In this document: one piece after another, positions 1-64,000 of the stretch
Layout of the letters: the number at the start of each line of letters is the position of its first letter
Numbering within the stretch: the first letter of the stretch is position 1
Origin: Sulfurospirillum deleyianum DSM 6946
GTDB lineage: Bacteria; Campylobacterota; Campylobacteria; Campylobacterales; Sulfurospirillaceae
Assembly (NCBI RefSeq): GCF_000024885.1
Contig: NC_013512.1
Coordinates: 2,170,001-2,234,000, forward strand
DNA length: 64,000 nt
Direction of reading: 5' to 3'
Notes under the pieces: generated by a model
Seen by the model: the letters and a program-made list of their open reading frames with translations, nothing else
What the model was told of the DNA's origin: nothing
Databases searched by the model: none
Translations under genes and position numbers: made by a program

Positions 1-966
1 TGTGATATGCCCAGTGGCATTGTGAACGATTTAAGTCTAAGTTCGACCATTTTTAACGCCCATGAAACGATTACCATGGGAGCTTTAAAACTGTGCCTTT
101 TTCACGATGCGCTTAAAGATAGCGTTGGGAAAATCAAAGTCGCCCCTTTGGGACTTTCAAGGAACCTTTATGCGCTTCCCTCCCCGTTTTATCTCTTGCA
201 AAAAAATGAGCTAAAACTTCCTCTTCGCACGAAAAAAAACTGTAACAAAGGTACATTTGGACATGTTGCCATCGTACAAGGGAATAAAGAAGGCGCTGCA
301 CTATTAGCAGGCATGGGGGCTTTTCATTTTGGTGCCGGTTTAGTAACGCTTCTAGGTGAGCGTAAACGTAAAACACCTCCCTATCTTATCCAAGCATCCA
401 CACTACCCAAAAAGAGCAGTGTCATCGTTGCGGGGATGGGACTTGAAATGCCTTTTGACACTGTATGGCTCCGTCATCTCTTGCTTGAAAATACCCTGCC
501 TCTGGTCATTGATGCTTCATTGTGTCACCATGAACTCATGCTTGAATTACTTGCCTCAAAAAAACCACTGGTACTTACACCCCATCCCAAAGAATTTAGC
601 TCCATTTGGCACTTTACATGTAACGAAAAAGTGAGTGTTGAACAAATTCAAGCCAATCGCTTTTTCTATGCCAAAACCTTTAGTAAACGGTTTCCACATA
701 TCACGCTTCTACTCAAAGGTGCGAATACCATCATTGCGCACCAAGGAGAGCTTTATATCAACACCTATGGCACACCTGCCCTTGCTAAGGGTGGCAGTGG
801 AGATGTTTTAGCAGGAATGATTGGTGCTTTAATCGCACAAGGATATTCGCTTAAAGAAGCTACCATTCACGCCTCTCTCGCCCATGCTCTTGCCTCTAAA
901 AAACTTACATGTAATACATTTGCTTTCACCCCTATTGATATTTGTAAAGGTCTTAAATGCTTATAA
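1..966 (+). CDS. nnr: Bifunctional NAD(P)H-hydrate repair enzyme (5' partial)
   Basis: Repairs hydrated NAD(P)H (NADHX/NADPHX) in the cytosol by epimerisation followed by ADP-dependent dehydration. The reading frame is open to the first base of the window, and its first residues (CDMPSGI, then an ITMGALKLCLF stretch) match the end of the YjeF N-terminal epimerase domain. The true start therefore lies upstream, and the apparent Met at base 7 is internal. The rest is the ribokinase-like dehydratase domain, with TPHPKEF near residue 195 and the ADP-site motif GGSGDVLAGM near residue 265. It overlaps purN by 10 bases. Two copies of the TTACATGTAA palindrome lie inside it (614, 905). Confidence 0.88.
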   Translation, partial: CDMPSGIVNDLSLSSTIFNAHETITMGALKLCLFHDALKDSVGKIKVAPLGLSRNLYALPSPFYLLQKNELKLPLRTKKNCNKGTFGHVAIVQGNKEGAALLAGMGAFHFGAGLVTLLGERKRKTPPYLIQASTLPKKSSVIVAGMGLEMPFDTVWLRHLLLENTLPLVIDASLCHHELMLELLASKKPLVLTPHPKEFSSIWHFTCNEKVSVEQIQANRFFYAKTFSKRFPHITLLLKGANTIIAHQGELYINTYGTPALAKGGSGDVLAGMIGALIAQGYSLKEATIHASLAHALASKKLTCNTFAFTPIDICKGLKCL

Positions 967-1535
967 AAAAAATTGCGATTCTCTTTAGTGGAACAGGCAC
1001 TAATCTTGAAAAATTGCTTGAATTTCTCCACCAAACCTCTTTTGAATATGCAACCATTGAAGTCGCACTTGTCATCTGCAACCGCTCTGATGCACCCGGC
1101 ATTGAAAAAGCCAGACGTTTTGGTCTTGAGCCACTCATTATCGACCATACGCTCTACCCTAGCCGTGAAGCCTTCGATGAAGCTTTGGTTCACGCCATTG
1201 ACAAAAGTGGTGCAGAGTTGAGCGTTTTAGCAGGCTTTATGCGTATTTTAACACCTATTTTTACACGCCATATTAAAGCTATCAACTTACACCCTTCTTT
1301 ACTTCCACTTTTTAAGGGTAGCAATGCTATAAAAGAAAGTTTTGATTCGCCCATGAAAGTAGCTGGCATTAGCGTACACTATGTCAGTGAAGAACTCGAT
1401 GGTGGTGACATCATCGCACAACGCTGTTTTGAGAAGAGTGAAGGCATGAATTTTGAAGCCTTTGAAGATAAAATTCATGCGCTAGAGCACGAATTATTAC
1501 CCCAAACTGTAAAAAAATTACTTGATAGGAAGTGA
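957..1535 (+). CDS. purN: Phosphoribosylglycinamide formyltransferase
   Basis: Transfers a formyl group from 10-formyl-THF to GAR, the third step of purine synthesis. The protein is 192 residues, a normal PurN length. It opens with the FSGTGTNLE phosphate-binding loop and carries the catalytic signature INLHPSLLP (Asn and His), followed by the DGGDIIAQ loop that supplies the catalytic Asp. The start ATG overlaps the 3' end of nnr, and its stop overlaps the region just before thiG, so the three genes are probably co-transcribed. Confidence 0.95.
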
Positions 1536-1537
1536 AC

Positions 1538-2329
1538 ATGAACGATATTTTAAAAGTTGGCAATATTGAATTTGCAAGCCGTTTGATTGTAGGAAGTGGA
1601 AAATACCCTGATTTTCAAACCACAAAAGATGCCACACTGGCTAGTGGGTCTAAACTGATTACCGTAGCGGTTCGACGGGTCAACATTACTAACCCGAATG
1701 AAGAGAATTTGATGGACTACTTTAAAGGTACGGACATTAAACTCTTGCCAAATTCTGCTGGATGTACGACTGCTGAAGATGCCATCACGCTTTTTAGAAT
1801 GGTAAAAGAAGCCACAGGACTCAATTTAATTAAACTAGAAGTCATCGGTGATACCGCAAAAACACTCTACCCAGACGTGATGGAAACCCTTAAAGCATGT
1901 GAAGTTTTAGCCAAAGATGGCTTTACAATTATGACCTACAGCAATGACGACCCCATTATGGCAAAACGCCTTGAAGATGCAGGAAGTGCGGCTATTATGC
2001 CTCTTGCTTCGCCTATTGGCAGTGGACTGGGAATTCAAAACCGTTACAATGTTCTCTTCATTAAAGAAGCTGTGAACATTCCTGTCATTGTTGATGCAGG
2101 AATTGGATGTGCCAGCGATGCGGCTATTGCTATGGAAATCGGAGCAGATGGTGTATTAACCAATACAGCTATTGCCCAAGCAAAAAATCCAATTTTAATG
2201 GCAGAAGCCATGAAACATGCGGTCATTGCAGGACGTAATAGCTTTCTTGCAGGACGTATTGCAAAAAAACCTTTTGCAACAGCAAGTTCTCCTACCGAAG
2301 GACTTATTGAGTTTTCACATAAAAAATAA
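1538..2329 (+). CDS. thiG: Thiazole synthase
   Basis: Forms the thiazole phosphate ring of thiamine from DXP, dehydroglycine and ThiS-thiocarboxylate. Early motifs ([11 protein letters not shown]), the Schiff-base Lys region (LIKLEVIGD) and the phosphate-binding PVIVDAGIG and [12 protein letters not shown] segments are all present, so it is full length at 263 residues. An upstream in-frame GTG exists at 1532, but the ATG at 1538 is preferred. It has AGGAAG about 5 bases ahead and gives the usual MNDIL N-terminus. No other thi gene is in view, so it is isolated from the rest of the pathway. Confidence 0.94.
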
Positions 2330-2337
2330 AGTTTTCC

Positions 2338-2366
2338 TTGACAAAAGGCTGAAATTTAGATAGTAT
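2338..2366 (+). promoter_or_regulatory. Promoter of tRNA cluster
   Basis: A perfect -35 TTGACA (2338-2343), a 17-base spacer and a TAGTAT -10 (2361-2366) point into the five-tRNA cluster. The promoter lies inside the thiG terminator hairpin, so the initiation and termination signals share the same DNA. Confidence 0.65.
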
Positions 2367-2375
2367 TTCAGCCTT
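2345..2375 (+). terminator. Hairpin after thiG
   Basis: An 11-bp perfect stem (AAGGCTGAAAT with ATTTCAGCCTT) and a 9-base loop begin 15 bases after the thiG stop. It is followed by A-rich rather than U-rich sequence, then a T-run at about 2394-2401. It also contains the spacer and -10 of the tRNA promoter. Confidence 0.6.
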
Positions 2376-2407
2376 AAAAAGACAAACTTAATAGTTTTTT
2401 TAAATGT

Positions 2408-2485
2408 CGGGGCGTAGCGCAGTCTGGTCAGCGCACCTGGTTTGGGACCAGGGGGTCGAAGGTTCGAATCCTTTCGCCCCGACCA
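2408..2485 (+). tRNA. tRNA-Pro (TGG)
   Basis: The acceptor stem CGGGGCG pairs with CGCCCCG. The anticodon loop is TTTGGGA with anticodon TGG, the T-loop GGTTCGAATC is present, and CCA is encoded. First of five tandem tRNAs. Confidence 0.95.
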
Positions 2486-2517
2486 TTTTCCAAAAAATTT
2501 AATAATGTTATTATTAT

Positions 2518-2595
2518 GGTGAGTGTAGCTCAGTCGGTTAGAGCATCAGGTTGTGGTTCTGAGGGTCGTGGGTTCGATCCCCATCACTCACCCCA
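2518..2595 (+). tRNA. tRNA-His (GTG)
   Basis: The acceptor stem GTGAGTG pairs with CACTCAC. An extra 5' G at 2518 faces C73, the hallmark of tRNA-His (G-1). The anticodon loop TTGTGGT gives GTG, and CCA is encoded. Confidence 0.94.
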
Positions 2596-2616
2596 TTGTT
2601 TTTTGGAGCGGTTTAT

Positions 2617-2693
2617 GCGCTCGTAGCTCAATTGGATAGAGCAACGGACTTCGGATCCGTAGGTTGTAGGTTCGACTCCTGTCGAGCGCACCA
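2617..2693 (+). tRNA. tRNA-Arg (TCG)
   Basis: The acceptor stem GCGCTCG pairs with CGAGCGC. The anticodon loop CTTCGGA gives TCG, with a standard T-arm and encoded CCA. Confidence 0.94.
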
Positions 2694-2709
2694 CCCAAAC
2701 CGAGAAGAT

Positions 2710-2786
<77 letters not shown>

Positions 2787-2833
2787 CCTTTTAAGACGGA
2801 GCTTCAGCTTCGTAAAATTTGCTACTGTTATGT

Positions 2834-2918
2834 GCGGATATGGTGAAATTGGTAGACACGCCAGACTTAGGATCTGGTGCCGAGAGGCGTGGGAGTTCGA
2901 GTCTCTTTATCCGCACCA
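2834..2918 (+). tRNA. tRNA-Leu (TAG)
   Basis: The 85-base class II tRNA has acceptor GCGGATA pairing with TATCCGC, anticodon loop CTTAGGA (TAG), a variable arm GCCGAGAGGCG, and encoded CCA. It is the last of the cluster. The DNA beyond it holds remnants of an integrated element, so its 3' end is the likely attachment site. Confidence 0.95.
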
Positions 2919-2981
2919 TCCCTATTTTAGGGACTTCAAAACAAAAAATTAGAAAAATATTTTTCTTCAAAAATCTCAAAA

Positions 2982-3002
2982 GTACACATTAGGGTACACA
3001 TT
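2982..3002. repeat. Paired GTACACATT direct repeats
   Basis: GTACACATT occurs at 2982-2990 and 2994-3002, a 12-base period, about 65 bases past tRNA-Leu. This spacing and position resemble arm-type integrase sites at an att end, but function is inferred. Confidence 0.45.
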
Positions 3003-3073
3003 TTTCTTTTTCACTCTTCATATATTATTTTGATAAAATACTAACTGACCAACCGATTAGAAATCTTGATAGC

Positions 3074-3445
3074 ATGGACAATAATTATTCATTAACAAAT
3101 TATTCTTCAAAAAATTTAACGATGTATCCATCTGATACAGTTCAAGAAGAGGTACTTCCACCTATTGATGAAAAACAAATCAATCGTTATTTCGCTCAAT
3201 TGGAATTAGTTTTAACTAAATATTGGACTCTTGAAAAACAATTGGACTCTGCTCGCCTTAATGAAGAAAGAAAAACATTCCAGCTCGCTTGTGAAAAACA
3301 AAAAATTTTACAACTACAGCAAGATGCTTTAAACTATATCAATAGTTCAGGTTTATGTTTATGGAAAAACTTGAAAAACAATCAAATCTTTTTTAAATCA
3401 AATGCACAAAGCAAACCCATATCTGCCAGATCCATCGTATCATAG
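3074..3445 (+). CDS. Hypothetical protein, helical, in tRNA-Leu island
   Basis: A 123-residue ORF with no family I recognise. The middle (about residues 35-90) is rich in Glu, Gln, Lys and Leu and would form helices or a short coiled coil; the C-terminus is basic and low in hydrophobics. No clear Shine-Dalgarno precedes the ATG, and nothing downstream is co-oriented. It sits between tRNA-Leu and the island ATPase, convergent with it. It could be a real cargo gene, a fragment, or a chance ORF. Confidence 0.35.
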   Translation: MDNNYSLTNYSSKNLTMYPSDTVQEEVLPPIDEKQINRYFAQLELVLTKYWTLEKQLDSARLNEERKTFQLACEKQKILQLQQDALNYINSSGLCLWKNLKNNQIFFKSNAQSKPISARSIVS

Positions 3446-3520
3446 TTGTGTTCCAAAGTGGTTTGATTAGATGTTATAATCGTTTTCAAATCTTCTTTTG
3501 CAACCTCCTTTTTTGCAAAA

Positions 3521-4762
3521 CTAATACAAAAATCCAAATAACCATAGTGGGATTTTATGCCCAATGCCTATTTCTAAATCATCACTCACAACGTAAGAAT
3601 CAGGAACGTCTTTAATTTGACTAAAACCCTTCTTTTTACCACCCACTTCAAATGTATATTTATCCTCACAGTAAAAATCTCCACTTTTACCAGCAAAAAT
3701 ACCATCATCACTAAGACTTTGTTTGATTTTATAGTAATTATCCATTTGATTTACAAAGAAAGTTTCTCTCAAGTTACCAATATCAGGCTCTTTCGTGTAC
3801 ATTAAATTGGGATTGGCTAGATAAATCTTTTCTGGCTTATCGATAGACTTCATGGCTAAAGCATTTCGCATCAAAAGCTTAATAAGCCCTGCATCATCCA
3901 ACTTTGAGAGATACTCTTTTAACGTCCTATCATCGGTGATATCAGCTGCTTTTTTCATATCGCTCATATTGGGTTCAAACGGTACGCTTTTGATAATAAT
4001 AGAGAGTAAGGTTTTGATTTTTTTAATACTGGTACCATTGAGTTTTGGATAGACATAGAGTAAATCACTTTCAATAGAGACATTGATATTCTGTTGAAGG
4101 GTTTGTAAGAAAAGTGTTATATTGGGCATTGATAAATAGTAAGGATAATAACCGTATTTGAGATAATTTTTAAACAAAGGGATAATCTTATGCTCTTTTT
4201 GTTCAATCTTTTTTTTAATCTCTGTTGCTAACTCTACATGCTTTTCTAAAATATCGTATAAACCATATGGACTAAATTTAAACCCATAGTGCAATTCTAA
4301 AAATTCTCGAAAGCTCATACCCACCATTGTATAGACGATAGCTCGTCTGCTCAGATCATGGCTACCCTGATTGATTTGTAAAGCCGAACTGCCTGTAGCA
4401 ATCACTTTAAGGTCACCAAAGCGATCATAAATATTTTTAAGTTCAGCTGACCAAGAGTTGTATTTGTGAATCTCATCAAAACACAACAGCTTTCCACCAT
4501 TAAGAACAAACTCTTCTGCAATCTCTGTCATGCTAAATTGGGCGGTGTTTTGAATATCATCGAGGTTAACATACAAAGCTTCGTGCTCTTTGTAATGCAA
4601 GCTCATATATTGTGCAATAGTGGTTGTTTTACCAATACCTCTTGCTCCAACAATAATAGAAAGCCTATGTTCTAAAGATTGTATTGTTAAAAAATAACGC
4701 TTATATACTTGGTTATTGAGTGCTATAAATTCACGACTTTTAATAAAGAGTTCTTCTAACAT
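3521..4762 (-). CDS. AAA-type ATPase, DUF4143 family
   Basis: The 413-residue protein has a Walker A GARGIGKTTT near residue 38 and a Walker B LLCFDEIHKY near residue 92. A GSSALQ sensor-like motif follows near residue 123. The C-terminal DUF4143-type region ends in the family-typical IPLWLFGFLY. These ATPases are common, often mobile, and of unknown function; no partner gene is adjacent. The length fits an intact protein. It lies between tRNA-Leu and an integrase remnant, so it is probably cargo of a decayed element. It has its own promoter (4789-4817). No iterated palindrome occurs between 915 and 7421, which fits foreign DNA for the island part of that stretch. Confidence 0.8.
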   Translation of the reverse strand: MLEELFIKSREFIALNNQVYKRYFLTIQSLEHRLSIIVGARGIGKTTTIAQYMSLHYKEHEALYVNLDDIQNTAQFSMTEIAEEFVLNGGKLLCFDEIHKYNSWSAELKNIYDRFGDLKVIATGSSALQINQGSHDLSRRAIVYTMVGMSFREFLELHYGFKFSPYGLYDILEKHVELATEIKKKIEQKEHKIIPLFKNYLKYGYYPYYLSMPNITLFLQTLQQNINVSIESDLLYVYPKLNGTSIKKIKTLLSIIIKSVPFEPNMSDMKKAADITDDRTLKEYLSKLDDAGLIKLLMRNALAMKSIDKPEKIYLANPNLMYTKEPDIGNLRETFFVNQMDNYYKIKQSLSDDGIFAGKSGDFYCEDKYTFEVGGKKKGFSQIKDVPDSYVVSDDLEIGIGHKIPLWLFGFLY

Positions 4763-4788
4763 AGTTTATCCTAATGTTTTATAAAACA

Positions 4789-4817
4789 ATTATACATCAA
4801 TTTTATATGTAATACAA
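4789..4817 (-). promoter_or_regulatory. Promoter of the DUF4143 ATPase
   Basis: Read on the minus strand, TTGTAT (4817-4812), a 17-base spacer and a perfect TATAAT (4794-4789) lie just upstream of the ATPase start at 4762. Confidence 0.55.
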
Positions 4818-4907
4818 TACATATAAATAACTTCTCTTATCGTGCTAAAGCATATGTATTCAATTTTTGAGAAATATTTTTATTATCAAATATTAATAAT
4901 ACTTGTT

Positions 4908-5042
4908 TTATTTTCGTACTCTACTAAAAAAGTCTTCCAATGATTCTGCTGCAACTTCTTGACGAACTTTTGAATATCGTTTTGTCACACTGATAGACGT
5001 ATGTCCTAAAACAGATGTCAGACGAAGTGCAAAAACAGACAT
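4908..5042 (-). pseudogene. Tyrosine recombinase/integrase, C-terminal remnant
   Basis: The interval 4763-5120 has no intact gene. This frame gives 44 residues containing SVLGHTSISVTKRYSKV, the classic end of a phage-type tyrosine integrase. It includes the second catalytic His (LGHT) and the nucleophilic Tyr (RYSK). The N-terminal and Arg-His parts are missing; an in-frame stop occurs just upstream of the ATG-like codon at 5042. It is not a functional recombinase. With the tRNA-Leu attachment context it marks the distal end of a decayed integrated element. Confidence 0.75.
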
Positions 5043-5120
5043 ATATTTTCAAAGAGCTATTTGAATTTTAAGCTTTTTAGCAAATTTTATATGATGAAAA
5101 TTGCTCTTCGCCTGATAGCT

Positions 5121-5819
5121 TTAACGTATGACCTCTTTTTTATAGCGCTCTATCTCCTCTTTTTCCCCGATAACAACCAAAATATCTCCCGCATCTAGCT
5201 TGTGATTGTGCCCTTCTGTGATAAAGATAAACTGTTTTTGAAGCTCTTTATCGTGAATGCCAACGAGTAAAAGATTGTAATGCTCTATCGGGTAGATGTC
5301 GTTTATCATAAGACCATTGAGAGGGGAGTGTTCATGAATCGTCAGTTGTTCTATGTTAATGTTATGATATCCAAATACGGTTGCATCAATAATGCTCATC
5401 ACTTCAGGTTGGGTAATGAGTTTATAAATCTTTTTCCCACTGATTTGGTAGGGGTCTAAAATCGTACTCGCTCCTGCAATTTCAAGTTTGTGAATAGCAT
5501 CTTTGGTATGCGTCATCGCAACAATATGCAATTTAGGGTCTAAAGAACGAGCAGAGAGGGTTAAAAAGACATTTTTAGCATCATCTTCAAAGAGGGTAAA
5601 AATAAACGAGACGTGCGTTCCAATGCCTAATTTTTGAAGGACTTCATCATCGGTGTAATCAACGATCATTAACTCAAATCCAAGCGCATGTGCTTTTTCA
5701 AGTAATGAAAAATCATTATCCACAAGCATAAATGCATGATTTTTACCTTGAAGTTGTCTGGCTATTTCGATGCTTGAGTGTGTAAAGCCAAAAAGAAGAA
5801 TGGTTGTAGGTGTGCTCAT
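5121..5819 (-). CDS. RCK/TrkA-type K+ regulatory protein
   Basis: A 232-residue soluble protein. It has a TrkA-N Rossmann domain (TILLFGFTHSS near residue 6, the acidic VDND at the end of strand 2, and a second switch near the FEDDAKN segment). A TrkA-C domain follows (about 150-225). The glycine loop reads GFTHSS rather than GxGxxG, so nucleotide binding may be altered. It starts with an ATGA overlap at the end of the K+ channel gene, which suggests that the two proteins form one potassium conductance complex. It resembles the RCK part of the channel itself and may have arisen by duplication. Confidence 0.85.
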   Translation of the reverse strand: MSTPTTILLFGFTHSSIEIARQLQGKNHAFMLVDNDFSLLEKAHALGFELMIVDYTDDEVLQKLGIGTHVSFIFTLFEDDAKNVFLTLSARSLDPKLHIVAMTHTKDAIHKLEIAGASTILDPYQISGKKIYKLITQPEVMSIIDATVFGYHNINIEQLTIHEHSPLNGLMINDIYPIEHYNLLLVGIHDKELQKQFIFITEGHNHKLDAGDILVVIGEKEEIERYKKEVIR

Positions 5820-7411
5820 AGTGAAGACCTTTGGTCGCTAAGTTTACGCAGATGCGCAATAAAATGTTTTTTACCCATCACAATGAGATTGTCTCCACTG
5901 TGGATTTTAAATTCTAAGGGAGGGTTAAAATAAAATGTTTTATCTTCAATCGGGTAAGACGTCAGCTCTTCTATAGGCTCTTTTTCTTTACGTGCCACAC
6001 CAAAGAGTAAGAGGTGTTTTTCGTGAAGTTTTATATCGGCAAGGGTTTTATGTAAAAAAATGGAGTGCGGATGAATGGTGATGGATTCACACAATACACC
6101 GATATTTTCGGTGAGCATTTCATCGAGTGCGGCATAAGAAATAGGCTGGTCAATGTATTCTCTTCCCATAAGCCCTATGGTTTCATCGACACTAAAGGCA
6201 AAGTTGGCACCTGCTAAAAGGTATTTCTTTTTGTTTTGCTTTTTGACCACACGGGCGATAATTTCGATGTTAGGACTTAAACTACGAGCAGTTAGGGTAA
6301 TAAAGACGTTCATTTCATCGCTGTTGGTGACACAAATGATTTTAGAAACGTGTGAACTTGTACCCAGTTTGATGAGGAGTTTACTCTTAGATGCATCGCC
6401 TACGATACCTAGGTAATTGCGTTGGAGGGCTAGTTTGATTTTTTCTGGGTCTGTATCAATAATCACAACAGGATACCCATCGTCGTGAAGCATCTTGGCA
6501 ACCACTTCACCAACTCTTCCGTACCCACAAATCAAGATGTAATCTTCCAGTTTTTCAATGTCAGTAAAGATACGGTCGTCTTTGAGTTCGGCGATTTTGG
6601 TTTGAAACGAGGAGACGATAATGGACGTCAAAAAGGCTAAGGTTGCAATCCCTAAAATAATCAAAATCATTGAAACCGCCATACCCTCATGCGTTACAGG
6701 AACAATGTCACCATAACCGACCGTCCCCATCGTGACAATCGCCCAATAAACCGCATCGTAGAGTGTGTTTATTTTAGGGTTTTGATGGGTTTCAAAAATA
6801 TAAATAGCCGAACTACCTGCAAAAATGATAAAACTGGCAAAGGTTGCGAGGGTGAAAAGCTCAAATTTTTTCTCTGAGATAATCGCCGCAAAGGTTTTCA
6901 TACTTTTGGCATAGCAAAAAAGTTTAAAGATACGAAAGAGAAGAAAAATACGCAAAAAGCGCAAAGGACGATAGCTTGGAATAATCGCTAAAAGGTCTAT
7001 AATGGCAAGTGGAGAGATAATATATTCCACTTTTTTACGCACGACTTTTCCCACTGCTTTGAGGAGTGAAAAGTGCGTGTGGTTCTCTAGGCTTTGCTGA
7101 TAATAGTCTAAAATAATTTTATGGCTATCACTGTAAATCCAAAACCTTGCAAGATACTCAATAATAAAAACAACCAAAGAAAACTGAATAAACCCATCTA
7201 AATAAGGGTTCCCTTCAGGATGTTTGACCTCATAAAGTAGAAAAAGCACACTGCCAACAACCAAAAAAACCATAAAAAGGTCAAAGTAAAATTTCCATTT
7301 TGAATTAGGATGCTCAAGGACTTTACGAGCAAACTCTTTGAGGCGATAGTAGCGCTTTGAACTATCCATAAAATAGGCAAGCTGTATGATCCGTGTTGCA
7401 AAATAGTTCAC
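5816..7411 (-). CDS. Potassium channel with RCK domains
   Basis: A 531-residue inner-membrane K+ channel. Several N-terminal TM segments (about residues 40-210), including an Arg-rich helix near the RFLRIFLLFRIFK segment, suggest a voltage-sensor-like six-TM channel. The selectivity filter TVGYGD is at residues 230-235. After the last TM come a TrkA-N domain (ILICGYGRVGEVVAKML, a perfect GxGxxG) and a TrkA-C domain. The downstream RCK gene overlaps by four bases. The upstream region carries one TTACATGTAA at 7422. Confidence 0.92.
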   Translation of the reverse strand: MNYFATRIIQLAYFMDSSKRYYRLKEFARKVLEHPNSKWKFYFDLFMVFLVVGSVLFLLYEVKHPEGNPYLDGFIQFSLVVFIIEYLARFWIYSDSHKIILDYYQQSLENHTHFSLLKAVGKVVRKKVEYIISPLAIIDLLAIIPSYRPLRFLRIFLLFRIFKLFCYAKSMKTFAAIISEKKFELFTLATFASFIIFAGSSAIYIFETHQNPKINTLYDAVYWAIVTMGTVGYGDIVPVTHEGMAVSMILIILGIATLAFLTSIIVSSFQTKIAELKDDRIFTDIEKLEDYILICGYGRVGEVVAKMLHDDGYPVVIIDTDPEKIKLALQRNYLGIVGDASKSKLLIKLGTSSHVSKIICVTNSDEMNVFITLTARSLSPNIEIIARVVKKQNKKKYLLAGANFAFSVDETIGLMGREYIDQPISYAALDEMLTENIGVLCESITIHPHSIFLHKTLADIKLHEKHLLLFGVARKEKEPIEELTSYPIEDKTFYFNPPLEFKIHSGDNLIVMGKKHFIAHLRKLSDQRSSL

Positions 7412-7513
7412 ATAAACCTCTTTACATGTAACGATATTTTTTCAGTGAGAATATTGAAGCCTTTTCAGGAATTTAAACATCATTATATGCCTAATTATAG
7501 CCTATCATGAATA

Positions 7514-7535
7514 ACAAGGGGAAATTTCCCCTTGT
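7514..7535. terminator. Perfect palindrome past the NosL operon
   Basis: An 11-bp inverted repeat with no spacer (arms ACAAGGGGAAA and TTTCCCCTTGT) lies directly after the stop of the two-domain NosL gene. It lacks a downstream U-run on the minus strand, so terminator function is likely but not certain. Confidence 0.5.
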
Positions 7536-7536
7536 C

Positions 7537-8673
7537 TTACTTATCTTGGGCGTACACTAATGCTTCGCTAATTTTATCAAAACTTAAAATTTCACTGCCT
7601 TTATGGTCTTTCAAAAAGCTCTGCGCACTTTTAAGTGTTGCAAAGGGGATAAACTCTTTGCCCATCGGTCCATAGGTATCACTTCCTATCACATAAAACG
7701 CTTTTTTGCCATCAATCGCCTCTTGGGTATAATAATCACTCACCAAAATCGTATAGGCTTCATCATTGAGTTTGGTATAGTTGCCCCATTGTGAAGGATT
7801 ATGATAAAACTTAAGCAAATCTTTCACCCCATCAAACGCATGACTCATTTTTTTACCATTTTCTTCATAACTCATACGTGCCGCCCATTTGGGGTATTTA
7901 TAAACAAACATCCCACACACAGGGCATTTTTCACTTTTTTCGACATGAATCACGCTTTTATGCGTATGATTGTGCTCTGCAAAACGCAAAATTTCCCACA
8001 AATAGAGTGAAACAGCTTGAAGCTCTTTCTCCTCAAGTTCTCCACAGGCCTGTGATTTTTTCACAAAAATCTTCAGCTCACTAATGGTATTAAAATCGTG
8101 CAAATGAATCTTCTCTTTATCACACGCTTTATGGTAAATCTTCTCGCCCATTGGGTACATACCCTTTTGCTTTTTCTTAATAAATTCATCGACATCATCA
8201 CTCAAAGAGGCTTTGGCTTTAGCAAATGCGTTCTCAAAACGCCCTAACTCTCCGCCATTTTCTTTCATAAACGCCACCGCATCCGCTTCTTTTTCAAACG
8301 CCAATTTACTCACCTGACTCATTGTGCCAGGTATTTTTGAGCCAATCACATAAAATGCCTCTTTCGCATCAATGAGCTTCTCGCTCACCACATCCGTGAC
8401 CACTACTTTCACAAGGCGCGCTTCTATGGCTTCCCAATCCGCAGCCAAACAACGAATCGAGCAGTACTGCTTGGCGGTACCATCGCTCAAAATCGCCCCG
8501 TGTGAGGTTTTATAGTATTGCTTTAGATTCATACCGCAAATGGGGCAGTAGAGCTTATCTTCCCCTTTTTGAATCAACTCTGGCTCTTTGGAAGCTACCT
8601 TACTAAACTCTTGTGCATACATCATCGTTCCTAAAAGAAGTCCTAAACAGACCATTATCCATCGTTTTACCAC
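7537..8673 (-). CDS. Two-domain NosL-like periplasmic protein
   Basis: A 378-residue exported protein with a signal peptide (about residues 1-20, ending YAQ). It carries two NosL-type metal-binding modules with CPICGM at 43-48 and CPVCGM at 250-255. Each is followed by an AFYVIGS segment and a GxM motif. NosL proteins bind Cu(I) for nitrous oxide reductase maturation; here no nosZ is in view. The linker (about 155-235), with GEKIYHKACDKEK and a QAVSLYLWEI helix, looks like a cytochrome c fold that has no CxxCH haem site. It is the last gene of the operon, 26 bases behind the preceding gene, with a TTACATGTAA in the gap. Copper handling is inferred. Confidence 0.82.
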   Translation of the reverse strand: MVKRWIMVCLGLLLGTMMYAQEFSKVASKEPELIQKGEDKLYCPICGMNLKQYYKTSHGAILSDGTAKQYCSIRCLAADWEAIEARLVKVVVTDVVSEKLIDAKEAFYVIGSKIPGTMSQVSKLAFEKEADAVAFMKENGGELGRFENAFAKAKASLSDDVDEFIKKKQKGMYPMGEKIYHKACDKEKIHLHDFNTISELKIFVKKSQACGELEEKELQAVSLYLWEILRFAEHNHTHKSVIHVEKSEKCPVCGMFVYKYPKWAARMSYEENGKKMSHAFDGVKDLLKFYHNPSQWGNYTKLNDEAYTILVSDYYTQEAIDGKKAFYVIGSDTYGPMGKEFIPFATLKSAQSFLKDHKGSEILSFDKISEALVYAQDK

Positions 8674-8699
8674 TTTTTCTCCTTTTTACATGTAAAGAT

Positions 8700-9203
8700 T
8701 TAACGTCCATCCAAAAGTGCTTTTCTCACTCGTGGGTCACTCATATTTTCACCTCGAAGCATACGAAGACGCATTGCTTCAAAAGGTACAAAACCCTCTT
8801 TGACATTTTCATACGCACCAAAACCATACTGCATGGGTGTCTCATCAATGAGGGAATACCACGCTTTAAACCCATCGATATACCGTTTGGTATCACGACT
8901 AAACACCCACAGTTTTCCTCCTTCTAGGGAAATATTTTGCTCCTTTTGCCATAAAATAAAACAGCCAATATCATCAAAAAAGTGTGTTTTTCCCTCAGCC
9001 GTAATGAACTGAGCGGTATCTTTTTGACCCACCAAATACATATGACACTGCGGACACTGAATGGTATTGTCTTTAAACTCAAGAGGGTGTTGTGCTTTGT
9101 TCTTAATTTCATCTGGTTTTTGGTTGATTTTGATGTAATAGCCAAAAATCACCATCAAAGCAATCAGGGGAAAGCCAATTAAAATCAGCGTTGATTTTTT
9201 CAT
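8700..9203 (-). CDS. Membrane-anchored NosL-like protein
   Basis: A 167-residue protein with one N-terminal TM anchor (about residues 5-25) and a periplasmic domain holding CPQCHM at 50-55, a variant of the NosL CPxCGM metal site with His in place of Gly. It also has the paired phenylalanine/glycine pattern of NosL (THFFDDIGCFILWQ). A GTG at 9209 is possible, but the ATG at 9203 gives a four-base ATGA overlap with the preceding gene and is preferred. It probably shuttles or holds copper or another thiophilic ligand with its operon partners. Confidence 0.8.
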   Translation of the reverse strand: MKKSTLILIGFPLIALMVIFGYYIKINQKPDEIKNKAQHPLEFKDNTIQCPQCHMYLVGQKDTAQFITAEGKTHFFDDIGCFILWQKEQNISLEGGKLWVFSRDTKRYIDGFKAWYSLIDETPMQYGFGAYENVKEGFVPFEAMRLRMLRGENMSDPRVRKALLDGR

Positions 9204-10162
9204 AACCACACCCCGTTTTTCAGAAAATAAACCAGCGGATAGGCTCCTGTTAAAAGCAAGTAAAGCGTATTAAAAAAGAGCGAAATACGCATCGGTTTGG
9301 CATAAGGCTCAGCCCCCACAAATGCCATCACGATACCCCCTGTGCCATAAAATGTCCCTAAAAAAAGGCTTACATACATACCATATCCTACCCCATAATA
9401 CTCCCCTTGCAGCAAACAAAACGGACAGTGATGGGTAGGAAGTTCATACACATAGGTACTAAAAAAAAGAATGAGTGAAACAATGCCAAAGAGCAAAAAC
9501 AACAGATTACTAAAGAGATAAACGGCTCCATTTTTAAGGAAAAATGCCACTCCCATCAAGACAAATGAGGCGTAAAAAAGACTCAGGATCACATGTTCAT
9601 CCAAAAGAAATAAAAACGCCAAAGAAGAGTCACTCGAAGCGGAAAAAAGCGTTCCACAACAACTGACAATTTTACTGATATTTAAAGAGGTAAAAAAGGC
9701 GATTTCCAGCGCAATTTCAGCGACTAAAACGAAAAATGCCCCACAAAAAAGAGACGATTTGAGCTTCATATAAGGTTGGGTGGGAAGCGCTGTATCTTTA
9801 GAATGCATTAAGAGCCAAAAACCAAAAAGGTAGAGATTGAGTAGTTTAAAAAGCAACAAAAAGAGCCCATAATCGACCGAATTAACCACTCCAGCCGCAC
9901 ACATCGCTCCTGTAATAATACCCGAGAGAAGATCGCACGTATAAATAAAAAAGAGAAACAAAGGCACTTTAAGGCTAAAGATATACTTCACCACAATGCC
10001 TACCAAATAGGCATTTTTTTCAAGCTGATACTGCTTAGGCGTGGTCGCATCTCTATCCCACCCTCTAGCAATGTTCCATGAGAGCACAAAAGCAATGCTT
10101 CCAAAGAGAAGAAAAAGAACATCGAGCAATAAAAGGGCGATGACTTCAGGGCTTAGACTCAT
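9200..10162 (-). CDS. Multi-TM protein with CxxC motif
   Basis: A 320-residue integral membrane protein with roughly eight hydrophobic segments. It is Cys-rich: MCAAGV (around 87), a CC pair (SCCGTLF, around 168) and HHCPFCLLQ (around 246). The last motif is an exposed CxxC with flanking histidines, suited to metal binding or dithiol redox chemistry. I do not recognise a named family. It is coupled by ATGA overlaps to the ABC ATPase upstream and the NosL-like gene downstream, so it probably belongs to the same membrane complex. Confidence 0.7.
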   Translation of the reverse strand: MSLSPEVIALLLLDVLFLLFGSIAFVLSWNIARGWDRDATTPKQYQLEKNAYLVGIVVKYIFSLKVPLFLFFIYTCDLLSGIITGAMCAAGVVNSVDYGLFLLLFKLLNLYLFGFWLLMHSKDTALPTQPYMKLKSSLFCGAFFVLVAEIALEIAFFTSLNISKIVSCCGTLFSASSDSSLAFLFLLDEHVILSLFYASFVLMGVAFFLKNGAVYLFSNLLFLLFGIVSLILFFSTYVYELPTHHCPFCLLQGEYYGVGYGMYVSLFLGTFYGTGGIVMAFVGAEPYAKPMRISLFFNTLYLLLTGAYPLVYFLKNGVWL

Positions 10163-10827
10163 GCAACAATCATCCCATGTTTAATCTCAATTATACGATC
10201 AACCACCTTGGCATCAAAAAAGAGCGGATCGTGCGTGGCAATGAGCAAAGTCACACCCTCTTTTTTAAGGCTCTCAATCATCTCAAGAAATTGCAAAGAG
10301 AGTGCTTCATCCAAATTCGCCGTTGGCTCATCGGCTAAAATGAGCACAGGAGCATTCACCAACGCTCTTGCAATCGCCACACGCTGTTGTTCTCCGCCTG
10401 AAAGATAGCGCACTAACGTTTGGGCTTTATGGACTATATGACACTGCTCCATGACCGTATGCACTCTCTCCTTCAAAACCTTTGCCTCAGGATTAGTCGG
10501 GATAAGGGGAAGTAAAATATTTTCTTCAACACTTAAGCTTGGAATCAGATGAAAACGTTGAAAAATAAACCCTATTTTCTCTCGCCTCACATATGCGCTA
10601 AAAGGCTCTATCAGTTTTGAAATCGCCACATCATCGACCATCACATTGCCAGAACTTGGCTTACAAAGCCCCGCAATCAAAGAGAGAATGGTACTCTTCC
10701 CGCTTCCACTTGCACCTTTTAATACCACACACTCTCCACGTTTTACATGTAACGTGATATTTAAGAGCGCATCGATTTTTTGCGTACTCGTTTCATAGCG
10801 TTTGCAAACATTGTCTAAGCGTATCAT
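10159..10827 (-). CDS. ABC transporter ATPase, LolD/MacB type
   Basis: A 222-residue ATPase. It has Walker A GASGSGKST (around 38), Q-loop FIFQRFHLIPSLS (around 90), the signature LSGGEQQRVAIARAL (around 142) and Walker B LILADEPTANLD with catalytic Glu. The FQRFHLIP and SGGEQQRVAIARAL patterns are typical of the LolD/FtsE/MacB subclass that powers extraction or mechanotransmission rather than import. It pairs with the FtsX-like permease immediately upstream (four-base overlap). One TTACATGTAA at 10743 encodes the LHVK near residue 27. Confidence 0.92.
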   Translation of the reverse strand: MIRLDNVCKRYETSTQKIDALLNITLHVKRGECVVLKGASGSGKSTILSLIAGLCKPSSGNVMVDDVAISKLIEPFSAYVRREKIGFIFQRFHLIPSLSVEENILLPLIPTNPEAKVLKERVHTVMEQCHIVHKAQTLVRYLSGGEQQRVAIARALVNAPVLILADEPTANLDEALSLQFLEMIESLKKEGVTLLIATHDPLFFDAKVVDRIIEIKHGMIVA

Positions 10828-12005
10828 CGAAGCACCTCATCGGCATCTAGTATGGAAGCTCTCCATGAAGGAATCATGACTGAACCTATATACACAGGCA
10901 CACTGAGCAAAAAGAGGAGGATAAGCATGGGAATATTAAAGCTAAAAGGAATCTCAAAAGAGGGTTTAAGCGTCGAATACCCACTAAAAAGGGAGCGTAA
11001 AAGGGGCGCATCGAAAAAGAAAACATACGCCATTGAAAGTGCTAAAGCCAATAAAAAAGCACTAAAACAGAGTATAAAACTCTCATAAAATCGCTCTTTC
11101 AAAATATCATCCACGCTCCATCCTAGCGCTTTTAAAACGCCTATTTCTCTGCGCTCTTCACTGCTCAGTCCGCTTAATTTATCATACACTATCATTAAAA
11201 AAGTAAACGCACTCACCACAAAAAGGCTTAGAAAAAACCCGCTTTTATAATCAAAAATACTCTGGTAACTCACCCGAATATCCTCTTTGGTAATGGCACG
11301 CATATCAGGATAGAGACGGTTGATTTTTGAGACCACCGTGGCAACTTCCAAAGGATTTGAAACCCTAAGCACCACATCCGTTGCCTCCTCTTTGGGAATG
11401 CCAAAAATCTCATAAAGGCTTTTGGTAGGAAGCAGCATCATATCGTTGGCTTGCAAACTAAGCTCCGTATCAAACACCCCTGAAATCTGCACCTTTTTCC
11501 ACGTTCCAGAAGCCGTAATAAAGTTAAAAAAGTCCTCATAATGAAAAGCTTGTAAAACCTCCTTCACGCCAACACCCACCAACATACCTTCCTCTTTTTC
11601 TAAAGCTTTCACATCGTGTTCATCGACAATTTTTTGCAACCCCTCTGTATAAATGGGCGTAAAATCATCAATGCCTACCACAGAAAAATTCACCCCCGCA
11701 GGTTTGAAATAATAATACCCCCACACCCGAGGCATCACCGAACTCACCCCTTCAATGTCCAAAAGCGCTTCTACTCGACTCAAAGGCGTATTGACGACCT
11801 TCCCTGCTTGCAGACGCTGAAGCGTAATGTCAGGCAGTGTTTTTAACGTACCATTGAGTTCAGCTTTAATACCATCGGCGATAAAAAGCACCGAAGAGAG
11901 TAGAAAAATCAAAAAAGTCAGTAAGATAAACACAAAAACGCTTTTCCCTCCTTTTCTCAACAAAGAAAAGAGCGCAAATTCCAGTAAATAGACGTTAAAT
12001 TTCAT
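10824..12005 (-). CDS. ABC transporter permease, MacB/FtsX type
   Basis: A 393-residue permease with the MacB layout: one N-terminal TM (about 18-43), a large periplasmic MacB-PCD domain (about 45-250), and three C-terminal TMs of the FtsX domain. The cytoplasmic loop has the EERREIGVLKALGWS coupling helix. MacB/LolC proteins act on periplasmic or lipoprotein substrates. Its linkage to NosL-like proteins resembles in concept the NosFY ABC system that works with NosL and NosD, but the permease family is different. Confidence 0.9.
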   Translation of the reverse strand: MKFNVYLLEFALFSLLRKGGKSVFVFILLTFLIFLLSSVLFIADGIKAELNGTLKTLPDITLQRLQAGKVVNTPLSRVEALLDIEGVSSVMPRVWGYYYFKPAGVNFSVVGIDDFTPIYTEGLQKIVDEHDVKALEKEEGMLVGVGVKEVLQAFHYEDFFNFITASGTWKKVQISGVFDTELSLQANDMMLLPTKSLYEIFGIPKEEATDVVLRVSNPLEVATVVSKINRLYPDMRAITKEDIRVSYQSIFDYKSGFFLSLFVVSAFTFLMIVYDKLSGLSSEERREIGVLKALGWSVDDILKERFYESFILCFSAFLLALALSMAYVFFFDAPLLRSLFSGYSTLKPSFEIPFSFNIPMLILLFLLSVPVYIGSVMIPSWRASILDADEVLR

Positions 12006-12316
12006 GGTGCCATACTCCCTTTATCTAATGAGAGATGGGGTGCATGATGAAAAACAAAGGTCGAGGGAAAATACTCCAGCAGTTCAGGCGACTCACTAAA
12101 AATGGAAAAAACATCACTTAAACTTCGATGCCTGACATAACGTGCTTCAGAAGCGAGTGCAAGATCGGGCAAACCCACCACAGAAGTTAAAAGCGCCTTT
12201 TTTTCTAAACGCTCAACATCCAGCGTATGGGTGGCATAAAGATAAGAAACTTCCCCCACAATGCAAACCAAAACGCTGATAAAAAATCCTAACAAGAGCT
12301 GAATACTTCGTGTCAT
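12002..12316 (-). CDS. Small membrane-anchored hypothetical protein
   Basis: The first gene of the operon: 104 residues with one N-terminal TM (about 6-29) and a short extracytoplasmic tail. No Cys is present in the tail, but HH, HAPH and paired His residues occur near the C-terminus. No family recognised. The stop overlaps the permease start (ATGA), so it is translationally coupled to the ABC exporter. Its upstream region (12317-12437) carries one TTACATGTAA at 12409. Confidence 0.65.
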   Translation of the reverse strand: MTRSIQLLLGFFISVLVCIVGEVSYLYATHTLDVERLEKKALLTSVVGLPDLALASEARYVRHRSLSDVFSIFSESPELLEYFPSTFVFHHAPHLSLDKGSMAP

Positions 12317-12420
12317 TGACGCATAAATCCTTCAAAAAATGTTTGCCTTTTAAAAAACATAAGTGTAACATTTTAATCTTCATATGCAAATTTAGTGTTA
12401 AATGGGTTTTACATGTAAGC

Positions 12421-12436
12421 CTATATCGTGATATAG
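12421..12436. promoter_or_regulatory. Inverted repeat upstream of EamA gene
   Basis: CTATATC-GT-GATATAG is a 7-bp inverted repeat ending 28 bases before the EamA start codon. It could be an operator or part of the -10 region; no regulator is adjacent. Confidence 0.35.
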
Positions 12437-12464
12437 TGTGGATGAAATTTTTAGAGGAACAGTG

Positions 12465-13334
12465 ATGCGTTATTTGATTTTTGTAACTTTGATTTGGGCG
12501 TTTTCATTTAGTTTTATTGGCGAGTTTTTATCAGGTTCTATTGATAACTATTTTGCTGTACTCATTCGTGTCTCCATCGCTTCGCTTATTTTTTTGCCTT
12601 TAACCCGTTTTCGTGGCATCCCTAGAACCTTAGCACTTAAAATCATGCTCATCGGAAGCATTCAAATCGGCATCATGTACCTTTTTTTCTACCACTCTTT
12701 TTTATATATCAGTGTACCTGAGGTGATTTTATTTACCATTTTTACGCCCATGTACGTCACCCTTGTGTATGATGGCTTAAAAATGCAGTTCAAACCCCTC
12801 TATCTTATCAGCACAGGTGTAGCGGTTTTGGGAGCGTACATCATTCGCTATCATGCCATTAACTCGGAGTTTATCATTGGATTTTTACTCGTTCAAGGCG
12901 CAAATATCGCGTTTGCTATCGGTCAAAGTGGCTACAAAAAAGTGATGGAGTCCTACCCCACCATCTCTCAAAAAGAGATTTTTGGCTACTTTCACTTTGG
13001 CGCCTTTTTCGTCAGCCTCATCGCCTTTTTACTCTTTGCCAACCTCGAAAAAACGTCCCCTTCTTTGCTTCAATGGGGCATTTTACTCTGGCTTGGATGT
13101 GTTGCTTCAGGTGTGGGCTATTTTTGGTGGAACAAAGGAGCGTGTGAGGTGGATGCAGGTGTTTTGGCGATTATGAACAACGCTTTGGTGCCTGTGGGAC
13201 TCTTAATGAATCTTCTGCTCTGGGGGAGTAAAACCAACCTCACCTTACTGCTTTTAGGAAGCATTGTCATTGCTTTTTCGCTTTGGTTGCACTCTTTTTT
13301 TATGCGTTATTACGCACGTCAAAAAGATTTTTAG
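12465..13334 (+). CDS. DMT-family (EamA) transporter
   Basis: A 289-residue inner-membrane protein with about ten TM helices arranged as two EamA repeats (LIWAFSFSFIGEFLSG at the N-terminus). The family exports amino acids or other small metabolites; the substrate is unknown. An in-frame GTG at 12438 exists, but ATG 12465 follows AGAGGAAC by about 5 bases and begins directly with the first TM, so it is chosen. The gene is monocistronic, with a TTACATGTAA copy just after the stop (13338). Confidence 0.88.
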   Translation: MRYLIFVTLIWAFSFSFIGEFLSGSIDNYFAVLIRVSIASLIFLPLTRFRGIPRTLALKIMLIGSIQIGIMYLFFYHSFLYISVPEVILFTIFTPMYVTLVYDGLKMQFKPLYLISTGVAVLGAYIIRYHAINSEFIIGFLLVQGANIAFAIGQSGYKKVMESYPTISQKEIFGYFHFGAFFVSLIAFLLFANLEKTSPSLLQWGILLWLGCVASGVGYFWWNKGACEVDAGVLAIMNNALVPVGLLMNLLLWGSKTNLTLLLLGSIVIAFSLWLHSFFMRYYARQKDF

Positions 13335-13418
13335 TCTTTACATGTAAAAGCCTTTAATGTGCTAAAATGCTTTCATCTTTCTGTGTTGCGTGGGCATTTT
13401 ATGTGACAAAGGTCTTTC

Positions 13419-14333
13419 ATGAATGACGCTTCAATCTTTTTAAAAGCTATTTTAAATTCCATGACCGAACAGATTGCCGTCCTTGATTTTGAAGGGAACA
13501 TCGTTTTTGTCAATCAAAGCTGGATTGATTTTAGCCTTAACAACGACGCAAAACCCATTGAGTGGGAGAGCGTCAATTATTTAAAGATTTGCGAACACGC
13601 CGCACAGCATGGTGATACAGGCGCTTCTAAAGCACTTAAAGGTATTCTTAAAATCATTCACAAAGAAGAAGAGAGCTTTTATCTGGAGTATCCTTGCCAC
13701 AGCCCCACGCAAAAACGCTGGTTTATGATGCGTGTTACCCCACTGCTCTCTTTTGAGCAAAGCTACGTGGTTATTGCTCACCACAATATCACTGAGCGTA
13801 AAATAGCAGAAAATGCCATTTTGAATCTCTCTAAAGTAGATGGGCTGACTAAACTTCCCAATTACCGAGCCTTTAGCCAATTTTTATCACATGAGTGGCG
13901 ACGTGCAATGCGGACTCACACACCCCTTACGATGGCGATGATAGACATTGACTATTTTAAATACATCAACGACACCTACGGACACCTCAAAGGTGATGAA
14001 TACCTTCGCAAAATCGCCCATATGCTCCAACGAACCATTCATCGACCCAGCGATTTATGCGCACGCTATGGGGGTGAAGAGTTTGTGATTATTTTAGGGG
14101 ACACGCCACTTGAAAAGGCACTGGGGATGATGCAAACGTGCTTAGAAAAAACAATAGCACTGAGGCTCCCCAACCCAAAATCGCCGATTATGCCCATTCT
14201 TACACTGAGTATTGGCGTGGTGAGTGTCTATCCAAAGCCTGATATGAATGAAAAGGCGTTTATTCAAAAAGCCGATGAGCTCTTGTATTTGGCAAAAAAA
14301 CAAGGGCGTAACCAACTCGCTTATGAACTCTAA
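13419..14333 (+). CDS. PAS-GGDEF diguanylate cyclase
   Basis: A 304-residue soluble protein. The N-terminal PAS domain (about 10-125, opening ILNSMTEQIAVLDFEGNIVF) senses an unknown signal. The C-terminal GGDEF domain (about 135-300) has an intact GGEEF at 218-222, so it should make c-di-GMP. An RPSD inhibitory I-site lies five residues before it, so product inhibition is expected. RBS AAAGG precedes the ATG. The region after it (14334-14537) holds two TTACATGTAA copies and no gene I can support. Confidence 0.92.
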   Translation: MNDASIFLKAILNSMTEQIAVLDFEGNIVFVNQSWIDFSLNNDAKPIEWESVNYLKICEHAAQHGDTGASKALKGILKIIHKEEESFYLEYPCHSPTQKRWFMMRVTPLLSFEQSYVVIAHHNITERKIAENAILNLSKVDGLTKLPNYRAFSQFLSHEWRRAMRTHTPLTMAMIDIDYFKYINDTYGHLKGDEYLRKIAHMLQRTIHRPSDLCARYGGEEFVIILGDTPLEKALGMMQTCLEKTIALRLPNPKSPIMPILTLSIGVVSVYPKPDMNEKAFIQKADELLYLAKKQGRNQLAYEL

Positions 14334-14537
14334 AAATCCTTACATGTAAAAGCAAATGCCTCTTATATTTTCTTCGAGCCTTAAGCTCTTTCAACAGATA
14401 AGTAGTGTGGGAACTTGGGAAATTTAGATAAAATAAGAGTGTTATGTTCTCTACAAAGGGTGCTTAGGGCATCACAAAAAAGAACATACAGCTTACTGTA
14501 AATGGCGATAAAATAGTTTACATGTAAAAAGGATTTT

Positions 14538-14690
14538 ATGGGATTTACGACCAAAGCTCAGCGTTTGAATTTGAATTTGATGTATAAGGTGCTTCTTTTA
14601 AGAGCCAACACGAAACGTAAAGACTTTTACTCTTTAGACGTCGAAATTATTGAAGCGACAAAGGCGCACTTTCTGCCTCCTAGAGGCTAG
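14538..14690 (+). CDS. Small basic hypothetical protein (50 aa)
   Basis: The 432-base interval between the diguanylate cyclase and mnmA contains this 50-codon ORF (MGFTTKAQRLNLNLMYKVLL start, PPRG end). AAAAAGGA lies 5 bases before the ATG, and an AT-rich -10-like TAAAAT lies about 30 bases upstream. It is basic in the middle (RANTKRKDF) and has no recognised family. A TTACATGTAA (14518) sits immediately ahead of its ribosome site. Confidence 0.5.
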   Translation: MGFTTKAQRLNLNLMYKVLLLRANTKRKDFYSLDVEIIEATKAHFLPPRG

Positions 14691-14714
14691 CTTTAGTGTC
14701 CCAGTGGCTAACGC

Positions 14715-14740
14715 AGTGCAAAGAGCTTTGCTTTGTGCAC
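14715..14740. repeat. Short hairpin before mnmA
   Basis: GCAAAG-AG-CTTTGC forms a small palindrome nested in a longer imperfect GTGCAAAG/CTTTGTGCAC repeat. The sequence resembles part of the repeat at 22228-22368 (shared AGAGCTTTGCTT). It may terminate the small gene upstream. Confidence 0.35.
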
Positions 14741-14765
14741 GTGTCAAAAATAAAAAGAGGATATT

Positions 14766-15785
14766 ATGAAAATTGCACTATTAATGAGCGGAGGTATCGA
14801 CTCAAGTTACTGCGCTTATTTGCTCAAAGAAGAAGGTCATGAGGTTGTGGGGATTTACCTCAAACTGCATGATGATGACAAAAAACACGGCGTTAATATC
14901 GCCAATATCGAAAAAGTAAGCCAACACTTAGGCATAAAAACACACATCATTGACGCTAAAGCACTTTTTAAAGAGCAGATTTATGACTACTTTGTGCGCT
15001 CCTATGAACAAGGCTTAACGCCCAATCCCTGCGCCTTTTGTAACCCTAAGATGAAATTTGGCTTTGCGTTTGAGAAAGCCCTAGAATTTGGGTGTGAAAA
15101 AATCGCCACAGGACACTACGCTAGAGTAAAAGAGGGGCATATTCAAGAAGCAAAGGATAAAAGCAAAGACCAAAGTTACTTCCTTTTTGGACTCAAACGT
15201 GAAGTGATTGAAAAAATCATTTTCCCCTTAGGTGAGATGAAAAAAGAGGAGATTAAACCCATCGCTCTTGAAAAATTGCCGTGGCTTGGAAGTTTGGAGA
15301 GCTATAAAGATTCGCAAGAGATTTGTTTTGTCACCGATACCTACATCGACATCCTTCAAAAACACCTCAATGTCGACCAAAAGGGACTTATTAAAGATAC
15401 AAGCGGAAAGGTGATTGGTGAACACAAAGGCTACATGCACTACACCATTGGAAAGCGCAAAGGACTCACCATCAACGGCGCACATGACCCTCATTTTGTC
15501 GTAGGCATTGACGCTAAAACGAACACCGTGATTGCAGGCAAAAAAGAGGAGTTGCTTCAAAAACGTGTGGTGGCACAAAACTTCTCTTTAGCTGAGGATT
15601 TTAAAGAGGGAACATATGGCGTCAAAGTGCGCTACCGAAGCCCTCAAGTCAAAGCCCATGTAAAAATCGAGGGTGATAAAATCATCACCGAACTTGAAGA
15701 GGGTGTGTATGGCTTAGCCAGCGGTCAAGCCCTTGTGGTCTATCAAAATGATTTAGTCTTAGGCGGAGGATGGATAGAAGCGTAA
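14766..15785 (+). CDS. mnmA: tRNA-specific 2-thiouridylase
   Basis: Makes the 2-thio group of s2U34 in tRNA-Lys, -Glu and -Gln. The 339-residue protein has the PP-loop SGGIDSS at residues 8-14, the first catalytic Cys in [13 protein letters not shown] (around 92), and the second in QEICFV (around 186). The tRNA- and cap-binding C-terminal part runs from [10 protein letters not shown] to the end. RBS AGAGGA precedes the ATG. It ends convergently with a diguanylate cyclase and shares a palindromic terminator. Confidence 0.95.
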
Positions 15786-15793
15786 AACGTTCA

Positions 15794-15821
15794 AGTGTAG
15801 CTTTACATGTAAAGCTACACT
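15794..15821. terminator. 28-bp perfect palindrome between convergent genes
   Basis: A 14-bp perfect inverted repeat lies between the mnmA stop and the convergent diguanylate cyclase stop. Its centre is the TTTACATGTAAA iterated motif (TTACATGTAA at 15803-15812), so the iterated palindrome forms the core of a bidirectional hairpin. Confidence 0.6.
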
Positions 15822-17253
15822 AGGCAATAACCACTTGGTCTTTACCCGCTTTTTTTGCCGCATAGAGCGCATTGTCCACTTTATGAACCAACCCGTCTTG
15901 ACTCTCCAAATGGTTAAACATCCCCACACCGATACTCACACTCAAAGCTCTTCCTAAAATGCCTTGCAATACAGCATCGTGTTTAATACGCTCACAAAGA
16001 ATCTGCGCAATCTCCTCTGTGGTTTCAATGCAAACTCCTACCAATAAAATCGCAAACTCTTCCCCTCCCCAGCGTGCCACAATATCCGAAGAACGTACAT
16101 TTTCTTTTAAAAGTTGAGCTAATCGCACTAAAACTTCATCCCCGACCAAATGCCCAAACGTATCATTGACCTCTTTAAAATCATCCACATCAATGAGCAT
16201 CAATGCCAAAGAAGTCTGACCTTTATGATGCATTTTAGAGAATCTCTCAAATTGCTCATTAAACTCTCTACGATTGTACAGCTTCGTCAAAGCATCTTCA
16301 CTCGCAAGCTGTACCAACTGTTTTTGATAGATATTAATCGTATAGACAATAATCGCAATCACCAGCAGTGTCACCAAAAGCGACATGAGCAAGTTGGTGT
16401 AAAAGGTTTTTTGCAAGGTAGCCAAATACTCTTTTTTATTAATCTCCACAAAAAGATGGAGTTTGAGTTTGTCGATGTATTTAGTGTTTAAAAGGTATTC
16501 GCCCTCTGTGTCTTTGTACTCAAATTGCGTCTGTTTTCCACTAAAAATCGCCTCTTTAAGCTCACTAAGTCCCGCAATATTGGCGATATTTCCTCGTTTG
16601 TTCAGCCCTTGTGAGTAGAGCATGAGTTCGCCTTTTGGGTCAATAAAATAGACATCGTATTTGTATTTGCTCTTAAAGGAGTTGAGCATCGCCTCGATGT
16701 TTAAGAGCTTCACACCCACACCCGTTGCGCCAATCATCTCATTTTTGTAGTTCATCACCTTGTAGTTAATAAACATAATCAGCGCATCGCTTAAATTTGC
16801 ATTGTAGTCTAAATTAATTTCATATACCTCAGGCTGATTTTTAAACCGAAAGTACCACGCATCCGCACTGTTTTGCTCATTGACCACATCAATAAATCCA
16901 CGAGGGTGGTAGTAGTGTTTGGTCACATCGGAGACCAAAAAGGTGGTAAAAATGTCATATTTTTGCTGAATCTCAGTGAGATAGCGCACAATGCCATTCA
17001 TGTCGCCCTCTCCCTCCATAATCCAATCCCGCATAAAAGTATCGTGCGCCATCAGCGAGGAGACAAGCAATGGCTCAATCATGCGCTGTTGAATTTCGGT
17101 ATAGATATTATCCACCGAAAGGGGCAAAGAGGTGTTTTGCAGTTGCGCTTGCGTCTCATTGACACTTTTAAGATAATTAAACAACGACCCTAAAATCGAA
17201 ACACCCAACAACAAACCCGCAATAATCACAACCACTTTTGTTTTTAACCGCAT
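15820..17253 (-). CDS. Cache-domain diguanylate cyclase
   Basis: A 477-residue membrane protein with an N-terminal TM (about 5-25), a periplasmic Cache-like sensor (about 30-285), and a second TM (about 290-312). The GGDEF domain has GGEEF at 396-400 and an RSSD I-site five residues before it, so an active, feedback-inhibited cyclase is expected. A longer frame begins at 17298, but ATG 17253 has GAAGGAG 7 bases upstream and starts with the TM, so it is chosen. Confidence 0.9.
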   Translation of the reverse strand: MRLKTKVVVIIAGLLLGVSILGSLFNYLKSVNETQAQLQNTSLPLSVDNIYTEIQQRMIEPLLVSSLMAHDTFMRDWIMEGEGDMNGIVRYLTEIQQKYDIFTTFLVSDVTKHYYHPRGFIDVVNEQNSADAWYFRFKNQPEVYEINLDYNANLSDALIMFINYKVMNYKNEMIGATGVGVKLLNIEAMLNSFKSKYKYDVYFIDPKGELMLYSQGLNKRGNIANIAGLSELKEAIFSGKQTQFEYKDTEGEYLLNTKYIDKLKLHLFVEINKKEYLATLQKTFYTNLLMSLLVTLLVIAIIVYTINIYQKQLVQLASEDALTKLYNRREFNEQFERFSKMHHKGQTSLALMLIDVDDFKEVNDTFGHLVGDEVLVRLAQLLKENVRSSDIVARWGGEEFAILLVGVCIETTEEIAQILCERIKHDAVLQGILGRALSVSIGVGMFNHLESQDGLVHKVDNALYAAKKAGKDQVVIA

Positions 17254-17294
17254 AAGGCACTCCTTCGAATGCACGATTATAACACAAAATGATT

Positions 17295-17522
17295 TCACAC
17301 CAACGCCAAAATTTCCTCAACACTTAGGAGCTTTCCACTGCTTCGCACCTTGCCATCCACCACCAACGCAGGCGTAGACGTGACACCATACTCCATGATT
17401 TTCACTATATCTTCCACTTTTTCAATCTGTGCAAAGATGCCTTTTTGCGCCACGGCTTTTTTCGTGTTTTCGTACAACGAAGCACACTTCGCACACCCTG
17501 TTCCTAAAATTTCGATTTTCAT
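17295..17522 (-). CDS. Mini-thioredoxin (redox-active disulfide protein)
   Basis: A 75-residue thioredoxin-fold protein with CAKC at 10-13 and the cis-Pro segment VTSTPALVV (around 48). It matches the small redox-active disulfide family often encoded beside DUF318/ArsP-type permeases. It is the last gene of the arsenic-type operon, 9 bases after the permease, and probably supplies or accepts thiol electrons there. Confidence 0.85.
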   Translation of the reverse strand: MKIEILGTGCAKCASLYENTKKAVAQKGIFAQIEKVEDIVKIMEYGVTSTPALVVDGKVRSSGKLLSVEEILALV

Positions 17523-17531
17523 TGTTTCTCC

Positions 17532-18491
17532 TTATAAAATCGCATTAAAAAGATAGCCTACCACCAAAATTCCAAATCCCACGACGCCAAAAAAGAGCGC
17601 AATAAGCTTTACATGTAAAATGCGCTTGAGGATCATCGCCTCAGGTAAGCTTAGCGCCGTAATCGCCATCATAAAACTAAGCGCTGTTCCAAGCAACATT
17701 CCTTTTCCTGTTAACACTTCAATTAAAGGCATAACCCCCGCTGCATTGGAATACATGGGAATGCCGAGTAATACCGCCAAAGGCACCGCATACCACGCAT
17801 CACCGCCTGCATAATTGGCGATAAATTCAGTAGGAATATACCCGTGAATAAACGCCCCAATGCCCACACCCATCAGCACATAAAGATATATTTTTTTGAA
17901 AATATCTATGGTATATGCCCATGCATCTTTGGCTCTTTTTTTTATGCTCATCTTAATTTCAATATCTTCCAAATCCCCACTCATAGGTGTAACTGGAATC
18001 AGAACATATTTTTCTAGCTTGCATTTTCCAATGATAAATCCCCCCAAAATCGCCACCAAAAGTCCACACCCAATATAGAGTGCCGTAATCTTCCAACCAA
18101 AAAGCCCAAAGAGCATTGCAATGGCAATTTCATTATTGAGAGGTGCGGAGATGAGAAAACTAAAGGTAATGCCCATAGGAATGCGCGCTTGCATAAACCC
18201 TAAAAAAAGAGGAATCGCCGAACAACTACAAAATGGGGTAATAATGCCAAAGAGGGAGGCTAAAATATTGCCACTAAACTCACTCTTTCCTTGCAAATAG
18301 ACCCGTACTTTTTCGGTATTGAAATAAGTACGCAAAAAACTCACCGCAAAAATAATCATCACTAAAAGTATATAAATTTTAAGGGTATCGTAGAGAAAAA
18401 AGTGCACCGCTTCACCAAGCTGTAAGCCTTTTTCTAATCCAAACAAATAAAAAACCAGCCAAGCACTCAACGTCTCCCACCACTCAAACAT
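17532..18491 (-). CDS. Permease, DUF318/ArsP-like
   Basis: A 319-residue membrane protein of about 8-10 TMs with the family signature TPFCSCSAIPLF (around 86-97) and a second conserved block GIPMYSNAAGVMPL. Members include ArsP, which exports trivalent organoarsenicals through Cys residues. Here the Cys pair FCSCS is present. AAGGAG precedes the ATG. The arsC gene upstream and the mini-thioredoxin downstream support a metalloid-efflux role, but the substrate is not shown by the sequence. Confidence 0.85.
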   Translation of the reverse strand: MFEWWETLSAWLVFYLFGLEKGLQLGEAVHFFLYDTLKIYILLVMIIFAVSFLRTYFNTEKVRVYLQGKSEFSGNILASLFGIITPFCSCSAIPLFLGFMQARIPMGITFSFLISAPLNNEIAIAMLFGLFGWKITALYIGCGLLVAILGGFIIGKCKLEKYVLIPVTPMSGDLEDIEIKMSIKKRAKDAWAYTIDIFKKIYLYVLMGVGIGAFIHGYIPTEFIANYAGGDAWYAVPLAVLLGIPMYSNAAGVMPLIEVLTGKGMLLGTALSFMMAITALSLPEAMILKRILHVKLIALFFGVVGFGILVVGYLFNAIL

Positions 18492-18505
18492 CGCTGAACT
18501 CCTTC

Positions 18506-19240
18506 TTATACCATTAATGTATAAAGCATTTTAAACCCAAGTAGATACAACGACAAAGCGATAAACTTTCGTGTCTGCTCAACGCTGAGTTTAAAAATCA
18601 TAATATAATTGCCAAGCACACCCCCAAGAGCTGCCGCAATGGCAACCACACCCAACAAAATCCAATCTATCTCAATAAGATAAACATAGGTGATAAAAGC
18701 AGAAAGGGTCGAAAATGGAATCATAAAACTAACGGTAATGGCTGTCTGTTTTGCGTCATATCCTAAATAAATCAACAAAGGAATAATCATCGCTCCCCCA
18801 CCGATACCCAAAAGTCCACTTAAAAAACCAACAATGCCACCCATACACACCATAAACCACATTTTCGTATAGGTGAATGCTCCTTTTTTCTTTTGTATGA
18901 ACATCATCGTGGCGCTAAACAGTAAGAACAAAGCAAAAAGGATTTTCACCCAATGGACATCTATGCGTGTTGAGACATACGCACCCAAAGGGGAACAGAC
19001 TACTGACATTAAAACAAACGGTAAGACGTGCTTGACATCAATGCTTTTGCGTAGGGCATTCATCACCGATGCACCTATCGTTGAAGCTGTGTTGGCAAAC
19101 AAACCGACCGCTTTGGCAAGGTCAAATCCTACCCCTAAAAAACTAAGCACAGGAATGAGTGCTACTGCCGAACCTGTTCCTCCAATGGAAAAGAGAGTTG
19201 AGATAACCAGCGTCACCCCAAAATAAAGTAAATACTCCAT
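18506..19240 (-). CDS. TSUP/TauE-SafE family permease
   Basis: A 244-residue, about eight-TM permease with two repeats of the family pattern (FSIGGTGSAVALIPVLSFLG and GLLGIGGGAMIIPLLIYLG). The family moves sulfite, sulfonates or other anions. The frame extends to 19279, but ATG 19240 begins at the first TM and leaves room for the upstream small ORF, so it is preferred; the ribosome site is weak. Its place in the ars operon suggests oxyanion or thio-compound export. Confidence 0.85.
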   Translation of the reverse strand: MEYLLYFGVTLVISTLFSIGGTGSAVALIPVLSFLGVGFDLAKAVGLFANTASTIGASVMNALRKSIDVKHVLPFVLMSVVCSPLGAYVSTRIDVHWVKILFALFLLFSATMMFIQKKKGAFTYTKMWFMVCMGGIVGFLSGLLGIGGGAMIIPLLIYLGYDAKQTAITVSFMIPFSTLSAFITYVYLIEIDWILLGVVAIAAALGGVLGNYIMIFKLSVEQTRKFIALSLYLLGFKMLYTLMV

Positions 19241-19242
19241 CT

Positions 19243-19356
19243 CTAAGCTTCCAAATGAAGGTCTTGAGTGTAATTGCACAGTGCTCTAAAACCATCTGCC
19301 TTAACATTATCACTGACAATAGCCCTTATATCGAGGCTACGAATATAATTATCCAT
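19243..19356 (-). CDS. Small ORF in ars operon (37 aa)
   Basis: A 37-residue ORF (starts MDNYIRSLDI, ends QDLHLEA) with a strong GAGGAG 7 bases before its ATG. It fills the gap between arsC and the TSUP gene, 2 bases ahead of the latter's start. No family recognised. It may be a real small protein, a leader that couples translation of the permease, or a decayed gene. Confidence 0.5.
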   Translation of the reverse strand: MDNYIRSLDIRAIVSDNVKADGFRALCNYTQDLHLEA

Positions 19357-19366
19357 CTTTTTCTCC

Positions 19367-19768
19367 TCAGAAAATAATTTTTTCTTTGATAATCGGTAAA
19401 AGTTCTGCTTCAATGGCTTTACATGTAAGAATAAACGCCCCATAATCTTTCCCATCAGGATCAGAAAATCCCACATGAATTTTAGGAATCGCTTTAGGAA
19501 ACATGGGGCACGTCTCGTTCGCATGGTCACACACTGTCACCACCAAATCAAAGTTTACATGTAAGACTTCATCCACTGTTTTAGAATAGTACGAATCCTT
19601 CCAAATGCCCTCTTCTTCTAAGACTCTTTTCGCATACGCATTGACTTTTCCACTCGCACGAACCCCCGCACTGTAAGCTTCAATGCCTTCTAACTTCGCA
19701 TTCACCAGCGCTTCTGCGATGATGCTTCGGCAACTGTTTCCCGTACACAAAATCAACACTTTTTTCAT
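19367..19768 (-). CDS. arsC: Arsenate reductase, LMW-phosphatase type
   Basis: Reduces arsenate to arsenite with thioredoxin. The 133-residue protein has the phosphatase loop CTGNSCRS (C8 to R14) and the resolving cysteines in VVTVCDHANETCP (near 80 and 87), followed by FSDPDG, the pattern of the S. aureus pI258 ArsC class. A longer frame reaches 19897, but ATG 19768 yields the canonical MKKVLILCTGNS start. Two TTACATGTAA copies lie within it. It is the first gene of the operon, directly under an ArsR-like operator. Confidence 0.93.
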   Translation of the reverse strand: MKKVLILCTGNSCRSIIAEALVNAKLEGIEAYSAGVRASGKVNAYAKRVLEEEGIWKDSYYSKTVDEVLHVNFDLVVTVCDHANETCPMFPKAIPKIHVGFSDPDGKDYGAFILTCKAIEAELLPIIKEKIIF

Positions 19769-19816
19769 CTTAAAACCTTTTACATGTAAGAATGCGAAAG
19801 CATACCATAATTCTCC

Positions 19817-19854
19817 ATAACATATCAATATATCTTGATATGTTATAAATGCAA
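19817..19854 (-). promoter_or_regulatory. arsC promoter and ArsR-type operator
   Basis: A 30-base region (19817-19846) has 11-bp perfect arms separated by 8 bases. Its core is ATATCAA-N6-TTGATAT, the classical ArsR/SmtB operator form. On the minus strand, TTGCAT (19854-19849), a 16-base spacer and TATATT (19832-19827) place the operator over the -10. No arsR gene is in the window near it, so the repressor would act in trans. Confidence 0.65.
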
Positions 19855-19915
19855 CGCATTTGCAACGTCTTTTTGATACAATAAATCCTAAAAACATTTT
19901 TATGACGGATAAAAT

Positions 19916-21205
19916 ATGGAAGAATCAATAGAAAATTTTGAAAACAGTGCCCTCTCTTTGAGCGAAGTTGAGGAGAGAGTCGATCACTTCTTTCAAAATT
20001 TTCCTATCGAAGCACATAAAATTCACGAAACCCTTTATGGATTTGAAGACAGCGAGATGGTCGAAATCATCGCCCTTATGAACAACTGTAAACTCCCAAA
20101 ACATTACGCTTCTTACAAAGATTTTTTGCGTGAAAAAATCATCCAGCATTTAGAGCTTCAGCCCAATGATTTGGTGCTTTTTGTTGAAGGTGGCGTTTAT
20201 ATTAAACTCTTTTTTCAACTTCCTCAAAATGAAGGAGAGAGTTCAGACCGAAGAGCTTGTGGGATAGAACCTGCCCTTCTTGAACAGTACAAAAAGCAGT
20301 TTTTCCCTAACGATGAATATAAAAAAGCCATTTTAGACCTTTTGCACTTTGTTATGGAAGAAAACCTTAGCTTTCGAAAGTTAACACCTGCCTCTTTCAA
20401 GCGTGTTTTTATCCCCGTACTGGTTAATCTCGTTGAAACCGTTGTCATTTTACAGACTCATTTTGAAGAGCTTAAAACAATTCGGGGGTTTAGTTTCTAC
20501 CTTTTACGTGAACTTTTTGATGATATGATGCTTCTTATTGCGCAAGATATTCTCTTTCATTTTTCTAACACCGATCGTAAAGCCATCGAATTTTTAAGTG
20601 CCTTTAGTGTGCATGAAACGATTGACTCCAAAGGGAATCGTCACAAACCCAATCCTATTTTAGATGAGAGCAACCATGCGTGGAACATCACCACCATTCG
20701 CTCTACGATGCTTCAACATAAAAAAGCCAAACAAGCGCTCTACGATAAGAGAAATGCCCTGATTACCATGAAAAAGAAACTTGAAGCGCTCAAACTCGAC
20801 CAAAAAGAGATTTTACAAGAGATGAATGCCATTCAGAATCACCTAAAAGCCATTGAAGAGAAAATTGCTCAGATTCATCGCACCATTGATAAACTAGAAG
20901 AGAGCTCGGCGGAAGAGGTAACCTTTAGCGAAAATGGAGTCGAAACTGTTGTAGGACGCAAAGCATTGATGGCAAAACTCTTTAAAAAAGAGGATACTTT
21001 TTTAAGTGAAAAAAATAAAACACGCAAAAGTGCAGAAGAGAGTGAAATGCGCCTAAGCAATAAAAACAAAGAGATTGATCTTTGGGAAAAACGCTACGCT
21101 GAGGCTAAAGCCTTTGTTGAATCCTCAGAGAAAAACACCCATCCCCTCGATAAACAATACGAGCGCATTCAAAGAGCCTTAGCAAAAACCCTCGCCTCAC
21201 GCTAA
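19916..21205 (+). CDS. Coiled-coil hypothetical protein
   Basis: A 429-residue cytoplasmic protein without signal peptide or TM. The first part (about 1-245) is globular and acidic (for example NDLVLFVEGGVYIKLFFQ); the second (about 255-425) is a long charged coiled coil rich in Lys/Glu/Leu heptads. No named family recognised. It converges with a divergent mreB paralogue with no bases between the stops, so a cytoskeleton-linked role is possible but speculative. It may have a conserved counterpart in related Campylobacterota. Confidence 0.75.
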   Translation: MEESIENFENSALSLSEVEERVDHFFQNFPIEAHKIHETLYGFEDSEMVEIIALMNNCKLPKHYASYKDFLREKIIQHLELQPNDLVLFVEGGVYIKLFFQLPQNEGESSDRRACGIEPALLEQYKKQFFPNDEYKKAILDLLHFVMEENLSFRKLTPASFKRVFIPVLVNLVETVVILQTHFEELKTIRGFSFYLLRELFDDMMLLIAQDILFHFSNTDRKAIEFLSAFSVHETIDSKGNRHKPNPILDESNHAWNITTIRSTMLQHKKAKQALYDKRNALITMKKKLEALKLDQKEILQEMNAIQNHLKAIEEKIAQIHRTIDKLEESSAEEVTFSENGVETVVGRKALMAKLFKKEDTFLSEKNKTRKSAEESEMRLSNKNKEIDLWEKRYAEAKAFVESSEKNTHPLDKQYERIQRALAKTLASR

Positions 21206-22216
21206 TTAAGCCCCTAAAAGGCTCCCATAACGCTCCTCTTCGATGACACGCCCCGCTCCTAAAATGATGTTGTGCAGAGGATTTTCCACGGGATTGACCG
21301 CAATCTCTAACTTAGAAGAGAGGTAAGCATCTAATCCTTTAAGCATCGACGAGCCTCCAGTTAGAACAATACCTCGATCGTAAATATCCTGAGCAAACAC
21401 AGGGGGAAGTTCAGAGAGCATACTGTGTGTTAACCTAACTATTTTATCCGCAATGGGCAAAATAGCTTGATGAACGTCCAAAGAACTCACATAAAAAGTC
21501 TCAGGCAAACGGGTAATGAGATTTTTCACACTGACATTCAACACTTTCTCTTCTTCTTTAAACAGATTTCCAAGCTCATGTTTGATGCGCTCCGCATCTA
21601 AAGGAGAGATAAGCACACGCTTTGAGGCTTTAAAATACTCAATAATCGCCTCGTCAATGTCATTACCCGCCATACGAAGCGATTTGGACATCACAATGCC
21701 CCCTAGTGAAAGCAAGGAGATATCACTGACACCCGCTCCCACATCCAAAACTAAAACGCCTTGAGGTTTTTCCACCGCATGATGAGAACCTAGCGCTGCG
21801 GCTAAAGGGTCTTTAATCAGCTGTACACTTTTAGCTCCCCCCTCACGCCCCGCTTCAATCACCGCATTGCGTTCCATCACATTTAAATCACTCGGAACAC
21901 TCACCACAATATGCGGTTTTAAAAAATTCTTGCGTGAAATACGGGCGATGACCTCTTTAATATACGCTTTTGCTACGGTTAAATTTGAAATCGCACCTTT
22001 AGAAAGCGGTTGCATAATCTCAATATTTTTTGGATTTTTGCCAACCATCCGTTTAGAACTCTCACCACATTCAAAAAAAGAGCGTCGCTTCGAATCAAAC
22101 GCAATAGAGGTAGGCTCTTCTAAAATAATACCCTTATGTGGTTGATACACAAGGGTATTGTTCGTCCCTAAATCAATGGCAAACGATGCGTTTGAAGAAC
22201 GTATAAACGAAAACAT
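21206..22216 (-). CDS. Divergent MreB-like actin homologue
   Basis: A 336-residue actin-fold protein with phosphate-1 motif IDLGTNNTLVY (around 15), phosphate-2 LVLDVGAGVSDISLLSLG (around 155) and adenosine motif GIVLTGGSSMLKG (around 288). Phosphate-2 is unusual: GAGVSD replaces the canonical GGGTTE of MreB. No mreC or mreD follows, so this is probably a paralogue rather than the main rod-shape gene. The start MFSFIRSSNASF, with a short amphipathic lead, resembles the MreB membrane helix. Confidence 0.85.
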   Translation of the reverse strand: MFSFIRSSNASFAIDLGTNNTLVYQPHKGIILEEPTSIAFDSKRRSFFECGESSKRMVGKNPKNIEIMQPLSKGAISNLTVAKAYIKEVIARISRKNFLKPHIVVSVPSDLNVMERNAVIEAGREGGAKSVQLIKDPLAAALGSHHAVEKPQGVLVLDVGAGVSDISLLSLGGIVMSKSLRMAGNDIDEAIIEYFKASKRVLISPLDAERIKHELGNLFKEEEKVLNVSVKNLITRLPETFYVSSLDVHQAILPIADKIVRLTHSMLSELPPVFAQDIYDRGIVLTGGSSMLKGLDAYLSSKLEIAVNPVENPLHNIILGAGRVIEEERYGSLLGA

Positions 22217-22227
22217 CTGACCTCTTT

Positions 22228-22273
22228 TTTATTTTAAATTCCTATCACACTTTTCAAGCAAAGCTCTCAAAGT
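22228..22273. repeat. 46-bp direct repeat, copy 1
   Basis: Identical to 22323-22368, 95 bases away. It lies in the gap between the mreB-like and terC genes. The intervening 49 bases contain a GC-richer segment (GCGCAAAGCCCACGCAC) with short hairpins. Confidence 0.85.
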
Positions 22274-22322
22274 TACGCTAACGCTGTGTTTTGCTCGGCG
22301 CAAAGCCCACGCACTTTCGTGC

Positions 22323-22368
22323 TTTATTTTAAATTCCTATCACACTTTTCAAGCAAAGCTCTCAAAGT
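22323..22368. repeat. 46-bp direct repeat, copy 2
   Basis: The second copy overlaps the last codons and the stop of terC, so copy 1 looks like a duplicated terC tail plus downstream sequence. No gene is seen in 22217-22361. Confidence 0.85.
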
Positions 22369-23099
22369 GATTTGGTATCTTCTTTAATCTGTTTTTTTCT
22401 ACTGTAAATATTAATCGACTCAACCGCCAACGAGAATGCCATCGCAAAATAAACATACCCTTTAGAGATATGCAAATCTAATCCCTCAGCAATCAACGTA
22501 ACACCCACCAAAATCAAAAACGAAAGCGCTAAAATTTTAATCGTTGGATTGGCATCAATAAAATTAGAAATACTTTTACTCGCCACCATCATGACACCCA
22601 CAGCAATCACCACAGCAATAATCATAATAAGCACATCATTTGCCATTCCCACCGCAGTAATAACAGAGTCTAACGAGAAGACAATATCTAAGATGGCAAT
22701 TTGAATTAAAACATTGAAAAAATTACGAGGTGTTTTTTTCAGTTCTTTCTCTTCTTCTCCCGCATTTTCAATACCATGGTGAATCTCCATCGTTGACTTA
22801 GCCAGTAAGAAAAGACCACCTATAATCAAAATCAAATCACGCCCTGAAATCTCTTGTAAAAAAATGGTAAACAAAGGATTGGTAAGCTTCATAATCCAAA
22901 ATAAAGAGAGTAAAAGTGCAATACGTGTCAGCATCGCCAATGCCAATCCAAACACACGCCCCTTATCCCTCTGATGCGCAGGCAATCTTCCAACCAAAAT
23001 AGCAATGAAAATAATATTATCAATGCCTAAAACAATCTCTAATGCTGTAAGCGTTAACAACGCTACTAATGACTCTACGCTCAAAAGTGACTCAATCAT
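22362..23099 (-). CDS. TerC-family integral membrane protein
   Basis: A 245-residue protein with about seven TMs and the family-defining acidic motifs LEIVLGIDNIIF (around 20) and LDIVFSLDSVITAVGM (around 140). TerC proteins are linked to Mn2+ export and metalation of secreted proteins as well as tellurite resistance; metal efflux is the likely role. The gene is monocistronic and diverges from mqnA. Its 3' end lies inside a direct repeat. Confidence 0.93.
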   Translation of the reverse strand: MIESLLSVESLVALLTLTALEIVLGIDNIIFIAILVGRLPAHQRDKGRVFGLALAMLTRIALLLSLFWIMKLTNPLFTIFLQEISGRDLILIIGGLFLLAKSTMEIHHGIENAGEEEKELKKTPRNFFNVLIQIAILDIVFSLDSVITAVGMANDVLIMIIAVVIAVGVMMVASKSISNFIDANPTIKILALSFLILVGVTLIAEGLDLHISKGYVYFAMAFSLAVESINIYSRKKQIKEDTKSL

Positions 23100-23218
23100 C
23101 GCTTCGTAATATCCTTCTGTTAATTTTTGTTTTATTCTACCGCTTTTTGGGTATAAAATACCTTATCCCCATTAAGCTTCTTCACGTTATAATCCTTGAC
23201 CTTAAAAAAGGAGCCTTG

Positions 23219-23884
23219 ATGATTTTTGGGAAAATAGACTATATTAATCTCCTTCCGTTTCACGTCTTTTTGAAGCAATCCTCTCTCCCCAGTGCCTTTA
23301 AACGCTCATCTGAACACCATAAAAATGTTCCTGCTATCATTAACCGTAAATTGCGCAAACGCCGAGTTGATGCGGCATTTATCTCGAGTATTGAGAGCAA
23401 ACGCAAGACCATTACCCCGTTACATGTAGGCATCGTGGCGCAAAAAAATGTAAAAAGTGTAATCGTAAAAAAAGGGGAGCGAAAAACAGATCCAGCTTCT
23501 GCAACATCAAATATGCTCTCACGTGTTTTAGGTGTCGAAGGGGAAGTTTTTATCGGAGATAGAGCACTAAAACTTTACCTTGAAAATCCTAACAGTTATG
23601 TTGATTTAGCACAAGTATGGCATGAAAAATACCATCTTCCGTTTGTATTTGCACGATTTTGTATCAATACAAAACAGACCTTTTACAAAAACCTCGCCAC
23701 ACAATTTGTACGTAAACCCATTAAAATTCCCCGTTACATTTTGCAACATTATGCGAAAGAGCGAGGCATTAGTGAAAAAGATATTTTAGAGTATCTCAAA
23801 CTCATCAGTTATACTATTGAGAAGAAAGAGCAAAAAGCACTCTTTATGTTTCTAAAAAAAGCACATACGCTCACAAGGAAGTAG
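23219..23884 (+). CDS. mqnA: Chorismate dehydratase, menaquinone (futalosine) pathway
   Basis: Catalyses the first step of futalosine-type menaquinone synthesis (chorismate to 3-enolpyruvylbenzoate). The 221-residue protein belongs to the MqnA/MqnD periplasmic-binding-like fold: opening GKIDYINLLPFHVF, then RRVDAAFISS, and GDRALKLYLENPN. An open frame extends to 23069, but ATG 23219 follows AAAGGAG by 6 bases and matches the family N-terminus. It is directly followed by gdhA (stop and start abut). Campylobacterota use this pathway, which fits. Confidence 0.85.
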   Translation: MIFGKIDYINLLPFHVFLKQSSLPSAFKRSSEHHKNVPAIINRKLRKRRVDAAFISSIESKRKTITPLHVGIVAQKNVKSVIVKKGERKTDPASATSNMLSRVLGVEGEVFIGDRALKLYLENPNSYVDLAQVWHEKYHLPFVFARFCINTKQTFYKNLATQFVRKPIKIPRYILQHYAKERGISEKDILEYLKLISYTIEKKEQKALFMFLKKAHTLTRK

Positions 23885-25240
23885 ATGGAAAATTTTATCG
23901 AAGATGCACTCAAAGCAACCAAACACAGCACCCCTGAACAAGATGAATTTTATCAAGCCGTCAAAGAGGTTCTAAGCTCTCTTGAACCGTTGCTCGTTTC
24001 GGATTCAAAGTACACAAAACACAACATTCTTGAACGACTCATTATCCCTGATCGTCAAATTATTTTTCGTGTTCCATGGATCGATGATGCGGGAAAAATT
24101 CGCACCAATATCGGCTACCGTGTCCAATTTAACAATGCCATAGGACCTTACAAAGGTGGGCTTCGCTTTCATCCTAGTGTAAATTTAAGCATTATCAAAT
24201 TCTTAGGATTTGAGCAGATTTTCAAAAATTCACTGACAGGACTTGCCATTGGTGGGGGAAAGGGAGGCAGTGACTTCGACCCTAAAGGAAAGAGCGAGGG
24301 TGAAATCATGCGCTTTTGTCAATCTTTTATGGTAGAACTCTCCAAACACATTGGCGAAACCATTGACGTTCCAGCAGGTGACATTGGCGTGGGAGGTCGA
24401 GAAATTGGCTATATGTTTGGTATGTATAAACGTCTTACTAACCGCTATGAAGGTATTTTAACCGGCAAAGGTATTAATTGGGGTGGTTCACTCGCACGCA
24501 CAGAAGCCACAGGATTTGGCTCGGTCTATTTTGCGGAGAACATCTTAAATAAACAAGGCGAAACCTTAAAAGGCAAAACATGCACAATTTCAGGTTCTGG
24601 GAACGTTGCCATTTATACCATTCAAAAACTCTATGAATTAGGTGCACTCCCTGTGACATGTAGTGATTCTAAAGGGATGATTTACGACAAAAATGGTATT
24701 CATTTAAACTCACTCAAAAGTATTAAAGAAGTTGCTAGAAACGATTTAAGAGAGTATCTCAAAGTTCATCCACATGCAACGTATATTCCACGAAGTGAGT
24801 ACAAAGAAGGTACCAATGCCGTTTGGAGTATCCCATGTTTTGCGGCGTTCCCAAGTGCCACGCAAAATGAGCTCAATCTTGAAGATATACAAATACTCCA
24901 CGCCAACGGATGCCATTTGGTCAATGAAGGTGCCAATATGCCAAGCACCCTAAATGCCATTGCTTATATGCAAAAAAATGGGATTTTATTTGGACCAGCC
25001 AAAGCGGCTAACGCAGGCGGAGTCGCCACCAGTCAACTCGAAATGAGCCAAAATGCGAGTATGCAAAAATGGAGTTTTGCTGAAGTAGACAACAAACTAC
25101 GCCATATCATGAAATCCATTTTTGAGCTCTCTTATGCCACTTCTAAAGAGTTCGGAGATGAAGGCAACCTGATGCTAGGAGCCAATATCGCAGGATTTCG
25201 AAAAGTCGCTGACGCGATGATTGACCAAGGGGCTGTGTAA
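23885..25240 (+). CDS. gdhA: Glutamate dehydrogenase, hexameric (NADP type)
   Basis: Interconverts glutamate and 2-oxoglutarate plus ammonium, mainly for ammonium assimilation. The 451-residue length is that of the bacterial hexameric family. The substrate site has GPYKGGLRFHPS (around 92), the catalytic region has DVPAGDIGVGGREIGYMFG (around 165), and the Rossmann segment is GSGNVAIYTI (around 238). It ends at a clear terminator. Confidence 0.96.
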   Translation: MENFIEDALKATKHSTPEQDEFYQAVKEVLSSLEPLLVSDSKYTKHNILERLIIPDRQIIFRVPWIDDAGKIRTNIGYRVQFNNAIGPYKGGLRFHPSVNLSIIKFLGFEQIFKNSLTGLAIGGGKGGSDFDPKGKSEGEIMRFCQSFMVELSKHIGETIDVPAGDIGVGGREIGYMFGMYKRLTNRYEGILTGKGINWGGSLARTEATGFGSVYFAENILNKQGETLKGKTCTISGSGNVAIYTIQKLYELGALPVTCSDSKGMIYDKNGIHLNSLKSIKEVARNDLREYLKVHPHATYIPRSEYKEGTNAVWSIPCFAAFPSATQNELNLEDIQILHANGCHLVNEGANMPSTLNAIAYMQKNGILFGPAKAANAGGVATSQLEMSQNASMQKWSFAEVDNKLRHIMKSIFELSYATSKEFGDEGNLMLGANIAGFRKVADAMIDQGAV

Positions 25241-25241
25241 T

Positions 25242-25263
25242 AAAACGGGCTTATGCCCGTTTT
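25242..25263 (+). terminator. Rho-independent terminator of gdhA
   Basis: AAAACGGGC-TTAT-GCCCGTTTT is a 9-bp perfect stem starting one base after the gdhA stop. The T-tract runs directly into a TTTACATGTAAA motif (25261-25272). The rest of 25264-25364 holds a second TTACATGTAA (25318) and no gene. Confidence 0.85.
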
Positions 25264-25364
25264 ACATGTAAAGGTAATTCTCTCATAACAAATCAATGTT
25301 CAGAGTTTACTTTTTCTTTACATGTAAAAGTTTTATTGCTCAAATTCGTTAAAGTAGCCTCGTA

Positions 25365-25907
25365 TCATTTCATCACTTTCTCAAATCTAAACATCTCGTC
25401 ATCCTCATCATCATCTTGAAAAGTAGTCGTATCCTGGTGTGGATCGGGGGTGAGCTTATTGTAAAACTCAACGATTCTGAAGCCGCATCTATTGACGTAA
25501 AAATGTATATTTCTTTTCTCAAAGTAGGGGGTAACTGTTTCCCAAATCTTCGTATTTGGATGCGCTTCTTCAATAGCTTTCCATGCAAGAAGCCCAACGC
25601 CACGACTCTGATTCTTTGTTGAGATAAAGAAAAAAGAGAGGGAGTTATGCTGTGTGGCTTCGTCGATTATAACAACTGCACCGCCGACAATTTCTTGATT
25701 TGCCTCTATCCAATAGACGATGGCACCCTGAGCAAGAATGGACTCTTCAATATCTTCATCAGAGGGAATCGGTTCATCAAGCGTATGACCAAACTCTTTT
25801 TCTGCGGATACGCTAAAAGCACTTTGCAAATCACCCTTAAATTTTTCAAATTCTGATGCGTGTACAATCCTAAGAGCAATATTTAATTCATTTTTATGAT
25901 GATTCAT
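25365..25907 (-). CDS. GNAT-family acetyltransferase
   Basis: A 180-residue protein of the GNAT fold, with the acetyl-CoA loop NQSRGVGLLAWKAIE (around 108) and a HFYVNRCGFRIVEFY segment (around 142) typical of motif B. The substrate is unknown. It is the last gene of a tetR-MATE-GNAT operon, overlapping MATE by 14 bases, so acetylation and export may handle the same toxic compound. The C-terminus is strongly acidic (DDDEDDE). Confidence 0.85.
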   Translation of the reverse strand: MNHHKNELNIALRIVHASEFEKFKGDLQSAFSVSAEKEFGHTLDEPIPSDEDIEESILAQGAIVYWIEANQEIVGGAVVIIDEATQHNSLSFFFISTKNQSRGVGLLAWKAIEEAHPNTKIWETVTPYFEKRNIHFYVNRCGFRIVEFYNKLTPDPHQDTTTFQDDDEDDEMFRFEKVMK

Positions 25908-27234
25908 TGAGTTCTCCTAAATTTTGAGGGCTAAATTTTCTAAATAAACTCATTGCGATTATAAAACTAACCGCTTCAGCCATCGGTATTGCCATAAATA
26001 TTCCGTTTTTATCAAATACAAAAGGTAACATCACTATAAAAAATACAGGAAAAATCAAACTTCTTGATAGCGCAATTACCATAGAAGCCAAGGGTTTATG
26101 AATCGCTGTTAAATAAGCAGAAATCACCAAATTAATACCATCAAAAAGAAAAATTATCCATAAGTATGTAGCAAAACTAAGAACAATTTGTTTTGTTGTA
26201 TCATTGCTCTCTTCTAAAAAAATATCTGCTAAGGTATCTGGCACAAAAAGGAGTAAGAGTATCATAACGACACCAACCAAACTAGTAGCGATAAAAGCTA
26301 ATTTTAAAAATGCTCCTATTCTTTTGTGCTCTTTGGCTCCAAAATTTTTACTAATGATGGGTTGCAAGGAGTCGCTGATACCAAAACTTATCATCACGCC
26401 AATGAATAATAGATAATTGATAACCGTAAATGCGGCAATCCCTTCCATACCGAAATTTTTTATCATCACGTAGTTAAAAACTAACGTCATGATGCCTATT
26501 GAAATTTCATTAACAAACTCTGAAGCCCCATTGTAAAAAGCTTTAAGAATGTGTGCGTAACTTCCTATTGGTTTTACAAATTGAAGTGTTGCTTTTTTTG
26601 AGAAAAAATGAGGCAATAAAATAAACAACAAAATAAGTTGCGAAATACCCGTTGCTAAGGCTGCTCCAAAAATACCTTTTTGTAGATAAACAATCATAAA
26701 CCAATCCAACAGCACATTGATAAGAGCACTGAAAAGTAAAGCTATAAAAGCAAGATTTGGTCGATTATCAACCCTTACAAAATAATCTAAAACAACCCCA
26801 ATCATCAAAAAAGGAATAAAAAGCAACATAATAGACAAATACTCGATTGCAATTTTTGCCAAGTTTTCATCTGCACCAAAAAAATGTAAAAGTGTCTTAA
26901 TATTTAAAAATAAAACACTCGAAGTTAAAAAGCTAAAAAGCGTGATAGTAACAATCGTTTTGCTAAAAATAAGAGAAGCGTTTTTAACGTTTTCTTCACC
27001 TATGAATTTGCCTGCGAGGACACTGCTCCCAATTGCCAACATCAAAGCAAACCCAAACAAAAACGAGAAAATAGGTAAACTGATGTTAATTGCCGCAAGC
27101 CCAAAGTCGCCTACATAATTACCTATAAAAAATCCATCAACAATGTTTGCGGATGAAATAGCCAACATTCCCATTACTGAGGGGATGGAGTATTGGAAAA
27201 AGATGGATGCTATATTGTCTTTGGTGACATTCAT
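25894..27234 (-). CDS. MATE-family efflux transporter
   Basis: A 446-residue, 12-TM multidrug and toxin extruder. N-terminal features FFQYSIPSVMGMLAISS and NIVDGFFIGNYVG are typical of the DinF/NorM-like bacterial clade (MATE efflux). It uses a Na+ or H+ gradient to expel cationic drugs. It lies between a TetR regulator (10 bases upstream) and a GNAT gene, an arrangement that suggests local induction by substrate. Confidence 0.93.
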   Translation of the reverse strand: MNVTKDNIASIFFQYSIPSVMGMLAISSANIVDGFFIGNYVGDFGLAAINISLPIFSFLFGFALMLAIGSSVLAGKFIGEENVKNASLIFSKTIVTITLFSFLTSSVLFLNIKTLLHFFGADENLAKIAIEYLSIMLLFIPFLMIGVVLDYFVRVDNRPNLAFIALLFSALINVLLDWFMIVYLQKGIFGAALATGISQLILLFILLPHFFSKKATLQFVKPIGSYAHILKAFYNGASEFVNEISIGIMTLVFNYVMIKNFGMEGIAAFTVINYLLFIGVMISFGISDSLQPIISKNFGAKEHKRIGAFLKLAFIATSLVGVVMILLLLFVPDTLADIFLEESNDTTKQIVLSFATYLWIIFLFDGINLVISAYLTAIHKPLASMVIALSRSLIFPVFFIVMLPFVFDKNGIFMAIPMAEAVSFIIAMSLFRKFSPQNLGELNESS

Positions 27235-27244
27235 ACGGTTATGC

Positions 27245-27841
27245 CTACTTTTTTTTCAATAATTTTTCAATTTCTAAAAAGTAGTTTGATAACTCTACTT
27301 TCAAATCATAGTTATCAACCATTAACGATTGTAAAAACATCCCATCTGCGGTTGCGCAAATGGATTTAGCAATAGATTTTGCGTCTTTATGAAAATTGTC
27401 TTTTTGTATCTCTTCATCAAAAATCTCGTCTAAAATGGCAAAAACTGTTTGGTACATCGTAGTGTTAAATTCTCGTATCGTGCTATCATGAGAGTTGATA
27501 TACAAATGCATCGTATCTACCATCAGTTTCCTAAAATCTGTATAATACGCTTCCTCACTCATATAGATGGCAAACAAAAGATTTAATTTTTCCATAAAAC
27601 TCTTTTTATGCTTACACACTTCGATAATATGCGCATTTAATTCAAACACTTTTTTGGACATCACTTGGTATATCAACTGCTCTTTTGTAGAAAAATAGTG
27701 ATAAAACTGCCCTTTTGACATGTTGATACTTACAATAAATTGATTTAAAGAAAAAGCTTCAATTCCAATGTCTGCAAACATTTTATACGCTTCATCACAA
27801 ATAAAATCTATTTTTTCCTCTTTATTGACCATTTTTGGCAT
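27245..27841 (-). CDS. TetR-family regulator
   Basis: A 198-residue repressor with an N-terminal helix-turn-helix (AYKMFADIGIEAFSLNQFIVSINMSKGQFYHYF region, about 18-50; the recognition helix ends GQFYHYFSTKEQ) and a variable ligand domain. The frame extends to 27928, but ATG 27841 has AAAGGA 6 bases upstream and avoids reading through the operator, so it is chosen. It heads the MATE-GNAT operon and probably represses itself through the palindrome at 27877-27904. Confidence 0.9.
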   Translation of the reverse strand: MPKMVNKEEKIDFICDEAYKMFADIGIEAFSLNQFIVSINMSKGQFYHYFSTKEQLIYQVMSKKVFELNAHIIEVCKHKKSFMEKLNLLFAIYMSEEAYYTDFRKLMVDTMHLYINSHDSTIREFNTTMYQTVFAILDEIFDEEIQKDNFHKDAKSIAKSICATADGMFLQSLMVDNYDLKVELSNYFLEIEKLLKKK

Positions 27842-27876
27842 CTGTATCCTTTTATAAACTATCGGTCTATTATATA

Positions 27877-27904
27877 CTTTTGAACTTAAGCTTAAGTTCA
27901 AAAG
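27877..27904 (-). promoter_or_regulatory. 28-bp perfect palindrome, likely TetR operator
   Basis: A 14-bp perfect inverted repeat with no spacer (half-site core GAACTTAAG). It lies 35-62 bases upstream of the tetR start and directly next to a TATAAT-type -10 (complement of 27868-27875). This is the usual layout for TetR autorepression. Confidence 0.65.
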
Positions 27905-27952
27905 ATTTGATGGCAAAAGTGACACCACTACCCCTGTATATCAAATCTTTTG
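27899..27952. repeat. 13-bp inverted repeat between tetR and sensor gene
   Basis: CAAAAGATTTGAT (27899-27911) and its complement ATCAAATCTTTTG (27940-27952) flank 28 bases. The left arm overlaps the right end of the TetR palindrome. It could be a second operator, a looped site or a hairpin in the leader of the divergent gene. Confidence 0.5.
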
Positions 27953-28057
27953 GCGGTAGCCTCTGTTTATTTTTTTCTCTTCTTTCATACAACGCCAAAC
28001 TAACACAACTATGAGTATAATGAGGAAAAAGAAATTCTTTGACGATTAAAGTGGGCT

Positions 28058-31000
28058 ATGATGAAAGCATTTAAAGACCTCAACATTAAAACTAAACTTA
28101 TTATTATCTTCGTTTTTATTAAGGTGATTCCTGTCATTCTTATCTCTATGATAGCGCTTTTTGGCATTAATGAACTCTACACTTTTTTGAACACAAATAC
28201 CCTTGCCATTAAAAAGACCGCACAAGAAGTTGTCACGTCTACGGCTACCATTGCCGTCGAAGATAGTATCTTAGCTCTGGATAAAAAATCGCAAAATTCA
28301 CTCGAAATTCTCTCCACTCAAATCGCACAAGCAGTCGCTAATTTCCTCTATGAGCGAGATCATGACCTGCTTTTTTTATCCCAATCAAAACCCAATCCTG
28401 AAATGTATCAAACGTTTTTAGAGACAAAAAAACGCTATATTATGGATGTGGATACCCAAAAATATGTTTATGATGAGCATGAAAAAAAATGGGTCTACCA
28501 AACACAAAATGAGCTCGAAACATATTTTAATGAAGCAAAACTTCCCGATAACAAACGAGAGTTTCAACGTATTGACCCTAAACCGTTTCAATCCAAAGCC
28601 ATTCCTCTTTATAAAGAGATTACTTTTTTAGATTTAAAAGGCAATGAGCAAATCAAAATCTCCTCCCTAAGCCCCAATAAAGTCAATGTTGCCCAAAAAT
28701 CAAACACCTACTTAAAAGCAGAAAACTACTTTAAACATCTCTCCTCTTTGAAAAAAAATGAGATTTATGTCTCTGAAGTCATTGGAAAATACATTCCTAG
28801 CCGTATTATTGGCACTTTTTCCCCAGAAACTGCCCAAAAAGCAGGGATTGCATTTGAGCCAGAAAATCATGCCTATGCAGGTAAAGAGAATCCTAAAGGT
28901 AAACGCTTTGAGGGCATTATTCGTTTTGTCACACCTGTGTATGAAGGTGATAAAAAGATAGGCTATCTCTCTTTAGCACTCGATCATCGACACATCATGG
29001 AATTTACCGATACTGTTGATCCCCTTGCATACTCAAAAACAGATATTCCTGATGCAGGTGAGGGAAATTATGCTTTTATGTGGGATTATAAAGGACGAAA
29101 TATCTCCCATGCGAGGGATTATTTTATTGTAGGCTTTGATGAAAAAAGTGGCGAATATGCCACTCCATGGCTCAGTCAAGACCTCACAAACGCTTTTAAC
29201 GAATCCAATGTCTCCAATATTCACACCTTCCTAAAAAGTTATCCACTCTTTCATGAGCAAAGTTTAGAGAAAAAACCCAACCTTGAGCAGATTAAAAAAG
29301 GAGAATTAGGGCTTGATTGTCGCTATCTCAACTTTGCCCCGCAATGTCAAGGCTGGATGCAACTCACGGAGAACAGTGATCTTGGCTCGTTTATTATCTT
29401 TTGGAGCAATGTTTGGAAACTTACCACCGCAGCCACCATCCCCTACTACACAGGGCAATACGGCTCAACGCCTCGAGGATTTGGGTTTGTGACCATAGGT
29501 GCTAATGTCGATGAATTTCACAAAGCTGCCAATGCAACCAAAGAGAACTTAGAAGGCATTGTTCAAAACAAATTAGGCGAAATTGACACGATGATGACCC
29601 AAGCAGAAGAGGAAACCAGCAAACATGTCAAAAGCGTTATGGATGAGCTAACTTACTCAACCCTCTTGCTCATCTTTTTCATGATTTTAATTGCTATGTG
29701 GCTCTCAAACCACTTACGAAAACGTCTTGACGCCCTCTTAAAAGGCTCCAACGAATTCGCCAAAAACAACTTAACGTATCACATCAATGTCGAATCCAAT
29801 GATGAAATTGGCATCCTCGCAAACGCATTTAACCAGATGGCTCACTCTCTTAAAGGGTATATGGATACGGTGATGACCCTCAATGCTTCTTTAGAAAAAA
29901 AGGTACAAGAGCGCACCTCAGAGCTTCTTTTACTCAATCAAACCATTCAAGAACAACTTGACATTAAAAAAGAGCAAGAGGAAAAACTCGAAATCTTTGC
30001 CAAAATTTTCTCCAATACCATTGAAGGAATCGCTATTACCAATTTAGAGGGCATTGTGCTTCAAATAAACGATGCCTTTAGTGCTATGACACACTATGCA
30101 CCTCATGAAGTTCTCGGTCAAGATATCCGCCTTTTACGCTCTTACAAACACCCAGACTCACTCTACAAAGAGATATGGGATACCGTATTTTCCAATACAG
30201 CATGGCAGGGTGAACTTTGGAATAAACGTAAAGATGGTACGCTCTATCCAGCTTTACTGATTATTCATCCTATTTTAAATCGTGAAGGGCACATCTCTTA
30301 CATCGTTTTTATTCAACATGATATTTCTGTTCTCAAACACAATGAGGAAAAGTTACATCAACAAGCGTATTACGATCCTCTCACAAAACTTGCCAACAGA
30401 ACATTAGCTTATGACAGGCTCCAACATGCCATTACCAATGCCAAATCACGTCGACGTTTGGTGAGTGTTCTCTTTTTAGATCTCGATAAATTTAAAAATA
30501 TTAATGATACCCTAGGACACGATATTGGAGATTTGTTGCTGATTGAAGTCGCAAAAAGAATTCAAGCACTCTGCTCCCAAAGCGATACGGTCTGCCGTTT
30601 GGGCGGTGATGAATTTTTGGTAATTTTAGAAGATATAACGCATTACGAAACAGCCATCAGTGTTGCAAAAGGCATCATTGCCGCTTTATCTCAACCCTTT
30701 TATCTTGAGGGCAGAACCATCTCAACCTCAACAAGCATCGGTATTACGTACTACCCCAACGATGGCGATACAATGAAAACCCTGCTCAAAAACGCAGATA
30801 TCGCCATGTATCGCTCTAAAACAAATGGGAGAGGTTCATACGAAATTTTTACCACCGCACTCAGTGATTTTATTAAGGAGAGTGTTAAGCTCGAAGAACG
30901 CCTTAAAAAAGCCGTCGAAAAGCATGAATTTTTCATGCACTACCAACCCATTTATGACCTCCAAAAAAAGGAAATCATTGGACTTGAAGCCTTGATGCGC

Positions 31001-31648
31001 TGGAATTATAAAGGAGTTACCTACTTCCCTGACACCTTTTTATCTGTTATGGAAGAGACAAAAATGATTGCAGAAGCAAGTAGTAACCTCTTTATTTCTG
31101 TCTTTCATTTTATAAAAAAACTCAATGAAGCCCTAGGAAGAGAGCTGTTCGTCTCTATCAATATTTCTCCTGTGCAATTTAGTGTTGCTCCCTTTCAAGA
31201 GAGTTTAATTCACGCCTTAGAAGCTTCTACCCTTCGAGCGCAACTGGTCTGTTTAGAAGTCACGGAGAGTCTCTTTTTAGAAAATATCGAAGAAGTTTCG
31301 CAAAAACTAGCAGCACTTAAAACATACGGTTTTTGCATTGCATTGGATGATTTTGGAAGTGGCTACTCCTCGCTTCAATACCTCAAAGTCTTACCTTTGA
31401 ATAAATTAAAACTAGACCGTATTTTTGTTCAAGACCTTCCAGACTCACAAAGCGATATCGCCATTACCCAATCGGTTTTAGCCTTAGGCAAAAATTTTAA
31501 TGTCAATGTCATTGTTGAAGGAGTCGAAACAGAAGAGCAATGCAAATTTTTAGAGCAGATTGGATGTCGCTACATTCAGGGGTATTTGATTTCTAAACCT
31601 ATGCCAGAAGAAAATGTACTGGAATTTTTAAGAGAAAAAGAGCATTAA
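28058..31648 (+). CDS. Cache-HAMP-PAS-GGDEF-EAL c-di-GMP protein
   Basis: A 1196-residue membrane protein. TM1 is at about 15-37, followed by a large periplasmic Cache-like sensor (to about 525), TM2 (about 535-555), HAMP, a short coiled coil, PAS (about 645-765), GGDEF and EAL. The cyclase site GGDEF (849-853) is intact but the I-site Arg is replaced (SQSD). The EAL (977-979), NISPVQF, EVTES, DDFGSGYSS, KLDR and VEGVETEEQ motifs are all intact, so phosphodiesterase activity is expected too. Net activity cannot be told from sequence. It is monocistronic, with a hairpin after the stop. Confidence 0.93.
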   Translation: MMKAFKDLNIKTKLIIIFVFIKVIPVILISMIALFGINELYTFLNTNTLAIKKTAQEVVTSTATIAVEDSILALDKKSQNSLEILSTQIAQAVANFLYERDHDLLFLSQSKPNPEMYQTFLETKKRYIMDVDTQKYVYDEHEKKWVYQTQNELETYFNEAKLPDNKREFQRIDPKPFQSKAIPLYKEITFLDLKGNEQIKISSLSPNKVNVAQKSNTYLKAENYFKHLSSLKKNEIYVSEVIGKYIPSRIIGTFSPETAQKAGIAFEPENHAYAGKENPKGKRFEGIIRFVTPVYEGDKKIGYLSLALDHRHIMEFTDTVDPLAYSKTDIPDAGEGNYAFMWDYKGRNISHARDYFIVGFDEKSGEYATPWLSQDLTNAFNESNVSNIHTFLKSYPLFHEQSLEKKPNLEQIKKGELGLDCRYLNFAPQCQGWMQLTENSDLGSFIIFWSNVWKLTTAATIPYYTGQYGSTPRGFGFVTIGANVDEFHKAANATKENLEGIVQNKLGEIDTMMTQAEEETSKHVKSVMDELTYSTLLLIFFMILIAMWLSNHLRKRLDALLKGSNEFAKNNLTYHINVESNDEIGILANAFNQMAHSLKGYMDTVMTLNASLEKKVQERTSELLLLNQTIQEQLDIKKEQEEKLEIFAKIFSNTIEGIAITNLEGIVLQINDAFSAMTHYAPHEVLGQDIRLLRSYKHPDSLYKEIWDTVFSNTAWQGELWNKRKDGTLYPALLIIHPILNREGHISYIVFIQHDISVLKHNEEKLHQQAYYDPLTKLANRTLAYDRLQHAITNAKSRRRLVSVLFLDLDKFKNINDTLGHDIGDLLLIEVAKRIQALCSQSDTVCRLGGDEFLVILEDITHYETAISVAKGIIAALSQPFYLEGRTISTSTSIGITYYPNDGDTMKTLLKNADIAMYRSKTNGRGSYEIFTTALSDFIKESVKLEERLKKAVEKHEFFMHYQPIYDLQKKEIIGLEALMRWNYKGVTYFPDTFLSVMEETKMIAEASSNLFISVFHFIKKLNEALGRELFVSINISPVQFSVAPFQESLIHALEASTLRAQLVCLEVTESLFLENIEEVSQKLAALKTYGFCIALDDFGSGYSSLQYLKVLPLNKLKLDRIFVQDLPDSQSDIAITQSVLALGKNFNVNVIVEGVETEEQCKFLEQIGCRYIQGYLISKPMPEENVLEFLREKEH

Positions 31649-31654
31649 AAAAGA

Positions 31655-31680
31655 TGTAAAGCAGGAAATCCTGCTTTACA
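31655..31680. terminator. Bidirectional hairpin between sensor gene and upp
   Basis: A 12-bp perfect stem (TGTAAAGCAGGA with TCCTGCTTTACA) between convergent stops. Its right end overlaps a TTACATGTAA (31676-31685). An A-rich lead gives a U-run for upp on the minus strand. Confidence 0.7.
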
Positions 31681-31688
31681 TGTAACAA

Positions 31689-32327
31689 TTACGATGAAGC
31701 GCCTTCTGTATTAAACACTCTATCTCCCGCATCGCCAAGACCGGGGACAATATAGCCATTTTCATTCAAACCATCATCAATACACGCTGTATACACAGGT
31801 ACGTCTGGATGAACCTCAGCAAAGCGTTTTAAACCTTCAGGAGCAGAGACAAGCGCTAAAAAGCGAATATCTTGAATTCCTTTTTGTTTCAAAAAATTCA
31901 CCGCATCAATGGCCGTACCGCCTGTAGCAAACATCGGATCAATAATAATCGCTGTACGCTCTTTGTGATCGGCTGGAAGTTTCGCATAATAAAACTCTGG
32001 CTCAAGCGTTTTTTCATTGCGCTGAAAACCCAAAAATCCAACACTGGCATCAGGAATCAACTTAAAAACGCTATCAAGCATACCAAGCGCTGCTCGTAAA
32101 ATGGGGCAAATCATAATCTTTGCATCCAATTTTTGAGCATTCGCAACCGCCACAGGTGTTTGCACACGCACAAAGCGCAAAGGCAAATCACGTGTCGCCT
32201 CAAACAACATTAAGTATGAGATTTCATCTACCAAAAGTCTAAATTGAAAGGGTTCTGTTTTCTCATCTCTTAAAATCGAGAGTTTATGCTCAATCAAAGG
32301 GTGTTTGATGACGTGGACGTTTTTCAT
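31689..32327 (-). CDS. upp: Uracil phosphoribosyltransferase
   Basis: Salvages uracil to UMP with PRPP. The 212-residue protein has the PRPP loop IIDPMFATGGTAIDAV (around 132) and the C-terminal uracil-binding NENGYIVPGLGDAGDR segment, both diagnostic. Its ATG abuts the stop of the malic enzyme gene, as in the corresponding C. jejuni block, so they form one operon. Confidence 0.96.
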   Translation of the reverse strand: MKNVHVIKHPLIEHKLSILRDEKTEPFQFRLLVDEISYLMLFEATRDLPLRFVRVQTPVAVANAQKLDAKIMICPILRAALGMLDSVFKLIPDASVGFLGFQRNEKTLEPEFYYAKLPADHKERTAIIIDPMFATGGTAIDAVNFLKQKGIQDIRFLALVSAPEGLKRFAEVHPDVPVYTACIDDGLNENGYIVPGLGDAGDRVFNTEGASS

Positions 32328-33602
32328 CTATTTTTGCTCTGCATCAATAATTTCTTGAAGGTCTCTTTTGTAAAGACCAATATCAAAATCTGCTACACGT
32401 GCAACACCATCGTTAATCGCCGCTTCCGCAACCGCTGCACTAACCCATACCAACACACGTCTATCAAATGGTTTTGGAATAATGTAGTTGTAACCAAACT
32501 TCAAATCCTCACCATTGTACGCTGCTTTAACATACTCAGGTACTTCTTCTTTAGCCAGTTTTGCCAACGCAACCGCAGCTGCCATTTTCATACCTTCAGT
32601 AACTTTAGTGGCTTTAACGTCTAGGGCACCTCTAAAGATAAAAGGGAAACCTAAAACGTTATTGACCTGATTTGGATAGTCACTTCGACCTGTTCCCATC
32701 ATGACATCATCTCTTACCGCATAGACTTCTTCTGGTAAAATTTCTGGTGTTGGGTTTGCTAGAGCAAAAATGATGGGGTAAGGATTCATAGACTTAACCA
32801 TATCCTGAGTCACAACACCAGGAGCGGAGAGACCTAAGAACATATCTGCGCCTTTCATTGCATCTTCTAACGTTCTATCACTGGTTTCAAGTGCAAATTC
32901 TGCTTTGTATTTGTTCAAGTCTGTTCTACCTGAATGAATCACACCTTTAGTGTCAATCATCACAATGTTTTTAGCACCTAAGAGTTTATACATTTTTGCA
33001 CATGCAATACCAGCCGCACCCGCACCAGAGACAACAATCTTCATCTCTTCGATTTTTTTACCACTGATTTCAAGCGCATTAATTAAACCCGCACTCGTAA
33101 TCATCGCTGTTCCATGTTGGTCATCGTGCATAACAGGAATATTCACACATGCTTGAAGTTTTTGCTCAATATCAAAACATTTAGGCGCTTTAATATCTTC
33201 AAGGTTAATACCACCAAACGTTGGAGAAAGTGCTTTACAAATCTCGACGATTTTATCAGCATCATGTTCGTCTAATTCAATATCAAAGGCATCAACGTTG
33301 GCAAATTTTTTGAAAAGAACAGATTTTCCTTCCATAACAGGCTTACCCGCAATCGCACCGATATCGCCTAAGCCTAAAACCGCTGTACCATCAGAAATAA
33401 CCGCAACGAGATTTCCCTTATTGGTATATTGGTACGCCAATTCATTATCTTTTTCAATCTCTAAACACGGATGCGCAACACCTGGGGTGTATGCCATAGA
33501 CAAATCTCTCGCTGTATCACAACGTGATTTCACATTAATCTCGATTTTTCCACCTATGTGGTACGCTAACGATTCCTCTTTGGTTACTTTTCCTTTACTC
33601 AC
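32328..33602 (-). CDS. Malic enzyme (malate dehydrogenase, decarboxylating)
   Basis: Converts malate to pyruvate, CO2 and NAD(P)H. The 424-residue protein has the catalytic Tyr/Lys region [15 protein letters not shown] (around 36), the divalent metal site MHDDQHGTA (around 158), and the Rossmann loop [11 protein letters not shown] (around 192). It lacks the phosphotransacetylase tail of long MaeB enzymes. It starts at GTG 33602 with AAAGGAG about 7 bases upstream. It lies between gltX and upp in a conserved Campylobacterota order. Confidence 0.94.
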
Positions 33603-33604
33603 AC

Positions 33605-34996
33605 CTAACTCCTTTTAAAAGATATTAATTTTTCTATTCTCTCAATCACACCTGCGTATCCAATAATTTCTAAAACTTCAAAAATGGAAGGGCTCACGGA
33701 GCTTCCTACCATCGCAATGCGAATGGCTTGTGCTAAATCTTTCAGTTTTAAACCACGCTCTTCTAAAAATGCTTTCGTAAATGTTTCAAATTCACTCGCT
33801 TCTTGCAGCATTTTTTCATTTTTTAATGCCTCAAAATAATGTTCTAAAAGTATGACTGTATCGTTGTTGAGAAACTTCTCAACTGCTTTTTCATCGTAAC
33901 ATATTGGTGCTTCCAAAATCTGTTTTGTTAAGTTTGCAAACTCCACTAAGGTCTTAGCTCTATCTCTAAGTGCGTCAATCAGTAACGTTTTCTTTACATG
34001 TAAAGATAAATCAACATCAAAAAAGCGTAATTCTTCGATTAAACGCTCATAACTTGCTTGTTTAATATAATGGGCATTAAGCCACAACAGTTTTTCTTGA
34101 TTGTAGGCAGATGCTGATTTATTGATGTTATTAGGGTCAAACCATTCTTTCATCTCATCAAAAGAGAAAATTTCTTGATCACCATGACTCCATCCTAAAC
34201 GAATGAGGAAATTCAAAAGCGCTTCAGGCAAATACCCCTCACGTTTGTACTCCATCACATCGACTGCGCCATCACGTTTTGAGAGCTTTTTACCCTCAGG
34301 ATTTAAAATCATTGGCACATGGTAAAACTTAGGAACATCAAATCCTAAAGCCTGATACAAAATAATCTGTTTGGGAGTATTAGAAAGATGGTCATCCCCA
34401 CGAATGACTTCATTCACGCCCATCAGCGCATCATCAATGACAACCACAAAATTATACGTTGGCGTACCATCACTACGAGCGATAATAAAATCATCTAACA
34501 TATCACTGGCATTAAAAGAGACTTCGCCTTTGACACCATCGACAAACGAAATAACACCGCTCGTTGGCGCTTTAATACGAATCACAGGCTCAACCCCCGC
34601 TGGTGGTGTGCCTGTAAAATTACGGTAACGCCCATCATAGCGAGGACGCTCTTTACGTGCCATTTGTGCCTCACGAAGCGCATCTAACTCTTCTTTACTC
34701 ATATAACATTTGTAGGCTTTTCCCTCTTCTAAAAGCTTTTGAACATAGCTTTTGTAGAGATCAAATCGCTCAGACTGATAAACAATCTCACCCTCATGTG
34801 CTAAACCAACCCATTTAAACGCTTCTACGATCGCCTCTGCGGCTTCTTTGGAGTTACGTGCCAAATCGGTATCTTCAATACGAAACAAAAATTTTCCATT
34901 GTTTCTTTTTGCCCAAAGGTAACTATAAAGCGCCGTTCGAAGTCCACCAATGTGCAAATACCCTGTAGGACTTGGGGCAAAACGTGTCACAACCAT
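33605..34996 (-). CDS. gltX: Glutamate--tRNA ligase
   Basis: A class I aminoacyl-tRNA synthetase of 463 residues. HIGH-type motif [17 protein letters not shown] (residues 5-21 region) and KMSKS-type motif KKLSKRDGA (around 240) are present, with an ordinary anticodon-binding C-terminus. The frame reaches 35035, but ATG 34996 begins MVVTRFAPS, the normal GluRS start. Campylobacterota carry two GluRS paralogues; this one sits in the upp-mez-gltX position. It may charge tRNA-Glu or tRNA-Gln; sequence alone does not decide. Confidence 0.93.
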
Positions 34997-35189
34997 ACCA
35001 TCAAACCTTTTAATTATGTCAAAATTATGTATCATTTTGTTACGCAGTGAACAAATTTTTCGAAAGAAACCCTATAAAAAAACATCTTTTTAATTTATTT
35101 TGTTCAAAAAAATGTTATCATTTGGGGCTTCTTACATTATTAATACGCAGTGATTATATAGCGAGTTTTCTTAAAACAAAGGATTATGA

Positions 35190-36041
35190 ATGAAGATTAA
35201 ATTAAAGGTGTTAACTTTTGTAACTTTGGGTGCGACCCTTCTTTTCTCTCCCGCAAACGCTGGAACAGTCGATGGAATCTCCTTAATTATTAACAAAGAA
35301 CCTATCACACTTTACGATGTTTTTAAATATTCTCAACGCTTCAACCTCTCGAAAAAAGATGCTTTAGATATCTTGGTACGCCAAAAACTCGAGGAAGCTG
35401 AAATTAAAAAATTAGGCATTAGTGTTGAAAATTATGAAGTGGATCAATACATTGAAACACTAGCAACCAACAATAACATGAACACAACCGATTTTCTCGC
35501 CATGATTCGCTCTAAAAATGTGGATGTTTTTGAATACAAAGAAGAACTTACCAATAAACTCAAACGTGATAAACTCTATCGTAAAATTATCAGCAACAAA
35601 CTTCAACAAATAAGCGATGGTGAACTCAAAGCCTATTACGATGAAAATCTCCATGAATTTTCACAAGCCAATGGCTTTGATGTAACGATTTACACCAGCG
35701 CAAATCAAGAGAGCCTTATCAGTTTGAAAAAGAATCCTATGAGTACATTTAAAGATGTAGAGCTTAAAGAGGGAAGTTTTCAAGCAGGTAAAATGGACGC
35801 CAATCTTGCAACGTTATTGAACAAAACAGCGACCAGTAGTTTTTCAAGCATTGTCAAATCAGACCAAAACTATGTTATGTTTTTCGTGAAAAATAAACAC
35901 AACGCACAAACAGTTGCGTTTGACGATGCGAAAAATTATATTCATGCTAAATTATCAGAGGGGAAAGAGCAAAAAGCGATTGAAGAGTATTTTGAAAAAC
36001 TCAAATCCTCTGCCAATATAAAAGTCGTACGTTTACCATAA
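35190..36041 (+). CDS. SurA-like periplasmic chaperone
   Basis: A 283-residue exported protein with a signal peptide (about 1-25, ending FSPANA). An N-terminal SurA_N chaperone domain (helices from KDALDILVRQKLEEAEIKKLGI) and a shrunken PPIase-like region follow. It corresponds by position and pattern to C. jejuni Cj1289, a SurA-fold chaperone. RBS AAAGGA is 6 bases upstream of the ATG. It assists outer-membrane protein folding in the family; here that is inferred. Confidence 0.85.
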   Translation: MKIKLKVLTFVTLGATLLFSPANAGTVDGISLIINKEPITLYDVFKYSQRFNLSKKDALDILVRQKLEEAEIKKLGISVENYEVDQYIETLATNNNMNTTDFLAMIRSKNVDVFEYKEELTNKLKRDKLYRKIISNKLQQISDGELKAYYDENLHEFSQANGFDVTIYTSANQESLISLKKNPMSTFKDVELKEGSFQAGKMDANLATLLNKTATSSFSSIVKSDQNYVMFFVKNKHNAQTVAFDDAKNYIHAKLSEGKEQKAIEEYFEKLKSSANIKVVRLP

Positions 36042-36049
36042 GTAGTTTT

Positions 36050-36077
36050 AAAGGGTCGCTCTTTTAGCGACCCTTTT
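36050..36077. terminator. Bidirectional terminator, surA-like/accC
   Basis: AAAGGGTCGCT-CTTTT-AGCGACCCTTT is an 11-bp stem between convergent stops. T-rich on the right and A-rich on the left, it can end transcription in both directions. Confidence 0.85.
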
Positions 36078-36080
36078 GTA

Positions 36081-37412
36081 TTAATAGCGTGAAAGATAGT
36101 TTGTATCGAATTTATTCTCTATAAAATCTTTATTGTCCATCATTCCTAAGTGAAAATCACGTACCGTTTTAATTCCCTCGATTTGTAACTCACTTAAAGC
36201 TTGTTTCATCTTCTTAATCGCACGATTTCTATCTTCACCCCAAACAATAAGTTTTCCAATCATGGAATCATAATGCGGTGGTACAGAATAGCCTTGATAC
36301 GCATGTGAATCCATACGCACATTGCGACCACCAGGGATAATATACTTGGTGATTTTTCCAGGACTTGGAATAAATTTCACAGGGTCTTCTGCGGTGATAC
36401 GACACTCAATAGCATGACCACGAAATGTTAACGCACTTTGCTCAAACAGTTTTTCACCCTCTGCTACACGAATCATCCACTCAATGATATCAATCCCACT
36501 CACCATTTCACTCACACAGTGTTCGACTTGAAGACGTGTATTCATCTCCATAAAGTAGAAATTTTTATCCGCATCTAAAAGGAATTCAAACGTACCCGCA
36601 TTTTCATAGCCAATGTACTTCGTTGCTTTTACCGCCACTTCGTGAAGGCGTGTGCGTGTTTTATCATCCAGTGCAATAGCAGGGGATTCTTCAATGAGTT
36701 TTTGATGACGTCTTTGCATCGAACAATCACGCTCACCAATATGCACCACATTGCCAAAAGAGTCACCAATGACTTGTACTTCAATGTGACGTGGATTTTT
36801 GATGTATTTTTCCATATAAAGCGTACCATCACCAAACGCACTAATCGCTTCGCTTTCAGCGGCAAGGTATGATTTTTCTAGGTCTTCCATCTTTTCAACC
36901 ACACGCATACCACGTCCACCGCCACCCGCACTGGCTTTTACAATCACAGGAAGCCCAATTTGAGTCGCAAGCTCTTTAGCCTGTGCAACATCTTTCAGTG
37001 CGCCATCGCTTCCTAAAATAACAGGTACTCCTGCTTTTTTCATCACTTCTTTGGCTTTGGATTTATCACTCATTAACACCATGGAATCAACAGAAGGTCC
37101 AATAAATTTGATATTGTGATGTTGACACACTTCCACAAAGGTTTGATTTTCACTCAAAAATCCATACCCTGGGAAGATAGCATCACACCCGCTAATTTCT
37201 GCGGCACTAATAATGGCAGGAATACTCAAATAACTCTCGCTCGATTTTGCCCCACCAATACAAATACTCGCATCAGCATGTTGAAGATAAAGCGCATCTT
37301 TATCCGCTGTTGAATAAACCGCAATGGCTTGTTTCCCCATCTCTTTGATGGTTCTTATTGCACGAAGGGCTATTTCACCGCGATTTGCAACAAGAATTTT
37401 CTCAATCTTCAT
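36081..37412 (-). CDS. accC: Acetyl-CoA carboxylase, biotin carboxylase
   Basis: Carboxylates the biotin of AccB with ATP and bicarbonate, the first step of fatty-acid synthesis. The 443-residue protein has the ATP-grasp glycine loop KASAGGGGRGMRVV (around 159), the catalytic stretch ERDCSMQRRHQKLIEE (around 228) and EMNTRLQVEH (around 288). Its ATG overlaps the accB stop by one base (TAATG), so they are translationally coupled. Confidence 0.96.
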   Translation of the reverse strand: MKIEKILVANRGEIALRAIRTIKEMGKQAIAVYSTADKDALYLQHADASICIGGAKSSESYLSIPAIISAAEISGCDAIFPGYGFLSENQTFVEVCQHHNIKFIGPSVDSMVLMSDKSKAKEVMKKAGVPVILGSDGALKDVAQAKELATQIGLPVIVKASAGGGGRGMRVVEKMEDLEKSYLAAESEAISAFGDGTLYMEKYIKNPRHIEVQVIGDSFGNVVHIGERDCSMQRRHQKLIEESPAIALDDKTRTRLHEVAVKATKYIGYENAGTFEFLLDADKNFYFMEMNTRLQVEHCVSEMVSGIDIIEWMIRVAEGEKLFEQSALTFRGHAIECRITAEDPVKFIPSPGKITKYIIPGGRNVRMDSHAYQGYSVPPHYDSMIGKLIVWGEDRNRAIKKMKQALSELQIEGIKTVRDFHLGMMDNKDFIENKFDTNYLSRY

Positions 37413-37876
37413 TAAACTTTCTCCACCAAGAAGATTGGCATATCAAACTCAACAGGCTGACCATCGGCAACTAAAATATCTAAGATTTTGCAGTCAAACT
37501 CCGCTTCAAGCTCATTCATAATTTTCATCGCTTCAATAATGGCGATTGGCTGACCTTTGCGTACCACATCACCTACTTTTGCAAATGCAGCTGCCCCAGG
37601 AGAAGGAGATTTATAAAATGTTCCAACCATAGGTGATTTAATACTCAAACCAGCAGGTGCAGCATCCACACTCACTTCTCCGCTCATCATAACAGCAGGT
37701 GCAGGTGCGGCAGAGACAGGTGCGATGGGTGCAGAAACCATTGGGGCTGTATGAATGACGTTTGATTCATATCCCTTTTGAAGCTCAATACTAAAATCAC
37801 CCTCTTTAATTTTTAGTTTTGTGATATCACTCTTATCAAAAAAACGCATTAACTCTCTAATTTCATTTTTATCCAT
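37412..37876 (-). CDS. accB: Acetyl-CoA carboxylase, biotin carboxyl carrier protein
   Basis: The 154-residue carrier has the biotinylation motif EAMKIMNELEAEF (Lys near residue 120) and an Ala/Pro-rich linker in the middle (APMVSAPIAPVSAAPAPAV). The N-terminal 35 residues are the usual AccB lead (MDKNEIRELMRFFDKS). AGGAGA precedes the ATG. It diverges from dcd across a 90-base gap. Confidence 0.96.
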   Translation of the reverse strand: MDKNEIRELMRFFDKSDITKLKIKEGDFSIELQKGYESNVIHTAPMVSAPIAPVSAAPAPAVMMSGEVSVDAAPAGLSIKSPMVGTFYKSPSPGAAAFAKVGDVVRKGQPIAIIEAMKIMNELEAEFDCKILDILVADGQPVEFDMPIFLVEKV

Positions 37877-37903
37877 ACAATTCTCCTAATAATTTGCCAT
37901 TTT

Positions 37904-37930
37904 TTGGCATAACATAAAGTGTGTTATAAT
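37904..37930 (+). promoter_or_regulatory. Promoter of dcd
   Basis: A perfect TATAAT (37925-37930) lies 36 bases before the dcd ATG. A -35-like TTGGCA is at 37904-37909 with a short 15-base spacer. The -10 lies within AGTGTG-N9-CACACT, a possible operator. A TGCCA-N5-TGGCA repeat lies upstream of it. Confidence 0.5.
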
Positions 37931-37966
37931 ACCACACTAAAGATATACGATCACTTAAGGAAAGTT

Positions 37967-38527
37967 ATGGGTTTAAAAGCAGACAGTTGGATACGTGAAA
38001 AATCGCTAAAAGAGCGTATGATAGAACCTTTTTGCGAAGAGCAAGTAGGCAAAGATGTGGTGAGTTATGGTGTAAGTAGTTACGGCTATGACATCCGTGT
38101 GGGACGTGAGTTTAAAATCTTCACCAATGTCAATTCGACCGTCGTTGATCCTAAAGAATTTGACGATAAAAATGTCATTGATTTTGAAGGAGACATTTGC
38201 ATTGTTCCACCTAACTCTTTTGCGTTAGCTCGTACGGTTGAGTACTTTCGTATTCCTAAAAATGTGCTAGCTATTTGTCTGGGAAAAAGTACCTATGCAC
38301 GCTGTGGTATCATTGTCAATGTCACTCCTTTTGAACCTGAATTTGAGGGACACATTACCATCGAAATTTCAAACACCACCCCACTCCCTGCAAAAATTTA
38401 TGCCAACGAAGGCATTGCGCAAGTGCTCTTTTTGGAGGGTGATAGCGAGTGTGAAACCACTTATAAAGACAAAAAAGGAAAATACCAAGGTCAAACAGGT
38501 ATTACCTTGCCACGCATTTTAAAATAA
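37967..38527 (+). CDS. dcd: dCTP deaminase
   Basis: Deaminates dCTP to dUTP for thymidylate synthesis. The 186-residue length matches the proteobacterial enzyme. Key stretches are [13 protein letters not shown] (around 37), the catalytic [10 protein letters not shown] (around 106; Arg and the downstream Glu of [12 protein letters not shown]) and [11 protein letters not shown] 37967 has TAAGGAAAG upstream and replaces the longer frame start at 37919. Confidence 0.95.
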
Positions 38528-38534
38528 CCCAAAA

Positions 38535-39173
38535 ATGCCTTTACATGTAAAGCGTTTAACCGCTCAAAATACCTTAGCATTTGATGGCTTTTACGCCATC
38601 TACACAAAGGCATTTCCACTGAGCGAACAAAAGAGTCAAGAGACTCTTTTAGCCATGCTCTATGCTCCTTTTTACACCATTTTTTTAGCCTATGATGACG
38701 AAAAAATAGTCGGATTTTGCATTATGTATCATCCCCAAAAAGATGACTTTTTTCTGCTCGAGTACATTGCCATTACCCCACACATTCAAGCCAAAGGAGT
38801 AGGCTCTTTTTTACTCCAAACAAGCCTAAATCTGCTTTTTGAAACAGAGGGAATTCGTCCTGTGTTGATTGAAATAGACTCTCCAAAACACGCCTCTTCT
38901 GAGCAGGAAATTCGTGAAAAAAGAGAGCGATTTTACCGTAAAATGGGTGCCTTAAAAATTGAGCCATTGGATTATAGTTTACCGCTTCAAAGCAATGATA
39001 CACCTCCACCTATGGCGCTTTTACTGCTACATTACCCACACAAAACGCTTCAAAAAGAGACCCTAAAACGCTGGCTTGAAGCTCTCTTTTGTGACGTATA
39101 TGGCTGTGCTAAAGACGACCCACGTATTGAATGCATGTTAGCGGGTACACATACCTATTTTACTCTGAACTAA
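38535..39173 (+). CDS. GNAT-family acetyltransferase
   Basis: A 212-residue protein with the GNAT core: IVGFCIMYHPQKDDFFLLEYIAI and the acetyl-CoA loop QAKGVGSFLLQTSL (around 86). The C-terminal extension (about 150-212) has no recognised fold. No Shine-Dalgarno is visible in the 7-base gap after dcd, so it may be translated by coupling. The iterated palindrome TTACATGTAA forms codons 3-6 (LHVK), immediately at the start of the gene. Confidence 0.75.
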   Translation: MPLHVKRLTAQNTLAFDGFYAIYTKAFPLSEQKSQETLLAMLYAPFYTIFLAYDDEKIVGFCIMYHPQKDDFFLLEYIAITPHIQAKGVGSFLLQTSLNLLFETEGIRPVLIEIDSPKHASSEQEIREKRERFYRKMGALKIEPLDYSLPLQSNDTPPPMALLLLHYPHKTLQKETLKRWLEALFCDVYGCAKDDPRIECMLAGTHTYFTLN

Positions 39174-39183
39174 AGGATTTTTC

Positions 39184-39363
39184 ATGGAACTTTTAGAGTC
39201 TATTTACGATAGGTGTATGCTAGATGCTGAGCTCAAAACCACATGGTTTCCCATCATCGAGGCGGAGAGCTCCATTCATCTTGCATGGATTCAAGATAAA
39301 GAAAACCGTACCAAATTTAAAGCGGAGTTTTTAAGTTTTATTGATACAGGGGTGTTTAAATAA
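39184..39363 (+). CDS. Small hypothetical protein (59 aa)
   Basis: A 59-residue ORF (MELLESIYDRCMLDAELKTT start, TGVFK end) ten bases after the GNAT gene. It has AAAGGA about 6 bases ahead of the ATG, and its stop abuts the convergent downstream gene. Composition is acidic and helical with Trp residues. It is probably a true gene co-transcribed with the GNAT gene; the family is unknown. Confidence 0.55.
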   Translation: MELLESIYDRCMLDAELKTTWFPIIEAESSIHLAWIQDKENRTKFKAEFLSFIDTGVFK

Positions 39364-39861
39364 CTACTTGTTATCTCTTACCCAACGTATTCTATAAGGA
39401 ATTCCTTGCGTATGTGCATCCACAATACCTTGCTGAAAATCTATGGTATAAAAAAGTGATGGCATCTTCTCTATACCAATATTGCTCAGATATGTCGAAG
39501 TACTCCAATAGGTTGATTCCCCTTCATCCGAGGGGACATCAGTAAAAATTGTTACATTAATAGCGTATTTTTTGCACTCTAGCTCAACTAAACTTGCAAG
39601 TTCTTCAACCGTTGGTAAGCGCCACCCCTGATTATTTTTCTCTATCTTTCGAGCTTCGCTCAACGTTAAAAGCTCTATCTCACCAACACAACCCTTCCCT
39701 TTTTTCCAAGATAAACCATGCGTACATCGACTCCATATTAAGCCTGTTTTTTTGTCATAGACTTCAGCATTATTATTCATTAAAGAGAAACGCTTAGTGC
39801 ATTGAGCATAACTGTTTTGAACAAAAAAAAGAATAAAAAAGAGCCAAATAAAACTTCTCAT
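39364..39861 (-). CDS. DUF1566-type periplasmic protein
   Basis: A 165-residue exported protein with a signal peptide (about 1-19, ending SYA). The C-terminal domain has the DUF1566/Lcl pattern: TGLIWSRC, GWRLPTVEELASL and STYWSTSTYL, ending RIRWVRDN. Such domains are found in surface or periplasmic proteins of unknown role. It is translated from the end of the rRNA methyltransferase operon with no gap. Confidence 0.8.
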   Translation of the reverse strand: MRSFIWLFFILFFVQNSYAQCTKRFSLMNNNAEVYDKKTGLIWSRCTHGLSWKKGKGCVGEIELLTLSEARKIEKNNQGWRLPTVEELASLVELECKKYAINVTIFTDVPSDEGESTYWSTSTYLSNIGIEKMPSLFYTIDFQQGIVDAHTQGIPYRIRWVRDNK

Positions 39862-41034
39862 TTACTTCTCTACCCTAAGCAACAACCCATTTAAGTAAAA
39901 CGAAGCAGAGGCATTAATCAAACACGGGTGGTCACTGTCTTGTTGCATCTGCTCTAGAAGGATAAACTGCACTTTCAAATCGTGCGAGACTTCCATCACA
40001 ATCTCCAAAAGTTCTTTGCGTCCTACATGGTGAGAACAGGAGAAAAAACCAATCAATCCAGCGTTTTTCACTGCTTTGGTGCTCTCCATCAAAAGATGTT
40101 TAAAGCCTCGTTTCGCCCCCACCGCTTGCTCTTTGTTTTTAGCGAAGGATGGTGGGTCGATAATGACCATATTAAAACTATTTTTGTATTTTTGCTCTTT
40201 TAAAAAGGTGAAAACATCTTTTACATGTAAAGATTCGCAGGTGAGTTCATTGCGCTCCACATTGGCTTTAGTTTGTGCAATGGCAGATTCGGAAACATCG
40301 ACAAACACGCACTCTTTAGCCCCAGCACGTAGCGCATAAATGCCAAAACCACCTGCGTTACAGCACAAATCCAACACCGTATCGCCCTCTTTAATGTAGT
40401 TTGCGCATATCTGTCTATTTTTTCGTTGATCAAGGTAAAAGCCTGTTTTTTGCGCATCTTCAATGTCGACTAAAAAACTCAGTCCATTTTCAACCAATTC
40501 AAACTGTGCACAAGGCTCACCAAACAGCGTGCCGTTTTTATCCTCTAACCCCTCAATTTCACGAGAATACAGGTCAGATTTTTCGACCATCCATTGCGGA
40601 TTTAAAAACTGTTTGAGGGTGCCAATAATCAATTCACGAAAGTTTTCCATTCCTGCGGTGTTGATTTGAATGGCAAGATTTTCACCGTATTTATCGACAA
40701 TAAGTCCAGGTAAAAAGTCGGCTTCTGAGTGGATAAGGCGCACCGCATTGCTCACGTTTAAAAGTGATTCACGCTTTTTAATGGCATTTTTAATGCGGTT
40801 ATGAAAAAACTTTTTGCCAATCTCTTCTTTGCCAAAACTAAGGACTCGTGCGAAAATCGAACATTTTGGATTGACATACGCCGTGCCTAGAAAGCCATCT
40901 TTTTTGGAAAACAAAGCGACCACTTCACCGCTTGTAAATTCTTCCAAAGGTGAGTCAATTTCGTTGGCATAAACCCACGGGCTAAAACGTCTTAGTTTGG
41001 GGACGATAGAGTGTTTAATATAGACTTTATTCAT
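39862..41034 (-). CDS. Class I rRNA large-subunit methyltransferase, RlmI-like
   Basis: A 390-residue protein with an N-terminal PUA RNA-binding domain (about 1-75), a SAM motif VLDLCCNAGGFGIYALRAG (around 218) and the catalytic-type NMVIIDPPSFAKNK (around 285). This domain order is that of YccW/RlmI, which makes m5C in 23S rRNA. A TTACATGTAA (40221) gives the LHVK near residue 268. The start overlaps the alpha/beta-hydrolase stop by 8 bases. Confidence 0.9.
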   Translation of the reverse strand: MNKVYIKHSIVPKLRRFSPWVYANEIDSPLEEFTSGEVVALFSKKDGFLGTAYVNPKCSIFARVLSFGKEEIGKKFFHNRIKNAIKKRESLLNVSNAVRLIHSEADFLPGLIVDKYGENLAIQINTAGMENFRELIIGTLKQFLNPQWMVEKSDLYSREIEGLEDKNGTLFGEPCAQFELVENGLSFLVDIEDAQKTGFYLDQRKNRQICANYIKEGDTVLDLCCNAGGFGIYALRAGAKECVFVDVSESAIAQTKANVERNELTCESLHVKDVFTFLKEQKYKNSFNMVIIDPPSFAKNKEQAVGAKRGFKHLLMESTKAVKNAGLIGFFSCSHHVGRKELLEIVMEVSHDLKVQFILLEQMQQDSDHPCLINASASFYLNGLLLRVEK

Positions 41035-41809
41035 TGAAATTTCCTAATAATTTTTGAAGTTCCTCGCTAAATGAGGGGTGAGTTAAAACATCGCCGTGCG
41101 TGGTATTTGAGAAGCTTACATGTAAAGGTGTTTGAGGCATCGCTTCGAGTAATTTTTCAAGATGGTAGCGTGGAATCGTTGTATCGTTTTGCACTTCCAT
41201 GACCGCAATGGGAACTGTTACAAGAGGGACATACCGCACACTCTCAAATGTGTGTTTGAGTAAAAATTCAATAGGGAAAATGGGGTATTTTTTCTGTGCC
41301 ATTGAGACAATCGAATCATACGGCGTTAAAAGCACCAAACCATCTGCCACCCTTTTGGATGCCAAAAAACTTGCCACGCCACTGCCCAAACTTCGCCCCA
41401 TAATCACCACTTTTCGACCCCGTGCGTAGGTGTCGTAAATTTTGAGCGCATCGCTAAAAAATGCCTCTTCGCTAGGCTCTCCGCTACTTTTACCATAGCC
41501 TCGGTAATTAAACGCTATCACATCATAGCCTTGCAAGGCTTTTACATGTAAAACAAAACGAGTGGCATCATCGGCATTACCGCCAAAGTAAAGGAGTAAC
41601 CCTGCGTTGCTCTCTTCGTCTTTGCGTAAAATCCCTTCTAAAACAACTTTTTCGTTTACATGTAACACCAGTGGCTCTAGGTTTTCACCCTGAGGGGCTG
41701 GTTTTTCTTCAATGAGGTGCGCTGCAAAAATCTGCTTCTCTTGGGTAAAATAGAGATACCCCATCGCCCCCACATACAACACTACAACGCCTATAAGCAC
41801 TTTAATCAT
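41027..41809 (-). CDS. Membrane-anchored alpha/beta hydrolase
   Basis: A 260-residue hydrolase with an N-terminal TM anchor (about 3-17) and the nucleophile elbow MGRSLGSG (Ser near 142), plus the late acidic ENVQNDT and HGD (His) segments that complete the triad. The family is esterase/peptidase-like, often on lipid substrates; the target is unknown. Three iterated palindromes lie inside it (41116, 41542, 41656), the highest density in any gene here along with pseG. It overlaps the next methyltransferase by four bases. Confidence 0.88.
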   Translation of the reverse strand: MIKVLIGVVVLYVGAMGYLYFTQEKQIFAAHLIEEKPAPQGENLEPLVLHVNEKVVLEGILRKDEESNAGLLLYFGGNADDATRFVLHVKALQGYDVIAFNYRGYGKSSGEPSEEAFFSDALKIYDTYARGRKVVIMGRSLGSGVASFLASKRVADGLVLLTPYDSIVSMAQKKYPIFPIEFLLKHTFESVRYVPLVTVPIAVMEVQNDTTIPRYHLEKLLEAMPQTPLHVSFSNTTHGDVLTHPSFSEELQKLLGNFNE

Positions 41810-42393
41810 ACCCCTTCCTTCTTCAAAAACACCGTAAAATCACCTTCCATATACCCCTCATACATCTGCACTTCATAGGCAAAGTCACTCACATACGCCT
41901 CAATCTCTTCGGGTAAAAAGTAGTTAAAATGCCCCTCTTGGGCTTGACCTTTTAAGAGATTAAAAATAAATCCCTTATTGGACGCTTCAAAACAACGGCG
42001 AATAAAGGTAAACGTCTCTTCACGGCTTAAAATATTCATCGACCCACTCGCAACATAAAAATCAGCCAACGCCAATCTATCGTTTAAAATATCACACTTA
42101 ACACAGTGCTGTTTGGTACGTTTTTGCGCCACAAAAAGCGCTTCTAGCAAAATATCATACCCAATGTACTTCAAAGGACGCGCACCTCTTTGTTCTAAAA
42201 AAAGATAAAAATCACCAAAACCACACCCCGCATCAATAAGACTACTCTGATGGACATGAGGCATTAACAGTTCATGAATCACCTCAAAGCGAATCTGCTG
42301 TGAACCCTTAGAGTTCCAATTCAGCCCACGAGCGGTACACCCATAGCGCTTAATGGCATTTTGGTAAAAACGCTGATTGTCAATACGAGGCAT
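41806..42393 (-). CDS. SAM-dependent methyltransferase
   Basis: A 195-residue class I methyltransferase with SAM motif I SLIDAGCGFGDFYLFLEQ (around 56) and motif II YIGYDILLEAL. No specific substrate family is evident. The first gene of a coupled run (methyltransferase, hydrolase, rRNA methyltransferase, DUF1566), each overlapping or abutting the next. Confidence 0.85.
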   Translation of the reverse strand: MPRIDNQRFYQNAIKRYGCTARGLNWNSKGSQQIRFEVIHELLMPHVHQSSLIDAGCGFGDFYLFLEQRGARPLKYIGYDILLEALFVAQKRTKQHCVKCDILNDRLALADFYVASGSMNILSREETFTFIRRCFEASNKGFIFNLLKGQAQEGHFNYFLPEEIEAYVSDFAYEVQMYEGYMEGDFTVFLKKEGV

Positions 42394-42422
42394 TCAAAAA
42401 ATCAAAAGAAGAAGAGGCACGT

Positions 42423-43142
42423 TTAATTTAAAAGTGCCATAATACTTTGTTGCATCAAACTGTTCTGATGCACTTGAGCAAGGGTTGAACTGGTGAGTTT
42501 GATCTCATCACTATTGAGTTGGGCGATTTTCTCTTCCATCGGTTTTTCGGCAATTTGTGCATTGGCGCTGCTTAAATTGGTAACGGCTGTCAGCGAATTG
42601 GTAATCTCGCTCATAGCGCCATTAATGCTACTGCTTGCGGTTTGGCTTAGACTGCTTAAATTCTCCCTAAAATTGGCAATCCCCTCTTGATCTTCTACGG
42701 AGAGTTCTAAGAGTCCTGAAACTTCGAGTCCATAAGCGCTGGAGAGCATATTTTGACCATTATAGGTGGTCTGCTCTGTAATGTCTTGCATCGCTCCTTG
42801 AATGGCACTAAACTCCTCTTGCACCATCGCTCTTTGGTCATCATTGAGTGAAGCGCTGTTGTAACGAACGGAGAGTTCATTGAGTCTATCACTATTGGCT
42901 TGAAGCGCTTGGAGTGAACTATCAGCAATTTGGTACATACTCACCGTTTCATTGGCGTTTTGCACACTTTGGGTGAGTGAAGAGATTTGGGAAGAGAGGG
43001 CATCGGAGATGACAAGATTGGCACTATCAACGCCTTGAAGCTCTTTCATCGCACCAATTTTTTCTAAAGTGGCAGAAGTATTCTCTTTGTTTTGTGAAAT
43101 AAGGTTGAGAATTTGGGTATTGGAACTGCTTGAAATTTTCAT
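42423..43142 (-). CDS. Short FlaC-like flagellin
   Basis: A 239-residue protein with the conserved flagellin N-terminal helix region (SANLVISDALSSQISSLTQSV, around 40) and the TSFNG-like TTYNGQNML (around 125). A short C-terminal helix ends LMQQSIMALL. It has only the D0/D1 core and no variable D2/D3. This fits the FlaC type (secreted or minor flagellin) rather than a major filament subunit. It sits just before the pseudaminic acid operon and is driven by a sigma70-type promoter rather than a sigma28 box. Confidence 0.82.
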   Translation of the reverse strand: MKISSSSNTQILNLISQNKENTSATLEKIGAMKELQGVDSANLVISDALSSQISSLTQSVQNANETVSMYQIADSSLQALQANSDRLNELSVRYNSASLNDDQRAMVQEEFSAIQGAMQDITEQTTYNGQNMLSSAYGLEVSGLLELSVEDQEGIANFRENLSSLSQTASSSINGAMSEITNSLTAVTNLSSANAQIAEKPMEEKIAQLNSDEIKLTSSTLAQVHQNSLMQQSIMALLN

Positions 43143-43170
43143 GACATGCCCCTTCCTTAAAGATGTCTTT

Positions 43171-45361
<2,191 letters not shown>

Positions 45362-45365
<4 letters not shown>

Positions 45366-46060
45366 ATGTGGCGATTATCCCAGCACGAGGAGGAAGCAAG
45401 CGCATTCCTCGCAAAAATATCAAGGAGTTTTGCGGTAAACCCATCATCGCTTATAGCATTGAAACTGCTCAAAAAAGTGGGCTTTTTGAGAAAATTATCG
45501 TCAGCACCGATGATGAAGAGATCGCCCGTGTTGCCAAAGACTACGGAGCAGACGTTCCTTTTTTAAGACCTTCTAAGCTAAGTGATGACTTTACAGGCAC
45601 AGGAGCGGTCGTAGCGCATGCTCTTGAAACACTTGCACATGCAGGGGAGCGCTATGACTTTGCGTGTACCTTGTATGCGACGGCTCCTTTACTAGAGCCC
45701 TCTTACCTCATCAAAGGGTTTGAAAAGCTTTTACACAGTGACGCCATCTTTTCGTTTTCGGCGACCTCTATGCCCTTTCCCATTTGGCGCACCTTTAAAA
45801 TTACCCAAAATGAGCGCTGTGAAATGTTTTGGAAGGAAAATTTTTCAAAACGCTCACAAGATTTAGAAGAAGCGTATCAGGATGCGGGGCAATTTTACTG
45901 GCACAATCTTCATAAAACCTCGCACGATGTTCTCTTTGGAAGTGAGAGTATTCCCATCCTTTTGCCCCGCCATTTAGTGCAAGACATCGACACGCTTGAG
46001 GATTGGGTGAGAGCGGAGCTCATGTATAAGGTTCTTCATGACAACACTCATACGAGCTGA
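45362..46060 (+). CDS. pseF: CMP-pseudaminic acid synthetase
   Basis: Activates pseudaminic acid with CTP. The 232-residue nucleotidyltransferase has IPARGGSKRIPRKNIK (residues 6-21), the CTP and metal region SFSATSMPFPIWRTFK, and EDAGQ-like YQDAGQFYW. An ATGA overlap with pseC sets the start at 45362 rather than 45275. The following pseG begins 23 bases before its end. Confidence 0.95.
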
Positions 46061-46895
46061 TAGTTCAAGCACCATCGGTCTTGGGCACATTATGCGAGAT
46101 GTGGTGCTTGCCAAAGAATTTAAAGAAGAGGTGTTTTTTGCCTGCCAAAATTTAGAGGGCAATATCATAGAGCACATTCCTTACGAAGTCAAAATCTTAC
46201 AATCCAACGATGTGGATGAGCTTATCGCACTCATAAAATCTTTACATGTAACCCTTTTGGTGATTGACCATTATGGCATTGATGCCATTTACGAGCAAAC
46301 GGTGAAAGAGGCGACAGGGGTGAAAATCCTCAGCCTTGATGATACCTACGAAAAACACCACTGTGACATTCTGCTCAACCCTAATGTGTATGCTGATGCT
46401 TCACGTTATGAAGCTTTTGTACCAAAAGGGTGTGAATTACGCTGTGGAAAGCCTTTGATACGAGAAGAGTTCCATACAGAAAAAACGATTCAGCGTGAGA
46501 AAATCTACGATGTGTGTATTGCCATGGGTGGAAGTGATAGTGCGAATATCACGCTTGGCGTTTTAAAAACCCTTCCTAGCACCTTACATGTAAGCATTCT
46601 TACCACCACAGCGAATGCCCATCTTAAAGACCTACACTCTTTTGTAGCGGATAAGCCCAACATCGCTTTACATGTAAACTCCAACGAGGTTGCAAAAGTG
46701 CTTCACCAAAGCTGTTTTGTCATCACAACACCTAGTGTAATGGTACAGGAAGTGCTTTTTATGGAACTGCCCTTTCTTGCCATTCAAACAGCCCAAAATC
46801 AAGAAGAAATGGCTACGTACCTTCAACAAAAAGGATACCCTGTACTAAAGGAGTGGAATGCATCTTCATTTATGCGACTTTACAACGCTCAGTGA
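46038..46895 (+). CDS. pseG: UDP-sugar hydrolase of pseudaminate pathway
   Basis: Removes UDP from UDP-2,4-diacetamido-2,4,6-trideoxy-L-altrose. The 285-residue GT-B-like hydrolase opens with RADSSSTIGLGHIMRD (catalytic His near 17), and has the SLDDTYEKHHCDILLNPN and VCIAMGGSDSANI nucleotide-binding segments. It holds three TTACATGTAA copies (46242, 46584, 46669). It is coupled to both neighbours by overlaps. Confidence 0.94.
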   Translation: MTTLIRADSSSTIGLGHIMRDVVLAKEFKEEVFFACQNLEGNIIEHIPYEVKILQSNDVDELIALIKSLHVTLLVIDHYGIDAIYEQTVKEATGVKILSLDDTYEKHHCDILLNPNVYADASRYEAFVPKGCELRCGKPLIREEFHTEKTIQREKIYDVCIAMGGSDSANITLGVLKTLPSTLHVSILTTTANAHLKDLHSFVADKPNIALHVNSNEVAKVLHQSCFVITTPSVMVQEVLFMELPFLAIQTAQNQEEMATYLQQKGYPVLKEWNASSFMRLYNAQ

Positions 46896-47346
46896 TGCCC
46901 AAAAAGCAATGGTTTTAACATGGCGCAACCACGAAAAAATCAAGGCGTTTATGTACACCACACATACCATCTCAGAAAAAGAGCACTTGCGTTTTATAGA
47001 GAGCTTAAAAACAGCGCAGGATAAACGCTATTTTTTGGTCTATAACGAAGATGTTGCCATTGGGGTGATTGATTTTACGGATATTACGCCGTTGAGGGCA
47101 ACCATAGGACTCTACGCCAATCCCACACTCTCTCGCAAAGGTGTAGGCAAAGAGCTGATGCGTGCTATCATCACGTATGGTTTTGAAACCTTACATGTAA
47201 AAAGACTTTGTGCGGAAGCCTTTGCATTTAATACCAAAGCGAAAGCACTGTATGAAACCTTTGGATTTTGCGAGACAGCACGAAAAACAATAAATAAACA
47301 CGAGATTATTTGTATGGAGTTAGCTTATGAAAATCGCCCACTTTGA
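46858..47346 (+). CDS. pseH: UDP-4-amino-sugar N-acetyltransferase
   Basis: Acetylates the C4 amino group from acetyl-CoA before PseG. The 162-residue GNAT protein has the loop RKGVGKELMRAII (around 98) and NTKAKALYETFGF (around 127). AAAGGAG lies four bases upstream of the ATG, within pseG. A TTACATGTAA (47191) encodes its LHVKR. It overlaps pseI by 20 bases. Confidence 0.93.
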   Translation: MHLHLCDFTTLSDAQKAMVLTWRNHEKIKAFMYTTHTISEKEHLRFIESLKTAQDKRYFLVYNEDVAIGVIDFTDITPLRATIGLYANPTLSRKGVGKELMRAIITYGFETLHVKRLCAEAFAFNTKAKALYETFGFCETARKTINKHEIICMELAYENRPL

Positions 47347-48364
47347 TTTAGAACAACCACACACCTTTATCATCGCCGAACTCTCAGCGAACCATGGCAA
47401 TAGCCTCGAAACAGCAAAAGAAACAATACGAGCGGCTAAAAAAGCAGGGGCGGATGCCATCAAGCTTCAAACCTACACCGCCGATACACTCACCATTGAC
47501 TGCAACACAGAGGATTTTGTGCTCAAAGGCGGAACACTCTGGGATAATAAAACCTTGTATGAACTCTATCAAGAAGCTTATACGCCATGGGAGTGGCACG
47601 AAGAGCTTTTTGCGTGTGCGAAAGAGGAGGGATTGCTCTGTTTTTCCACTCCCTTTGATAAAAGTGCGGTGGATTTTTTAGAACAATTTAACCCGCCCGC
47701 CTACAAAATTGCCAGTTTTGAAGTGAGTGATTACGCTTTGGTGCGCTATGTGGCTTCCAAAAAACGCCCCATCATCATCTCCACAGGCATTGCCACGCTT
47801 GAAGAAATCGAAGATGTGGTGCGCATCTGCAAAGAAGAGGGAAATGAGGAGATTGTTTTGCTTCAATGTACTTCCGCTTACCCAGCCCCACTAGAGAACG
47901 CCAATCTTCTAATGATTCCTGATTTACAAGAGCGTTTTGGAGTTGTTGCGGGATTTTCAGACCACACGCTAGGTATCACCGCTCCTGTCATGGCAGTAGC
48001 CCTTGGAGCCAAAGTGATTGAGAAGCATTTTATCTTAGATAAAAGCATTGGCGGAGCCGATGCCTCTTTTTCACTGGATGTGGAAGCCTTTTCTCAAATG
48101 AGCAAAGCGGTGCGTGAGGCGGAAAAATTACGAGGGGAAGTGCATTACCATCATGAGCCTCACACCATCAAAGGACGGCAATTTGCAAGAAGCTTGTATG
48201 TGACAAAAGAGATACAAAAAAGTGAAGTATTCACTGAGGAAAATATCCGCTCGATTCGCCCAGGGTATGGCTTGCACCCCAAACATTTAGGAGAAGTTTT
48301 AGGCAAACGTGCCTCTAAGCATCTGCACAAAGGAGAGCGTCTTACGTGGGAGATGTTAGTCTAA
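47327..48364 (+). CDS. pseI: Pseudaminic acid synthase
   Basis: Condenses 2,4-diacetamido-altrose with PEP. The 345-residue NeuB/PseI family protein has IIAELSANHGNSLETA (around 14-29), AGADAIKLQTYTADT, KIASFEVSD, GFSDHTLG and the C-terminal SAF antifreeze-like domain (ARSLYVTKEIQKSEV to the end). It completes the six-gene pathway. Its end overlaps the convergent DUF354-like gene by nine bases. Confidence 0.95.
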   Translation: MKIAHFDLEQPHTFIIAELSANHGNSLETAKETIRAAKKAGADAIKLQTYTADTLTIDCNTEDFVLKGGTLWDNKTLYELYQEAYTPWEWHEELFACAKEEGLLCFSTPFDKSAVDFLEQFNPPAYKIASFEVSDYALVRYVASKKRPIIISTGIATLEEIEDVVRICKEEGNEEIVLLQCTSAYPAPLENANLLMIPDLQERFGVVAGFSDHTLGITAPVMAVALGAKVIEKHFILDKSIGGADASFSLDVEAFSQMSKAVREAEKLRGEVHYHHEPHTIKGRQFARSLYVTKEIQKSEVFTEENIRSIRPGYGLHPKHLGEVLGKRASKHLHKGERLTWEMLV

Positions 48365-49420
48365 AATTGCCTTGACAATGCCCTCAACATCGACCACCAT
48401 CGCACCAAACACCTCTTTGGCTTTGGCATCGTAGCGTTTGGAGAGCATACGATTCACCGCTTCTAAGAGTTCTTCTTTCGTGTTGACCCACTCCATCAAG
48501 CCTTGGTCAATTTGGTATTTGTCATAGTGGCTGATAAAGCTGCGTGTGGAGATGGTCGGTGTTCCAAAGTAGCACGCCTCAGTATTGAGCGTTCCACCCC
48601 CTCCGATAAACAAGTCCGCATAGGCTAAAAGATGCTGAATGACCACCTTTTCTTCCAACACACTCACAAAAGAAAATTGCGCTTTGAGATACGCACTCTC
48701 ATAACGAGGAATAATAACAATATTTGCCCCTGTTTGTTCCGCAATCTCTTGCATCGCATCGTACAAAATGGGGTAGTGTTTATCGACATAACTTGCCTTG
48801 TACTCCTCTTCACGGATCACAATCAACGGCTTTTTCAAATCAAGCTTATAAGGCTCCAAAATCGCTTCAAGGCTTTTTCGCTCTGGTTTAAAATCTTTGA
48901 GCCAAATGACAGGGTCGATAAACCCATAAGAAAAAATCTGCTCATCGTCCAGTGAAAAACGGCGAAAAATATCATCGGGAACGACAAACGGTTTAATCAC
49001 ACGGTTAGAAAGTGGCAATGTCAAACGGGCTTGAGGCAGCGCTTTTTTGAAGTTTTCCTTATGGTCAGACAAAGGAATATCGTAAAAATTAATCACAGGA
49101 ATGCCCAGTCCAAATGCCACACGATTGGCATCCACCGAGCACAGACAGACCAAGCGGTCGATGTTGTATAGGCTCACAAATTCCATCAACGCCTTTTGAC
49201 GCTCAATGGAAGCGTGCAATTTATCTCTCAAACACGCCCCACCAAACTCACCACGATTGGTAAAAGGGATGTTATGTAAACGTAACAATTCCACAACTTC
49301 ACTGTAGCCTTCTCCTTCACGTGCCGTAATAAGTGTCTTACGCCCTTTGTTTTCAATCTGCTTGATAATGGGAATAAAAAAGAGTACCGATTTTGGAGTC
49401 ACAAGGTCAAACCAAATCAT
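48356..49420 (-). CDS. DUF354-like putative glycosyltransferase
   Basis: A 354-residue protein resembling the DUF354 group of GT-B-type proteins: MIWFDLVTPKSVLFFIPII start and a C-terminal nucleotide-site stretch ADLFIGGGGTLNTEACYFGTP (around 272). No TM or signal peptide. Its position next to pseI suggests transfer of a sugar, perhaps the pseudaminic acid itself or a precursor, onto a target; this is inference. It is co-oriented and overlapping by 14 bases with the preceding methyltransferase gene. Confidence 0.7.
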   Translation of the reverse strand: MIWFDLVTPKSVLFFIPIIKQIENKGRKTLITAREGEGYSEVVELLRLHNIPFTNRGEFGGACLRDKLHASIERQKALMEFVSLYNIDRLVCLCSVDANRVAFGLGIPVINFYDIPLSDHKENFKKALPQARLTLPLSNRVIKPFVVPDDIFRRFSLDDEQIFSYGFIDPVIWLKDFKPERKSLEAILEPYKLDLKKPLIVIREEEYKASYVDKHYPILYDAMQEIAEQTGANIVIIPRYESAYLKAQFSFVSVLEEKVVIQHLLAYADLFIGGGGTLNTEACYFGTPTISTRSFISHYDKYQIDQGLMEWVNTKEELLEAVNRMLSKRYDAKAKEVFGAMVVDVEGIVKAILD

Positions 49421-50102
49421 TCATCTCTCCTTGAACAAAGCATATTCCTAATTTTTTCATATCCACACACGATTCAAAAAAAGAATCTTTACAAATCTTC
49501 TCCCATGCCTCTTGCATACCCTGAGACCATGAAATATCATCAAAAACCACCACCGCTTTTGAACTCAAATAAGGTTTAAGCATCTCCAAATAACGCACCG
49601 TTGCCTCTTTGTCATGATGCCCATCTATAAATGCAAAATCAATCTGCAAAGGTGCTTCTAAAATCGTAGGTAAAACATCTTGAAAACGCCCAATATACTG
49701 CGTGATATTTTCGCACCCTGCTTCTTTTATATTTTCTTTCGCCAAAGCGGCAACGTTAGGATCACCTTCAAGGGTATAAATATGTGAATCACTGCACGCT
49801 TTTGCCATATAAATCGCTGAAAAACCACAACACGTTCCAAGTTCTAAAACCTTTTTGGGACGATGCTTTTGCACCAAAGAATAAAGCCTCTGTGCCCATT
49901 CACCCTTTAAGCCAATGGATGAAAGTTGTGCGATGGTAGTCTCTTTTGGAACCCCTTGATACATCTGTTCAGGACTTCGTGTCGCCTCAGGATCTCCTGC
50001 ACCATAATCCACAAGAGCAATGAGCGTATCTTGTGCTTTTCGCTTCGTCCGAATCGCTTCAATGGCTTCAAAAATGGTATGGTCATGAGATGTTAATTGC
50101 AT
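49407..50102 (-). CDS. Class I O-methyltransferase (COMT-like)
   Basis: A 231-residue soluble methyltransferase with motif I KVLELGTCCGFSAIYMA (around 97), YTLEGDPNVAALAK, FAFIDGHHDKEATVRYL and VVFDDISWSQGM, the pattern of the catechol-O-methyltransferase-like family. The substrate is unknown. It lies between asnB-like and DUF354 genes in the surface-glycan cluster, so methylation of a sugar is a reasonable guess. Confidence 0.82.
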   Translation of the reverse strand: MQLTSHDHTIFEAIEAIRTKRKAQDTLIALVDYGAGDPEATRSPEQMYQGVPKETTIAQLSSIGLKGEWAQRLYSLVQKHRPKKVLELGTCCGFSAIYMAKACSDSHIYTLEGDPNVAALAKENIKEAGCENITQYIGRFQDVLPTILEAPLQIDFAFIDGHHDKEATVRYLEMLKPYLSSKAVVVFDDISWSQGMQEAWEKICKDSFFESCVDMKKLGICFVQGEMNDLV

Positions 50103-50110
50103 GGTTATCC

Positions 50111-51901
50111 TTATAAATAAAACTGATTATACCATCTGCAAAAGAGATACAGTGACCAAACATGCTGTTTAAAGCGCCCCTCTTTGCCTTCGTGGTATAA
50201 AAATGTCACAAATGTAGGGTCAAATAAACCACTATGATGGCTTACATGTACCATTAATTTTAAAATTTCATCGCCATATTCAGCATACAACCACTCAATA
50301 AAGGGTGAGCTAAACCCTTTCTTCTTACGCTCAATGATAGAAAGAGGGATGTATTTTTTAGCAATCTGCTTGAGGAGGTATTTGTTGGTATCGCCCGCTC
50401 GTAAAGCAGGAGGCAGGGCAAGGCAATACTCCACCAAACGATAATCCAAAAAGGGAGCTCGAAGTTCTAAAGAGTGCGCCATCGACATACGGTCAATCTT
50501 GCTCATCAGCACCTCAGCAACCCAAATCTTAAAATCAATCGTACTCATCCATAAAAACGAATTCTTATCAATAGCAACGCGTGTGCGTACATCCTTCGTT
50601 TCTACACCGCAGAGGGCATCAAACTGGCGTTTTGTGAAGGTTTCACCTCCACTGTAAAAGGGATGCTCATCAGAGCTAATACGCCTTAAAGACTCCCAAT
50701 TACGAGACCAATTAGGATTGCGTTCTAAGTAGTTTTTTAAGAGCATCTTACTGGGTGCTGAAAGCTCCGAATGCATCTGATAGTATTTTGCCATCTCAAA
50801 GTAGTTATCGTACCCCAAAAAGATTTCATCACTTCCCTCGCCGCTCAAGCAGACTTTAATACCCTGTTCATGCACCATTTGTGAGAGCAGATAGGTCGGC
50901 ATACACGCTGTATCGCCCATCGGTTCATCCAAATGGCTTAGGGTATTTTCAATAGCGTCAATATAGGTTTTTTTGTTAATGCGAAGCTCATGATGCTGTG
51001 AACCAATGTGCACCGATGCCTCTTTGGCTTGAGTGAGTTCATCGTAATGCAAATGCTCATCATACCCGATGGAAAAGGTATTGATTTTTTTGCCCGAGAC
51101 TTTCGTATAAATAGCACTCACCAGTGAAGAATCAATCCCTCCTGAAAGCAATGAAGCCACCTCGACATCGCCCACCAAACGCTTTTGCACGGCATCTAAA
51201 AGCAATGCTTCTATCTTTTCGAGTGCTTCTTTTTCGCTGACATGTAAAAGTGCTTTTGCTCCAACCTCGTAGTAGCGTTTACATGTAAACGTTCCTTTTG
51301 AAAAGGTTGCATACATGCCCGCTTCTAGCTTATGAATTCCCTCATAAAACGTATGAGGCGGTAGGGTACTTTGAAAAGCAAAATAGCTCTGAACCCCTTG
51401 CTGATTCATCGCAGGCATTGTTCCTAAAAGCTCTAAAATCGCCTTTATTTCACTGGAGACTATCAAGCCTTTGCTTTGACTAAAGTACAAAGGTTTCTTC
51501 CCAAAGCGGTCTCGTGCCATAAAGAGCTCCTCTTTGAGCCTGTCGTAAAGGCAAAAAGCAAACATGCCATTGAGTTTTAAGAGCATGGCATGACCCAATT
51601 TTTCATAGAGCTTTATGAGCACTTCCGTGTCGCTGGTGGTTTTACATGTAAGGCTATACTCTTTTTTTAGTTCTTCAAAATTGTAAATCTCGCCATTAAA
51701 CACCAACGCATACCGCTCATCAACCATCGGCTGATTTGCTCTTGCATCAAGGTCTATGATAGCAAGCCTTGTATGCCCCATAAGAACATCTTTTTCCTTC
51801 CAAATTCCAAAAGCGTCAGGTCCACGGTGGGAGAGTTTACACAGCGCTTTTTCAAAGGTTTTTTTATTATGATTGCCAATGGCTGTTAAAATTCCGCACA
51901 C
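50111..51901 (-). CDS. asnB: Asparagine synthase-type amidotransferase
   Basis: A 596-residue glutamine-dependent amidotransferase. The longer frame starts at 51988, but GTG 51901 has AAGGAAG 7 bases upstream and puts Cys at residue 2 (VCGILTA), the required N-terminal nucleophile. The SHRGPDA and NGEIYNF glutaminase motifs and the PP-loop SLLSGGIDSSLVSA (around 233) are intact. It may make asparagine, or act on a nonulosonate sugar as PseA-type (acetamidino) enzymes do; the cluster favours the latter. It overlaps the GT4 gene by 16 bases. Confidence 0.88.
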   Translation of the reverse strand: MCGILTAIGNHNKKTFEKALCKLSHRGPDAFGIWKEKDVLMGHTRLAIIDLDARANQPMVDERYALVFNGEIYNFEELKKEYSLTCKTTSDTEVLIKLYEKLGHAMLLKLNGMFAFCLYDRLKEELFMARDRFGKKPLYFSQSKGLIVSSEIKAILELLGTMPAMNQQGVQSYFAFQSTLPPHTFYEGIHKLEAGMYATFSKGTFTCKRYYEVGAKALLHVSEKEALEKIEALLLDAVQKRLVGDVEVASLLSGGIDSSLVSAIYTKVSGKKINTFSIGYDEHLHYDELTQAKEASVHIGSQHHELRINKKTYIDAIENTLSHLDEPMGDTACMPTYLLSQMVHEQGIKVCLSGEGSDEIFLGYDNYFEMAKYYQMHSELSAPSKMLLKNYLERNPNWSRNWESLRRISSDEHPFYSGGETFTKRQFDALCGVETKDVRTRVAIDKNSFLWMSTIDFKIWVAEVLMSKIDRMSMAHSLELRAPFLDYRLVEYCLALPPALRAGDTNKYLLKQIAKKYIPLSIIERKKKGFSSPFIEWLYAEYGDEILKLMVHVSHHSGLFDPTFVTFLYHEGKEGRFKQHVWSLYLFCRWYNQFYL

Positions 51902-53043
51902 GATTGATCTTCCTTTTTCGCAACAGTTTCTATAAGCTCTCTCCAACGCTTTTGACACATCTCTTGAGAATACTTTTGAATAAGACATTGGGCATTTTTT
52001 TGCAATGTTTCTCTTAGTATCGGCTCTTTTTCCAAGCGCACTAAAGCCTTTGAAAGCTCTTTTATATCGCCTTTTTCTACAAATAAAACTGCCTCTTTGC
52101 CATCAAATTCTCTCCATGATGGCTCAAACTTGTACGCCACAACCGCACACCCAAGGCTTAATGCTTCCAATAAAGCATTTGGCATTCCCTCGTAGTAAGA
52201 TGAAAAGATAAAACCTTTGCATCTTTGCATATATCGGTAAGGATTTTCGTCAAATCCCATAAAAAAAATACGCTTTTGCAAACCGTAATTTCCAACCAAC
52301 GCTTCTAGCTTAGCTCTGTCTTTTCCATCCCCTACAAACACCAGTGCGCTTTGAAGCTCTTTTGCCACACTTCTGTATGCCTCTATGACTTCATGTTGTG
52401 CTTTTTGAGCGGTATCAAACCGTCCTACATGTAAAAAGAATTCATCATTCAATGCACACGCTTCTTGAGAGAGTGTTTGAAGTTTTTTAAGCTCTATTCC
52501 GTTCGCAATGGTCTTAGCACGTATCCCAAGTTTTGCCAACTCCTCTTTGACGCCATCACTGACGGATACCACACATTCAGCTTTTGGGTAGAGCTTTTGC
52601 ATCGTTGTTTTGTAAAAAGAAGGGGGCAAAAGATGAATCAAGCGATTTTTATAGCCATGCTCCAAACTCACCCGTGAAGAGACAATAGCTTTCATTCCTT
52701 TTTTAAGAGCGTTAAGTGTGCAAAGATTATTATAATCCTCAAAGGAAACCACAACATCAAATACATGACTTTCAAAAAGGTGTGCAAGTTCTTTGCTTCT
52801 CGCATCAAAAAGCACTTCGCCTATGTTTTGAAGTTCTTCTTTTGTTTTATTGTCCAGCTGCAAAGCATGGGGTGAAAGGGTATAGACGGTTATTGTAGAG
52901 TCCAAATGATAGGAAAAAGGTTTATCTTCAAATAAAATAAGAGTGACTTTATGGGTTGAAGAGAGTGCATTTGCAAGCAATGAAACATTTTTTTGCACAC
53001 CACCAAGACAGAGATTGTGGGTAATAATTGCTATATTTTTCAT
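51886..53043 (-). CDS. GT4-family glycosyltransferase
   Basis: A 385-residue retaining GT-B glycosyltransferase. Opening IITHNLCLGGVQKNVSLL, donor-site LHVGRFDTAQKAQHEVIEAY (around 205), and the C-terminal EX7E region SYYEGMPNALLEALSLGCAV (around 288) are typical of GT4. No TM. Its donor and acceptor are unknown; it probably builds a surface polysaccharide or flagellin-linked glycan. It is coupled with the upstream methyltransferase (four-base overlap). Confidence 0.9.
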   Translation of the reverse strand: MKNIAIITHNLCLGGVQKNVSLLANALSSTHKVTLILFEDKPFSYHLDSTITVYTLSPHALQLDNKTKEELQNIGEVLFDARSKELAHLFESHVFDVVVSFEDYNNLCTLNALKKGMKAIVSSRVSLEHGYKNRLIHLLPPSFYKTTMQKLYPKAECVVSVSDGVKEELAKLGIRAKTIANGIELKKLQTLSQEACALNDEFFLHVGRFDTAQKAQHEVIEAYRSVAKELQSALVFVGDGKDRAKLEALVGNYGLQKRIFFMGFDENPYRYMQRCKGFIFSSYYEGMPNALLEALSLGCAVVAYKFEPSWREFDGKEAVLFVEKGDIKELSKALVRLEKEPILRETLQKNAQCLIQKYSQEMCQKRWRELIETVAKKEDQSCAEF

Positions 53044-53804
53044 GCTTTTTTTCTAGCTATCACAAAAAAATTTGGTGAAAAATGTTTCGCAGGGATAAGA
53101 TCTACAATCAACCCAAAAACATTGTTACATGTAAATATCGTCAAGATAAAAGGAAGCAACACACTATTGCGAAGAGATCGTATGCAGGCTAGTTTTTCCC
53201 ATATAAAACCATTGATGATAGAAAAAAGAGTGGTTCCAAGATAACCTTGATAATGCCATTCAAGCACTTCTAATTCATACGTTTGGAGAAGTATTTTTAA
53301 TCCATATTCACTAAAACGATGATAATCATAGGGCGTTGCATGGGCTTGATATATAAAAGGAACGGAGAGCAACATAACACCCTCTTTTTTCATAACTCTC
53401 ACCGCTTCACGCAAAGCCTTTTCATAATCAAAGACGTGTTCTAGCACTTGCGTTAAAATAACCGTATCTATACTTTCATTATCAAAAGGGAGCAACGTGG
53501 CTTCTGCTATCACAAAATTGGTGTGTGAGTCTTTGAACATATGACTATGTGTTGTTTCACTATCGGTAATAATGTAGTTTTTGCAATGGGACTCAAGGTA
53601 GTGCTTGTAAGGTGCTTTACCAGCGCCAATGTCCAAGCAGACCCCCGTAGCATACTCTTTTGCTTTGTGCATAGAGTGCTTCATTTGCCTCCAATTAAGA
53701 TAAAATCCATCGGTAATGTATACATCTGGCGCTTTCTTAGCACCCGTCAGCAAAGGAATGAGCGTATAGGCACAAAAGTTTGAAAATTTTTCTACCCTAT
53801 TCAC
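53040..53804 (-). CDS. SAM-dependent methyltransferase
   Basis: A 254-residue class I methyltransferase (Methyltransf_11-like). Motif I GVCLDIGAGKAPYKHYL (around 54), the TQVLEHVFDYEKALRE segment (around 117) and MLLSVPFIYQAH are visible. The C-terminal part (about 190-250) is hydrophobic and may touch the membrane. It is part of the five-methyltransferase stretch. Confidence 0.85.
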   Translation of the reverse strand: MNRVEKFSNFCAYTLIPLLTGAKKAPDVYITDGFYLNWRQMKHSMHKAKEYATGVCLDIGAGKAPYKHYLESHCKNYIITDSETTHSHMFKDSHTNFVIAEATLLPFDNESIDTVILTQVLEHVFDYEKALREAVRVMKKEGVMLLSVPFIYQAHATPYDYHRFSEYGLKILLQTYELEVLEWHYQGYLGTTLFSIINGFIWEKLACIRSLRNSVLLPFILTIFTCNNVFGLIVDLIPAKHFSPNFFVIARKKA

Positions 53805-53807
53805 GCC

Positions 53808-54956
53808 TTACATCTCCTTCGGAAAAGCATACAACACCGTCTCACCTAAATCATAGTGGTACTGCCCTAAACGATAACTATAATTCTTCAGTGTTTCATT
53901 TAAATAAAGGGCAATTTGGTATAAATCTTCATAAGCGTGATAAATGGAAATGGCTAATTTTGGTCTATCTTTTTGAAGGGTTTTAGAAGCGCCTCTAAGC
54001 GCATTTAATTCTGCGCCTTCGATGTCAAATTTGATAAAATCAACCTTTTCAATCTTTCGCTCTTCCACAAAATGATCTATACTCACCACTTCAATTTCAA
54101 CATGAGAAGCAAAATGAACGTCCTCTAAAGTACTAACACTCGCAAGTGGAAGATCACTGGATGTATCTATTGCCAACACACTATCTTCATGCCAAAGACC
54201 CTGTGTTACAATTTCTATCTTTGGATTTGACATAAGATACGATGCATAAGGGTGCTCATAAGAGTTATAAAGAGGTTCAAATCCATATATTTTTTCTATA
54301 TGTGGCATTACATGTAAAAATTCAATCGTATTGGTACCATCAGCCAGTCCACCTTCTATCATTACTTTAACATCAGAAAAATCTAAATGCTCCAAATAAT
54401 GCCTTCCTATAAAAGGAAAATGATGAACATAATAATCCCTCACATCAAAATTTCGCTTATGCCAATTATGAATTATCATGCTGTATAACGCTCTGTCTTC
54501 TTCTTTTTCAAACAGTTCTATGACACGCTCAAAATATCCGTTGCAATACTCTTTTATTGAACGATAGCTTGGAGTTATGGCATAAGAGTCTTGATGCATT
54601 TTTGCTAATGCTTCACACTCTTTTAAATCGTGGGGGTAATTCAACCGAATCAATGCATAATGCGTTATATTCATTCGCTCTAATACACTTAAAATATTCT
54701 CACATAAAAGCACAGAAACCAAAATCAAATATTCTGGCGTATAAATTTGCTCAAGTTCAGCAGAAGAAATAATAGCGATACCATCTATGTCACCAACGTG
54801 TGCATCATCAACAATATAACTGATGCGCTGATGTGGGCGATATATCCGCAAAAGAGCCATTAAAATTTTCCCAGCATGTCCCCCACCGTACAGTATCAAG
54901 GAACGATCTTCTGGGATATCTGCTATTTTAAAAATATAGGGAGGATTATACTTCAC
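53808..54956 (-). CDS. FkbM-type methyltransferase with PglD-like N-domain
   Basis: A 382-residue protein. The first 115 residues form a Rossmann-like domain (LILYGGGHAGKILMALL, then VDDAHVGDIDGI) seen in sugar-processing proteins. The C-terminus is an FkbM methyltransferase domain with the diagnostic VDFIKFDIEGAELNALRGA (around 312). FkbM domains O-methylate sugars. The fusion suggests it binds a sugar nucleotide or phospho-sugar and methylates it. One TTACATGTAA at 54308. Confidence 0.82.
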   Translation of the reverse strand: MKYNPPYIFKIADIPEDRSLILYGGGHAGKILMALLRIYRPHQRISYIVDDAHVGDIDGIAIISSAELEQIYTPEYLILVSVLLCENILSVLERMNITHYALIRLNYPHDLKECEALAKMHQDSYAITPSYRSIKEYCNGYFERVIELFEKEEDRALYSMIIHNWHKRNFDVRDYYVHHFPFIGRHYLEHLDFSDVKVMIEGGLADGTNTIEFLHVMPHIEKIYGFEPLYNSYEHPYASYLMSNPKIEIVTQGLWHEDSVLAIDTSSDLPLASVSTLEDVHFASHVEIEVVSIDHFVEERKIEKVDFIKFDIEGAELNALRGASKTLQKDRPKLAISIYHAYEDLYQIALYLNETLKNYSYRLGQYHYDLGETVLYAFPKEM

Positions 54957-55890
54957 GCTTATAGCCTTTCATGCCCAAAATATAATGACACGGCTCAATT
55001 TTTTCAAACCCTTCTTCGCTAAACCATCGATACACCTCATCGACATAATGCCGATTGATATACATTGGGCTGTAAAGATCATAGGTATTGAGTGCCCTCA
55101 CATGACGATCTTTATCCATCGCAATCGGCAATGTTTCCCTAAACGCATGCCCTATAAAAGGAATTTTGTAGAGATAATAAAGCCATGAAGCGATCATAGA
55201 AAAACGATACAGTGCCATCGGTGACATTTTAGACGTAAAAAGCTTTCTAATGCGGTCTTGATTCACACTTTTTTTCAACCAATACGCTCCATACAACCAA
55301 ATACTCAAAAGCCCTTTAGGCTTCACAAAAGGGGCAATGGCTTGAAATGCTTTGTGTGTATCTGGCGTATGATGCAAGACACCTAAAGAATACACCACAT
55401 CAAAACTCTTTTTTCGTAAAGGAAGATTGAAAAGATTGGCTTGAATGATCGTTACATTGTCCAAATGCCCTACGTTTTCATAAGCAGCGTCCACGGCACG
55501 ACTCAAATCGACACCGATGATGTGTTTGGCATTAAATTCTCTTGCACTTATATCCAAATAAGGCCCAGCCCCACACCCAATTTCAAGAACCTCTTTGCCT
55601 TCAATATCTTCTTTGATAAGTCCCATGTAGTGATGCATTTCATCTTTTGACATATATGGTCTTGTATTTTTTACATTTTTAAAAAGGTGCCACTCTTCAC
55701 CAAATGAAGCAACATATTCTTGATCTTCTACAAAACGAGGAATAAAATGATGAATTTTAAACGATGCTTGACACGATGGACAAAAAAGTTTTCCCTCTTT
55801 GATGCAGCCACTCTCTTCAACAACATCTTTCAGCTCAAAATCACTCTGGCAAGAAGGGCACACCAAATACTCTAATGCTTTTTTATGCAT
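54946..55890 (-). CDS. Methyltransferase with N-terminal zinc ribbon
   Basis: A 314-residue protein. A four-Cys zinc ribbon (LVCPSCQSDF and LFCPSCQASF, about 9-47) precedes a class I SAM domain (VLEIGCGAGPYLDIS, around 100). The frame opens at 55917, but ATG 55890 has AAAGGA 7 bases ahead and starts MHKKALEY. It overlaps the stop of the upstream methyltransferase (ATGCATAA). The zinc-ribbon/SAM layout is common among surface-glycan methyltransferases. Confidence 0.82.
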   Translation of the reverse strand: MHKKALEYLVCPSCQSDFELKDVVEESGCIKEGKLFCPSCQASFKIHHFIPRFVEDQEYVASFGEEWHLFKNVKNTRPYMSKDEMHHYMGLIKEDIEGKEVLEIGCGAGPYLDISAREFNAKHIIGVDLSRAVDAAYENVGHLDNVTIIQANLFNLPLRKKSFDVVYSLGVLHHTPDTHKAFQAIAPFVKPKGLLSIWLYGAYWLKKSVNQDRIRKLFTSKMSPMALYRFSMIASWLYYLYKIPFIGHAFRETLPIAMDKDRHVRALNTYDLYSPMYINRHYVDEVYRWFSEEGFEKIEPCHYILGMKGYKREV

Positions 55891-56827
55891 AAAATCGTCC
55901 TTTAAATCCTTGCTCATCTTTAATATAGAGCAAATTAAATACTTTACATAAACCTAAAAACATCCCCATTTTCACAACCACACTCACCACACCATTTGCA
56001 AGAAATTTCAACCAACTCTTTTTTCTTACAAAAAGCAAAAAAGCATTATTATTTGGTAAGTCGGTACGTAAAAAATAGTAATAAAATCCAAATTTTCCAA
56101 GCCAACCATCAAAATGAGGCAAGATATAATACTTTCCCTCTTTTAAAACTTCGTGTGCCAAAGCATCAATGAGTGAAGGTGTTGTAAAATTAAGCTCATC
56201 AATAAAAAAATCAGACCTTCCTCTCAATCTAACATATAATTTTGCAAGAGGCTTATAAAGTAACACGTATGGAAGCCAAAGCATCGTGTAATGCCCTTCA
56301 AAAAAAGAGTTATAATTTGGAATATTCATATACATAATGCCTTGTTTTTTTAAAACCCTTTGTGCTTCACTCAGTGATTTTTTTATATCCCGAACATGCT
56401 CTAATACAGCAATGCTAAACACCATATCAAAGGTTTCATTTTCAAAATGACTTAAATTTTCGGCAACCATATCGTAAAGATACTGTTCAGCGGGGCTAAT
56501 GCCATTTGCTTCTATAAGCTTCAAAGCGAGATTAAATCTATCTTCAAAACCTATGCTTTTCCCAGGTTCAATACCTACGATGTTATAGCCTGCTTGAATG
56601 GCATTGATAAGATTAAACCCAAAACCACTTCCGATTTCAAGATAACGCCTATCTTCTTTTTTGCTGGTAAAAAACTTTTCAAAACGAGGTAATTCATTAA
56701 TTTTACAAATCGAATTTATATAATCTTCAAGTACTTCTTCACTAGATGATGGGACAAGTTTTTTACGTAACTCTCTATAATTCTTTAGAACATCCGCATA
56801 AAGTAACTTTGGAATAATGCTACACAT
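55883..56827 (-). CDS. SAM-dependent methyltransferase
   Basis: A 314-residue methyltransferase with motif I YLEIGSGFGFNLINAIQAG (around 80), SIAVLEHVRDIKKSLSEAQ (around 150) and GIMYMNIPNYNSFFEGHY. The C-terminus (about 270-310) is basic and hydrophobic. The substrate is unknown. Two bases separate it from the dehydratase gene upstream, so they are co-transcribed. Confidence 0.83.
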   Translation of the reverse strand: MCSIIPKLLYADVLKNYRELRKKLVPSSSEEVLEDYINSICKINELPRFEKFFTSKKEDRRYLEIGSGFGFNLINAIQAGYNIVGIEPGKSIGFEDRFNLALKLIEANGISPAEQYLYDMVAENLSHFENETFDMVFSIAVLEHVRDIKKSLSEAQRVLKKQGIMYMNIPNYNSFFEGHYTMLWLPYVLLYKPLAKLYVRLRGRSDFFIDELNFTTPSLIDALAHEVLKEGKYYILPHFDGWLGKFGFYYYFLRTDLPNNNAFLLFVRKKSWLKFLANGVVSVVVKMGMFLGLCKVFNLLYIKDEQGFKGRFYA

Positions 56828-56829
56828 AT

Positions 56830-57867
56830 TTAATGAATCACTCTCTTACCATCTTTTAAAATAATAGGCACTTGACGCATCCAAATCTGTTTTTCCCACA
56901 TGTGTTTGTTGTTTTTATACCATGCTATTGTCTCTTGAAGCCCCTCTTCAAAAGTAACTTTTGGCGTCCACCCCAACATACGTTCTATTTTAGAAATGTC
57001 TGCTAAATGGCAATCGACTTGGCCAGGTCTGTCTTCATTGTAAATAATTTTTTCTTCTCGAAAACCAAATAAACCAGCAACACGTAATGCTACATCACGA
57101 ATAGAGATGGTTTTACTGGTTCCTAAGTTAAAAACTTCACCTTTCACCTTATCGATTGGAGCAGATAAAATAGCATCGATACCCCTGCATGTATCTTCCA
57201 CATAAATCCAATCCCTTGAAGCTTCTCCTTTTCCATGAACCGTCAATTTTTCACCTAAAAGAAGAGAGGTTATAAAACGAGGAATGGCTTTTTCAAGGTG
57301 CTGTCTAGGCCCATAATTATTAAAAGGGCGAATGATGGTTGCTGGAATATCATAGGTATTTACATACGAATAAACCAATCTATCCGCACCTACCTTTGCT
57401 GCAGCATAAGGAGATGCTGGGTTTAGGGGGTGCTTTTCATCCATAAAGGCACAATTCTCAGCCGTCCCATACACTTCTGAAGTAGAGATGTGAATAAACC
57501 TCTCAACACTTTTTTTATTTTTAAGTACCGCATTAGCGATTGTTTGCGTTCCAAGAACATCGGTTTCAAAGAAATTTCGATTATCATAAATAGAGCGTGT
57601 CACATGTGTTTCTGCTGCAAAATGCACCACGATATCAGCTCTTTCAACAAGTTCTTCCACCAATGCGCTATTGGTCACGCTTCCATACCAAAACTCAAAA
57701 CGTCCAGAATTATTGTTGGGTCTAACGGGGAAATTATCTACATTACCCGCATACGTTAAAAGATCTAAAACAATAATTTTTGAATGAGGATACGTAGTAA
57801 AAATGTAATGTAAAAAATTAGAACCTATAAATCCAGCTCCACCCGTAATGAGAAACGTTTTTTTCAT
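56830..57867 (-). CDS. NAD-dependent sugar-nucleotide epimerase/dehydratase, RmlB-like
   Basis: A 345-residue extended SDR with TGGAGFIGSNFLH (residues 8-20), the YAAAK catalytic pair within NPASPYAAAKVGADRLVYSY (around 155), STSEVYG, and NNYGPRQHLEKAIPRFI. It resembles dTDP-glucose 4,6-dehydratase or related GDP/UDP-sugar dehydratases; the exact sugar cannot be decided. It overlaps the next glycosyltransferase-like gene by one base. Confidence 0.87.
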   Translation of the reverse strand: MKKTFLITGGAGFIGSNFLHYIFTTYPHSKIIVLDLLTYAGNVDNFPVRPNNNSGRFEFWYGSVTNSALVEELVERADIVVHFAAETHVTRSIYDNRNFFETDVLGTQTIANAVLKNKKSVERFIHISTSEVYGTAENCAFMDEKHPLNPASPYAAAKVGADRLVYSYVNTYDIPATIIRPFNNYGPRQHLEKAIPRFITSLLLGEKLTVHGKGEASRDWIYVEDTCRGIDAILSAPIDKVKGEVFNLGTSKTISIRDVALRVAGLFGFREEKIIYNEDRPGQVDCHLADISKIERMLGWTPKVTFEEGLQETIAWYKNNKHMWEKQIWMRQVPIILKDGKRVIH

Positions 57868-59156
57868 TAAAGATCCTTATTTATAATTTTATCATGCTGA
57901 TTATCAAGCAGTGCTCTCACAAAGTTAATTAAAAATTGACTATTTTCTTCTATTGTCTTTTGTGCAAAAGAGCGTGTGCATTGACTAATTTTTTCAAAAG
58001 AATCACGATTATCCAAAACATCAATCAATTTTTTCTCTAATGTTTCAAGATCGATATCAATAATTGGCATATCTTCAAAATGTTTTTTATAGTAACTAGG
58101 ATTTAAATAACAAAAAAAGTTATTAAGATTATGATCCAAATGTGCCATAACAATCTTACCTTTTAGTGCCGCTTCCATAGTTGTATATTGGATAAAACCG
58201 TCAATGGGAGTATCAATAACAATATGTGCCTCACTTATTTTTTGCATGACTTCTTCTCTCGGCAATCCTGTTAATATTTCATACTCAAAATCATCTCTTT
58301 TCAAAGATAAGTTTTTTAAAAGCCTATCTATTTCCATTGAACCTTTACGATATGCATCATTAGCAATATGTATAATTTTAATCTTAGCAGTTACCACACA
58401 TGGAACATAACTATTTTCATCTTCCAATATAATATGCCCATTTAAAGTAAGAATATCTACTCTTGGGAGATATTTTACAAAATCAACAATGCCAAAAACT
58501 ACAGTAGCATACTTACACCACCAGTAGTTTCTCTCTCTTCTTTTAAAATCTAGCCCAAAATATTTTCTTTTAAATAATCCTAATCCTAATTTTTTAATTA
58601 AATTAGACATTGATTCAATAGACCAAACATCACTACCATAGGGAACCATAACGCTTTTTTTACCATACCATTGCAATAAAATCGGCTCTATACGCCACCA
58701 AAATGTTCTCTCTAGAAATCCACTATCAAAATACAAAAAAAATACCTCAAACTTACATAATGCCCAAACAAAGGCATAATAAGGACCTATAAAATAAGTA
58801 TAACGAGCTATCCATGATGGAGCTATTGTACGAAGTGTCTCACCATCATGAAAAGATCCTTTTGAGTAATCCTCCATAGCAAACAATGTAGTATCAAATG
58901 ATTTCGATAATAAAGCATGATACGTTTTGAAAATAATCAAAGGTATAGTGCCAAGCAAAATTTTTCCTTTAACCATTGGCATAAGCCACAATCTAAAAGG
59001 AATAGCAATTATTAGCAAAAATATAATTGGAGTACCCACGAATATATCTATCACCAAACGCTTTAAAAAATAAATCAACTCATCTTTTGCAGAAAAAGGA
59101 GGTGTCAAATCATTGACAACAGTAAAAGAGTTTTGATGATAAAAAAGATGATTCAT
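57867..59156 (-). CDS. Glycosyltransferase-like protein, paralogue A
   Basis: A 429-residue protein with an N-terminal TM region (about 35-60) and the central block FLERTFWWRIEPILL, VPYGSDVWSI and FKRRERNYWW (about 145-215), followed by KYLPRVDIL. The gene at 61024-62280 shares this block in the same order, so the two are paralogues. No exact CAZy family recognised; the C-terminal (about 290-390) half looks GT-B-like. It is the partner of two radical SAM genes. Local DNA is visibly more AT-rich than the pse operon, which hints at transfer. Confidence 0.65.
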   Translation of the reverse strand: MNHLFYHQNSFTVVNDLTPPFSAKDELIYFLKRLVIDIFVGTPIIFLLIIAIPFRLWLMPMVKGKILLGTIPLIIFKTYHALLSKSFDTTLFAMEDYSKGSFHDGETLRTIAPSWIARYTYFIGPYYAFVWALCKFEVFFLYFDSGFLERTFWWRIEPILLQWYGKKSVMVPYGSDVWSIESMSNLIKKLGLGLFKRKYFGLDFKRRERNYWWCKYATVVFGIVDFVKYLPRVDILTLNGHIILEDENSYVPCVVTAKIKIIHIANDAYRKGSMEIDRLLKNLSLKRDDFEYEILTGLPREEVMQKISEAHIVIDTPIDGFIQYTTMEAALKGKIVMAHLDHNLNNFFCYLNPSYYKKHFEDMPIIDIDLETLEKKLIDVLDNRDSFEKISQCTRSFAQKTIEENSQFLINFVRALLDNQHDKIINKDL

Positions 59157-59159
59157 GCG

Positions 59160-60149
59160 CTAACCTTTTTTGCTAGTATCATCTACCATTAATGACTTCA
59201 TAACGTCATGATACATAATACCCTCATCATCTTCCCATTTTGTATTGACCCAATCTGGACATTTTTCACAAAGAGGAAAATCTTTATAATTATTTTCAAG
59301 ATGAGCTTCTCTTAATTTCTGCATAAACTCGGACTGCCATGCTTCTTTAATCGTTGTTGTTCTAAAATCTATAAAGTGCGAACCGCTCTTCCAATCAGCA
59401 GGACAAAATGCCAGCATACCATCTGGAGCGAGTGTAAGCCTTTCCCAAGGATACATACAAGGTCTTCTCAATTTTTTTTCAGCATCACTATTTTGTTGCA
59501 TTTTTTTTGATATTTGTGCTTTAAAGCCAGCAGAAGAGTGTAGCTCTCTCATGACAACAAAATGAGCCCCTACTTCCGTCCAATAATCGTAAAATTGTTG
59601 TTTTTCGTGAACATTATGAGGCTGTTCCACAAAACTAACAATTATTTTTGTTGGCAACTTTTTTTCTTTAATAATCGATAGAACATGTAAAATATTGTTT
59701 CGCACTTTTTCAAGATCACCATGAATTCTAATTTTAGCATACGTTTCGGGAGTAAAAGCATCAAGGCTAATATCAATCACATCTACTTTTGCATCTAAAA
59801 TAGCCTTTATCTTCTTATCATCAAGTAAGTGTCCATTGGTCGTTATATTAATTTTTGTTTTTGAATATTCCCCTGCATAACCAATAATCTCTTCAAACTG
59901 TGGATGCAAAAGAGTCTCTCCATTTGCAGTATAACGAATATATTGACACAAGCCATTCGATTCTTTAGCAACCTCATCAATCATTTTATTATGCAACGAA
60001 ACATCAAGGTGTTTGCCAGTAAAATGTGAGGATTTAACAAAAATTGGATGAGGACAATGAATACAAGCAAGATTACACAGTTGTGTTAAATCAACAATAA
60101 TCTGAGAAGGAAAATGTGGTGATAAATGTTTTTTAAATCCATATTTCAT
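59160..60149 (-). CDS. Radical SAM/SPASM protein
   Basis: A 329-residue enzyme with the [4Fe-4S] motif CNLACIHC (around 24-31), plus a SPASM-like C-terminus: CMYPWERLTL (around 231), GMLAFCPADW and CEKCPDW (around 300). The aux cluster implies substrate complexity, such as a peptide or sugar dehydrogenation. It lies three bases before paralogue A and two after the second radical SAM, so all are co-transcribed. Confidence 0.88.
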   Translation of the reverse strand: MKYGFKKHLSPHFPSQIIVDLTQLCNLACIHCPHPIFVKSSHFTGKHLDVSLHNKMIDEVAKESNGLCQYIRYTANGETLLHPQFEEIIGYAGEYSKTKINITTNGHLLDDKKIKAILDAKVDVIDISLDAFTPETYAKIRIHGDLEKVRNNILHVLSIIKEKKLPTKIIVSFVEQPHNVHEKQQFYDYWTEVGAHFVVMRELHSSAGFKAQISKKMQQNSDAEKKLRRPCMYPWERLTLAPDGMLAFCPADWKSGSHFIDFRTTTIKEAWQSEFMQKLREAHLENNYKDFPLCEKCPDWVNTKWEDDEGIMYHDVMKSLMVDDTSKKG

Positions 60150-60151
60150 AA

Positions 60152-61012
60152 TTAATCTACCTTTAATGAATCCAGACCAAGATGATTACATGTAAAACAT
60201 TCTTTCATCTTTCCAAGCTCAATTTGTTTTAATAAAAATTTATTTTGCGCATCAATCCAAACACTACTTTTAGCTAAAAATTCTGCCCCTTCCTTATCTA
60301 TAAAAGGACATATACGTATGTTTCCATTAACACCTATTTTGATAATCGTAGAAACATAATCACAAATTCTTGATGTAGGTTTTTGAAATGAAACAAAATG
60401 ATCTAAATTTTGTTTTTTTACAAAATGTTGTAATTCTAACCATAACGGTTTCAAATCTTTATGGTTTTGGTGCCATGGAGAATTAGCAATTTCAAAATAA
60501 ATTTTATTGAAACCATGATCCAAAGAAAAAGCTATAAAATCTTTAGCTTCATGGGCATTATCTTCGTTAATTACAAACGAAGATTGTTTTATTTTCAAAG
60601 GACGCAATAAAGAGAAAGATTGAACCAAACGATCAAAATCAAATCCTGGACGTACTTTATTATATACTGAACTACTTATTGCATCCACACTAACACTAAC
60701 ATAATCAAATTTATTCAAATCATTATATAACTCTTTGAGTGTTGTTCCATTAGTTGAAATAAAAAGATCTTTTTTAATTCCACTTTTCAAATTGTCTACT
60801 ATTATTGAAAATTGAGGATGTAGTGTTTGTTCTCCCAAGCCAATAAGACTGATAGACCTATTTTGTGGGAACTGAGCTTCAATATGTTTTTGAATATTTA
60901 TAAAATTTTCCAACGTCATAAATTGTTTTTTTGATATTGATTTATTGTATGCACAATTTATACAGGAGAGATTGCATGCAGAAGAAATTTCAATATCAAA
61001 ACTATATTTCAA
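60152..61012 (-). CDS. Radical SAM protein
   Basis: A 286-residue protein with CNLSCINC (around 13-20), GLGEQTLHPQF and SVSVDAISSSVYNKVRPG typical of the radical SAM barrel, and a Cys-containing C-terminus (ICPFID, CFTCNHLG). It is distinct from its neighbour but shares layout with it. A TTACATGTAA (60186) encodes the TCN of the last Cys motif. It follows paralogue B by 11 bases. Confidence 0.86.
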   Translation of the reverse strand: MKYSFDIEISSACNLSCINCAYNKSISKKQFMTLENFINIQKHIEAQFPQNRSISLIGLGEQTLHPQFSIIVDNLKSGIKKDLFISTNGTTLKELYNDLNKFDYVSVSVDAISSSVYNKVRPGFDFDRLVQSFSLLRPLKIKQSSFVINEDNAHEAKDFIAFSLDHGFNKIYFEIANSPWHQNHKDLKPLWLELQHFVKKQNLDHFVSFQKPTSRICDYVSTIIKIGVNGNIRICPFIDKEGAEFLAKSSVWIDAQNKFLLKQIELGKMKECFTCNHLGLDSLKVD

Positions 61013-61023
61013 AACAACATCCT

Positions 61024-62280
61024 TTAATCTTCAAAAATTTGTTTAATCATACTTTCATTTTTAAAACCATCAACAACCCGTTTGCTACTCAGCTCAACAA
61101 ACTTACGAGAATCTTCAATTCGTTTTTTTAACGTATCCTTATCTTCTATGAGTGAGACCAACGCTTGCTTAAGTGTATAAACATTCACATTTACCATAGG
61201 CATTTCTTTAAAAAATGGAGCATAAAACGTATAATTTTGAACTAAACAAAAATCGATCAAACGTTGATCAAAATTTGTCAAGACTACATTTCCTTTTGCC
61301 ATTGCTTCAAGGGCTCCTGTTCCCATAACGCCATTAAAAAGATGTTCTATAAATATATGAGACTCATCTAAAATGTTCAGTGCTTCTTGGCGACTGACCC
61401 CATAAATACTCCTATACTCTATCGCATATCCCTCAGCCTTAAGCTCTTCACAAATCGCTTCAATGGCATAAGAGCCTTTTCGCTCACGATGATTAGCAAA
61501 ATGAGCAATAATAATTTTATCCATATTTTCATTATATCTATAAGGCAAAAGATCCAAATCTACATAAAAATGTGCCATACTAAAGGAACTAACGCGAGGC
61601 AAATAGCGTATATCTCCAGCTATTAAATGAGCATATTGTGCCCACATATAACTTCTTTCTATGCGTTTAAAATCCATCATAAAATAACGTTTTCTAAATC
61701 TTGAGAGTCCAAATTTAAAATTTATATTATCCGTACTTTGCAATAAAGTCCACTGATCTGATCCATAGGCCTGGATGATAACTTTCTTAGAAAATAATTC
61801 TAAAAGCAACGGCTCCCACCGCCACAACGCAGTTCTCTCTAAAATAGCACCATCAAGATGCCAATAAAATCCTCTATAACGACGCATCGCCCAAATAAAT
61901 ACAACATAAGGAGAGAGCAAGTAAACATCATAACACATCAACCATTTTGGCAAAATATCTTTTGCTTGAATATCATAATAAGAAGGTTCATTTAGCCAAT
62001 CGGTAAAAACAAAAATTTCAATGTCATAATCAGCCAAAGCTCCATTGAGCAGATGTTTATAGTGAATATTGCTGACAAGAGAATGTGTTCCAACCATAAC
62101 ACGTTTTTTCTTCACAGGGAATACTACATTCAATAATCCAACCACTGGCAAAGCAACCATAAAAATTAAAGCTCCAAAAAATCCAACAATTTTGACCAAA
62201 AAACTGTGTTTTAATGTTTTTAAAGCCGATGCAATTGGCGTGTATTCTTCTTCTAAAATAATTAAACCATCTTTACGCAT
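61024..62280 (-). CDS. Glycosyltransferase-like protein, paralogue B
   Basis: A 418-residue protein with an N-terminal TM (about 25-55) and the same central motif order as 57867-59156: ILERTALWRWEPLLLE, YGSDQWTLL and FKRIERSYMW, then YLPRVSSF. The C-terminal part has VMGTGALEAMAKGNVVLT, an EX7E-like donor site of GT4-type enzymes. Membrane-associated glycosyltransfer is likely; substrate unknown. It overlaps the large GT41-like gene by 8 bases. Confidence 0.68.
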   Translation of the reverse strand: MRKDGLIILEEEYTPIASALKTLKHSFLVKIVGFFGALIFMVALPVVGLLNVVFPVKKKRVMVGTHSLVSNIHYKHLLNGALADYDIEIFVFTDWLNEPSYYDIQAKDILPKWLMCYDVYLLSPYVVFIWAMRRYRGFYWHLDGAILERTALWRWEPLLLELFSKKVIIQAYGSDQWTLLQSTDNINFKFGLSRFRKRYFMMDFKRIERSYMWAQYAHLIAGDIRYLPRVSSFSMAHFYVDLDLLPYRYNENMDKIIIAHFANHRERKGSYAIEAICEELKAEGYAIEYRSIYGVSRQEALNILDESHIFIEHLFNGVMGTGALEAMAKGNVVLTNFDQRLIDFCLVQNYTFYAPFFKEMPMVNVNVYTLKQALVSLIEDKDTLKKRIEDSRKFVELSSKRVVDGFKNESMIKQIFED

Positions 62281-64000
62281 GATTTACTTCTTCTACAATG
62301 TTTACAAAGTCATCAACTGTCTTTTTAATCTCTAAAAGTTTTTCACTTACCTGCTTTGCAAAAAGGATCATATTTTTTTTCACTTTTTCAAAAATAGTAT
62401 CATCACTTAAAATGTAATTGGCTATTTTGACATACTCTTCCACGCTAAATGCATGTATTTTCTCAAGAGAATCCAACATACCCAACCTAATATAAGCATC
62501 TTTTGCAATATGATTTTTATTTAATAAAATCAAAGGAACACGCCCTTTTGCTATGTATTCATTCAATGCTTCCCCTGAATGCAGGGGAAACGTATCTAAA
62601 TAATAATCAATAACATAACCATAAAGATGAGGATTCACAAAACCTGTAAAAATAAACCTCTCTTCGTCTATATTGTAACGAATAAGCTTTTCACGAATAT
62701 TCTGCATATCTCCTTTTCCACAGGCAAGATAGATCGTATTTGGATTATTGTTAAGTATTTTTGAAAGTGCTTCAAGATACATATCACTATCTATCTTAAT
62801 CAACCTCCCAATGCTTCCAAGGATACGCTTTCCAGTCCATTTTTTACGTATCTTAATGGCTTCTTTTTCAAAAAAATCACTCTGAGGATTTGAAAATTGT
62901 TCTAAAATAGGAATGTCAAATAGACTAAACTTAAATTTTGTTTCTGCTGAAAAATGACTCATTCTCTTATCGATTCCCAGCACATCATACTCAAAATTTC
63001 CATGACTCCAAAATATCTGTTTTTCTACACTTCTTGAACTCAATAAAAAACTCGCAATGGGCGTGTTGTTATTGGCTACAATCATGGTGTCAATTTCATT
63101 TTTTTGCATATCATTACGTATCGCTAAAGCCCGTGTTAAATGGCTTTGAAAATTATTTGCGAGGTTGAGACTCTCAAACGCAACACATCTTACATCAAAG
63201 CCCAAATTTCGGATACTTTCAATGCATTTTTCATCGTCTAGACTTTTTTCAATGATTGCCATCGAATAAACAACTAATTCGTATTTTTCCTTAAAATCTT
63301 TATCCTCCGCCAATGCACTAAGAAGCGAAAACTCGACCTTAAAAGGAGAATTCTCCACGATTCTATCTTTCACCAATGCGATTTTCTTCTTTACATGTAA
63401 AGATATTTTAGGCAAAGGAAGCTTCTGTTCTTCCGCCCATTTGGCATAAAAAGCACTTGCCTCTTCTTCAATTTCAATGTTAAATGCTTTCATCTCTTCT
63501 TGTGTTTGAATACGATTGGTGACAATATGACTCATTAAAAAGTGCAAATTCATCACCTCCTCCATCATCCCACGCTCTTTACATGTAACAAAGAGTTGCT
63601 TCAAAACGGGGTATAAAATATCTCTCCAAGAAGCATGATTTTCAAACCCCTTGATTTGCCAAAAAAAGCCGAGTATCCATGTACCAATCCCCATACGAGT
63701 CGCATAGTTTGCTTTTAAAAAACGCTCTATGTCCAACGAGTCTGCTAAGCCTTGAATCACCCATTCCACAGGGATTTCAAACGATTCACAAAAACTTCTT
63801 AGGGCTTTGGCATTGGCATCCATGAGATGATAACTTTTTCCATCAAACCACAGGTGCTCCCCCATAAACCACGACAAACACTTTACTCCCTCGCCATTTG
63901 CCATTTTTAAAACGAACAAAAGATGCGCAAAGATAAAACACTCTTTTTGAGTGACATCATACGTCGCATAACTCTGCTCAAGTAAGGCTATAAAGGAGCT
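62273..64000 (-). CDS. GT41/SPINDLY-like glycosyltransferase (5' partial)
   Basis: The frame is open to base 64000, so the start lies beyond the window; 575 codons are seen. The C-terminal half is a GT-B domain with FIFTGFVNPHLYGYVIDYYL (near residue 450) and TFPLHSGEALNEYIAKGRVP, close to the OGT/SPINDLY-type pattern. The N-terminal part is helical and could be a TPR-like or other module. In Campylobacterota such proteins often glycosylate flagellin; the flagellin-sugar operon nearby supports that. Two TTACATGTAA copies at 63391 and 63580. Confidence 0.7.
   Translation of the reverse strand, partial: SSFIALLEQSYATYDVTQKECFIFAHLLFVLKMANGEGVKCLSWFMGEHLWFDGKSYHLMDANAKALRSFCESFEIPVEWVIQGLADSLDIERFLKANYATRMGIGTWILGFFWQIKGFENHASWRDILYPVLKQLFVTCKERGMMEEVMNLHFLMSHIVTNRIQTQEEMKAFNIEIEEEASAFYAKWAEEQKLPLPKISLHVKKKIALVKDRIVENSPFKVEFSLLSALAEDKDFKEKYELVVYSMAIIEKSLDDEKCIESIRNLGFDVRCVAFESLNLANNFQSHLTRALAIRNDMQKNEIDTMIVANNNTPIASFLLSSRSVEKQIFWSHGNFEYDVLGIDKRMSHFSAETKFKFSLFDIPILEQFSNPQSDFFEKEAIKIRKKWTGKRILGSIGRLIKIDSDMYLEALSKILNNNPNTIYLACGKGDMQNIREKLIRYNIDEERFIFTGFVNPHLYGYVIDYYLDTFPLHSGEALNEYIAKGRVPLILLNKNHIAKDAYIRLGMLDSLEKIHAFSVEEYVKIANYILSDDTIFEKVKKNMILFAKQVSEKLLEIKKTVDDFVNIVEEVNHA

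Follow-up and report, generated by a model that had tools for sequence, protein, structure and literature searches.

The 64-kb stretch of DNA analyzed here, termed the window, corresponds to C1:2170001-2234000 of the complete host genome of 2,306,351 bp. Six open reading frames, denoted G1 to G6, occupy positions 7537-12316 of the window on the minus strand. All are intact, point in the same direction, and mostly overlap, with overlaps of 4 nt each for G1/G2, G2/G3, and G3/G4, an overlap of 10 nt for G4/G5, and a gap of 26 nt between G5 and G6, so that the six coupled genes described in the earlier note are borne out. An inverted repeat of terminator-like shape (7514..7535) is found directly past the G6 stop. 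At the opposite end, ~105 bp of upstream DNA (12317..12424, minus strand) are kept with the operon in three differing neighborhoods, those of the window, genome G014, and locus L058, and probably constitute a promoter or regulatory region together with the ribosome-binding site. Comparison with the nearest relative, G014, gives pN/pS values of 0.10-0.36 across the six genes, indicative of purifying selection on all of them. Since selection acts on every gene and the upstream DNA persists in three genomes with different outer neighbors, the operon is not a chance arrangement. A search of 5-15 kb of the window against Rfam gave no match.

The region also contains a frequent 10-bp palindrome, TTACATGTAA, with 36 sites in the 64-kb window against 0.08 expected from shuffled sequence (for example at 7422, 8686, and 12409). 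Roughly two thirds of these sites fall within genes; intergenic DNA is nonetheless enriched. The element TTACATGTAAA is present 787/785 times (forward/reverse) in the host genome, 970 times in G016, 938 in G004, and 402 in G027; a few other genomes have tens to hundreds of copies, and most Campylobacterota have 0-6. The palindrome is reminiscent of highly iterated palindromes or of uptake-type signals. As a regulator site common to the upstream regions of the window operon and its paralogue in the same genome, TTACATGTAA was rejected because the palindrome is present ~790 times in the genome.

The first three genes encode a small anchored protein and an ABC pair. G1 (12002..12316, minus strand) encodes 104 residues with a single N-terminal hydrophobic helix and matches no Pfam or NCBIfam family. 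Its homologues share the stretch 'VGLPDLA...RHRSLSD.F..F...PEL.EYFPS', and an alignment of 30 of them has Lys40, Asp51, Arg62, and Arg64 invariant. G1 directly precedes G2 in all 28 of the full-flank loci where it was detected. The designation of G1 as a small membrane protein stands, and the accompanying term "His-rich" is weak because just one histidine is conserved (His63, 50/54). G2 (10824..12005, minus strand; 393 residues) is a MacB/FtsX-type (type VII) ABC permease that matches FtsX (PF02687) at 44.7 bits, above the cut-off, and MacB_PCD (PF12704) at 25.6 bits, slightly under the cut-off of 27. Its score against TIGR02212 is 30.6 of 362 bits, and its PDB matches to LolC/MacB are weak. 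G3 (10159..10827, minus strand; 222 residues) is an ABC ATPase of the LolD/FtsE/MacB type, with an E-value of 3.5e-34 for PF00005 and with FtsE and LolD as best NCBIfam relatives, under the equivalog cut-offs. By these profile scores, G2 and G3 are assigned to the type VII ABC pairs of the MacB/LolCDE/FtsEX kind, far under any equivalog cut-off. The FtsX match of G2 upholds the earlier view that the permease is MacB-type and not NosY-type. None of the partners of MacAB-TolC or LolCDE, namely a MacA adaptor, TolC, or a LolC/E pair with LolA, is encoded among the six genes or their direct neighbors.

G4 (9200..10162, minus strand; 320 residues) is a membrane protein with eight transmembrane helices in an AF2 model of pLDDT 86. 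Five cysteines and one histidine (Cys88, Cys168, Cys169, His244, Cys246, and Cys249) are identical in 87 of 87 aligned sequences, as befits the Cys-rich multi-helix protein recognized earlier, and the protein carries CPFC/CPYC and CC motifs. The invariant residues fall within the loops that connect helices 2-3, 4-5, and 6-7, where the mean numbers of Lys plus Arg are 0.08, 1.27, and 0.57, compared with 1.2-3.7 in the loops of the opposite side. Because these loops are poor in basic residues, the positive-inside rule predicts that the cysteine side is periplasmic. Searches of G4 against Pfam (up to E 1), NCBIfam (up to E 0.1), and the PDB by sequence gave no match, nor did the AF2 model match the PDB or BFVD at E<=0.001. 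G4 represents a membrane family of wide occurrence and strict conservation that lacks a name, a domain model, and a solved relative.

The last two genes encode the NosL parts of the operon. G6 (7537..8673, minus strand; 378 residues) is an exported tandem NosL protein that matches PF05573 in two stretches (E 5e-52, 176 bits) and the PDB NosL chains 7og7 and 7osf. Its two NosL domains, with CPICGM and CPVCGM, each retain a CGM motif, and Met118 and Met337 are further conserved. The tandem arrangement had been recognized from the sequence; missing from that picture was the middle segment between the domains, which contains the invariant Cys184 and Cys210. G5 (8700..9209, minus strand; 169 residues) contains CPQCHM, thus a CHM motif, and the conserved Met126, with an N-terminal transmembrane helix where some homologues have a lipobox. 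G5 gives no match to the Pfam NosL family, but profile comparison pairs it with the first NosL domain of G6 (96% probability), which substantiates its description as a membrane-anchored NosL-like protein. NosL has been shown to act as a Cu(I) chaperone for the CuZ center, and its proposed Cu(I) ligands are the Cys and Met of the CxM motif together with one further invariant Met (PMC6530538). G6 and the G5 proteins of nos-type copies retain both CxM and the second invariant Met. The CxM of G5 is lost in mcc-type copies, so the expected conservation of CxxC and CxM motifs holds for G4 and G6 and fails for G5 of the mcc type.

Solitary G6 genes of the window type, apart from G1-G5, are present in several Sulfurospirillum genomes (L158 in G008, L174 in G016, and L042 in G021). 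A NosL family protein of S. multivorans, SMUL_3232, is up 31-fold in pyruvate-fermentation-adapted cells (PMC6242987). Judged by gene numbering, SMUL_3232 probably corresponds to the solitary G6 located at G008:C1:3.107 Mb.

G4 is found in 161 of 397 Campylobacterota genomes. Among GTDB genomes there are more than 500 G4 loci, and the best 80 of these, which were kept, are nearly all from Campylobacterota. G2, G3, and G4 are almost always adjacent (31/33 and 34/34) and form the fixed core of the module; the NosL parts, G5 and G6, vary in presence and position. The Arcobacter-type loci L171, L172, and L176 have G2-G3-G4 with no nearby NosL. Forty-six genomes contain G4 and neither nosZ nor an MccA of the linked type described below. 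When orphan loci are clustered by their neighbors, housekeeping genes emerge (prmC, and ftsA/ftsZ in Sulfurimonas) and no common client enzyme. Orphan copies of Sulfurimonas (L047, L082, L094, L121, L173, and others) share a site by prmC and a gene for a 160-residue membrane protein, several of them also by ftsA/ftsZ. A full six-gene set (L092) is located on a contig binned as Acidobacteria, from a dolphin oral metagenome-assembled genome, owing to either horizontal transfer or misbinning.

A second copy in the host genome reveals one association of the module. At C1:688-693 kb, G6, G2, G3, G4, and G5 directly follow mccA, mccB, mccC, mccD, ccsBA, and a Sel1-repeat gene. MccA is a heme-copper sulfite reductase. 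The host MccA is of the 4RKM type and keeps Cys399 and Cys495, which are reportedly its copper ligands (Hermann 2015). MccA is also listed as a cuproenzyme (PMC7558416). Of the 55 W. succinogenes-type mccA genes in the phylum, 54 are followed on the same strand by G4 at a distance of 9.4-13.3 kb; the remaining one lies where a contig ends, in a genome that has G4 too, so that G4 is present in 55 of 55 genomes. The window copy is not linked to mccABCD, such linkage belonging to the paralogue at C1:688 kb. Locus L164 (G016:C1:858000-876000) lacks mccA and mccB and has a truncated mccC adjacent to an IS21-like istA/istB pair, while mccD, ccsBA, and the module are retained.

A second MccA subfamily, of 46-52% identity, is found in 41 genomes, 34 of which are without G4. 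In the five loci inspected (L166-L170, of G159, G071, G067, G278, and G215), no NosL or MacB gene is near the second-subfamily mccA; the neighborhood at L166 encodes a rhodanese-like protein of 688 residues, a thioredoxin-like protein, and CcsBA. The expectation that MccA proteins of this subfamily would lack Cys399 and Cys495 was rejected, as both cysteines are present in 14 of 14 sequences examined. The module thus does not simply track the copper site.

The other association is with nitrous oxide reductase. In half of the full-flank relatives (17/34), two or more nos genes lie no farther than 10 kb away, and in L059, L060, L062, L161, and L162 the module sits between nosL and nosY. Part of the raw association between nosZ and G4 comes from mcc copies in nosZ genomes, and the figure used therefore excludes mcc genomes: G4 is present in 60 of 85 nosZ genomes (71%) compared with 46 of 257 others (18%), counts that are inflated by shared ancestry. 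The remaining 25 nosZ genomes are without G4. Taken with the mostly G4-free second MccA subfamily, these genomes imply that copper can be supplied in several ways, of which the module is no more than one.

The phylogeny of G4 places the window copy with three other orphan copies (100/100) within a Sulfurospirillum clade of 16 rows that mixes nos-embedded and orphan copies. The mcc copies form one separate clade. The closest copies beyond the small clade of the window are embedded in nos clusters. Status as nos-embedded or orphan changes at least 16 times on the tree, a figure to be read as an upper guide since some orphan labels come from contigs too short to reveal a nos cluster. In G019, an identical G4 is found in a nos cluster and at an orphan site, so that duplication between the two settings is recent there. 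The absence of nosZ and nosD from the window, as observed earlier, extends to the complete host genome, where nosZ (TIGR04246) and nosD (PF05048) are not detected, although nosZ is beside relatives of the module. Consequently, no link to nosZ exists elsewhere in the same genome. P19 (PF10634) and multicopper oxidase (C-terminal domain) are likewise not detected in the complete genome, which does encode MccA as well as a single member of the COX1 family, presumably CcoN from a cbb3 oxidase. Given its place in the mixed clade, the window copy is a module of the nos type whose host genome lacks nosZ, nosD, P19, and multicopper oxidase. The proposal that the gene set is independent of nos does not hold, with the closest copies in nos clusters and 17 of 34 relatives near nos genes; the lack of nosZ is a trait of this genome and not of the module.

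The gene content, linkage, and conservation described above point to an ABC-driven machine for copper supply or metal-center assembly that would serve periplasmic anaerobic reductases, with paralogues serving MccA and NosZ, a reading given a probability of roughly two in three. Of the earlier suggestions of copper extraction or loading, a copper-supply role fits best, and nos-type G5 and G6 keep CxM. Copper as the cargo, the division of labor, and the client of the window copy are inferred. In this scheme, the soluble tandem NosL protein G6 and the membrane-anchored G5 would bind Cu(I) and pass it on. The cluster of five cysteines and one histidine in G4, predicted at the outer face of the inner membrane, would take or hold Cu(I) or else keep the thiols of its partners reduced. 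The MacB-type pair G2/G3, aided by G1, may then use an ATP-driven conformational change for metal release or insertion into the apo-reductase, a job likened to that of NosDFY for nitrous oxide reductase. The mcc copy would serve MccA, and the nos-embedded copies NosZ. The window copy, adjoined by no copper enzyme, derives from the nos-type branch and would now act without nosZ; its possible clients are MccA, cbb3 oxidase, or a general pool of Cu(I) in the periplasm. A bolder and tentative version, held at somewhat less than even odds, is that G2-G3-G4 form the core of an undescribed ABC-powered metal-center assembly machine in which the new 8-TM family, with its periplasmic Cys/His cluster, is catalytic and NosL proteins are exchangeable partners for delivery. 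On this view, one and the same machine would have been adopted for MccA and NosZ, two unrelated copper enzymes at the least, and for other clients, that of the window copy included.

The cysteines of G4 could instead belong to thiol chemistry. In such a module for thiol reduction or for cytochrome c/heme maturation, the Cys pairs of G4 would be an electron or thiol carrier energized or gated by the ABC pair. MccA and the NosZ of Campylobacterota both have c-type heme, that of the S. cavolei type in a heme c domain (PMC4794192), and in mcc loci the gene for CcsBA comes after mccD and before the module; moreover, G4 has CPFC/CPYC and CC, and the Arcobacter-type loci need no NosL. However, the NosL family of G5 and G6 consists of copper chaperones in the characterized case, the second MccA subfamily has CcsBA without the module, and 236 of 397 genomes of this cytochrome-rich phylum are without G4, which makes a heme or thiol role unlikely.

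Copper detoxification, with the ABC pair pumping Cu(I) outward and the NosL-like proteins buffering periplasmic copper, would suit the copper-binding motifs and the orphan copies in the 46 genomes without nosZ or linked-type MccA. It is less probable still, as the module is linked to clusters of respiratory cuproenzymes and not to copA, RND, or multicopper oxidase genes, neither a MacA-like adaptor nor a TolC-like protein is encoded in the operon, and no multicopper oxidase match exists in the genome. A copy of nos-type ancestry in a genome devoid of nosZ and nosD would also be expected if the window operon were a functionless remnant of a nos cluster that has been lost. Against this stand the purifying selection acting on each of the six genes (pN/pS 0.10-0.36), the upstream 105 bp kept in three different neighborhoods, and the retention of every invariant cysteine, which leave it the most improbable of the three.

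The copper-supply reading matters because the entry of copper into MccA and into NosZ, which removes the greenhouse gas N2O, is only partly understood, and a module tied to both enzymes provides named genes for testing copper insertion. W. succinogenes, where both respirations were studied, presumably carries an mcc-linked copy.

Several known systems resemble the module in part. With the type VII ABC systems MacB, LolCDE, and FtsEX it shares the fold family of G2 and G3, but these proteins miss the equivalog cut-offs by far and have NosL and G4 as operon partners. In the P19/FetMP iron uptake cluster of Campylobacter, too, ABC genes of the MacB type accompany those for Cys proteins and for a metal-binding protein of the periplasm; the P19 family PF10634, however, is absent from the host genome, with NosL in its place. 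The gene for SirA, the MccA homologue of Shewanella, has nosL and nosY after it (PMC5955497), so that a NosL-plus-ABC set of another type occupies the corresponding place. This sir cluster (SO_0485-0488) resembles the module in having such a set beside an MccA-type sulfite reductase with no nosZ named adjacent (PMC5955497), but its permease is NosY-type and no G4-like gene is named, whereas the module combines a MacB-type permease with G4. The nos cluster of S. cavolei contains an unexplained "five-gene insertion" (PMC4794192), which is most likely the same module, with nosL and nosY on either side of the ABC permease and ATPase genes. It was described solely as an insertion, with no function and no tie to mcc or orphan copies (PMC4794192). 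The gene set is real and conserved, and largely undescribed in the open literature. With the NosDFY-NosL machinery of nitrous oxide reductase assembly it shares the NosL copper chaperone and an ABC pair, and nos clusters house the nos-type copies. The module differs in its FtsX/MacB-type permease, its extra 8-TM Cys protein and G1, and its lack of NosD; it also occurs beside mcc and as an orphan, and often alongside NosF-NosY in the same cluster. It is best filed with the NosL-plus-ABC systems of copper-center assembly, as a member built around a new membrane protein.
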